From: Gammaproteobacteria bacterium
GTDB lineage: Bacteria; Pseudomonadota; Gammaproteobacteria; GRL18
Direction: 5' to 3'
DNA length: 36,043 bases
NCBI GenBank assembly: GCA_015488755.1
Contig: WFNB01000081.1
Span: 1-36,043 of the forward strand
Below are positions 1 through 36,043 of this stretch, one piece after another. How positions within the stretch are numbered: the stretch's first letter is position 1; each line of letters begins with the position of its first letter. The notes beneath the pieces are model-generated. The model was not told the DNA's origin, ran no database searches, and was given only the letters and a program-made list of their open reading frames with translations. Both the position numbers and the translations under genes were made by a program.

Positions 1-2
1 CC

Positions 3-146
3 GGCTGTTTTAGAACATTTCAATATGCTCAGGCTTATTGTCGAATTTCAAGTTATCTGCAGACCATGGCAAATAAGGGATATAATCCTCTGATTGCTAT
101 TCAAATGGCTTTGGCTGGTAAAATTAATAATGTAGGGTGTAAGTAG
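3..146 (+). pseudogene. C-terminal fragment of a transposase-like protein (IS66-type resemblance), cut by window edge
   Basis: An open frame enters from the left edge and stops at TAG 144-146. The 47 visible residues include ARG/ILE-SER-SER-TYR-like text followed by LQTMANKGYNPLIAIQMALA. From memory this resembles the extreme C-terminus of IS66-type transposases, where a RIRSY-(I/L)-T-x3-K-x-G-x-N motif precedes a short helix. No terminal inverted repeat can be recognised between 147 and 226, and the upstream part is outside the window. It could therefore be an intact transposase end or a remnant. The family call is tentative. Confidence 0.4.
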
Positions 147-226
147 TTACCCTGATTCAACTATTAATGCAATATCTTTATAGATGACCTATACTTTGCT
201 TAAGCACACAAACTATCGAGTTTTTT

Positions 227-1096
227 ATGAAATATCCTATTGCCTTAATCTCCAGTCTTATTATTTTATTCTTAACAAATAGCACCTTCGCACAAAATTT
301 ACGAATTACCCCCGAACAGCTTAAGCAAGAACTGACGAAACAGATTATTCTAGATGCACGCACCAACGATGCTTATCAGGCTGGACATATTAAAGGGGCT
401 TTAAACTTTCCTGTCAATTTAACCTATCAGAACAACTCAATAAATGGCAAGATCGCTAAGCCAGCTAAGATGCAAGCACTATTTCGTGCGCTTGGAATCA
501 CTAAAAATTCACCTATTATTGTTTATGACTATGGCGATATGGTCGATGCCGCCCGTTTATTTTGGGTGCTGGAAGTTTATGGTCTAGAACATATTAAAAT
601 TTTAGATCATGGCTATGATTATTGGCTAAGTAAAGACTATGCTATCAGCCTTGAAAACACGACCACAAGAAAGAGTGATTATGTCCCAACCTTAAACCAC
701 CAACATCTAGCCAGTAAATTTACCACCCAATTAGCCACTAGGAATACTAACCAAGTTGTTATTGATGCCCGTAGTCGTTCTGATTACCTTGGCCAAACAT
801 CCACGGCTAAACGTTATGGACATATTCCAACAGCCGTGCATATTGCCGCCTCTCACAATTTATCAATAAGTGATGGCATGACCCATTTAAAACCGATTAA
901 TGAATTAAAGAAGCTCTACAAAAATATCCCTAAAGATAAAAAAATTGTTATTTATTGTGCCATTGGACGAGTGTCATCCATGAATTACCTGGCCTTGCGG
1001 GAACTGGGCTATAATGTCGCTAACTATGATGCCTCATGGAATGAATGGGGCAATGATAGCAAACTTCCCATCGAGAAGGCCACCGAGCATCCATAA
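227..1096 (+). CDS. Exported tandem-rhodanese sulfurtransferase
   Basis: 289 residues. A hydrophobic Sec-type signal peptide (about 1-22, ending TFA) is followed by two rhodanese domains (about 27-140 and 155-285). The second carries the catalytic loop YCAIGRVS with Cys244, while the equivalent loop of the first domain (VYDYGDM, about 99-105) has no cysteine. This inactive-N/active-C layout is usual for thiosulfate or mercaptopyruvate sulfurtransferases. It probably acts in the periplasm, moving sulfane sulfur between thiosulfate, polysulfide or thiols; the actual donor cannot be read from the sequence. The stop is only 2 nt before the start of a membrane GGDEF/EAL gene, so the two are probably co-translated, which suggests a sulfur-linked signalling unit (inference). 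The ribosome-binding site is weak. Confidence 0.88.
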   Translation: MKYPIALISSLIILFLTNSTFAQNLRITPEQLKQELTKQIILDARTNDAYQAGHIKGALNFPVNLTYQNNSINGKIAKPAKMQALFRALGITKNSPIIVYDYGDMVDAARLFWVLEVYGLEHIKILDHGYDYWLSKDYAISLENTTTRKSDYVPTLNHQHLASKFTTQLATRNTNQVVIDARSRSDYLGQTSTAKRYGHIPTAVHIAASHNLSISDGMTHLKPINELKKLYKNIPKDKKIVIYCAIGRVSSMNYLALRELGYNVANYDASWNEWGNDSKLPIEKATEHP

Positions 1097-1098
1097 TT

Positions 1099-3096
1099 AT
1101 GTGGCAAAAATTCAGCATCCGTACCCAGCTTATTGTCCTAATGACCCTATTATTAGTCATTGTCGAACTGAGTACATTACTTTTAGTAAATTGGTTTGAT
1201 CAGCAAGAACGTCGTACCATTGCTATAGAGCAAGCACAGACTCTTGGACGCTCACTTAATAACGATCTGCTTAAAGCGTTATTATCACCCGATGCTGATG
1301 TTTATTCTGACATATCCTTTCGTATCAGTGGTTTTAAGTCGGTTGATGCCTTAATTCTCTTCGATGAAAATAATAAGGCCGTGCTCAACTACGGTGAACA
1401 GGACTATACTCATGAACTGCAAGGCAAAAGCTTATTACCTGGGCAGTCATGGTTTTCTAAAAAAAATCGTTTATTTTTAAAGCTCCCAGTACAAGCTGAT
1501 AATTTTTCCTTAGGGCAGGCGTTAATTATTATCAACCCTGAACAATTTCAGACAAAAATTAAAGAACACTACAAAACACTATTAATGATCTTTCCAGTGT
1601 TATTATTCATTGGTTTAGCTATTGCGTGGAAAATAAGTTTTCTTTTCACTCGTCCTTTTCTTATTTTAGCTGCTGCTATTAAAAATAATAATGTATCAAA
1701 AAATCACTATCAGAGTATTTCTACCATTGAAAAAAATGAGGTAAAACTATTATTTGATGGTTACAATGAGATGATTGCTAAAATCCAAAAAGAAACAAAA
1801 TTATTAAACTATTATAGCCGTCATGATAGTCTTACAGGCTTATACAACCGTTATGCAATTGAACAAGAATTATTAATAACACTAAAAGCTCATAACAAAG
1901 AACATCAGTATCATGCATTATTGAGCATTGACCTTGATCAGTTTAAATTAATTAATGATTCCATTGGTCACATAGGCGGTGATGAATTATTAAAAATGGT
2001 CGCTCATTATTTAAACCACAGCATGAATCACGACATGACACTTGCACGTGTAGGTGGCGATGACTTTTTTTTACTCATAAAAAATAATTCTAAAGAGAAA
2101 ATACTGCACCTTGCACAAGAATTATTAGCCCATTTGCATGACTTTCGTTTTTTTTGGGAAGCTAATGCCATTACCGTATCAGCATCTATTGGGCTGGTTT
2201 TTTTCCAAGCCTATGAGTACACTCTAGAAGAATTAATTAAAAATACAGATATTGCCTTTTACACTGCAAAGTCTGAAGGCCACAATTCACTGCATGTTTT
2301 TAACTCAGATGATCCACAAAGCAGTCAGACTCGTAATGACATTAGCATTGCTGGCTATATAAAAGAAGCCTTACAAGAAGGTGCTTCACGTTTTGAATTA
2401 TTTGCCCAAGCCATTGTACCCTTGCAGTATGATGATGATAAAATATCCTATGAAGTATTGCTGAGAATGTGGGATAGTCATAATAATTTTATGCCACCTG
2501 ATAGTTTTTTATCTACCGCTGAACGCTATCATATGATGGTTGATATTGATATCTATGTCTTAGAAAGCTATCTTAAAATTGTTTGCCAACATCCTGAACA
2601 TATTAAACAACTGCACTCTGTCCATCTTAATTTAGCCGGTGGTACATTAAATAATCCTGACTTTCAAGACAAGCTAAAGAGTGTTATTAATACCTTTGAT
2701 TTCCCTTGGGAACGTTTAGAATTAGAAATTACAGAAACATCCGCAATAGGTAATCTCACTCAGGCATCTGAGTTTATTAATTTTTGTCGTAGCAAAGGAA
2801 TTGGTTTTGCATTAGATGATTTTGGCACCGGTATGTCATCCTTTGAGTATTTAAAAAATCTTCCCTTTAATGTCGTTAAAATTGATGGTAGCTTTGTCCG
2901 AGATATGTTAACTGACCCCGTAGACCATGCAATGATACGCTATACTCACGATATAAGTCAGTTGCGTGATCAGGAAACAGTAGCCGAATATGTAGAAACA
3001 CAAGCCGATGTTGATGAACTTAGAAAAATTGGCATCACCTACGGTCAGGGATATTTTCTTGGTAAACCTTGTCCCTTAAAAGACTGGTTTATTTAA
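1099..3096 (+). CDS. Membrane GGDEF/EAL c-di-GMP signalling protein
   Basis: 665 residues. One transmembrane helix lies near 9-31, an extracytoplasmic sensor of about 130 residues follows, and a second helix lies near 160-183. Then come a HAMP-like linker, GGDEF (about 240-400) and EAL (about 415-660) domains. The cyclase signature is GGDDF (319-323), which is compatible with activity. The usual RxxD inhibitory site upstream is not present (MNHD there). The EAL motif is EVLLR (452-456), and the later ELEITET, DDFGTG, VKIDG and AEYVET blocks are all present, so phosphodiesterase activity is plausible. Whether the net activity is synthesis or hydrolysis cannot be decided. It follows the exported rhodanese by 2 nt, so its periplasmic sensor may respond to that enzyme or to a sulfur compound (inference). 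The stop codon lies next to a palindromic repeat. Confidence 0.9.
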   Translation: MWQKFSIRTQLIVLMTLLLVIVELSTLLLVNWFDQQERRTIAIEQAQTLGRSLNNDLLKALLSPDADVYSDISFRISGFKSVDALILFDENNKAVLNYGEQDYTHELQGKSLLPGQSWFSKKNRLFLKLPVQADNFSLGQALIIINPEQFQTKIKEHYKTLLMIFPVLLFIGLAIAWKISFLFTRPFLILAAAIKNNNVSKNHYQSISTIEKNEVKLLFDGYNEMIAKIQKETKLLNYYSRHDSLTGLYNRYAIEQELLITLKAHNKEHQYHALLSIDLDQFKLINDSIGHIGGDELLKMVAHYLNHSMNHDMTLARVGGDDFFLLIKNNSKEKILHLAQELLAHLHDFRFFWEANAITVSASIGLVFFQAYEYTLEELIKNTDIAFYTAKSEGHNSLHVFNSDDPQSSQTRNDISIAGYIKEALQEGASRFELFAQAIVPLQYDDDKISYEVLLRMWDSHNNFMPPDSFLSTAERYHMMVDIDIYVLESYLKIVCQHPEHIKQLHSVHLNLAGGTLNNPDFQDKLKSVINTFDFPWERLELEITETSAIGNLTQASEFINFCRSKGIGFALDDFGTGMSSFEYLKNLPFNVVKIDGSFVRDMLTDPVDHAMIRYTHDISQLRDQETVAEYVETQADVDELRKIGITYGQGYFLGKPCPLKDWFI

Positions 3097-3134
3097 CCTG
3101 AGTTCTGGATAACTGAATAAGTAACGTATCATAC

Positions 3135-3246
3135 GTAGGTACTTAAGGATAACTCTGTGTTTACGGGGGAAGTTTTTGCCACATGGATGTGGCAATAAAG
3201 CCTCCAGGGATGGATTTACGGCGTCTTGCGTAGTAAATACAGAGTT
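3135..3246 (-). repeat. Palindromic MITE-like repeat, copy 1 (inverted relative to copy 2)
   Basis: This 112-bp stretch is the reverse complement of 26765-26876, with only two mismatches. Inside is a perfect hairpin, TTGCCACAT (3176-3184), GG, ATGTGGCAA (3187-3195), nested between longer imperfect arms AACTCTGTGTTTAC and GTAAATACAGAGTT. It sits between two convergent genes and probably also works as a terminator or transcription block for both. Outside the shared core is another inverted pair, TAACCTGA near 3093-3101 and TCAGGTTA near 3246-3254, which is not present in copy 2. The first arm overlaps the stop of the GGDEF/EAL gene. Confidence 0.85.
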
Positions 3247-3250
3247 CAGG

Positions 3251-3955
3251 TTATTTAGATTCAATAGTAAATTCATTTAAAATAGCCACCATCCAGTTAA
3301 ACATCGGTAATAGCTGTTGATAATATTGACAACAAAGTGGGATAAAATCTGCTGAGTACACCTCTTTTGGCAAGGTTATTTGATAATAGCACTTTAACCC
3401 CTTATAGCGAATTAATTCTTGATTTAACAGCTCTGTTGAATATCCTCGTGGCATTCGTTTCAATTGTTCACCATAAATAGCTGCTCCTGATTTAATTAAC
3501 CTGTCAAATACATGGTAAATTTTTTTTTCTTGCTTTTTATGAGCACATTGTTGCCGCCACGCTTGCAGGTAGTCTGGGGTAAAATGGTTAACCCCAACCC
3601 CCAGTTGAATGTATTCAGGGCGAATGGACAAATAAAACCCTGGACATTGGGTACGTTTTAAAGTCCCTTGCCAAAATAAATAAGAAAGATGCGACTTATA
3701 GGGTGTTTTATCTTTACTAAAACGAGCATCTCGTGAAAAACGATAAATAGAGCCATTCACCTTAGGTATTATATTAATATCGGGGGCAATTTTCTGTAAC
3801 TCAGCACCTAGGTCTTCCACTAAATCACGAGAAATTTCCAATATTTCCTGTTGATAGAAATCATACCTCTGAGTAAACCATTGTTTATTATTATTATGTT
3901 TTATTGCTTCTAAAAACTGTATCACTTTGGGATCAAAGCCCATAAATTTTGGCAT
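3251..3955 (-). CDS. DUF2461 (TIGR02453) family protein
   Basis: 234 residues, the usual length of this widespread uncharacterised family. The characteristic text is visible: FLEAIKHNNNKQWF near the N-terminus, then the conserved basic block YRFSRDARFSKDKTPYKSH (about 69-87), and FYLSI/GVGVNHF in the middle. No signal peptide or membrane segment is seen. The start is supported by AAGGTG 4-9 nt upstream of the ATG. The gene is convergent with the GGDEF/EAL gene, separated by the palindromic repeat, and its promoter region contains a perfect 11-bp inverted repeat. The biochemical role of the family is not established as far as I know. Confidence 0.85.
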   Translation of the reverse strand: MPKFMGFDPKVIQFLEAIKHNNNKQWFTQRYDFYQQEILEISRDLVEDLGAELQKIAPDINIIPKVNGSIYRFSRDARFSKDKTPYKSHLSYLFWQGTLKRTQCPGFYLSIRPEYIQLGVGVNHFTPDYLQAWRQQCAHKKQEKKIYHVFDRLIKSGAAIYGEQLKRMPRGYSTELLNQELIRYKGLKCYYQITLPKEVYSADFIPLCCQYYQQLLPMFNWMVAILNEFTIESK

Positions 3956-3979
3956 TTTTCACCTTAAATTGTAGTAAAT

Positions 3980-4007
3980 CAACTAAAATACTTGACTATT
4001 TTAGTTG
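3980..4007. promoter_or_regulatory. Perfect 11-bp inverted repeat upstream of the DUF2461 gene
   Basis: CAACTAAAATA (3980-3990), six-base spacer CTTGAC, TATTTTAGTTG (3997-4007). It lies 25-52 bp upstream of the DUF2461 start codon, where an operator or a 5'-leader hairpin would sit. No T-tract follows on either strand, so a terminator is unlikely. The rest of 4008-4237 shows no other structure that I can support, only AT-rich DNA that must hold the promoter of the next gene. Confidence 0.45.
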
Positions 4008-4237
4008 GTTATTATCTAATAGGCTTATTGTTAGTAATGAGCAATTCAAACCGATCATTATTAATATTTGGTTATTAAAACCAATTATGAACTACCTTAT
4101 CAATTATTACCTTTCCTCCTCAAATCCGAAGGGTTTTGCTTTGTATTTGGTAGTTCTTTTTTTAAGTATAAACCTCACCTCTTGAACATGCTAAAATAGA
4201 CGATTAAAGACATTCTATTATTATGCAGGATTTAAAA

Positions 4238-4480
4238 ATGGCCGCTTATTTCGTATACAAAATATCCCCTACTATAGCAAAATTAGTAAAACCAATGGCA
4301 CTATTGGAGTCGTTTGAAAATTATAAAGACGCTCGCAATTATGCCAGAACACAACGTCAGGATAGTAGTAATGATCCTCACGATACATTTAAGGTCATCT
4401 TTGCCGATAACCCATTAGATGCAGAAGAAAAATTAGCTGAACTTCGTGAAAAACCCATTATGAAAGAATGGGAAAAATAA
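4238..4480 (+). CDS. Small conserved-looking hypothetical protein
   Basis: 80 residues beginning MAAYFVYKISP. An in-frame ATG lies 15 nt earlier (4223), but AGGA placed 8 nt before the 4238 ATG makes the later start more likely. The protein is charged, with no cysteines, signal peptide or membrane helix. The N-terminal beta-like YFVYKI followed by a helical, acidic second half (ADNPLDAEEKLAEL) is reminiscent of small cytosolic proteins. I do not recognise the family. It precedes the next gene by 11 nt and is probably co-transcribed with it. Confidence 0.7.
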   Translation: MAAYFVYKISPTIAKLVKPMALLESFENYKDARNYARTQRQDSSNDPHDTFKVIFADNPLDAEEKLAELREKPIMKEWEK

Positions 4481-4491
4481 TTTAAACGCTT

Positions 4492-5016
4492 ATGGATGAA
4501 GATCAATACCGTAACACCTATAAAGAAATGAACCCCACTCGGTGTTATTTTGAAAAATTACTTCTATTGCACTACGGCAACTGCCAACAGGCAAGAAAAC
4601 TATTACTTGCCGAGCGTGAAGCATTTGCCTGTAATTCTCAAGAAGCACAATCACAATGCCTGCAATTAATCGGACGATTGCGGAGCAATGCTCGGTTTGC
4701 CCTACAAATACCTCAGGCAAATTCTCCTTTACCACATGCAAAAGAAATCAAGGTACAAGTCGGTGGCTTATTCGGTTTGCAACAATTATTAGCCAATAAA
4801 GAATTAACGCAAACGGATAGTTTGCATGACAATGAACTGAAATTTGGTGAGCAAATGGATCAACATGCGCCCATTGAAAATGTTTATACAACCATCAATG
4901 AAGCCATTCAGCATTACCATGATTTAGATGCCATTCCCTATAATGAGATTGTAAAAACCATTGTGAAATTTAAGTTACCTGAGCGTAAACGTAAAAGAAA
5001 TAAACGCTCAAAATAG
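4492..5016 (+). CDS. Hypothetical cytosolic protein with four N-terminal cysteines
   Basis: 174 residues. The N-terminal 60 residues contain Cys18, Cys31, Cys47 and Cys56 in the setting RCYFEK, GNCQQA, FACN and SQCLQL, which could bind a metal or Fe-S cluster but matches no motif I know. A conserved-looking KEIKVQVGGLFGLQ block follows near 80-95, then a predicted helical acidic stretch and a strongly basic C-terminus (RKRKRNKRSK). There is no signal peptide. It starts 11 nt after the preceding small gene, so the pair forms an operon. The stop codon lies inside a terminator hairpin. Function unknown. Confidence 0.75.
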   Translation: MDEDQYRNTYKEMNPTRCYFEKLLLLHYGNCQQARKLLLAEREAFACNSQEAQSQCLQLIGRLRSNARFALQIPQANSPLPHAKEIKVQVGGLFGLQQLLANKELTQTDSLHDNELKFGEQMDQHAPIENVYTTINEAIQHYHDLDAIPYNEIVKTIVKFKLPERKRKRNKRSK

Positions 5017-5024
5017 AGCGTTTA
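5001..5024. terminator. Hairpin terminator between convergent genes
   Basis: TAAACGCTC (5001-5009), loop AAAATA, GAGCGTTTA (5016-5024), a perfect 9-bp stem. Read on the minus strand it is followed by TTTCTTTTA-type sequence, so it suits the minus-strand operon ending at 5053 best. It also closes the plus-strand gene, whose stop codon is inside the hairpin. Confidence 0.7.
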
Positions 5025-5052
5025 GACTCAACTAGCACGCTTCTATACGCGA

Positions 5053-5319
5053 TTAAGGTTTGTGGAATTTTACCACATCGGCTTTTTGTGGCTCATCTGT
5101 GAAATGTGGCCGTGCCGTATTTTCTATTCCCATACCTTCCATTAGTTCCCGCTCTCTCGCAGCAATTAAGACAAAACAGGCTTTAATGTCTTCAACCGTA
5201 TCCTTTGATAAAGGATGAATCATACCCGGTTCGGGTGTGGTATCCTTAATGATATTAGCTAGTGTTTTGCGCATAGCAACCATTATTTGTTGTTCTTTAG
5301 AAAGTGAATCAAAATCCAT
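5053..5319 (-). CDS. Small hypothetical protein downstream of cysG
   Basis: 88 residues beginning MDFDSLSKEQQIMVAMRKTL, then a PEPGMIHPLS segment and a central helix containing the only cysteine (about 48) followed by AARERELMEGMG. No signal peptide or membrane segment. It starts 39 nt after cysG on the same strand and is the last gene before the terminator, so it is probably the tail gene of the siroheme operon. The even, natural-looking composition supports a real protein, but I cannot assign a function. Confidence 0.75.
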   Translation of the reverse strand: MDFDSLSKEQQIMVAMRKTLANIIKDTTPEPGMIHPLSKDTVEDIKACFVLIAARERELMEGMGIENTARPHFTDEPQKADVVKFHKP

Positions 5320-5358
5320 TATACTGTCCTATTATTAATCTTAAATTTGATTTAAACA

Positions 5359-6801
5359 TCACGAGCGACGTCCTCTAGCACTTTGAAATGCTGTCGTACG
5401 TTCACTGGTTGGGTTGAACCACTTTAATTTATTATGCAACTTAACCACATCACCCACAATAATCAACGTAGGAGCCTTTACTTGCTCTCGCTCAACGATG
5501 TCTGATAAGCTTGCTAAGGTACCAATGTGCACTCGTTGGTTTTCAGTTGTACCCTGCTCGACCAATGCCGCTGGCGTATCATCACTTAGACCATTGGCCA
5601 CAAGTTCCTGATGAATCACCTTAACGGCTTGCAAGCCCATATAAAAAACAATGGTTTGGTGTTGATGGGCTAATGCCTGCCAATTAAGATTAACGGTGCC
5701 ATCTTTTAAATGACCAGTAACAAAGACACAAGACTGAGCATAATCACGATGAGTCAGGGGAATACCGGCATAGCTTGAACAACCCGCAGCAGCAGTGATA
5801 CCCGGTACGACCTGAAAAATAACATTATTTTCTTTGAGGGTTTCAATCTCTTCACCACCTCGGCCAAAAATAAAGGGATCGCCACCTTTTAAGCGCAATA
5901 CCCGCTTACCTTGTTGTGCATAGCGTACGAGTAATTGATTAATATTTTCTTGTGGTACTGCATGGTTATTGCGTTCTTTGCCCACATAAACCAGTTCTGC
6001 ATCGCGACGAACCAAATCAAGTATTCCTTGGGAAACAAGGCGGTCATAAACCACCACATCCGCCCGTTGCATTAAACGCAATGCCCGAAAGGTTAATAAG
6101 TCTGGATCGCCAGGCCCCGCACCAACAAGATAAACTTCTCCGGATTCTTCGGTAAAGTCTTCATCAATAGCACGTTGCAAGGCATGTTTGGCTGCATGTT
6201 CATTTCCCTGAAAGAGGAGTTCGGTTACTCGTCCTTCTAATACCACTTCCCAAAAATATCGACGCTGTTCTGTTTTAGGAAATTTTTCAATCACTTTACT
6301 GCGAAAACCATCCACTAACTGCGCTAACTTACCATAGGCAGAAGGAATATAACTTTCTAAGCGAGTACGTAATAATCGCGCTAAAACAGGTGAACTTCCT
6401 CCAGTTGAAATGGCAATTTGAATCGGGGAACGATCCACAATGGAAGGCATAATAAAACTGCATAAATGTGGCTGATCAACCACATTAACCGGCATAGAGC
6501 GAGCCTTTGCTAGCTTAGAAATGGCCTTATTCGTTTGTTGATCGTTCGTTGCCGCAATGACTAAGACACTATCACAGGTGCTGGTATCGCAAATATCCAA
6601 TTCTTCAAAGCGACGTTCGATGTATTTGATCTGGCCTGTTTTAGCCATGTCACTGACTTCTCGGCATAATTGTGGCGCAACGACCTGTACCTGAGCATGA
6701 GCTTTAAGTAATAGTGCTATCTTTCTAGCAGCCACTTTACCACCGCCAATAACCAAACACTGGCGACCTTTAATGTTCATAAATATTGGGAAAAAATCCA
6801 C
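5359..6801 (-). CDS. cysG: Siroheme synthase (trifunctional CysG)
   Basis: 480 residues. The N-terminal half (1-215) is the precorrin-2 dehydrogenase/ferrochelatase module, with nucleotide-binding GGGKVAARK, the NVVDQP catalytic aspartate region and STGGSSPVLAR. The C-terminal half is the SAM-dependent uroporphyrinogen-III methyltransferase, with VGAGPGDPDLLT, VVYDRLVS, VGKERN, LKGGDPFIFGRGGEE and YMGLQ. It converts uroporphyrinogen III to siroheme, the cofactor of DsrAB encoded 16 kb away. The start is GTG (rc of 6799-6801), chosen because MDFFPIF aligns with the E. coli CysG N-terminus and GAGG lies upstream; an internal ATG at MNIKG would lose conserved residues. It sits behind dsrS and a glutaredoxin, fitting a dsr-support operon rather than assimilatory sulfite reduction. 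Confidence 0.96.
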   Translation of the reverse strand: MDFFPIFMNIKGRQCLVIGGGKVAARKIALLLKAHAQVQVVAPQLCREVSDMAKTGQIKYIERRFEELDICDTSTCDSVLVIAATNDQQTNKAISKLAKARSMPVNVVDQPHLCSFIMPSIVDRSPIQIAISTGGSSPVLARLLRTRLESYIPSAYGKLAQLVDGFRSKVIEKFPKTEQRRYFWEVVLEGRVTELLFQGNEHAAKHALQRAIDEDFTEESGEVYLVGAGPGDPDLLTFRALRLMQRADVVVYDRLVSQGILDLVRRDAELVYVGKERNNHAVPQENINQLLVRYAQQGKRVLRLKGGDPFIFGRGGEEIETLKENNVIFQVVPGITAAAGCSSYAGIPLTHRDYAQSCVFVTGHLKDGTVNLNWQALAHQHQTIVFYMGLQAVKVIHQELVANGLSDDTPAALVEQGTTENQRVHIGTLASLSDIVEREQVKAPTLIIVGDVVKLHNKLKWFNPTSERTTAFQSARGRRS

Positions 6802-6888
6802 TTCTTTCTACCTCAAAAACACTATATTAATTAGTTAGCATTACAAAGCTCTGTAATACCTTATATATTGACTCTACGATAAGAACAC

Positions 6889-7143
6889 TTAAAGACCGAG
6901 TAAGGGTTCCAATTCATCATCTAAATCTAATTCAGAGAGATCATCAAAGCCACCGATATGGCGTCCATCAATAAAAATTTGTGGCACACTATCACGACCA
7001 ATTTGCGTACAAATATCGGCAAATTTCTCAGGCTCTTGCTCAGTATTAATTTTTTCAATCGCAACGCCTTTTGACAACAATAGCTTTTCAGCATTGCGAC
7101 AAAAAGGGCAGGAATCCGTGCAATACATTACAACATTGGCCAT
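6889..7143 (-). CDS. grxC: Glutaredoxin 3-type dithiol glutaredoxin
   Basis: 84 residues when started at MANVVMYCTD. The frame opens 18 codons earlier, but AAAGG 7 nt before this ATG and the canonical 83-85 residue length favour the later start. The CPFC active site is at residues 12-15, and the TVP-equivalent is SVPQIF with a following GGFDDL glutathione-binding turn. It is a cytosolic thiol-disulfide or deglutathionylation enzyme. It lies between dsrS and cysG on the same strand, so a role in the thiol chemistry of sulfur oxidation is possible but not shown. Confidence 0.93.
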   Translation of the reverse strand: MANVVMYCTDSCPFCRNAEKLLLSKGVAIEKINTEQEPEKFADICTQIGRDSVPQIFIDGRHIGGFDDLSELDLDDELEPLLGL

Positions 7144-7258
7144 ATTTTTACCTTTCATATTAGAACATTTATTTAGCTTCAGTTTAATGCCTAGCATAGT
7201 AACCTGTCATCAAGGCATTGCCACTACACCATTATGGGTATCTATAGAGGATAAACAA

Positions 7259-8431
7259 TTAACCTTGTAACAATCTTAAATTCATCAGCACCGGCTCAAA
7301 GACAGGTTTGAGTTTTTTTCTCATCAAACTTCCTACTGCTGTACTACTGGCAATAGTGGGAGCTAATAATGTTTGGCTACTTCTGGCTAAAAATAATAAT
7401 GCTTTTAATTGATTTTCCAACTCGGGCAGTGCTGTTCGAATAGCAAGTAGTTCAGCACTACATGGCGTAGGCTTATGTTCAGAAAAAATAGCCTCTACTA
7501 ACTGGTTTAAGTCATCAATATCAGTCTGTGGTTCGCCATTAAGAGCCAATGCTAATTCATGCTGTTGCACACTCTGCCCTGCCTCAGGTATATCAACATA
7601 AAGATAATGGCGAATGCTTTCTAATAACGCACCGGCAATATCATAATTAGGCACTCGCTTAAATGCAGACTCTGCTGTTTTAAGAAAGGTTTGTCCCTGA
7701 ACACTGAGTAGTTTATTAAGGATCACAGCATAAGGATTCTCTTTACTCAATAACTCAGCAAGTGCTACTTGAGTCTCTTCAAAAGAAGCATGTTCTGCTT
7801 GCTTTTCAGGCATATGGTTTGGACAACTTTCTAAAAAAGCAACATATAAGGTATTTTTACTTTTCGCTTTTTTCCATAGACTGAGTTTTTCAGCCTCACT
7901 AATGAGTCCTTCTTGTAAAACTAAGCGAGCACTGATCAACATGCTCAAAGGATCTTCTTCAAAAGGTAAAAATTCAATTAGAAAAGTGGCAAATTCTTTA
8001 CCTATAGGCGATTGCACAATTTGTTTATTCGCTAACATACTGCGTGCATTGTCTGCTGATTGCACTGCCCACCATGCATTACTGGCAATCTCAGGTGTGA
8101 TTTCTTTATTATTAACCACCGCAGTAACCGCTTCTTCTTCACCTAATAAGAGTAATTTATCTAAGCTACTATTATGTAAATCTCCCATACGATTCCAGCG
8201 AGAGATAAACATAGGAAAGCCACCCGGTGCACCGAGTGCTTTGGTGGAGAGAAAATCTTTCACTTCTTTAATGTATTTTTCATTACGAATAGTTGGATTA
8301 AGCGGTATTTTTGCCTCACCTTTGTTTGTTAAGGCATAAACAATCAGCTTTCCTTCATCAATACGAATCGCTCTGACTTTTTGTGCCAGTAGTACATTTA
8401 ATCTTAAACTGTCTTCATTGGATAGGGGCAT
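7259..8431 (-). CDS. dsrS: DsrS-like sulfur oxidation accessory protein
   Basis: 390 residues, soluble, no signal peptide. I recognise the DsrS family from its N-terminal block (RLNVLLAQKVRAIRIDEGKL, then LNPT..EKYIKEVKDFLS and LGAPGGFPMFISRWNRMG), the LLLLGEEEAV segment, the AWWAVQSADNARSML motif and the LLEFLPFEEDP-like run. In Allochromatium vinosum dsrS closes the dsr cluster and has no defined enzymatic activity; a regulatory or accessory role has been proposed. Here it is detached from dsrR and dsrP. It lies 35 nt after the VWA gene of a MoxR/VWA pair and upstream of glutaredoxin and cysG. Recognition is by memory of family sequence, so an HMM check is worthwhile. Confidence 0.75.
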   Translation of the reverse strand: MPLSNEDSLRLNVLLAQKVRAIRIDEGKLIVYALTNKGEAKIPLNPTIRNEKYIKEVKDFLSTKALGAPGGFPMFISRWNRMGDLHNSSLDKLLLLGEEEAVTAVVNNKEITPEIASNAWWAVQSADNARSMLANKQIVQSPIGKEFATFLIEFLPFEEDPLSMLISARLVLQEGLISEAEKLSLWKKAKSKNTLYVAFLESCPNHMPEKQAEHASFEETQVALAELLSKENPYAVILNKLLSVQGQTFLKTAESAFKRVPNYDIAGALLESIRHYLYVDIPEAGQSVQQHELALALNGEPQTDIDDLNQLVEAIFSEHKPTPCSAELLAIRTALPELENQLKALLFLARSSQTLLAPTIASSTAVGSLMRKKLKPVFEPVLMNLRLLQG

Positions 8432-8466
8432 ATTTATCTACAGGGTAAATTCGTATAACATGTGAC

Positions 8467-9750
8467 TTAATTCAGTTGTATCCGCTGTCCCCAAGGAATA
8501 GGCGCTTTACCTTTAACTAACCAAATCACTGGATATTGAGGCTCACTCTGCGGAAATTCACCTTCAGCATCGCTAAAGTAGACTAAGAGATCGGGACACT
8601 GCTCTTGTTTTTCAACCCATTCAAACACTGGACTAAAACGAGTACCACCACCCCCCTTAAATTGTATGGGCAACTTCAGTTCATCCCACGGCTCAAACTC
8701 CCACGGACCGTCTTCACTGACTTGAGTATCACAAGCATGTAAGACAATTCGGGCACGTACCTGTGCTTTAATTTGATCCACCTCTGAAAGAAATTCTTTA
8801 ATTTCTTTTGTCGCAATAGAGCCACTAATATCCAATGCCACAACAATATTCACCATATGACTGCGCAAACGTGGATAAATTGCAGGTTCACCTCGACGAC
8901 TAGAAGGGCGAGAATAACTATAATCTTCACGAGCTGTAGCCGTCATATAGCGTGCTAATAACATGCGCCATGGCAATTGTGGTTGCAAGAGATGATCAAC
9001 CAAACGTGCCATTGACTGACTGAGCTTGCCTGCCTGCAAGGCTTGCTGAGCTGCCCCTGCTAAGCGTTGTTGCCACTGAGCACTGAGATTTTGAATCTCA
9101 TCATTGTTGGGCATTGGCGGCGGTTCTCTTTGAGTATCATTATCTGAGCCTCCTGGTTCAAAATCAGAGCTTGTCTGATCGCTATCGCCGGTTTGTCCTT
9201 GCCCTTTTTGTCCGTCTTTTTCCTGCTGGGAGTTTAAGGGTTTATTTTCTGTGGATTTTGCTTCACCTTGATCAGATGTTTCCCCTTTATCTTGGTCACC
9301 CGCCTCATTATTTTGACCCAGTTCATTATCTGCATCATTTTCATTGTCTTTTAAGGTGGGGTAAATTTCTTCTGCGGTCATGCCAATATATTCACGCAGA
9401 TACAAAATATGAGGAGGTGGTTTCAACCCATCTTCAATTAAGATTGGATTAATGGCAAAATCACAGGCCATATCCCAACGTAGCTTAACTCGATGGGCAC
9501 GACGAACAAAATGAGATAAGGCACAGTGCAAGGCCTCATGAGCCAAAATAAATTGTGTTTCTTCTATGCTAAGCTGTTGAATATAGTCTGGATTCACATA
9601 CAGCTTTTTCATATCACTCGCTGTTGTCTTACACCAAGATGGATCAGCAGCCACAATAGGCAATCTAAGCACCAGAGCACCAAGAAAAGGCTTATCTAAA
9701 ATAAGTCGGGTACGTGCTGCCCCTAGTTTTGTTTCTATTTTTTCATCCAT
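8467..9750 (-). CDS. DUF2201 metallopeptidase-like/VWA protein, MoxR partner
   Basis: 427 residues from MDEKIETKLG; the frame opens 13 codons earlier, but this ATG gives an 8-nt overlap (ATGGATGA) with the stop of the MoxR gene, typical of translational coupling. The N-terminal domain (about 1-160) carries HEALHCALSH, an HExxH zinc-peptidase signature at about residues 71-75. A long acidic, Gln/Asp/Ser-rich low-complexity linker follows (about 130-210). The C-terminal VWA-like domain has the MIDAS elements DISGS, GGTRF and FSDAEG. MoxR/VWA pairs generally act as chaperones that remodel or insert metal cofactors into client enzymes. The next gene is dsrS, which makes a Dsr-related client an attractive idea (inference). 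Confidence 0.88.
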   Translation of the reverse strand: MDEKIETKLGAARTRLILDKPFLGALVLRLPIVAADPSWCKTTASDMKKLYVNPDYIQQLSIEETQFILAHEALHCALSHFVRRAHRVKLRWDMACDFAINPILIEDGLKPPPHILYLREYIGMTAEEIYPTLKDNENDADNELGQNNEAGDQDKGETSDQGEAKSTENKPLNSQQEKDGQKGQGQTGDSDQTSSDFEPGGSDNDTQREPPPMPNNDEIQNLSAQWQQRLAGAAQQALQAGKLSQSMARLVDHLLQPQLPWRMLLARYMTATAREDYSYSRPSSRRGEPAIYPRLRSHMVNIVVALDISGSIATKEIKEFLSEVDQIKAQVRARIVLHACDTQVSEDGPWEFEPWDELKLPIQFKGGGGTRFSPVFEWVEKQEQCPDLLVYFSDAEGEFPQSEPQYPVIWLVKGKAPIPWGQRIQLN

Positions 9751-10786
9751 AGAGCATAATATCGGCAATGGCATCTGCCCAGTTAGCAAACTCTTCTACA
9801 GAAAACAAGTCATCTCCTACGGCTCTGTGCATATCGGAAACTAACATAACACCCATTTCTTTTTGGCGAAAACTGGCAGCGTATTTAAGGATATTGGTAA
9901 ACACTTTATCCGCATCCTCAGTACCCTTCGCACGAATAGCACGTCCAACCAGAGCAGAGGCCACAGCATATTGTAGATCAATTTCTGTGGGTGTCGGAAC
10001 GCTATCACCATTAACAATCGCATCTAAATCCGGCATTTGATCTAAATTAGCAATAAAAGCATTTAATTCAATGCCTGCTGCTGGACCAACACAGGATTGT
10101 AAAGCACCAATGAATAATTCTGGATGATCACTAAATTTCTGTAGTGCATTGTGCACAAACTCCCATGTCCTAGGTGTTGGGAAAGCCACCGGATTATGGG
10201 CTGGATCAAAATCAAATAATAAATCTGGACGAAAGCGTAAAAAGGCAATGATCTTCTCATCAATACCATTGTTATAGGCCCAAGCAACCCAATCATCCAA
10301 GTGAATATCAATCTCATAATGAGAAAAACGATTTGCTAATGGTGCTGGCATGCTATAGGTAACACCCCGATCACCCTGACGGTTACCAGCAGCAAAAATA
10401 GCCCAACCATCCGGAATTTTATAGTCACCTAAGCGACGATCCAATATCAATTGATAAGCAGCAGCAGAAACACTTGGCGGTGCAGAGGTAATTTCATCTA
10501 AAAACAGTATTCCTTCGTTACCATGTTTTTCTGCATCAGGAAGCATTGAGGGGACTGCCCACTCGACCTTATCCCCATCTTTAAAAGGAATACCTCGCAG
10601 ATCACTCGGTTCCATTTGTGATAAACGGATATCAATCAATACGCGATTATGTTTTTGAGCAACTTGATTGACCAACTGAGATTTACCGACTCCCGGTGGC
10701 CCCCAGATCATAACCGGTGTATGGTATCCAGTTTGTGCCCCTTTGAATTCCTGATCCAATACCACAAATAATTGTGAAGCTCTCAT
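9743..10786 (-). CDS. MoxR-family AAA+ ATPase
   Basis: 347 residues. Walker A GPPGVGKSQ (about 29-37), Walker B ILFLDEI (about 92-98), the sensor-1 region AAGNRQGD and the arginine region PLANRFSHYEI are all present, as in MoxR-type ATPases. A C-terminal lid of about 120 residues follows. No membrane segment. It is cytosolic, overlapping by 8 nt the gene for a VWA/DUF2201 protein, its expected partner. Functions of characterised relatives include activation of metalloenzymes (for example CbbQ/CbbO and NorQ/NorD). The client here is unknown, but the operon continues into dsrS, glutaredoxin and siroheme synthase. Confidence 0.93.
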   Translation of the reverse strand: MRASQLFVVLDQEFKGAQTGYHTPVMIWGPPGVGKSQLVNQVAQKHNRVLIDIRLSQMEPSDLRGIPFKDGDKVEWAVPSMLPDAEKHGNEGILFLDEITSAPPSVSAAAYQLILDRRLGDYKIPDGWAIFAAGNRQGDRGVTYSMPAPLANRFSHYEIDIHLDDWVAWAYNNGIDEKIIAFLRFRPDLLFDFDPAHNPVAFPTPRTWEFVHNALQKFSDHPELFIGALQSCVGPAAGIELNAFIANLDQMPDLDAIVNGDSVPTPTEIDLQYAVASALVGRAIRAKGTEDADKVFTNILKYAASFRQKEMGVMLVSDMHRAVGDDLFSVEEFANWADAIADIMLYG

Positions 10787-10834
10787 TTAATTCTCACTAC
10801 CATTAATAATCAACATAAAACAAATTTTACTCGC

Positions 10835-11266
10835 TTAAAAGCCTGCCAATTTGAGTAAACGCTCAGCCTCTTGAGGATTTTTTTCAACCCCATTACCTTC
10901 TTTGTACATCATCGCTAAAGTGGTCATTGAACCAATTAGACCGGCATCAATACCTTTATTAAACCACTTTATTGCTTCATCTGGATTTTTATCAACACCT
11001 TCACCTTCCATGTACATAAAGCCCATACCATGCCATGCCAATTCATAATCCTGATCAGCAGATAGTTTCATCCATAATGCTGCTGCTGTTTCATTTCGAT
11101 GCACACCTAAACCATTTTGATACATAACAGCCATACGATGTTGTGCCTCTGCTACCCCTTTTTCAGCTAAGGGAGATAATAATTGCACCGCTCGGGTAAA
11201 ATGCTTATCTTCAAGTGCTTTAAGACCACTATTGAGATCCATTATTTCTTCTTCAGTCAAGTTCAT
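10835..11266 (-). CDS. Sel1-repeat (TPR-like) protein
   Basis: 143 residues. After an N-terminal helix pair (about 8-35) there are three Sel1 repeats of about 36 residues, each with the signature A-x2-x-G-x2-Y-x2-G-x-GV-x-(R/K)N: MAVMYQNGLGVHRN, MGFMYMEGEGVDKN and LAMMYKEGNGVEKN. No signal peptide, so it is probably a cytosolic protein-protein adaptor. It is the first gene of a same-strand run, 48 nt before moxR. No partner can be named. Confidence 0.9.
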   Translation of the reverse strand: MNLTEEEIMDLNSGLKALEDKHFTRAVQLLSPLAEKGVAEAQHRMAVMYQNGLGVHRNETAAALWMKLSADQDYELAWHGMGFMYMEGEGVDKNPDEAIKWFNKGIDAGLIGSMTTLAMMYKEGNGVEKNPQEAERLLKLAGF

Positions 11267-11572
11267 TCAGTACCTACCTAGAATATGTTATATAATTGCT
11301 TTGTATTTTCATTGAGTCTCTATTTATAAAATAAAAGAGCCTAGACTCACTAATATAAGCTTGATTATATCATACTATTTTACTTGGTTATTATGTTTTA
11401 GTCATTATTTTAACGAATTATCAAAATTTATTTCCTCATCCTATCCTATAGAGATATACCTTTGGAGCAAAAACATACAGTATACTCACCCTTGAATTAA
11501 GTTCCAGATACTATAAGAGCAAAGTATTATTAACAGTACGCTCAGCCGATATCTTAATTATAAATTTAAAGG

Positions 11573-11635
11573 TCAATTTCAGCATTTGTTAATAAATGAT
11601 TTTTTTTGAAAATTTATTTATTAACTGGAAATTGA
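11573..11635. repeat. Large AT-rich imperfect inverted repeat in a 460-bp intergenic region
   Basis: Left arm TCAATTTC (11573-11580) and TTAATAAAT (11589-11597); right arm ATTTATTAA (11616-11624) and GAAATTGA (11628-11635). The two blocks pair in order with a small internal asymmetry. It lies in the divergent region 11267-11726 between the Sel1 gene and the small gene at 11727. The rest of this region is very AT-rich and shows no open frame I would support. Confidence 0.4.
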
Positions 11636-11669
11636 TATTAAAATCGTTTAATATAAGCAGATTATTATC

Positions 11670-11699
11670 TTGTCACAGTCTGTTTATACTGACTTATAA
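11670..11699 (+). promoter_or_regulatory. Candidate sigma-70 promoter for the 63-residue gene
   Basis: TTGTCA (11670-11675), 18-bp spacer, TTATAA (11694-11699). This predicts transcription from about 11706, leaving a leader of about 20 nt with AAAGGA before the ATG at 11727. Based on consensus matching by eye only. Confidence 0.4.
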
Positions 11700-11726
11700 A
11701 ACACTTGTAGAATAAAGGAAAAACCG

Positions 11727-11918
11727 ATGAACCAAGAATATCATGATTTTACTGTGAAAATGGAATCTGAAGGCGTTAACCCAGAATATATCCAAGGTTG
11801 GCAAGGTGGTTACGTTTGTAACCCAGAGCGTGAAGAGCAAAGAGTTAATGATGCTTATTCAGCAGGCTATGAAGATGGCTTAGAGAAGAAAACAGATGGT
11901 TTTGGTGATTGGAAATAA
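11727..11918 (+). CDS. Small acidic protein with a GY-x-DG motif, function unknown
   Basis: 63 residues. The start has a strong AAAGGA upstream, and the gene has its own candidate promoter and a perfect terminator, so it is a well-framed, probably well-expressed monocistronic unit. Visible features are YIQGWQGGYVCNPE in the centre and AYSAGYEDG near the C-terminus. The AYxAGYxDG pattern recalls ribosome modulation factor-like small proteins, but the rest does not match RMF and it is acidic rather than basic. I do not assign a function. Confidence 0.75.
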   Translation: MNQEYHDFTVKMESEGVNPEYIQGWQGGYVCNPEREEQRVNDAYSAGYEDGLEKKTDGFGDWK

Positions 11919-11945
11919 TTTCCTATCATTAATACTAATGATATA

Positions 11946-11971
11946 AAAAAACCGGCTTATGCCGGTTTTTT
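11946..11971. terminator. Bidirectional rho-independent terminator
   Basis: AAAAAACCGGC, loop TTAT, GCCGGTTTTTT. A perfect stem with T-tracts on both strands, placed between the convergent genes ending at 11918 (+) and 12006 (-). Confidence 0.93.
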
Positions 11972-12005
11972 TATCTTACCTTTTTATATGTTATACAGGG
12001 GAGAT

Positions 12006-12560
12006 TTAAAAAGCTGGTTTATAGAGATCAGTAATGGCTTTATTTAAGTGTTCAACTGCGCTTGGTGCATTAATTTCTAATACTTGTGTTTCAATCCATT
12101 TATTATGGCGTTCCCCCATCACATCCTGTACTTTCGATCCCAAATAACGACGCATGCTAAAGCTTGGCTTGCCATTTTCATAGGGCATTTCAGCGTAATC
12201 ACTCATACGCTCATTAACCAGATTAATAAAATGTTCTTTATAATCTTTTACCCCATCAATTTCTTCCATGCTCGCTTGATGAGTTCGTGCCAAGTGTTTT
12301 ACCATAGTGACTACAAATTCTTCTCGTTCAGTTTCTGACATTGTCTCATAAGTAATACGATCAGCCAGATGTGCCAAAAAAATAACAAATTCAACTACGA
12401 CATCCATGCGTTGTTTTAAACTTTCTGTCTGATAGTCTTCATTTTCTAAATCAAGCAAAGCATCCTGAGCAATCCTCCAAGCAATAAAAGCAACGGCACT
12501 GGCATTATCTGCAACACTTCGCTGCTTAGAATTTTTACCCCATTTTGACTTCATTCTCAT
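12006..12560 (-). CDS. Hypothetical helical protein
   Basis: 184 residues, no cysteines, no signal peptide, and predicted to be almost entirely helical. The N-terminus is basic (KSKWGKNSKQRS) and is followed by long amphipathic helices containing FIAWRIAQDALLDLENEDY and FVIFLAHLADRITYETM. I do not recognise a family. It is 62 nt downstream of the 111-residue gene on the same strand, so the two are probably one operon, closed by the shared bidirectional terminator. Confidence 0.8.
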   Translation of the reverse strand: MRMKSKWGKNSKQRSVADNASAVAFIAWRIAQDALLDLENEDYQTESLKQRMDVVVEFVIFLAHLADRITYETMSETEREEFVVTMVKHLARTHQASMEEIDGVKDYKEHFINLVNERMSDYAEMPYENGKPSFSMRRYLGSKVQDVMGERHNKWIETQVLEINAPSAVEHLNKAITDLYKPAF

Positions 12561-12622
12561 AACATTAGACCTTATTCTTTTGATACATCATCACAGCAAA
12601 CAAATGGATAAATTTTACTATT

Positions 12623-12958
12623 CTATGGCGCCAGTTCAAGTTGGGTTTCAAAAATTTCACCGGTATTATCAATATGAATCGTCATAATATTCGGCACACG
12701 AGATAAAATATAGGCTGCCATCATCATTTTCATTTGCTCATTATTTTCTTCAATAGCCGTAAGCAATTTGTCACCTACAATTTGACAACGTTGAGTAATG
12801 TCTGGATTCTCAACAAACTCCTTACTTAAGGTCCATCCCTTATTCATGTCTGCATCCATTTTATCGAATAATGTAACACCTGAAGTTACCATTTCTTCTT
12901 CTACATTCACTGCATACATCTGGCCATCAATTACCACATTCAAAACTCTAATCATCAC
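12623..12958 (-). CDS. Hypothetical small soluble protein
   Basis: 111 residues. The N-terminus (MIRVLNVVIDGQMYAVNVEEE) looks like a beta hairpin, the centre is helical (AIEENNEQMKMMMAAYILSRVP) and the C-terminus returns to beta (IMTIHIDNTGEIFETQLEL). A double ATG leaves the exact start open by one codon. Single cysteine near residue 58. No recognisable family. It is divergent from the PKHD hydroxylase gene and co-directional with the next unknown gene. Confidence 0.75.
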   Translation of the reverse strand: MMIRVLNVVIDGQMYAVNVEEEMVTSGVTLFDKMDADMNKGWTLSKEFVENPDITQRCQIVGDKLLTAIEENNEQMKMMMAAYILSRVPNIMTIHIDNTGEIFETQLELAP

Positions 12959-13084
12959 TACGCTACCTAATAATTATTCTATTCTTAAGCTAATAATATG
13001 GGGCTAGTTGAATAAAGATCAATATCCCTGATACACTCTAAGAAGTAAAATGACTATTCAAATAACAGTGGAGAAAACCCTATT

Positions 13085-13762
13085 ATGCTCATTGAAATTC
13101 CTGATGTTATCAATCCCAGGCAGCTAAAATCAATACAGGCTGTACTGCAACAAGCTCAGTTTGTAGATGGTAAAATTTCTGCGGGTGATGTTGCCCAAAA
13201 TGTAAAAAAAAATGAAGAGTTAATACAAGACAATTCTCAACAAATGCAATCATTAAATAATATTCTAATGGGCAGCCTAATCAATAACCCAACATATAAA
13301 GCAGCCGTCATGATGAAAAAGATTGGCGCTCCTTTTTTAGCACGTTATCGTAAGGGAATGGGTTATGGGGGGCATATTGATAACCCCATTATGGGACAAA
13401 TGCCTAATATGTACCGCACCGATGTTTCTACCACCCTTTTTCTTAATGATCCAGATGAGTATGAAGGTGGCGATCTCGTCATTGTCACTAAATATGGAGA
13501 ACACAGAGCACGCTTAAAAGCTGGCAGTGCCATTGTTTACCCCTCAACTAGCTGGCATTATGTTGATGAAGTTACCTCTGGTGAACGTCTTGTCTGCGTG
13601 ACCTGGGCACAGAGTATGATCCAAGATGCAAACAAACGCGAGGTGCTTTATGAACTATGGCAGGCACGAGAAAAAATGCTTAAAGAACGACCTCTAGACG
13701 AAGAAACACAGGGTGTTGATGTTACTTATATAAAACTGGTACAAATGTGGGCTGATACTTAA
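13085..13762 (+). CDS. PKHD-type Fe(II)/2-oxoglutarate-dependent hydroxylase (PiuC/YbiX family)
   Basis: 225 residues, the standard family length. The iron triad is visible as His97 and Asp99 in GGHIDNP and His158 in STSWHYVDEV, with Arg168 (SGERLV) expected to hold 2-oxoglutarate. The N-terminal ISAGDVAQNVKKNEEL block is also typical. It is a cytosolic oxygenase; in several bacteria relatives are linked to iron uptake, but the substrate is not established. GGAG precedes the ATG by 11 nt. It is a single gene convergent with the dsr operon, separated by a bidirectional terminator. Confidence 0.93.
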   Translation: MLIEIPDVINPRQLKSIQAVLQQAQFVDGKISAGDVAQNVKKNEELIQDNSQQMQSLNNILMGSLINNPTYKAAVMMKKIGAPFLARYRKGMGYGGHIDNPIMGQMPNMYRTDVSTTLFLNDPDEYEGGDLVIVTKYGEHRARLKAGSAIVYPSTSWHYVDEVTSGERLVCVTWAQSMIQDANKREVLYELWQAREKMLKERPLDEETQGVDVTYIKLVQMWADT

Positions 13763-13780
13763 ACTTAGAAAGTTAGCCAT

Positions 13781-13808
13781 AAAAAAACCGGCCTAAGCCG
13801 GTTTTTTT
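13781..13808. terminator. Bidirectional terminator at the end of the dsr operon
   Basis: AAAAAAACCGGC, loop CTAA, GCCGGTTTTTTT. It ends the hydroxylase gene on the plus strand and the dsrP end of the dsr operon on the minus strand. The stem is identical in core to the terminator at 11946-11971. Confidence 0.93.
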
Positions 13809-13829
13809 CATTTAGAGTAAAGAATAAAC

Positions 13830-15032
13830 TTACTTACCATGAGGATCAGCCACTGCATCGGCAAGACTAGCAGGTAAGAATTTTAATGCTGCCACAGCCA
13901 TTGTTACTAATAGTAAAGTAACACCAAAACCACCAAGTCCTAATAGTATTTCTGGTAAAGAAGGTGCATAAGAAGCAACCATACCATCATAGAACGAGCT
14001 ACTCACTTCCATTCCTGGAAACATTTGCATTGGATAAGCCTGACCACCAACAATAATAATATAAAGCTGCGCTAAACCACCCAAAATAATGAGTGCTGAA
14101 GCTAAGCCAATCATTGTTCTATTTTTACCGGTAGGTCCATACAATAAAAATAAAGGTAATAGGGAACCGAGAACTATTTGTACTACCCAAAAAAGAAAGG
14201 TATAAATCCCACCACCAGCTAACACAAAAGCACTAATTCCCCGATGATCAGCTGAATATAAATTAGTTAAATGATAAATAACCACAAAATAAAGAACAGC
14301 AGCAACAAAAACACCCAGTAAATTTTTCAAACGATTAACCGTATAATCACCCAATTCTCTTTGAGTGTATTTAAAACTCCCCATTAATACCAACATAAAA
14401 AATGCCAGACCAAAGGAAAATGACATAATAATAAACATAGGCGCTAATAACGCTGAATCATAGGCTTCACGAGAAATTAAAAAACCAAAAATAGAACCTG
14501 TACCTGTTGTTAAGATTAATCGCCAAATAAAAGCCACCATACCTGCCTTTTTAGTTAAGCTATTATAGGGTCTATCCATCATGGTCCATAAATAAATCCC
14601 AACGATACCCATAAAACCTGAATATAAAATAATATTCCACGTAAAAATAGAGGTGAAATTGAACTTTGTCATAGCAACAATCAGTCGATCAGGACGACCT
14701 AAATCCAACAATAAAACAACTAATCCACCCGCCAACAAAGCCATTGCAAGCATACCTGAAAGACGTGCTAAAGGTTTATATGCTGTTTTAGCAAAAACAG
14801 ATGAAATCGAAGCGACATTCAATGCGCCAGAGGCAGCCACAATCAAAAATATTGCAAATACATGGGGGGTTCCCCAAACGACTTGATTGCTCATACCTGT
14901 CACCCAATGGCCATGATGCTCCATGTAATAGGCTGATAAGATACCAATTAGGGAAATAAGACCAAATAGACCAAGAAAGGTATAAAAGCCTTTAGTATTC
15001 CCTTCTACTTCGAGAAAGTGCAATTTTTTCAT
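13830..15032 (-). CDS. dsrP: DsrP, integral membrane subunit of DsrMKJOP (NrfD/PsrC family)
   Basis: 400 residues, hydrophobic throughout, with about ten predicted membrane helices, starting near residues 18-37 and ending near 360-385. It is the quinone-interacting NrfD-like subunit of the DsrMKJOP transmembrane complex. It pairs with the periplasmic ferredoxin DsrO and cytochrome DsrJ to move electrons between the periplasm and the quinone pool. It is the last gene of the dsrA-P operon, 128 nt after dsrO, and is closed by a strong terminator. Its length and composition are normal. Confidence 0.95.
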   Translation of the reverse strand: MKKLHFLEVEGNTKGFYTFLGLFGLISLIGILSAYYMEHHGHWVTGMSNQVVWGTPHVFAIFLIVAASGALNVASISSVFAKTAYKPLARLSGMLAMALLAGGLVVLLLDLGRPDRLIVAMTKFNFTSIFTWNIILYSGFMGIVGIYLWTMMDRPYNSLTKKAGMVAFIWRLILTTGTGSIFGFLISREAYDSALLAPMFIIMSFSFGLAFFMLVLMGSFKYTQRELGDYTVNRLKNLLGVFVAAVLYFVVIYHLTNLYSADHRGISAFVLAGGGIYTFLFWVVQIVLGSLLPLFLLYGPTGKNRTMIGLASALIILGGLAQLYIIIVGGQAYPMQMFPGMEVSSSFYDGMVASYAPSLPEILLGLGGFGVTLLLVTMAVAALKFLPASLADAVADPHGK

Positions 15033-15160
15033 TTTATTTACTCATTACAGCAGGTATTAAGTGAATAATACTTGTTTGATAAACGCCAAAGCACTTATTA
15101 TGATTCATAAGAGCTTATTTATTAAGCCGAGTTATCGTGTTTAAAATTAAGTATTTAGAA

Positions 15161-15940
15161 TTAAATGCCCTGATAATGTATTGCAGGATTTAATTTAAGA
15201 TCAGCTCTGATCTGCTTACCACCATGTTCTTTAAGAAGCTTTGAAATAGCGCTGTCAGGATCATTCAAATCACCAAAAACAATAGCACCACTACTTGCTT
15301 CAACACAGGCAGGTTCTTGTCCTTTATCAATACGACCAACACACATATTGCAGGACTCTACACAACCTTTGCCTCGTGGTGTTACTTCTTTTTGATCATG
15401 CAATACTTCATGAACAAATGAACGAGCTTTATATGGACAAGCCATCATACAATAGCGACAGCCAATACAACGGTGTCTATCCACTAAAACAATACCATCT
15501 GGACGCTTCATAGAAGCACCTGTTGGGCAGACATCAACACAAGGTGGTTGTTCACAATGTTGACACATTACTGGTAAGGACATGCTATACCCAGTACCCT
15601 TGTTTTTAACATCAACGACACGAATGTACTGTGTTCTTTGATCGTCTCTGGATTCTTCTTCGTTACCTAATCCCTGCTCTTTATTGCAGGCTTCAACACA
15701 TTTATTCCAATCAACATCTTTTGTTGTGTCAACCAACATACCCCAACGTACTTTGGAAGATGCCCCCTCTTTGGCAGACACATTCTGCAAAGAATCAGCA
15801 TGGGCAGTTTGATATAAAACAACGCTAGGTGCGATAGCTATCCCAGCGACAGCCGCTGAACCAACAATAAAATTCCGACGCGAGCTCTCAACTGAAGCTT
15901 CAGAATTTTGCTGTTTTTTATTTTCAAAATTAATTGTCAT
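15161..15940 (-). CDS. dsrO: DsrO, periplasmic ferredoxin-like Fe-S subunit
   Basis: 259 residues. A twin-arginine signal (SSRRNFIVGSAAVAG, about 19-33, cleaved near TAHA) exports the folded protein. Four cysteine groups typical of DMSO-reductase B-type ferredoxins are visible: C-NKEQG region near 82-86, CQHCEQPPCVDVC, CIGCRYCMMAC and CNMCVGRIDKGQEPAC. It is the periplasmic electron carrier between DsrJ and DsrP in the DsrMKJOP complex. Its start overlaps the 3' end of dsrJ by 11 nt, so the two are translationally coupled. Confidence 0.96.
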   Translation of the reverse strand: MTINFENKKQQNSEASVESSRRNFIVGSAAVAGIAIAPSVVLYQTAHADSLQNVSAKEGASSKVRWGMLVDTTKDVDWNKCVEACNKEQGLGNEEESRDDQRTQYIRVVDVKNKGTGYSMSLPVMCQHCEQPPCVDVCPTGASMKRPDGIVLVDRHRCIGCRYCMMACPYKARSFVHEVLHDQKEVTPRGKGCVESCNMCVGRIDKGQEPACVEASSGAIVFGDLNDPDSAISKLLKEHGGKQIRADLKLNPAIHYQGI

Positions 15941-16529
15941 CAGAATGAACCTCAGGCGTAATATTGGCCATATCTTTAACTGTCAGGCTATATGTTCCGG
16001 GAATAACTGCCTTGTAATCAAGGTTTTTATGATTAGATAAAGCATGGAAATCACCACTACCTTCAGGAATATCCCTATGGCATTGGAAGCAATCAATAGA
16101 TACTGCTGCATACTGATGGCAAGAAACACAGAAATGTTGCTCATTATCAATGCGAACGTACTTACCACTATCATCTTTAGTAGCATGACAGTTAATGCAT
16201 TGTTTTAAACTACCATCCAGCTTTGAACCATCCGCTTTTGCTCTAACACCTTCGCGTAACGTCTTGATTCTGTCATGCTTAAGTAAGTCAGGGTGCTGAC
16301 GACGCATTTCTTCTTCAGGCAAAATACACTTCTCACCTTCAAAGTCAGGAAATGTAATCTTCGGACCTAATTCATCCTGTTCAACTTCATTTGCAAAAAC
16401 AGTACTACTAAAACTGGCTACTAGAGCCAGTCCTGCTACAGTAAGTGGTAGTTTTTGCAAGTTGATTTTTCTAATCTTTTTATTAAAAAAAGAATTTAAA
16501 CTAAAATCAAAGTTTCGTTGCAACCACAC
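15930..16529 (-). CDS. dsrJ: DsrJ, triheme cytochrome c subunit
   Basis: 199 residues. An N-terminal hydrophobic export or anchor segment lies at about 26-46. Three CxxCH heme sites are seen: CINCH 111-115, CVSCH 134-138 and CFQCH 147-151. Cys68 (EKCILPEE) is a good candidate for the unusual cysteine axial ligand known from Allochromatium DsrJ. It is the periplasmic cytochrome of the DsrMKJOP complex. The start is GTG, with AGGAG 7 nt upstream; an ATG overlapping it (ATGTG) is out of frame and runs into a stop after 11 codons. The 3' end overlaps dsrO. Confidence 0.95.
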   Translation of the reverse strand: MWLQRNFDFSLNSFFNKKIRKINLQKLPLTVAGLALVASFSSTVFANEVEQDELGPKITFPDFEGEKCILPEEEMRRQHPDLLKHDRIKTLREGVRAKADGSKLDGSLKQCINCHATKDDSGKYVRIDNEQHFCVSCHQYAAVSIDCFQCHRDIPEGSGDFHALSNHKNLDYKAVIPGTYSLTVKDMANITPEVHSDDN

Positions 16530-16561
16530 ATTTATTCTCCTACTTATAAGCCCAATAGTGC

Positions 16562-18538
16562 TTAATCACCGAGACCCATATCAATATAACCTGTAGGACA
16601 AACATCCTTACAAATATGGCAACCAATACAACGATCATAGTCTGTATAAACATAACGACCTGTTGTTGACTGAGCTTTAGGTGTTTTCTTCACAGCATCT
16701 TGAGGACAATAAATGATACAGTTATCACACTCAAAACACATACCACAACTCATGCAACGCTTAGCTTCTGCAACAACATCATCTTCTGACAAAGCAACAA
16801 GACGTTCTGCAAAGTGACCTAAAACCTCTTCAGAGTTTACGTCAATCGTCTCACGAACATGACGAGGCTCATATTCAAAATGCCCCAAAAACAACTTATC
16901 ATGACCAATAATGTCATTTGATGAGCGATTCTCATAGTTATGAATAGCAAAATTTTCTTCGGATGTACCACGAACACTATTATGACCGTGTACAGGAGAA
17001 GGTTCTGGAGTTAAACCTGTATCATCCAGTTTTTTCTCCAGTGAGAATGTATGCTTATCAACCTTAGGACGTTTTTTCAGCTCTTCATCTTTACAACACA
17101 GATAATGATTGATTGTCTCTGTTGCAATAGCAGCCTGACCAATCGCCGTTGTTAACAAATGAGGTCGAACAATATCACCCGCTAAGAAATGACCAGGCTT
17201 ACCTTTTACCTGATAATGGGCATCACCATCAATAAAACCATGACCATTGTCCATTTCTTCAATACCTGTCATATCACCTTTCTGACCGATAGCAGAAACA
17301 ATCAGAGTTGCTTCAATATCATATTCGGAACCTTCAATAGGTGTCTTGCCATCATCTTCAAGTTTTATAACTCGAAGTGCAGTTGCACGACCACTATCAT
17401 CTCTTACCACAGCAATAGGGCTAACACAGCCAATAATAGTAACACCTTCTCTCAAGGCATCATCAATTTCATGTTGTGCTGCTGGCATATTTTCAATTGA
17501 AGAACGAGACAGCAAGGTAACATCTGCTCCATCTTTAGCTGCTGTATCTGATACATCATGAGCAGTATGTCCTAAGACGACATTCTCGGCAAAATCTTTT
17601 TCTGCAATATTAGAGATATTACCTAGACGACGAGCAACAGATGCAACATCGATAGAAGTATCACCACCGCCGATACAAACTAATTTTTCAGAAGAAACTT
17701 TTAAGCGACCGTCATTAAACGCTTCTAAGAAAGCAACACCGCTGATACAGTTTGGTGCTTCATCAAAACCTTCAATTGGTAAGCCACGACCTTCTTTACA
17801 ACCAATAGCCCAAAGTATGGCATCATAGTCTTTTTCTAAGTCTTCTACTTTAATATCAGTACCAACGCGAGTATTTAATTTTACTTCAACACCCATTTCA
17901 ACAATACGATTCATTTCATGATGCAAAACATCTCTAGGTACACGATAACCAGGAATACCATACATCATCATGCCACCAAGTTCTGCATGATCATCAAAAA
18001 CAGTACAAGCATGTCCCAAACGACGTAATTGATAAGCAGCCGCTAAACCTGCAGGACCGCCACCAATAATAGCGACTTTCTTACCACTATCCTGTTCAGC
18101 TGTTTTAAATTTATAGCCTTCACGTTTAGCACTGTCGCCAATATATTGCTCAATGGAGTTAATACCTACATTGTCATCAAGTTCATTACGATTACAGCCA
18201 TCTTCACAAGGTGCTGGACAAACACGCCCCATCACTGAAGGAAATGGATTCGCGTCAGTAGAGCGAAAGAATGCATACTCTTCTTTAGACATACCATCAT
18301 GCGTAGGTTTTTCTATACCACGAATGATATCCAACCAACCACGAATATCTTCGCCTGCAGGACAGCTGCCCTGGCAAGGTGGCGTTCTATTAATATAAGT
18401 TGGACATTTATGAGACCAACCAGCCTGAAAAATATTGTCAGTCCAAGTATTCCACTCTTGTTTGCCAGTGTGTTCTAACCTTGTTTCTTTATAACGAGTA
18501 CTCGTTAGTTTCTTCGGAGCTGTATCAGCAGTTGACAT
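16562..18538 (-). CDS. dsrL: DsrL, NAD(P)H-linked flavin/Fe-S oxidoreductase of the rDsr system
   Basis: 658 residues, the expected length. The N-terminus carries cysteine clusters (CPTY..CQGSCPAG and CPAPCEDGC) like glutamate-synthase small subunits. An FAD-binding GGGPAGLAAAYQLRRLG lies near 159-175, a second nucleotide fold IGGGDTSIDVA near 290, and a C-terminal two-cluster ferredoxin domain (CMSCGMCFECDNC and CIGCHICKDVC). In sulfur oxidisers DsrL accepts electrons from DsrAB and reduces NAD(P)+; the C-terminal ferredoxin part is typical of DsrL. AGGAG precedes the ATG. It lies between dsrK and dsrJ as in Allochromatium. Confidence 0.96.
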   Translation of the reverse strand: MSTADTAPKKLTSTRYKETRLEHTGKQEWNTWTDNIFQAGWSHKCPTYINRTPPCQGSCPAGEDIRGWLDIIRGIEKPTHDGMSKEEYAFFRSTDANPFPSVMGRVCPAPCEDGCNRNELDDNVGINSIEQYIGDSAKREGYKFKTAEQDSGKKVAIIGGGPAGLAAAYQLRRLGHACTVFDDHAELGGMMMYGIPGYRVPRDVLHHEMNRIVEMGVEVKLNTRVGTDIKVEDLEKDYDAILWAIGCKEGRGLPIEGFDEAPNCISGVAFLEAFNDGRLKVSSEKLVCIGGGDTSIDVASVARRLGNISNIAEKDFAENVVLGHTAHDVSDTAAKDGADVTLLSRSSIENMPAAQHEIDDALREGVTIIGCVSPIAVVRDDSGRATALRVIKLEDDGKTPIEGSEYDIEATLIVSAIGQKGDMTGIEEMDNGHGFIDGDAHYQVKGKPGHFLAGDIVRPHLLTTAIGQAAIATETINHYLCCKDEELKKRPKVDKHTFSLEKKLDDTGLTPEPSPVHGHNSVRGTSEENFAIHNYENRSSNDIIGHDKLFLGHFEYEPRHVRETIDVNSEEVLGHFAERLVALSEDDVVAEAKRCMSCGMCFECDNCIIYCPQDAVKKTPKAQSTTGRYVYTDYDRCIGCHICKDVCPTGYIDMGLGD

Positions 18539-18639
18539 TTATCTTTCTCCTATCAAGCTATGTTAGGTGCAATTAAAAATTGCTACGTTCAATCTTTAAA
18601 AATTCAAATTATTAATAATAGTAATTAAGACAAAAAAAT

Positions 18640-20178
18640 CTAGGATTCAGATTTTTCATCATCGTCACTACCATCAAGATCTTTTTCCTGTTCACTGCCC
18701 GTCATGACGATTGCGTCACTAACCAGTTGGTGAACACTCATAATGGCATCCATCTCGAAACCATAATAAGGTAATGTTTTGGTAAATTGGCTCTTACAAA
18801 TGGCACAGATTGCCGCAATATTAGTCACACCACTTTCTTCAGTGACTTGTTTCAGCGCTTCCATCCTAGGCAAAGCACCCTTAACACGTACTTCCATGAG
18901 ATCATCTGTTAAGATTCCACCACCACCACCACAGCAAAATGTTGCATCTTTAATGGTATCAGAATCCATATCAACGTAGTTGTTACAGGCGGCCTGAATG
19001 ACTGCACGAGGAATATCAAATTGTCCACCAGGCTTATCTCCCATACGGGAAGCGCGTGCAACGTTACATGAATCATGAAAGGTCATAGTCAAATGATCAT
19101 TCTCTGCCTTATTCATACGCAACTTACCTTCTTGCAGTGCACCATAGGTCACTTCAAGTATGTGTTGAGGCACAGGGTAGTTTTGATCTAAGAAATCAAA
19201 TGGACCAGCAAGTGTGTTTAAAAAGCTATACGCAACACGCCATGCATGCCCACACTCACCAAAAATAATACGTTTTACTTTAAGTTCAATAGCCGCTTCA
19301 CGAATGCGCATGGAAATTTTTTGAATATTTTCGTAACTGCCAATAAACAAACCAAAATTAGCTGCTTCAGATGCTAAAGAGCTTACTGTCCAAGTAATAC
19401 CCAATTCGTGTAATACTTTGCCATAACCAATTAGGCCATCGATATGGGGTTCAGCAAAGAAATCTGCTGATGGTGTCATCAATAAGGCATCACAACCTAC
19501 TTCATCCATATTGTATTTAACTGGTACACCGGTATCTTCTTCGACTTCTTCTTCAAGATCTTCAAGAATACCTTTCAATGCTGGACCGGGCAGACCTAAA
19601 TTATTACCAATTTTATAAACTTTCTGAATAATCTGGTTTGAATATTTTTGTCCCTTACCTACATGAGCAAGAATCTCACGAGCAGCCATTGTTACTTCTG
19701 CGGTATCAATACCCATTGGACAAAAAACAGAACAACGACGACATTCAGAGCATTGATGATAGTAGTTGTACCACTCATCCAGAACATCTTCCGTTAAATC
19801 AACAGCACCTACTAATTTAGGAAAGAATTTACCCGCGACAGTAAAGTAACGACGATATACTTTTCTCATCAAATCTTGACGAGCAACCGGCATATTTTTG
19901 GGATCATTCGTACCAATAAAATAATGACATTTATCAGTACAAGCACCACACTTAATACATGAATCCATAAACACTTGAAAAGAACGATAGCGACCTAATA
20001 GGTCACCCATTTTTTCCAATGTTTTCTCTTTCCAGTTCTCTGGTAATTCACCAGGATAGCCCAGATCGGTATCAAATTCTGCGCGAGAAATAAAAGGTCC
20101 TTTCCCAGCCATCGCATCTACTTTGATCTGAGGGACTACTGGATATTCTCTAAACTTGGGAGTTTCAAAGTCTGCCAC
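18640..20178 (-). CDS. dsrK: DsrK, cytosolic HdrD-like Fe-S subunit
   Basis: 512 residues. Two ferredoxin clusters lie at Cys74/77/80/84 (CIKCGACTDKC) and Cys143/146/149/153 (CSECRRCSVFC). Two CCG-type elements follow: ECGHAW, HDSC, then FCCGGGGG and AICAICKSQF, the heterodisulfide-reductase-like catalytic region that handles the DsrC disulfide or trisulfide. The C-terminus is acidic. The start is GTG, supported by the conserved MADFETP text and an AGGA upstream. It faces the cytosol and is anchored by DsrM, encoded 63 nt upstream. Confidence 0.96.
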   Translation of the reverse strand: MADFETPKFREYPVVPQIKVDAMAGKGPFISRAEFDTDLGYPGELPENWKEKTLEKMGDLLGRYRSFQVFMDSCIKCGACTDKCHYFIGTNDPKNMPVARQDLMRKVYRRYFTVAGKFFPKLVGAVDLTEDVLDEWYNYYHQCSECRRCSVFCPMGIDTAEVTMAAREILAHVGKGQKYSNQIIQKVYKIGNNLGLPGPALKGILEDLEEEVEEDTGVPVKYNMDEVGCDALLMTPSADFFAEPHIDGLIGYGKVLHELGITWTVSSLASEAANFGLFIGSYENIQKISMRIREAAIELKVKRIIFGECGHAWRVAYSFLNTLAGPFDFLDQNYPVPQHILEVTYGALQEGKLRMNKAENDHLTMTFHDSCNVARASRMGDKPGGQFDIPRAVIQAACNNYVDMDSDTIKDATFCCGGGGGILTDDLMEVRVKGALPRMEALKQVTEESGVTNIAAICAICKSQFTKTLPYYGFEMDAIMSVHQLVSDAIVMTGSEQEKDLDGSDDDEKSES

Positions 20179-20241
20179 TTTTCTAAATCCTCAAAAATTC
20201 CTAAAAACATTACTCTAAATAACGCTTATTTAGACTCAAAA

Positions 20242-20985
20242 CTACTTAGGTTGTGTCTTATTTTTCTCTGCATCTAAGTCTAATGCCCAATTCGCAACGT
20301 GACGTTTTTCACGTGGATTATCAACTTGATTACGAGAAGGAGCGAAGAACAGACCGGGAATATGTAATAACTTACTGAAAGGCAATAAAATCATCAACAC
20401 ACAGACTAAAAACAAATGAACCATAAGAGGAACATCAGTTGGTAGTGACTGCCAGTTAAAGGAAACTAAACCTAAACAAAATTCTTTTACTGCGATAATA
20501 TCGGTATGAGAGATAAAGCGCATTACAATACCGGTGAAGGCAATAAACATAAGCAAAATCAGCCATAAATAGTCTGATGGTGCTGAAATATATTTGACGC
20601 GAGCAACAAACAAGCGACGAGCAAAAAGACCAGCCAAACCAATGAACATTGTAAATGCAGCGTATTCGCCTACATTTTGTAATAAAACCAAAGGAAGTGG
20701 AACATCTTTAATAAAGAAGCGCAAATGATTTAATAGAACCACAAATAGGCTCATATGGAACAGCCAGCCAAATAGCCAAGTCCATTTATTTGAACGGAAT
20801 AAAGCAGCAAAGAGTATTGCTTCTTTAGCCAGTCTAATAGCCACGCCACCCTTTGTTAAAGGAGCAGGTGTGACTGGTATTTTCAACGGTGCCGGAACCC
20901 GTGAATACTGAATAATTTTTTTCACAAGCCCTAAAATCAGAACAAGAAAAGCCACTGTAAAAAGTAGCGCATAAAACGCTGACAT
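20242..20985 (-). CDS. dsrM: DsrM, membrane cytochrome b subunit
   Basis: 247 residues with about five or six membrane helices (near 3-22, 55-75, 78-98, 105-130, 140-160 and 185-210). Histidines in the helices (WLFHMSLFVVLLNHLRFF and VHLFLVCVL) suit NarI-like heme b binding. It exchanges electrons with quinone and with DsrK on the cytosolic side. A 134-nt gap with a hairpin separates it from dsrC, more than elsewhere in the operon. GGGTAGG provides the ribosome-binding site. Confidence 0.95.
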   Translation of the reverse strand: MSAFYALLFTVAFLVLILGLVKKIIQYSRVPAPLKIPVTPAPLTKGGVAIRLAKEAILFAALFRSNKWTWLFGWLFHMSLFVVLLNHLRFFIKDVPLPLVLLQNVGEYAAFTMFIGLAGLFARRLFVARVKYISAPSDYLWLILLMFIAFTGIVMRFISHTDIIAVKEFCLGLVSFNWQSLPTDVPLMVHLFLVCVLMILLPFSKLLHIPGLFFAPSRNQVDNPREKRHVANWALDLDAEKNKTQPK

Positions 20986-21018
20986 ATTACCTACCCATTA
21001 ATAATTTTTTAATATAAT

Positions 21019-21063
21019 GTGCAAGGGTTTCTAACATATTCCACTAAGTTAAAGACCCTGCAC
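21019..21063 (-). ncRNA. Intercistronic hairpin between dsrC and dsrM
   Basis: On the plus strand GTGCAAGGGTTTCTAAC (21019-21035) pairs with GTTAAAGACCCTGCAC (21048-21063), with one bulge and one mismatch and a 12-nt loop. In the mRNA (minus strand) it follows the dsrC stop and is not followed by a clear U-tract. A role in processing, in stabilising the upstream dsrC message or in partial termination is plausible. Confidence 0.5.
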
Positions 21064-21119
21064 ATGCACTTCTGCATAAAACCACTATATAGTTTTAGCA
21101 GAAATTTTTTCTTAGGTTG

Positions 21120-21455
21120 TTATACACAACCTGTTGGCTTAGGAAGACCAGCAAATTTACATGCTTGCTTACCAGGGCCATATGGGAATAACTCATATAA
21201 GTACTTAGAGTTACCTTTTTCTTTACCTAATTTCTTTGCAACTGCTTTTGTTAGTACACGTACAGCTGGAGCAATTTGGTACTCTTCATAGTACTCACGA
21301 AGGAAATTAATAATATCCCAGTGGTCATCGCCCATTTCAACTTCATCAATTTTTGCCATTTCAGTTGCAACTTCTGGGAACCAGTCAGAAAGATTTACTA
21401 GGTATCCTTCCTCATCAACTTCAACTTCTTTGCCTTCTACAGTAATAGTAGCCAT
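21120..21455 (-). CDS. dsrC: DsrC, sulfur-carrier substrate protein
   Basis: 111 residues. Both functional C-terminal cysteines are present: Cys99 (KQACKFAG) and penultimate Cys110 (TGCV), 11 residues apart as in bona fide DsrC. The swinging C-terminal arm receives sulfur from DsrEFH. It presents sulfur to DsrAB as persulfide or trisulfide and is recycled by DsrMKJOP. GGAG lies 7 nt before the ATG. It follows dsrEFH in the order typical of oxidisers. A Cys-less paralogue is encoded at 27082-27420. Confidence 0.97.
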   Translation of the reverse strand: MATITVEGKEVEVDEEGYLVNLSDWFPEVATEMAKIDEVEMGDDHWDIINFLREYYEEYQIAPAVRVLTKAVAKKLGKEKGNSKYLYELFPYGPGKQACKFAGLPKPTGCV

Positions 21456-21489
21456 TGTTTAACTCCAATAATAAAATGTTTATAAATAA

Positions 21490-21798
21490 TTACAGCCAAG
21501 ATTGAACGTTTGAATGCTCGGCTACCATATCAACGAAACCTGCATAATCAACGATTTTTATACCATCAAGTATGTCTGTTTCAGCAAAACCGCGAGTGTT
21601 TAGGTCTGAACCTAAAACACAAACGTTTTTATTTGCAATTGCAGCAGCCATTTGCTCTGCCACTTTAGTGCCTTTTAGGGCTCCCACTACAGCATCTTCA
21701 ATCAGTAGAATAGTAGAACCTTCTTTCGATTTAGACAAGCATGAGTTCAGTGAGTTACGCTCAAAAGGTGATTTATTTACAGTGTGTAACATTGCCAT
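21490..21798 (-). CDS. dsrH: DsrH, TusB-like sulfur transfer subunit
   Basis: 102 residues. The single-domain DsrE-like fold carries Cys20 (SLNSCLSK), the conserved DsrH cysteine. Subunit of the cytosolic DsrE2F2H2 hexamer that passes sulfane sulfur to DsrC. AAGGG precedes the ATG, and the gene starts 12 nt after dsrF. Confidence 0.95.
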   Translation of the reverse strand: MAMLHTVNKSPFERNSLNSCLSKSKEGSTILLIEDAVVGALKGTKVAEQMAAAIANKNVCVLGSDLNTRGFAETDILDGIKIVDYAGFVDMVAEHSNVQSWL

Positions 21799-21810
21799 TG
21801 TATTTTCCCT

Positions 21811-22221
21811 TTATGAACTTATCACTACGTCTTGTTGATCCATAAGATCAGCAAGTTCAGCACGTGAAACTAAATTTATTGATGGTTTCTCTGCCCAATC
21901 ATCATCTTCATCTTCATAAGTAAGATCCATGAGACTATCTAAAGTTAAACCACGCTCTTCTAAAGACTCTTTTTCAACATACAGCTTGTTGATATCGTAG
22001 TCACCCAAAGCTTTATAAGCATTTGAAAAATTTTTCATGCCTGATGCTTCAGTATTTTGCTTATCCATAATCTGGAAAACACCATCATCACAGAACACTA
22101 AACTTACATCCTGATCAAATGCCGCACTAATGAGCACAACTTCTAATGACTCCAGTGCGTAAACAGTACCATAAGGTGCTTTAGTGTTCACAAACATGAA
22201 TTTTTTAATACCATCACTCAT
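21811..22221 (-). CDS. dsrF: DsrF, TusC-like sulfur transfer subunit
   Basis: 136 residues with the DsrE-like fold (KKFMFVNTKAPYGTVYALESLEVVL at the start, LVFCDDGVFQI in the middle, then an acidic DEDDDW stretch). It lacks the DsrE-type active cysteine context, as expected for the non-catalytic F subunit of the DsrEFH hexamer. It sits 11 nt after dsrE with a clear AAGGGG site. Confidence 0.95.
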   Translation of the reverse strand: MSDGIKKFMFVNTKAPYGTVYALESLEVVLISAAFDQDVSLVFCDDGVFQIMDKQNTEASGMKNFSNAYKALGDYDINKLYVEKESLEERGLTLDSLMDLTYEDEDDDWAEKPSINLVSRAELADLMDQQDVVISS

Positions 22222-22232
22222 ATTGTTTCCCC

Positions 22233-22625
22233 TTAATCACCAAATGTTAATAAACGATCAGCTTGAATACCACCTTCGACTAACTGACCTAAGCCAGAAA
22301 TACGAAATGCTGGGTGAATATTATCTGCATCTTTACCTTGTCTGCCCGCTTCATCAGCATCTAACATGCCACGACGCTGTGCAGCAGCAATACAAACAAC
22401 CATATCTAATTCGTGTTCTTTAGCCAGCTCAGCCCAACGCTCAGTAATATTTCTATCATCTTGAGGGGGTACAGCCAAACGAGTTGCGTTATTCACGCCA
22501 TCGTTATAAAAAAACACACGATAAATTTCATGACCTTTTTCAATTGCAGCTTTAGCAAACTGATACGCTGTATCAGATGCTTGGTGCTGGTAAGGCCCTT
22601 CATTAATTAATAATGTAAATTTCAT
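22233..22625 (-). CDS. dsrE: DsrE, TusD-like catalytic sulfur transferase subunit
   Basis: 130 residues. Cys78 (MVVCIAAAQRRGM) matches the active-site cysteine of Allochromatium DsrE in both position and context. It accepts persulfide sulfur in the cytosol and hands it to Cys110 of DsrC. The presence of dsrE, dsrF and dsrH between dsrB and dsrC marks the oxidative-type pathway. Start preceded by AAAGG. Confidence 0.96.
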   Translation of the reverse strand: MKFTLLINEGPYQHQASDTAYQFAKAAIEKGHEIYRVFFYNDGVNNATRLAVPPQDDRNITERWAELAKEHELDMVVCIAAAQRRGMLDADEAGRQGKDADNIHPAFRISGLGQLVEGGIQADRLLTFGD

Positions 22626-22680
22626 TAAAGATTTACCTTTGGTTAGTGTGGACTGCTAACGAGTAACAGCCCTAACTAAT

Positions 22681-23757
22681 TTAAAAGTGAATATGTGTCG
22701 ACGCGTTCAGGCTATTTCTAGCACCTCTCCAGTCATCAATGTGGAATTTAGTAAATGGAAGACCTGTCTTCTCAAAGAAACCAAACCAACCAATTCTTTC
22801 AATCCAGTCATTCATGCGTTCCCAACCTTTAGCATCTTCTTTGTAGACTTTCAAGATGCGTTTAACTAAGGCTGTCGCTTCAGGCCAACGTGGTGGGTTA
22901 TTTGGAATACCTGCAGCAACCAGCTTCTGGAAGGTAGGCTTACCACGAGCATTTGAGTGGTTACCACCAACCCAGATAGCAAGTGTCGTATGAACTGCAT
23001 CATTAATAAGCATTGGAGGACAAGGAGGATAACATGCACCACAACAGATACATTTTTTCTCATCAACTTCTAATGTTGGGTTACCATCAACCATTGCGGG
23101 ACGAATAGCAGCAACAGGGCAACGAGCAACAATTGTTGGACGTTCACAAGCATTAGCAACTAAATCATGAGCAATCTTGGGTGGCTTAGTATGTTGGATA
23201 TTAATTGCAATGTCACCTTGACCACCACAGTTAATTTGACAACAAGAAGTCGTAATATGAACACGATTAGGCATTTCTTCACGTTTGAATTCTGTTACTA
23301 ACTCATCCATCATTGATTTAACAACACCAGACGCATCTGAACCTGGAATATCACAATGCAACCAACCCTGTGTATGGGAAGGTGCTGTAATAGTAGGTCC
23401 GGTACCACCAACAATCAAACCTGCTTTTTCAATTGCTTCAATCATTGGTGCTACTTTTGCTTCACTATCAACCATATACTCAAGGTTAGAACGAATAGTG
23501 AAACGGATAAAACCGTCGCCTAATTCGTTAGCAATGCGTGTAATTTCACGCAAAGTATAAACATCTAATATACGAGCAGTACCAACGCGAATAGTATAAA
23601 TTTCATCACCGCTATGAGCAACATGCTTTAGTACACCTGGACGAGGTCTTTCATGGTATTTCCACAAACCGAAATTTCTACGCATTGTTGGATGCATATA
23701 CTGGAAGCCATCTGGAGCCCCCGTTTCGATAGGCATTTTAGGTTTATCTGCAGCCAT
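22681..23757 (-). CDS. dsrB: Reverse dissimilatory sulfite reductase, beta subunit
   Basis: 358 residues. The siroheme/4Fe-4S-associated cysteines appear as SCCQINCGG (Cys172, 173, 177), and a ferredoxin insertion lies at KKCICCGACYPPC (about 236-246). Together with DsrA it forms the siroheme alpha2beta2 enzyme that oxidises DsrC-bound sulfur to sulfite in the cytosol. AGGAAATAAAA before the ATG is a good ribosome-binding site. The 140-nt gap from dsrA contains a hairpin. Confidence 0.97.
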   Translation of the reverse strand: MAADKPKMPIETGAPDGFQYMHPTMRRNFGLWKYHERPRPGVLKHVAHSGDEIYTIRVGTARILDVYTLREITRIANELGDGFIRFTIRSNLEYMVDSEAKVAPMIEAIEKAGLIVGGTGPTITAPSHTQGWLHCDIPGSDASGVVKSMMDELVTEFKREEMPNRVHITTSCCQINCGGQGDIAINIQHTKPPKIAHDLVANACERPTIVARCPVAAIRPAMVDGNPTLEVDEKKCICCGACYPPCPPMLINDAVHTTLAIWVGGNHSNARGKPTFQKLVAAGIPNNPPRWPEATALVKRILKVYKEDAKGWERMNDWIERIGWFGFFEKTGLPFTKFHIDDWRGARNSLNASTHIHF

Positions 23758-23790
23758 TTTTATTTCCTATTCTAATAAACTCATTCATAC

Positions 23791-23812
23791 TCAGGAGAGT
23801 CGCCCCTCCTGA
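23791..23812 (-). ncRNA. Intercistronic hairpin between dsrA and dsrB
   Basis: TCAGGAG (23791-23797), eight-base loop, CTCCTGA (23806-23812): a GC-rich stem in an otherwise AT-rich 140-nt spacer. No T-tract follows in the mRNA sense. It may mark a processing site or balance dsrA and dsrB expression. Confidence 0.5.
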
Positions 23813-23897
23813 CATTCTTAACTTATTAAATAACTTTGAATATTTGAATCTATGAACATTTAAAGTTATCCAGTGTTTACTTATCTGTTACAGTAAC

Positions 23898-25157
23898 TTA
23901 TGCAGTTGCTGCTTCAGCTTTTTTGTCGTACCACTTTTTAACTTCTTCGTCCCAGCCGTCCATACGAACATACGAACACTGACGTGGTTCACTGACCATA
24001 TTAGGATCCAATTCAAGGCCAATACCTTCGAGGTAGTTAACCAGACCAATACGTTCAATCATCTCACCTGTACGTTCATGCTCTAAAGCATTTTCAGCAA
24101 AGAAATCAATCATTTCACCTGTTAGCTCAACAAGCTCTTCAATTTCTTCCATGGTGTCAACTTTTAAGAAAGGTGCTACTACCGTACCCATCATGTCACC
24201 AATTTTCAAAGTACGCTTACCACCAATAAGAATGCTTACACCTTTGTCATCGCCAGGTGCTAACGCTTTGGTCATAACATTAATACAATGCATACAGCGA
24301 ACACATTCTTTATTGTTTACATCCAGTGTATCGTCATCATTTAATTTAATGGCATTAGATGGACAACGATCAGTAACATTATCAATTACATAATCACGAC
24401 CTTTGGCTTCAACAAATGCTTTAACTTCGGCTTGATCAACTTTCATGTCATCACGCCAAATACCAATCACGGCCATATCAGCTCGTTCAATTGCATTAGT
24501 GCAGTCATTTGGACAACCTGAAACTTTTATCTTCCATTTGTAAGGAAGTGCAGGTCTGTGTAAATCATCTTGAAATTCATTCACTAAGTGACGCATCAAA
24601 CCTTGTTCATTAGTACAAGAATGCTCACAACGAGCAGCACCTACACAGGCCATTGCCGTACGAACACAAGGCCCAGCACCACCCAAATCAAAGCCATAGG
24701 AATTCAATTTATCAAAGAATGGTTGCATCTCATCGGTAGTAGAACCGATAAACATAATATTACCTGTCTGACCATGGAAGGTCTGCAAACCAGAACCATG
24801 TTTTTCCCAGTCATCGGCTAACTGATTTAAAATATCAGCACTATAGAAGTTGCCTGCTGGTGGCTGAATACGTACGGTATGGAATTCTTTTGACTCAGGG
24901 AAATGCTCAGCTACTTCAGAAAAACGTGGAATAATACCGCCGCCGTAACCAAATACAGAAACCGTTCCACCTTTCCACCAACCCATACGAGTTTCATAGG
25001 AGTGTTCTAGCTGGCCTAATAGTCCGCCAACCATTGAATTAATCCGCTCATCTGGGTGCTCATCTCTTAAACGCTTAAATGATGAGATAAAGCTAGGCCA
25101 TTCACCATTTTCCAGCTCATCTAGCATCGGAGTATCATAGATCGTTACTTTAGGCAC
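23898..25157 (-). CDS. dsrA: Reverse dissimilatory sulfite reductase, alpha subunit
   Basis: 419 residues. Cys171-x5-Cys177 (CVGAARC) and Cys215-x3-Cys219 (CPNDC) are the siroheme-4Fe4S ligands. A ferredoxin domain follows with Cys265, 285, 288 and 291 (CVRCMHC). The catalytic subunit of the cytosolic sulfite reductase, running in the oxidative direction in organisms that also carry DsrEFH and DsrL. The start is GTG (rc of 25155-25157), 6 nt after AGGGAG and matching the conserved MPKVTIYDTPMLDELE text. It is the first gene of the dsr operon, behind a 556-bp divergent regulatory region. Confidence 0.98.
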   Translation of the reverse strand: MPKVTIYDTPMLDELENGEWPSFISSFKRLRDEHPDERINSMVGGLLGQLEHSYETRMGWWKGGTVSVFGYGGGIIPRFSEVAEHFPESKEFHTVRIQPPAGNFYSADILNQLADDWEKHGSGLQTFHGQTGNIMFIGSTTDEMQPFFDKLNSYGFDLGGAGPCVRTAMACVGAARCEHSCTNEQGLMRHLVNEFQDDLHRPALPYKWKIKVSGCPNDCTNAIERADMAVIGIWRDDMKVDQAEVKAFVEAKGRDYVIDNVTDRCPSNAIKLNDDDTLDVNNKECVRCMHCINVMTKALAPGDDKGVSILIGGKRTLKIGDMMGTVVAPFLKVDTMEEIEELVELTGEMIDFFAENALEHERTGEMIERIGLVNYLEGIGLELDPNMVSEPRQCSYVRMDGWDEEVKKWYDKKAEAATA

Positions 25158-25396
25158 AGTTTTCTCCCTTAGGTAAATTTGGTACTACTAAATATCGTTT
25201 AGTAATTTTAATATTGCTTTGAGTCATGCTTATTGAATATTTCCACGTCAACTCAAAACAGTCAAACTTTTTTAAGCCTTGCAAAGATACACGATTATTT
25301 CATTTATCACAAGACACACATAAAACAATGGTGTGAATTTTAGGACTTAATAATAAACTATTAAACCCTTCCTTTGGGAGGCATGCACACTAGGTT

Positions 25397-25439
25397 GATA
25401 TCCCCTTGTGGATATATCTATTTCTTCGATAAAATTCAA
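25397..25439 (-). promoter_or_regulatory. Candidate dsrA promoter with overlapping dyad
   Basis: Read on the minus strand, TTGAAT (25439-25434), 17-bp spacer, TATATC (25416-25411). An inverted repeat, GATATCC (25397-25403) to GGATAT (25410-25415) with a 6-bp spacer, covers the predicted -10 and start point, where a repressor would sit. The leader to dsrA would be about 245 nt. Consensus matches are moderate (4/6 each). Nothing else in 25158-25396 or 25440-25594 stands out, apart from general AT-richness. Confidence 0.3.
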
Positions 25440-25594
25440 CTTTAGAAATAAAATGACTTATCAAGCACTTAAGAGTATCAAGTAGAATACCCTTTGCCTT
25501 ACTAGGCCATTTCTTTATCTAAAAAAATTCTCATCCGCAACCACTAATTAAATTTAACGTTCAAGATTATATACTATTACTTACCCATTTAATG

Positions 25595-25636
25595 CTGATT
25601 AAGATCAATCTATCTAAATTTTAATTTATTCATAAA
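25595..25636 (+). promoter_or_regulatory. FNR-type box with correctly spaced -10 (class II promoter)
   Basis: CTGAT-TAAG-ATCAA (25595-25608) matches the FNR/Anr consensus TTGAT-N4-ATCAA at 9 of 10 defined bases. Its centre at 25601.5 would place a start point at 25643, and CATAAA (25631-25636) lies exactly at -12 to -7. A TACCCAT heptamer, which fits the NarL-type pattern TACYYMT, is 6 bp upstream (25582-25588). The promoter would drive the plus-strand genes (small unknown and the Cas6-like gene) and might also affect dsrA. Confidence 0.5.
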
Positions 25637-25713
25637 TGGCTATTCATCACTTGAAAATCAGCCACTCAAAACCCATCTTTACATCATATATTTTAATGCC
25701 CAGAGTAATTGTT

Positions 25714-25905
25714 ATGTTAATTTTAAGCGAAGTGTTAATTCAGAATCATCAATTAGAATCTTATTCTGACCTCATTGACTTGATTCAAAAAAAAGCAGTT
25801 GAAGGTGAAATGTTTTTTGATATCGATATCAAACCCCCATTCCCTGATACCCCTGATGAATGGGAAACCGATCTAGAAGCAAAATTTACCAGCCCTCTTG
25901 AATAA
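25714..25905 (+). CDS. Small acidic hypothetical protein upstream of the Cas6-like gene
   Basis: 63 residues from MLILSEVLIQN. In-frame ATGs exist at 25636 and 25696, but the 25636 codon lies on the predicted -10 hexamer and the residues it would add look unconstrained. The 25714 start has only a weak AGAG upstream, so this start is provisional. The protein has an N-terminal beta/helix half and an acidic C-terminus with a Pro/Asp run (KPPFPDTPDEWETDLEAKF). No family recognised. Being 121 nt upstream of the Cas6-like gene on the same strand, it may be its partner. Confidence 0.6.
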   Translation: MLILSEVLIQNHQLESYSDLIDLIQKKAVEGEMFFDIDIKPPFPDTPDEWETDLEAKFTSPLE

Positions 25906-26026
25906 CAAAAATTGGTACCAATGATTTTAAAGTACTTTATTGTGTTATTTAAAACCATTTGCAGCAATTTTTTTGGCTGTGGCACTTCTAAATAATAAAC
26001 TATAAGCAAACAAGAGCCTTCTTACT

Positions 26027-26713
26027 ATGTTTTGGAATGAAGAGGAAAATTTAGATAATTTTCAAGCACCACAAAATGTCATTGATTTATCATTTAAAAT
26101 TTCTTGCCAACAAATTAAACTCGACCATGCATGGTCTTTAACTGATGCGATAAGTGATTTAGTTCCTTGGATTAAGGATGAGCCACAACTTGCAATCCAT
26201 CATATTTATATTCCTCAAGCAGGAAATGGTTGGGAACGTGCTGATAATTTTCAAGATGAATTAATTCAATTATCCCGCCGAACCCGTCTTAAAATTCGAG
26301 TGCCAAATAAAAAAATAACACAATTACAAGCAATCACAGGGGAAACCATTACGGTTGATGGCAATAGGTTAACCTTTGGACAATCTGAAACTCACTTGCT
26401 CAGTACAATGACAACAATTATCGCTCGACATGTACACATCCCAGAAACCGATGATGATGAAGACCTTTTTTTAAGGATTGCTCAAAAACAAATTAATGCC
26501 TTAGGGATACAAGTCAGAAAAATGCTCTGTGGCAAATCACATCAACTAAAAACGACATCGGGTATTATTAAAACACGTAGTCTAATGATTGCTGATATTT
26601 CACCAGATGAATCCATTTTATTACAAGAAAAAGGTATCGGGGACTATTATCGTTATGGTTGTGGCATTTTTATCCCTCAAAAAGGAATTACTGCCGTTAA
26701 TAGTTCAGATTAA
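26027..26713 (+). CDS. Solo Cas6/Cmx6-like RAMP-fold protein
   Basis: 228 residues. The closest family I know is the Cmx6-type Cas6 (type I-MYXAN) of CRISPR systems: an N-terminal VIDLSFKISCQQIKLDHAW strand-helix, NGWERADNF, SRRTRLKIRVP, then CGKSH-QLKTTSG and the C-terminal glycine-rich loop GIGDYYRYGCGIFIPQKG (about 203-220) that binds RNA in Cas6 proteins. Cas6 enzymes cleave CRISPR repeat RNA, but no CRISPR array or other cas gene is visible here. Candidate catalytic histidines (34, 58, 59, 172) cannot be ranked without a structure. It lies between the dsr operon and dsrN/dsrR, followed immediately by a hairpin-rich repeat element. The role here is unknown. Confidence 0.7.
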   Translation: MFWNEEENLDNFQAPQNVIDLSFKISCQQIKLDHAWSLTDAISDLVPWIKDEPQLAIHHIYIPQAGNGWERADNFQDELIQLSRRTRLKIRVPNKKITQLQAITGETITVDGNRLTFGQSETHLLSTMTTIIARHVHIPETDDDEDLFLRIAQKQINALGIQVRKMLCGKSHQLKTTSGIIKTRSLMIADISPDESILLQEKGIGDYYRYGCGIFIPQKGITAVNSSD

Positions 26714-26727
26714 CTAATTAATTTGTA

Positions 26728-26883
26728 TTCATAGGTAGGTACTTAAGCACTTCTGAGGCAGGATAACTCTGTATTTACTACGCAAGACGCCGTAAATCCA
26801 TCCCTGGAGGCTTTATTGCCACATCCATGTGGCAAAAACTTCCTCCGTAAACACAGAGTTATCTTTAAGTACCTACTCATGAA
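26728..26883 (+). mobile_element. MITE-like palindromic element, copy 2 (complete, with apparent target duplication)
   Basis: About 156 bp. The ends form imperfect terminal inverted repeats beginning TTCAT with a perfect core GTAGGTACTTAA (26735-26746) versus TTAAGTACCTAC (26865-26876). TTTGTA (26722-26727 and 26884-26889), part of a repeated AATTTGTATT, flanks both ends as a likely target-site duplication. The core 26765-26876 is 110/112 identical to the inverse of 3135-3246. Inside is the hairpin TTGCCACAT-CC-ATGTGGCAA (26816-26835). No coding capacity, so it would have been moved by a transposase acting in trans. It directly follows the Cas6-like gene. 26890-27081 is plain AT-rich DNA with the promoter of the next gene somewhere in it. 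Confidence 0.8.
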
Positions 26884-27081
26884 TTTGTATTAAAAATATC
26901 AATTGGTTAATTTTAATACCTTAGTAATCCAAATAAATTCTATCTCTTATTGGGGGTGTATTTTATTTGTAACTCATATATTATCGGTTATCTTAAAACA
27001 TCATATAATATATAAAATTAATCTTATAAACTAATTGCACTATTTATTTGTTTATATCTTATTTATTACGGAGTAAATTCA

Positions 27082-27420
27082 ATGCCTATTACTTTTGATG
27101 GTAAAGAAATAGAAACAACCGCTAATGGATATCTTACTGATATTAGCGATTGGAGTGAAGGTCTCGCAAAGCAGATGGCTGCTGAGGAAGACATTGAGCT
27201 AACAGACAAACACTGGGATCTCATTAATTTTTTACGCGATCAGTTTCTAAATAATGGTGGTAAGAACCCTAATACTCGTGCTCTAATTAAAGAAATGAGT
27301 GCGACTTGGGGTGAAAAAATAGGTTCAAAAGATCTTTATAATCTTTTCCCGAAAGATCCAAGTAAACAAGGCGGTCGCATTTCAGGTTTACCAGAAAGTA
27401 AACGAAAGGGTGGCTACTAA
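27082..27420 (+). CDS. rspA: Cysteine-less DsrC paralogue (RspA type)
   Basis: 112 residues, clearly DsrC/TusE fold: compare DsrC DDHWDIINFLRE with DKHWDLINFLRD here, and KYLYELFP with KDLYNLFP. It contains no cysteine at all: the positions of DsrC Cys99 and Cys110 are Gly98 and the GGY terminus. It cannot carry sulfur in the DsrC manner. Cys-less homologues have been called RspA and are proposed to be regulatory, some through DNA binding. GGAG precedes the ATG. It is surrounded by dsr-associated genes and has its own long leader, suggesting separate control. Confidence 0.92.
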   Translation: MPITFDGKEIETTANGYLTDISDWSEGLAKQMAAEEDIELTDKHWDLINFLRDQFLNNGGKNPNTRALIKEMSATWGEKIGSKDLYNLFPKDPSKQGGRISGLPESKRKGGY

Positions 27421-27499
27421 CCCACTTACAATTTAGATAACCTGTTGTTTTTGTAGTAACTAACATGGTATCAGGGAAATCTAGAAAATAAATCTAATG

Positions 27500-27524
27500 A
27501 TGGGTAAGGTGCTACACTACCCAT
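27500..27524. repeat. Inverted repeat of TACCCAT heptamers downstream of the DsrC paralogue
   Basis: ATGGGTA (27500-27506) and TACCCAT (27518-27524), extendable by an inner GTG/CAC pairing. No T-tract follows, so it is not an evident terminator. It could be an mRNA hairpin or a dyad operator for the gene at 27617. The heptamer also fits a NarL-type half-site. Confidence 0.4.
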
Positions 27525-27616
27525 TGTAGGTATAGTATATAAGAATATACTCAGATATATTATGTCAAAATTGTTAGCTTATAGCGCCGATTCAGTCGGT
27601 TTATTGGAGATATTAA

Positions 27617-27826
27617 ATGAGCACTAAAGCAGAACTGATTCAAGAATTACTTGAAATGCAAAGAAATTTTATTAAATATGAACATGAAAATGGCATGCAT
27701 CCCGATGATTATTATAATCCAGGTGCAGGACATGAACTAGAAAACTATAAAACTGACTTCATGGATAAAGCAGTTCAAGTTTTAGATATGGCTCACGAAG
27801 AAAAAGATTCTGCTTGGAAACGTTAA
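27617..27826 (+). CDS. Small hypothetical protein in the dsr region
   Basis: 69 residues beginning MSTKAELIQELLEMQRNFI. Two helical segments flank a central GMHPDDYYNPGAGHELENYK block; the composition is acidic and there are no cysteines. GGAG lies 9 nt before the ATG, and a good terminator follows, so it is a self-contained gene. Family and function not recognised. Its position between the DsrC paralogue and dsrN suggests a sulfur-oxidation link only by association. Confidence 0.75.
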   Translation: MSTKAELIQELLEMQRNFIKYEHENGMHPDDYYNPGAGHELENYKTDFMDKAVQVLDMAHEEKDSAWKR

Positions 27827-27863
27827 GCGTCTCTTGAATTTAGAAGTATGAATCATAGCGATG

Positions 27864-27890
27864 AAAGGTCACTTAATGTGGCCTTTTTTT
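27864..27890 (+). terminator. Rho-independent terminator
   Basis: AAAGGTCAC, loop TTAAT, GTGGCCTTT with a following run of Ts. One G-T pair in the stem. It ends the 69-residue gene and insulates dsrN. Confidence 0.85.
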
Positions 27891-27953
27891 ATGCCTTAAG
27901 CATTTATAGTCAAACAACTTGAAAAAAACTATCCAGCCCCTATCTTCTATACT

Positions 27954-29387
27954 ATGTCAATTCCACCAACACCATTATTTATATCTGCGGCTCATAAATC
28001 TTCAGGTAAAACCACCATTACCATTGGACTTTTATCTGCTTTTAAAAATAAAGGCTTTAATGTTCAACCCTTCAAAAAAGGTCCTGATTATATAGACCCA
28101 TTATGGCATGGCAATGCAGCCGGCAATCCTTGCTACACATTAGACTTTAACACCATGACACAAAAGGAAATATTACAATTAGTCTCCCAAAAATTAACTT
28201 CGTGTGATATTTCTTTAGTAGAGGGTAATAAAGGTCTCTATGATGGTCTGGATCTCGATGGTAGTAATAGCAATGCTGCCATAGCAAAACTCATTAATGC
28301 ACCCGTTATTCTGGTACTTGATACTAGGGGTATGACCAGAGGCATTGCCCCTCTAATTTTAGGTTATCAAGCCTTTGATCCTAAAATCAACATTACCGGC
28401 GTTATATTAAACCAGTTAGGTGGTTCTCGGCACGAAAGCAAATTACGCTCAGTTATTGAGCACTATACAGACATCTCTGTATTAGGTGCTGTGCATAAAG
28501 ATAAGCATCTTGAAATTGTTGAACGTCATTTGGGGCTTATGCCTAGTAATGAAGATGGTGAAGCACAAAAGAAAATTACCGATATAGGTAAAATTATATC
28601 ATCCCAAGTTGATCTGGATAAAATTATTAAGATCAGCCATGCAGATTCACCTTCTTATAAAATAAGCCCTATTATTAAGCATTCTAATAAAAAGAAAAAT
28701 GAGCATCCATTACGACTTGCCTATATTAATGACAGTGCTTTTGGCTTTTATTATCCTGGAGATTTAGAAGCATTAGAAGCAGCTGGTGCTGAACTGATTG
28801 AAGTCAATTCTCTTATAGATAAGCAGTTACCCCATGATATAGATGGCTTATTTATAGGGGGTGGTTTTCCTGAAGAGCATTTAGAAAAATTAAACCAGAA
28901 CCACTCTTTTCGCCAGTCAATCTACCAAGCCATTGAAAATGGCTTACCTACTTATGCTGAATGTGGTGGCTTGATGTATTTATGCAGAAATATCATCAGT
29001 AAAGGACAACAGCTTAATATGGTGGGGATTATCCCCGCAGATGCAAAAATGGAAGAAGTCCCCCAAGGTCGTGGTCTCATACGTTTTAGTGAAACCCACT
29101 TAATGCCTTGGCCCAATGTGTCCCAAAATACAAGTAATACCATAGAAGGAATTGTGGATAGCAGTATTTCAGCTCATGAATTTCATTATTCCCATTTAAT
29201 CAATATTAGCAAACCACTCAACTATGCCTATGATATACACCGTGGTAGCGGCGTTGATGGTCAACATGATGGTATTGTATATAAAAACCTTTTAGCTTGT
29301 TATGCTCATTTACAAGATACAGAACAAAACCACTGGGCAAAACGATTTATTCAATTTATCCAGAAAATAAAAACGGAATCCTCTTAA
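27954..29387 (+). CDS. dsrN: DsrN / cobyrinic acid a,c-diamide synthase (CobB) family
   Basis: 477 residues. The N-terminal ATPase has a P-loop AAHKSSGKTT and KKGPDYIDPLWH. The C-terminal class I glutamine amidotransferase domain has IGGGFPEEH and the cysteine nucleophile in YAECGGLMY, with HEFHYSH near the end. In dsr clusters this homologue is named DsrN and is thought to amidate siroheme for DsrAB. A vitamin B12 role cannot be excluded from sequence alone, but adjacency to dsrR and the dsr operon favours DsrN. The ribosome-binding site is weak. It probably forms a unit with dsrR, 96 nt downstream. Confidence 0.92.
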   Translation: MSIPPTPLFISAAHKSSGKTTITIGLLSAFKNKGFNVQPFKKGPDYIDPLWHGNAAGNPCYTLDFNTMTQKEILQLVSQKLTSCDISLVEGNKGLYDGLDLDGSNSNAAIAKLINAPVILVLDTRGMTRGIAPLILGYQAFDPKINITGVILNQLGGSRHESKLRSVIEHYTDISVLGAVHKDKHLEIVERHLGLMPSNEDGEAQKKITDIGKIISSQVDLDKIIKISHADSPSYKISPIIKHSNKKKNEHPLRLAYINDSAFGFYYPGDLEALEAAGAELIEVNSLIDKQLPHDIDGLFIGGGFPEEHLEKLNQNHSFRQSIYQAIENGLPTYAECGGLMYLCRNIISKGQQLNMVGIIPADAKMEEVPQGRGLIRFSETHLMPWPNVSQNTSNTIEGIVDSSISAHEFHYSHLINISKPLNYAYDIHRGSGVDGQHDGIVYKNLLACYAHLQDTEQNHWAKRFIQFIQKIKTESS

Positions 29388-29483
29388 ATTTATATTTTTT
29401 AGCTTAACAGTGCCCACAGCCAAAAAAGAGTACAGAAAAACAAGTGCATATCAACAATTTAATAGATAGAAGTGAGATAAACT

Positions 29484-29795
29484 ATGATAAAACTAACAGA
29501 AGATGCTGCCAAAAAAATAGCCAGTCAGATAAGTGCTAGCAATGAAAAGGATCCTTTACGCATTGCAGTCACACAACATAGCAAACATAAGGGTTTCCAA
29601 TACCTAATGGGCTTTGACAAAAAAACTGATAATGATAACCTTTATGACGTGCGGGGAGTCCAAATTATTGTTAATAATGATTTAGCCGATATTATTAACG
29701 GCATGGAGGTTGACTTTGTAGAGGTTGAAGGAGAAGAAAGTCAATTTATTTTCAAAAACCCAAATGATCCTACTTATAAAGCACCCACTGAATAA
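29484..29795 (+). CDS. dsrR: DsrR, IscA-like protein without cluster-binding cysteines
   Basis: 103 residues with the A-type Fe-S carrier fold (MIKLTEDAAKKIASQI at the start, FQYLMGFD, IIVNNDLADIINGMEVDFVE). The three cysteines that bind clusters in IscA are absent, and no cysteine occurs anywhere, which is the known hallmark of DsrR. In Allochromatium DsrR is needed for efficient sulfur oxidation, with a post-transcriptional effect proposed. It follows dsrN as in the Allochromatium cluster and has a GTGAG site before the ATG. Confidence 0.93.
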   Translation: MIKLTEDAAKKIASQISASNEKDPLRIAVTQHSKHKGFQYLMGFDKKTDNDNLYDVRGVQIIVNNDLADIINGMEVDFVEVEGEESQFIFKNPNDPTYKAPTE

Positions 29796-29809
29796 GAGTT
29801 AATTCTATA

Positions 29810-29842
29810 GTCATCAATTTATCCCCTAGATAAATTGATGAC
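29810..29842. repeat. Perfect 14-bp inverted repeat after dsrR
   Basis: GTCATCAATTTATC (29810-29823), loop CCCTA, GATAAATTGATGAC (29829-29842). It begins 14 nt after the dsrR stop and lies 47 nt before the sensor-kinase start. There is no U-tract, so rather than a standard terminator it may be a 3'-end stabiliser or an operator for the kinase gene. Confidence 0.6.
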
Positions 29843-29888
29843 ACACAAAGCAAGTCTGCATTAAGCTTGCACAAATAAAGTCATTATT

Positions 29889-31547
29889 ATGCCTCTTGAA
29901 CAAATAAGAAGAATATCAGGTAACTCTAAGGATCCAAGCAAAGAACCTATTCGCTTGAAATACAGTCGATTATTTCTTCCTCTTATTACCTTAGGTATTA
30001 TTCTTATCACTATTTCAGGACTTAATTTTCTAGCTCTAAATCACATGATCATCAGCCATAACTTACTATTATGGTTAAATTTCCTTTTCTTATTTCTCGG
30101 CCTATTTTTTATTTTACGCATTTCTTTTTTAATTCGTCACGATCTAGTCACCCCTTTTATTCATTTAAGAAATTGGGCATTGCAAATGAAGAAGAAGGAT
30201 TATAGTGCCCGTTTACCTATGCCAAAAAGTGGTGAATTCTCAAAATTAGCCATTGATATCAATTCTTTAAGTGATAAATTGCAAAGTCTATCCGCTGAAT
30301 TTCAACACGAGGTAGATAAACAGACACACAAAGTTGAAGAAAAAAATCATTCCTTAAACATTCTTTATGAGGTAGCAACCTCAATGAACCGCTCCAAAGA
30401 TTTGGATGATTTATTGTCTCAATTTCTCAAAATGCTTATTAATGTTACCAATGCTAAAGCTGGCACAGTGCGCTTACGCACTGAAGATGATCAATTAAAA
30501 ATGGTGGCCTCGATTGGTCTTAATGAAGACTTTATCCGAGAAGAACATTATGTTCCCATACAACGTTGCCTCTGCGGTACATCATTAACCCAAGGCTCTG
30601 TTGAGTGTGGCATATCCATTAAAAATTGTAGCAAACTATCAGGAACAGAACTTTTCTCCGGTAATGACGCCGAAATTATTGCTGTTCCCTTAGAACACCA
30701 AGGTGTACATTTAGGCATTTATAATTTATTTATTGATAAGCCCAATGTCTACATGAGTGAAGATTTATCTGAATTATTAACCAGTATTGGCAAACATTTG
30801 GGCATGGCAATAGAAAAAACTCGCTTAGATAAAGACTCACGGCATCACTCTATTATGAAAGAGCGAACATTACTTGCCCATGAATTGCATGATTCATTAG
30901 CCCAAACCTTAGCAAGCTTACGCTTTCAGGTCAGTATTTTAGAAGAAAATATCTTAGAAAATATTCCTGTTAAGCGTGATGAAGTCACTCGCCTTCATGA
31001 AAGTATTGATGAAGCATATCGAGAGGTTCGAGGTCTTATTACACACTTTAGAGCACCTATGAATAAGCGAGGCTTAATTCCATCATTAGAACAATTAATT
31101 GCTAACTTTCAATCCAATTGTGACATCCCTATTTTTTTTCAGAATGAGTGGGCAATGGAGCTTAAATCAGAACAAGAATTTCAAATTGTTCGCATTGTTC
31201 AAGAGTCTCTTGCTAATGTTAGAAAGCACAGTCAGGCACGTACTGTCCGGATCCTTGCTCGCAGCCCAAAAAATACTGTAGATGACTCCCAAAAGCAACA
31301 ATGTGAGATTCTTATTGAAGACGATGGTGTTGGTATGAAAACGCCCAATCTAACAAATAGTTTAGGAGAGCACATTGGAATCAGTGTCATGGAAGAGCGG
31401 GCACGGCGCATTGGAGGAACCATTTCAATTGAAACCGAAGCTGGTGAGGGGACTCAAATTCTGTTAACATTTCCTTCCCAGACTGTAATTGAAAAGTCAG
31501 TTAAATTTTTCCCTGAATTAATCAACTTAAATCATGCGGAAAAATAA
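29889..31547 (+). CDS. NarX-type membrane sensor histidine kinase with cysteine-bearing GAF domain
   Basis: 552 residues. Two membrane helices (about 27-49 and 57-80) are separated by only about 7 residues, so there is no periplasmic sensing domain of the nitrate-binding NarX/NarQ sort. A HAMP-like segment (about 85-140), coiled coil, GAF domain (about 165-312), HisKA_3 (ERTLLAHELHDSLAQ, phosphoacceptor His334) and HATPase (VQESLANVRKHS, EDDGVGM) follow. The GAF domain holds Cys227, 229, 240 and 247 (RCLCG, VECG, NCSK), a possible redox or metal sensor. It is encoded 93 nt after dsrR and 119 nt before its response regulator. Sensing of redox or sulfur state is inference. Confidence 0.92.
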   Translation: MPLEQIRRISGNSKDPSKEPIRLKYSRLFLPLITLGIILITISGLNFLALNHMIISHNLLLWLNFLFLFLGLFFILRISFLIRHDLVTPFIHLRNWALQMKKKDYSARLPMPKSGEFSKLAIDINSLSDKLQSLSAEFQHEVDKQTHKVEEKNHSLNILYEVATSMNRSKDLDDLLSQFLKMLINVTNAKAGTVRLRTEDDQLKMVASIGLNEDFIREEHYVPIQRCLCGTSLTQGSVECGISIKNCSKLSGTELFSGNDAEIIAVPLEHQGVHLGIYNLFIDKPNVYMSEDLSELLTSIGKHLGMAIEKTRLDKDSRHHSIMKERTLLAHELHDSLAQTLASLRFQVSILEENILENIPVKRDEVTRLHESIDEAYREVRGLITHFRAPMNKRGLIPSLEQLIANFQSNCDIPIFFQNEWAMELKSEQEFQIVRIVQESLANVRKHSQARTVRILARSPKNTVDDSQKQQCEILIEDDGVGMKTPNLTNSLGEHIGISVMEERARRIGGTISIETEAGEGTQILLTFPSQTVIEKSVKFFPELINLNHAEK

Positions 31548-31589
31548 TCTGATGAATAAATCTCTTTGTAAATACAACCATTATTAGAA

Positions 31590-31604
31590 TTAGAGAGTCT
31601 CTAA
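31590..31604. promoter_or_regulatory. 15-bp dyad upstream of the response regulator
   Basis: TTAGAGA-G-TCTCTAA, a perfect palindrome around one central base, 62 bp before the regulator's start codon. Candidate operator, possibly for autoregulation. Confidence 0.4.
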
Positions 31605-31666
31605 GCCAAGACATTTAATCTGAAAATATAACTTAGCACTTTAACTTAACAACGTAGGCAATGCTT

Positions 31667-32317
31667 ATGAAAGTTTTACTCATTGATGATCATACTCTTT
31701 TTCGCGCAGGTCTTCAGGGCTTACTAGAACGCATGGGAATAGAAGTTGTTGCCAGTGCCGGCAGTGGCCAAGAAGGTTTAAAAATCGTCAGTGAAAAGAA
31801 ACCTGATGTTGTTCTTCTTGATATGCGTATGCCAGACATGGATGGTATTGAGGTTCTAAAAAACCTTCGCGAGCAAGGCGAAGAAATGCCTATTGCTATT
31901 TTAACCACTGTCGATGATGAACGTGACTTAATTGAAGCATTGCAATGCGGAGCCCAAGGCTTTTTACTGAAAGGCATGCAACCGGATGAACTTGTTACCG
32001 CCTTACAGGACATTCATAATGGCAAAACCGTTGTTGCCCCTGATCTCACGCCAATTTTAGCTAAAGTTGTTCAAGGCCATGTGCCTCCTGCCCCTGAGCC
32101 TAGTCCTTTTTCTGAGCTTACACCAAGGGAAACTGAAATTCTTTTTCTACTAGCAGAAGGCCAAAGTAACAAAGTTATTGCCCGTAACCTTGATATATCC
32201 GATGGCACAGTAAAATTGCATGTAAAAGCAATATTGAGAAAACTTAATATTCATTCTCGTGTAGAGGCCGCCGTTATGGCAGTGCAACACGGGTTATTAA
32301 AAAAATCAGATTCCTAA
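31667..32317 (+). CDS. NarL/FixJ-family response regulator
   Basis: 216 residues from MKVLLIDDH. An in-frame ATG two codons earlier is only 2 nt after the AGG element, while the later ATG has an 8-nt spacing, so the later one is chosen. The receiver domain has acidic Asp7/Asp8, phosphoacceptor Asp52 (VLLDMRMPD), Thr in ILTTVDD and Lys in LLKGM. The C-terminal LuxR-type helix-turn-helix (LTPRETEILFLLAEGQSNKVIA, DGTVKLHVKAILRKL) binds DNA. Partner of the preceding kinase. Its likely targets include nearby promoters carrying TACYYMT-like heptamers (inference). Confidence 0.95.
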   Translation: MKVLLIDDHTLFRAGLQGLLERMGIEVVASAGSGQEGLKIVSEKKPDVVLLDMRMPDMDGIEVLKNLREQGEEMPIAILTTVDDERDLIEALQCGAQGFLLKGMQPDELVTALQDIHNGKTVVAPDLTPILAKVVQGHVPPAPEPSPFSELTPRETEILFLLAEGQSNKVIARNLDISDGTVKLHVKAILRKLNIHSRVEAAVMAVQHGLLKKSDS

Positions 32318-32428
32318 TAAAAATAGATATTATGGCAATGATAGTTAATCAATTATTAAAAATAACAAAAAAAGAAATTGATAAATCATCCTCTTAGCGT
32401 ATTGAAGCAGTAATACCTCATTAGCTAA

Positions 32429-32442
32429 CTGATAATCATCAA
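32429..32442 (+). promoter_or_regulatory. FNR-type box upstream of glycogen phosphorylase
   Basis: CTGAT-AATC-ATCAA, the same half-sites as the box at 25595-25608 (9/10 to consensus). It is about 88 bp upstream of the glgP start. The best -10 candidate, CATTAT (32468-32473), is about 3 bp off ideal class II spacing. The remaining 32318-32529 is AT-rich with no further structure that I can support. Confidence 0.4.
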
Positions 32443-32529
32443 TCAATGTCTGCTCACTTGATATGGACATTATTCCGCCAGCCCATAATAACTTAATACA
32501 CAAACACCCACTTATTATTGAAGACTCTT

Positions 32530-35049
32530 ATGAATAAAAACTGTAGCAATTTAAAAATGATGGTTACAAGCAAGCCTGTCGATGATTTAACAACCGTCCC
32601 AGCACTGGGAATGGATACCAAATCAGTCACCGACTGTTTTAGATACTACTACAATCATACCTTAGGCAGGAGCAAAAATTGTAAAGCAACGTATTATCCA
32701 TATAAAGCACTAAGCTTTACCTTAAGAGATCGTTTAATGGAGCGTTGGAAAAATACCCACTATGCCTATGAAGACAGCGATTGCAAAAGAACCTATTATT
32801 TATCTTTAGAATTTTTAATGGGTCGAGCTTTAAGCAATTGTATGCTTAATTTGGATCTGAACAAAACCATGCAAGAATCTTTTTATCAATTGGGTCTTGA
32901 TATGGAAGAAATTGCCGAGACGGAGCAAGATGCCGGTCTTGGGAACGGTGGCCTTGGTCGACTTGCTGCCTGCTTTCTTGACAGCTGTGCAAGCTTACAA
33001 CTACCCGTAAAGGGCTATGGCTTACGTTATGAATACGGTATGTTTAAACAGCGTATTGAAGCCGGTTATCAAGTTGAAGACACTGATCATTGGTTGTTAA
33101 ATGGTAATCCTTGGGAATTGGAACGTCCAGAATACACCCAACGAGTTAAATTTGGTGGTCACACAGAATACCACTCAAATAAAGATGGCAAGCTCAATGT
33201 TTATTGGGATGGCACTCGAGATGTCCTAGCAATTCCCTATGATATCCCAATTCCTGGTTTTAAGAATGGTACTGTTAATACCTTACGCCTATGGAAAGCT
33301 GCCGCTACTGATGAGTTTGATCTAGATGAATTTAACTCTGGTAGTTATACCGAAGCCGTAGCAGAAAAAAACTCTGCTGAACACATCACGATGGTGCTCT
33401 ATCCAAATGATGCCAGTGAAAATGGCAAAGAGCTACGCTTGCGCCAACAATATTTTCTTGCCTCAGCCAGCTTACAAGATGTCATCCGTGAATGGTTAAA
33501 AAACCATAATGATTTCAGTAATTTTGCTGAAAAAAATTGTTTTCAGCTTAATGACACCCATCCAACCATATCAATAGCAGAGTTTATGCGCTTATTAATT
33601 GATGAATACAATCATTCATGGGACGATGCTTGGGCAATTACCTGTAAAACAATGGCCTACACAAATCATACGCTACTGCCAGAAGCACTTGAAAAATGGT
33701 CTGTTAATTTATTCCACTCCTTACTACCCCGTCTATTAGAAATCATTTATGAAATCAATTCACGTTTCTTAAAAGAAGTCGCTATGCATTGGCCTGGGGA
33801 TTCCAATCGCATTAAAGAGATGTCCATTATAGAAGAAGGCCCTGTCGCTCATGTTCGCATGGCTTATTTAGCGATTGTAGGAAGCTTTTCGGTTAATGGT
33901 GTCGCTGCCTTACATACAGAATTATTAGAAAAAGGCCTATTTAATAATTTCTATCAATTATGGCCTCATAAATTTAACAATAAAACCAATGGTGTTACCC
34001 CAAGACGTTGGCTAGCGGGTTGCAATCCTAAATTGCGCCAGCTTATTAGCAAAAATATTGGTGAAAAATGGATAAAAGATCTATCACAATTAAAAAAATT
34101 ACAAAAAATTGCCTTTAAAAAAGAATTTCGTAATCAATGGAAAAAGATCAAACATGAAAATAAAGTTAAACTAGCTCAATTAGTTAAGTCACAATGCAAT
34201 GTCGACTTTAATACCGATGCTCTCTTTGACGTTCAAGTAAAACGTATTCATGAGTATAAGCGCCAATTACTTAACCTGCTGCATGTTATCCATTTATACA
34301 ACCGAATTAAATCGGGTGATACTAAAAACTGGACCAGCCGTTGCGTATTAATTGGTGGCAAAGCAGCACCTGGTTATGCTATGGCAAAACTTATTATTAA
34401 ACTGACTAATAATATTGCTGATGTCATCAATAATGACCCCCAAGCAGACGGTCTCTTAAAACTGGCATTTTTTCCTAATTATAATGTCTCAGCGATGGAA
34501 ATTATTTGTCCGGGCACAGATTTATCTGAACAAATTTCAACAGCTGGAAAAGAGGCTTCTGGTACTGGAAATATGAAATTTATGATGAATGGAGCACTTA
34601 CCATAGGCACCTTAGATGGGGCTAATATTGAAATTAGAGAAGAAGTGGGTAAAGAAAATTTCTTTTTATTTGGTCTCACCGCACAAGAGATTGAAGATAA
34701 ACAAAAACATTATGACCCAATAACCATAATTAATAATGATAGCGATATTAAAAATATTTTATCTATGCTTGAATCGGGGTATTTTAACCAATGCGAGCCT
34801 AATATTTTTGACCCCATAATTGAGTCACTCAAAAACCCTTATGATATGTGGATGACATTGGCTGATCTTCGCTCCTACATTGATGCCCAAGAACGAGTAT
34901 CAATTGCTTACCAAGATAGTAAGCATTGGAGCAATATGAGTATTCGTAATACCATTTGCAGCAGTAAGTTTTCTACTGATCGTACCATGGAAGAATATAA
35001 TCATGATATTTGGCAATTGGAAAAAGTCGCTTCTTACCCTGTAAAATAG
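32530..35049 (+). CDS. glgP: Glycogen/starch phosphorylase
   Basis: 839 residues from ATG 32530; the frame is open from a TTG 4 codons earlier, which I consider less likely. Family landmarks: YYLSLEFLMGRAL, LGNGGLGRLAACFLDS, YGMFKQ, FQLNDTHPTI, NGVTPRRW, VKRIHEYKRQ and the PLP-lysine motif GTGNMKFMMNGALTIGTLDGAN. It releases glucose-1-phosphate from glycogen in the cytosol. Length is normal. It stands alone behind an FNR-like box, which would fit glycogen use under oxygen limitation. A long hairpin follows. Confidence 0.97.
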   Translation: MNKNCSNLKMMVTSKPVDDLTTVPALGMDTKSVTDCFRYYYNHTLGRSKNCKATYYPYKALSFTLRDRLMERWKNTHYAYEDSDCKRTYYLSLEFLMGRALSNCMLNLDLNKTMQESFYQLGLDMEEIAETEQDAGLGNGGLGRLAACFLDSCASLQLPVKGYGLRYEYGMFKQRIEAGYQVEDTDHWLLNGNPWELERPEYTQRVKFGGHTEYHSNKDGKLNVYWDGTRDVLAIPYDIPIPGFKNGTVNTLRLWKAAATDEFDLDEFNSGSYTEAVAEKNSAEHITMVLYPNDASENGKELRLRQQYFLASASLQDVIREWLKNHNDFSNFAEKNCFQLNDTHPTISIAEFMRLLIDEYNHSWDDAWAITCKTMAYTNHTLLPEALEKWSVNLFHSLLPRLLEIIYEINSRFLKEVAMHWPGDSNRIKEMSIIEEGPVAHVRMAYLAIVGSFSVNGVAALHTELLEKGLFNNFYQLWPHKFNNKTNGVTPRRWLAGCNPKLRQLISKNIGEKWIKDLSQLKKLQKIAFKKEFRNQWKKIKHENKVKLAQLVKSQCNVDFNTDALFDVQVKRIHEYKRQLLNLLHVIHLYNRIKSGDTKNWTSRCVLIGGKAAPGYAMAKLIIKLTNNIADVINNDPQADGLLKLAFFPNYNVSAMEIICPGTDLSEQISTAGKEASGTGNMKFMMNGALTIGTLDGANIEIREEVGKENFFLFGLTAQEIEDKQKHYDPITIINNDSDIKNILSMLESGYFNQCEPNIFDPIIESLKNPYDMWMTLADLRSYIDAQERVSIAYQDSKHWSNMSIRNTICSSKFSTDRTMEEYNHDIWQLEKVASYPVK

Positions 35050-35058
35050 TAATATTAC

Positions 35059-35113
35059 AAACTCACTTCAATTCACTTTGAAATTTAAGATGAATTGAAG
35101 TGATGAGTTTTTG
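35059..35113 (+). terminator. Terminator after glgP
   Basis: CACTTCAATTCA (35064-35075) pairs perfectly with TGAATTGAAGTG (35091-35102). Outer AACTCA/TGAGTT pairing is offset by three bases and runs into a T-tract (GAGTTTTTG). Confidence 0.75.
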
Positions 35114-35126
35114 TTGCAAATTCTAT

Positions 35127-35468
35127 TTACTTATATTTTTTCATATTATTTCGTCGACTACCAGACTGAACAATAACGCCTTCTAAAACATCAATACCAC
35201 TGATTTCAACTGTTTCATAAATATCATTAAGTGGCTGCAAATAGTATTTATCCCCACGGATAATAAACTGCCGAAAAATATACTCGCCATCAATCTTAGC
35301 AATCACATAGGAACCGTCATTTACCACCGCTTCAGGATCGATAATAATAACGGTATCATGCTCAAATTCAGGTAACATGCTATCACCCAAGGCACGTAGA
35401 GCAAATACTTCTTTACCACTACAACTGCTCTCCATTGGGGGCATGATACTTTTAGGTCTTTCAGACAT
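35127..35468 (-). CDS. Lone S24 (LexA/UmuD-type) peptidase-fold protein without DNA-binding domain
   Basis: 113 residues. The catalytic-serine motif GDSMLPEF is at about 28-35, followed by IIIDPEAVVNDGSYVIAKIDGEYIFRQF. At the place of the catalytic lysine of LexA/UmuD (VKK or VKR context) the sequence has Arg in FRQF, so self-cleavage may be lost. No helix-turn-helix precedes the domain, unlike LexA or phage repressors. The C-terminus is basic (SRRNNMKKYK). I recall similar short proteins in other proteobacteria with the same arginine, so it may be a family trait rather than decay. It is convergent with glgP. Role unknown. Confidence 0.8.
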   Translation of the reverse strand: MSERPKSIMPPMESSCSGKEVFALRALGDSMLPEFEHDTVIIIDPEAVVNDGSYVIAKIDGEYIFRQFIIRGDKYYLQPLNDIYETVEISGIDVLEGVIVQSGSRRNNMKKYK

Positions 35469-35555
35469 TACTTGCTCGCTTTAAGATAATTTAAGTTTAA
35501 GACTATATGGGCTAGTTATTTTTAGCCACAACAAGGTAGAGATTATTTTAAATTA

Positions 35556-35584
35556 TTGCAATTAAAAATAAAACACGCTATTTT
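35556..35584 (+). promoter_or_regulatory. Candidate promoter for the 63-residue gene at 35628
   Basis: TTGCAA (35556-35561), 17-bp spacer, TATTTT (35579-35584), predicting a start near 35591. The ribosome-binding site downstream lies in a perfect palindrome GGATATATCC (35616-35625), which could mask it in RNA. Consensus match moderate. Confidence 0.3.
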
Positions 35585-35627
35585 ATAACAGAATTTATTT
35601 TAACACTAAAACAGAGGATATATCCTA

Positions 35628-35819
35628 ATGAACGAAGATAGCTTAAAACTAAAAGAAGGCGCAGAGCTAAATATAGAAGATGTTGCCAAGATTGCCTGTG
35701 CATTAAAGTCACTATCCGCCTATACAACTCTTGCCTGTGCCGAAGAAGAAAGCCCTGAAGATCTAGAAGCTATCGTCGATGAAGGGCTTGACTCAATAAA
35801 TAATTTATTTGATATGTAA
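35628..35819 (+). CDS. Small acidic hypothetical protein
   Basis: 63 residues, strongly acidic and helical: LKEGAELNIEDVAKIACALKSL, then ACAEEESPEDLEAIVDEGLDSIN. Two cysteines near 28 and 37. AGAGGA sits 10 nt before the ATG and a very strong terminator follows, so it is a monocistronic gene. No family recognised and no functional context apart from its neighbours. Confidence 0.7.
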   Translation: MNEDSLKLKEGAELNIEDVAKIACALKSLSAYTTLACAEEESPEDLEAIVDEGLDSINNLFDM

Positions 35820-35858
35820 ACATTAAGTAAACTATTTACTAATTATCTGCTTTATAAA

Positions 35859-35892
35859 AAAAGCCCGAATATTATTTAATATTCGGGCTTTT
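35859..35892. terminator. Strong bidirectional terminator
   Basis: AAAAGCCCGAATATTA (35859-35874) pairs perfectly over 16 bp with TAATATTCGGGCTTTT (35877-35892). T-runs exist on both strands, so it can also end the minus-strand frame that starts beyond the window. Confidence 0.95.
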
Positions 35893-35971
35893 CTGTAACA
35901 CTATAAGTGCATCTTGTCATTTCAAGGCATTTCACCCAGTTAGGTAAAACACCTTGTTTAATGAGTCGGAT

Positions 35972-36043
35972 TTACTTCATTAATTGTGTCTTATCAACCA
36001 CATCAACGTGCTCAACCTTGAAACAGTTCCAAGTTTGAGTCGC
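35972..36043 (-). CDS. C-terminal end of an unidentified gene, cut by window edge
   Basis: An open minus-strand frame enters from the right edge and stops at 35972-35974. The 23 visible residues end NCFKVEHVDVVDKTQLMK, which has the look of a real protein tail. The shared terminator at 35859-35892 supports a gene ending here. Too short to name. Confidence 0.4.
   Translation of the reverse strand, partial: ATQTWNCFKVEHVDVVDKTQLMK

Follow-up and report, generated by a model that had tools for sequence, protein, structure and literature searches.

A solo Cas6/Cmx6-family protein, very probably domesticated, at the dsr locus of gammaproteobacterial sulfur oxidizers

The stretch of DNA considered here (the window) is one whole contig of 36,043 bases. 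The features that bear on the argument are given below with coordinates and strand.

20986-21119, minus strand: dsrC-dsrM intergenic region with a conserved stem-loop (structure signal in relatives), a candidate substrate only
23898-25157, minus strand: dsrA, the divergent neighbor and first gene of the dsr cluster (585 bits to TIGR02064)
25714-25905, plus strand: X62, a small, acidic, mostly helical protein upstream of cas6, 63 residues here
26027-26713, plus strand: the dsr-linked Cas6/Cmx6-family protein of 228 residues, with the presumed general base His34, R91, and the glycine-rich loop GIGDYYRYGCG
26940-26958, plus strand: palindrome-like element CTATCTCTTATTGGGGGTG upstream of the DsrC paralog, with a −10-like box TATATTAT at about 26977
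27082-27420, plus strand: DsrC-family paralog without the two DsrC cysteines, ending in RKGGY (profile matches, alignment)
27517-27535, plus strand: related element CTACCCATTGTAGGTATAG upstream of s69, with a −10-like box TATATTAT at about 27555
27617-27826, plus strand: s69, an ORF of 69 residues conserved in the loci of relatives
27954-29387, plus strand: dsrN, with a CobB/CobQ-like amidotransferase domain, named from domain and position
29484-29795, plus strand: dsrR, IscA-like, named from domain and position

To the left of cas6, the minus strand carries dsrA, dsrB, and more dsr genes, those other than dsrA being named by position. On the plus strand the order is X62, cas6, the DsrC paralog, s69, dsrN, dsrR, and a histidine kinase/NarL-like regulator pair. 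A first-pass annotation of this DNA had placed cas6 between dsrA and the dsrN/dsrR genes, and this is right, with dsrA on the minus strand and dsrN and dsrR on the plus strand; the DsrC paralog and s69 stand between cas6 and dsrN. The small partner-like gene that it had seen upstream of cas6 is present as well, but its start has moved, most likely to 25714 (MLILSEV..., 63 residues), because conservation in most relatives begins there. Loss of both DsrC cysteines and the RKGGY tail are common to 12 of 12 rows of the DsrC paralog compared, and cysteine-less DsrC relatives of this type go by the name RspA. A second dsrA, also scoring 585 bits, lies on another contig of the same genome (C68:15812-17023) with no dsrB-like second match there, and two dsrA genes are found in several relatives too (e.g. 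G005, G007, G008, G013, G014, G021, and G022).

The ORF at 26027-26713 is a true member of the Cas6 family by sequence and fold. It contains the loop reported in the first-pass annotation, and the Cas6-like character proposed there is borne out by profile: TIGR02807 (cas6_cmx6) matches at 8.1e-36 (123.8 bits against a cutoff of 98.85), Pfam PF09559 at 1.4e-57 (195.2 bits against a cutoff of 26.7), and PADLOC Cas6, of which several models match, at 2.5e-56. In the PDB, the sequence matches the type I-B CAST Cas6 8fcj_B at 8.3e-12. An AlphaFold2 model built from a 12-row alignment (pLDDT 84.3) has the double-RAMP fold of Cas6, and 8fcj_B again takes the top rank in structure comparison (VIA-align Z 24.7, rmsd 1.9, 198 residues), followed by many further Cas6 structures, with which Foldseek agrees. 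The window protein is the sole TIGR02807 match in its genome, the type III Cas6 proteins of which belong to PF10040.

The Cas6/Cmx6 proteins of type I-MYXAN and I-B CRISPR-Cas and of I-B CAST (TIGR02807, PF09559; 8fcj, 8fcu) share both family and fold with the window protein, which retains their presumed catalytic histidine, R91, and a glycine-rich loop with GCG. Unlike them, it stands in dsr surroundings without an adjacent array or cas genes, belongs to a separate clade, and is acidic, not basic; its clade also has invariant residues of its own (W3, W69, E145, K165, and G169, each 89/89). Type III Cas6, Cas6e, Cas6b, and others (e.g. 5yi6, 3ufc, 3pkm, 2y8w, and 4z7k) have the same double-RAMP fold (Z 17 to 11), with about 7–15% identity to the window protein in structural alignments.

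A cas6 gene next to dsr genes is recurrent and not a one-off, as seen in our relatives set, in a 397-genome phylum sample, and in 80 named loci. In the relatives set, the cas6 query (P0001) has a match in 28 of 57 genomes, one copy each, including 16 of 16 of the genus. Among these 28 carriers, dsrA is over its cutoff in 22, is a fragment or below cutoff in 4 (G001, G009, G011, and G056), and is without a convincing match in 2 (G010 and G017), both fragmented assemblies. Twenty-four genomes of the set have dsrA over the cutoff; in the 2 in which a cas6 match is missing (G018 and G019), the contig breaks off upstream of dsrA, either at the gene itself or within about 310 bases. In the phylum sample, TIGR02807 is found in 6 genomes (the window's own included) and dsrA over cutoff in 39. 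Restricted to the class, both criteria pick out one and the same group of 6 genomes, in each of which cas6 is dsr-linked; at the five loci besides the window, dsrA lies within about 5 kb and the DsrC paralog adjoins cas6. The 33 dsrA genomes of other classes in this sample yield no TIGR02807 match.

The named records point the same way. The best 80 of 420 relatives were analyzed. Close relatives of the window are present in both series of loci, L030-L047 and L057-L073. All 80 titles are gammaproteobacterial or unassigned proteobacterial, and Thiocapsa, Allochromatium, Chromatium, Thiothrix, Leucothrix, Sedimenticola, and Thiosymbion are among them. Phage records contain no match. Across these best 80, a dsr gene is found within 10.5 kb of cas6 in 61 loci; 16 of the other 19 are shortened by contig ends below the full 20-kb view. 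Three loci, L120 (Chromatium weissei), L126 (Thiothrix singaporensis), and L129 (Chromatium okenii), show the cassette without dsr in the 10 kb on each side and still have X62, cas6, and the DsrC paralog. Counted over the same best 80, X62 is near cas6 in 74 loci, the DsrC paralog in 64, and s69 in 51. Among 79 of these loci, X62 and cas6 are at most 60 nt apart in 47 and more than 600 nt apart in 21; in the loci read closely, the large gap contains an ORF of ~235 residues without an assignment. Linkage to dsrAB is thus conserved, as for an accessory of the reverse-dsr locus. In this respect cas6 is like dsrN, dsrR, and dsrS, which are conserved at the dsr loci of sulfur oxidizers and none of which encodes a Cas6-fold protein. 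DsrR takes part in the regulation of sulfur oxidation (PMC11406059), and the word "CRISPR" has no occurrence in the main text of that paper.

Several distant loci carry other genes around the cassette. A TauD-like dioxygenase gene lies between dsrA and X62 in a number of them (PF02668 in the three proteins tested, from L077, L083, and L089), a TauD-like 2-oxoglutarate dioxygenase is recognized by sequence only upstream of X62 in L092, L116, and L197, and genes for PiuC-like hydroxylases are near the cassette in many loci.

X62 reaches beyond the range of cas6. Of six dsr loci from other classes, five have X62 next to dsrA without cas6 and the remaining one is cut by a contig end, so X62 is not a partner exclusive to Cas6. 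Models that find divergent members detect no Cas6 in these six loci, and our own Cas6 models return nothing at E 10 in 17 stretches (L186-L202); when the four divergent rows were withheld from model building, all four were recovered at 1e-43 to 8e-54. A Cas6 profile search of nine dsrA-positive genomes without cas6 (the six other-class genomes and G018-G020), run without a positive control, likewise gives nothing at E 10. Since X62 stands beside dsrA without Cas6 in other classes, Cas6 looks like a later addition to an older dsr flank. A fold search with X62 in the PDB gives nothing with E under 1.

The dsr-linked proteins have a history of their own. In a tree of 41 dsr-linked rows chosen from 93 and seven CRISPR-borne Cmx6 proteins, made by a quick method with SH-aLRT support only, the two groups fall on the two sides of one branch (SH-aLRT 99). 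The CRISPR-borne comparators come from one phylum only, on cyanobacterial plasmids; eight were found, and the partial eighth was left out. Over 56 loci, distances between cas6 proteins track those of dsrA (Mantel rho 0.756, 0 of 2000 permutations), and the two genes are co-inherited. Three pairs of close relatives have dN/dS values of 0.115, 0.055, and 0.032, which indicates purifying selection on cas6.

The presumed active site has been kept. His34 is found in 88 of 89 gammaproteobacterial rows, which may include near-duplicates, in three of four divergent rows, and in seven of seven CRISPR-borne rows. R91 and the glycines of the G-loop are invariant, and GCG is present in 89 of 89 rows. In the predicted model, His34 sits directly before helix 1, and this position together with its conservation suggests that it is the catalytic residue. 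It is replaced in two dsr-linked proteins, by Asn in L104 (a gammaproteobacterial row) and by Tyr in L177 (a divergent row), so that activity may possibly have been lost in some lineages.

The charge of the protein has changed. Median pI is 5.7 in 18 close relatives, 5.9 in 71 others (range 4.8–8.9), and 6.3 in the four divergent rows, versus 9.4 in the seven CRISPR-borne proteins. With a pI of 5.8, the window protein does not have the basic character expected for RNA binding, a measure that concerns function, family membership resting on profile and fold. In the G-loop, the window protein has GDYYRYGCG versus GGKRRxGCG in four of seven CRISPR-borne proteins, the KRR/KRH segment being replaced by YYRY. 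Retention of the presumed catalytic histidine favors a role in RNA processing, and the loss of basic character speaks against tight RNA binding in the CRISPR style.

The main rival to an RNA-level role is a second use of the Cas6 fold, in a subunit that binds proteins or acts in regulation, possibly together with X62, the DsrC paralog, or DsrC, and that has given up cutting RNA or binding it tightly. The charge reversal relative to CRISPR-borne Cmx6, with basic G-loop residues lost in close relatives, would fit such a subunit, as would a pI of 8.6 in both type III Cas6 proteins of the same genome, the new invariant residues of the dsr clade, and the tight linkage to X62. However, conservation of the presumed catalytic histidine, R91, and the G-loop glycines equals that in the CRISPR-borne proteins, and a mere scaffold would have no need of these residues. 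Acidity may be background, the proteins of the window being acidic in general (median net charge −6, 36 ORFs), and X62 does without cas6 in the other-class loci described above. On balance we regard this protein-binding role as somewhat less probable than the RNA-level reading.

In a search for an RNA substrate, several intergenic regions of the dsr locus gave structure signals in close relatives. These were scored against 40 column shuffles per window, and z-scores with near-zero variance, obtained in several regions, were ignored. The strongest belongs to a terminator-like hairpin after s69 (z −21.0), followed by the stem-loop of the dsrC-dsrM gap (8 loci, z −16.8), short stems in the dsrA-X62 region on the side of the dsrA leader (z −11.3), short stems before the DsrC paralog (z about −11), and a signal between dsrA and dsrB (z −6.7). 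The dsrA leader hairpin was set aside as a substrate, as it occurs in close relatives only and with mismatches. The dsr intergenic regions examined yielded no RNA element whose sequence is conserved in every clade, and an Rfam search of positions 20000-32500 gave nothing above the gathering score and one match below threshold.

Distant loci also have a stem-loop downstream of dsrC, with a conserved structure but a different sequence. Scored locus by locus against 60 mononucleotide shuffles, z falls below −3 in five of seven close relatives, 19 of 40 other gammaproteobacterial loci, two of four divergent loci, and one of seven loci in which cas6 was not seen. That sole positive, G018, is a family member with the cas6 side cut off, hence none of the six other-class loci is positive. 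The comparison of 26 of 51 cas6-bearing loci with 0 of 6 other-class loci gives a hypergeometric p of 0.020 and a two-sided Fisher value of 0.027, both uncorrected for phylogeny and base composition. The medians differ little, at −2.9 in other gammaproteobacterial loci versus −2.1 in loci without cas6. As a candidate substrate of Cas6, the stem-loop after dsrC is a lead only.

The first-pass annotation had also named repeat-derived hairpins among the possible targets. A dispersed repeat does follow cas6, at about 26735-26882; its segment 26765-26882 has an inverted second copy at 3129-3246 that is 97% alike over 118 nt. None was seen in the corresponding gaps of close relatives. Because the element is dispersed, has a second copy, and was not seen in those gaps, it is not a conserved substrate.

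A second alternative keeps the nuclease and moves its target: the protein would be an RNase for another cellular RNA (tRNA, a small RNA, or another mRNA), and its link to dsr would be one of regulation or co-inheritance only. The lack of a universal RNA element in the dsr intergenic regions examined is compatible with this, and so are the three loci that have the cassette without dsr in view. Against it, presence matches dsrA in 6 of 6 genomes of the class sample and the cas6 distances track those of dsrA. We consider such a substrate outside dsr quite improbable.

Neither an array nor other cas genes, as would mark a working CRISPR Cas6, are present at the locus. The earlier statement that no CRISPR array is visible in the 36-kb window holds, and it extends to 107 neighborhood loci, searched for 20-mers that recur at 45–110 nt in at least three copies. 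No cas genes surround cas6 in the neighborhoods mapped with window proteins, a mapping that seeks relatives of window genes only. A genome-wide search does find arrays, all on other contigs. Contig C47 has a 10-copy array with Cas1, Cas2, and a Cas_NE0113 protein; C69 has a 22-copy array, with a repeat related to that of C47, and a PF10040 Cas6; and C14 has another PF10040 Cas6, C69 and C14 being type III regions. A type I-C locus with Cas5c lies on C93, and Cas1 with an I-F-type Cas3 on C95, where no further part of that system was seen.

Dependence on CRISPR-Cas elsewhere in the genome, as expected of a working Cas6 component, does not hold in every carrier. A Cas1 match is present in 14 of 28 carriers and missing in the other 14, of which 13 are also without a Cas3-HD match; completeness of these 13 is at least 90% in nine and below 80% in four. 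The Cas1-less carrier G042, assembled as one contig and 100% complete, has no match to Cas3-HD or Cas10-palm either. The Cas10-palm model is of limited value as a CRISPR marker, as it gives weak hits, probably to GGDEF-type proteins, in the majority of genomes and also in E. coli. The C47 repeat occurs in none of the 56 other genomes of the relatives set, though all 16 of the genus have cas6. Because half of the carriers are without Cas1 and other CRISPR loci have their own Cas6 or Cas5c, CRISPR service by the dsr-linked Cas6 is unlikely. The specific proposal of a trans-acting role in crRNA processing, for arrays at other places in the genome, which could draw on the family name, on the arrays of C47 and C69, and on the carriers with Cas1, is very improbable in view of the Cas1-less carriers, the complete G042 genome, the PF10040 Cas6 of both type III regions, the Cas5c of the type I-C locus, and the restricted C47 repeat.

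The proposal of the first-pass annotation that a solo Cas6 has been recruited away from immunity is therefore well supported by the fold, the class-wide linkage to dsr, the lack of nearby arrays, the Cas1-less carriers, and the processing nucleases that several CRISPR loci of the genome have of their own. That the protein is a domesticated accessory of the dsr locus we hold with little doubt. A Cas6/Cmx6-type protein would have left CRISPR-Cas early in the history of gammaproteobacterial sulfur oxidizers and settled as a constant accessory at the reverse-dsr locus, where it forms a cassette with X62, the DsrC paralog, and s69 beside dsrAB.

For what the domesticated protein does, we favor, at slightly less than even confidence, action at the RNA level on dsr expression. 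It most likely still recognizes short RNA hairpins and probably cleaves them with the conserved His34; its targets would be cellular, dsr-related transcripts and not CRISPR repeats, and its action would tune the stability or ratio of these transcripts. The parts of this reading differ in strength. RNA of some kind is rather probably the ligand, whereas a dsr-related RNA as the ligand is a tentative assignment, held somewhat less firmly than the reading as a whole. More tentative still is the specific version in which a domesticated endoribonuclease cuts dsr stem-loops, one candidate being that after dsrC, and so might adjust the amount of DsrC relative to the other pathway components. The RNA-level reading is favored by the contrast in post-dsrC stem-loops (26/51 versus 0/6) and by the retention of His34, R91, and the G-loop glycines; it is weakened by the loss of basic charge, the replacement of His34 in L104 and L177, the small difference in median z, the lack of an RNA element shared by all clades in the regions examined, the absence of Rfam matches above the gathering score, and the dsr-less loci L120, L126, and L129.

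Known members of the Cas6 family cut RNA in CRISPR immunity. A conserved Cas6 at the dsr locus, with no CRISPR genes alongside, suggests the takeover of one component of bacterial immunity by energy metabolism. If this is true, CRISPR machinery has been exapted across a large clade of gammaproteobacterial sulfur oxidizers, and a Cas6 function outside CRISPR can be put to a direct test in a pathway of environmental importance. The dsr neighborhood gains a conserved member; we found no description of a dsr-linked, solo, or orphan Cas6 in the literature searched, the coverage of which leaves out most subscription journals. There is also a warning for annotation. Because 6 of 6 genes labeled "type I-MYXAN CRISPR-associated protein Cas6/Cmx6" in the 397-genome phylum sample are dsr-linked, that label can yield false calls of partial CRISPR systems.

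The FNR-type promoter of the first-pass annotation is not conserved: its site at 25595-25608 has one mismatch, and of 13 intergenic regions between dsrA and X62 (the window and close relatives) only 4 contain a similar site. One-mismatch FNR-like sites number 12 in the window versus 4.16 expected.

Another element is shared more widely. A palindrome-like sequence (TAYCC-N5-GGRTA / GGGATATAG) lies about 20 nt before a −10-like box in the spans 26940-26984 and 27517-27562 of the window, and the combination is found upstream of the DsrC paralog and of s69 in close and distant clades (intergenic regions of L074-L136). The first copy can pair with G-U wobbles in close relatives, as an RNA hairpin would, but the near-constant distance of about 20 nt to the −10-like box makes a DNA operator the more probable reading. 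The elements are probably an activator site of two separate promoters, perhaps as part of a sulfur regulon. The pattern GATATAG-N17-23-TAWWNT occurs in none of 73 intergenic regions before the DsrC paralog, where the element has another form, and in 23 of 55 before s69, versus a shuffled mean of 0.04.
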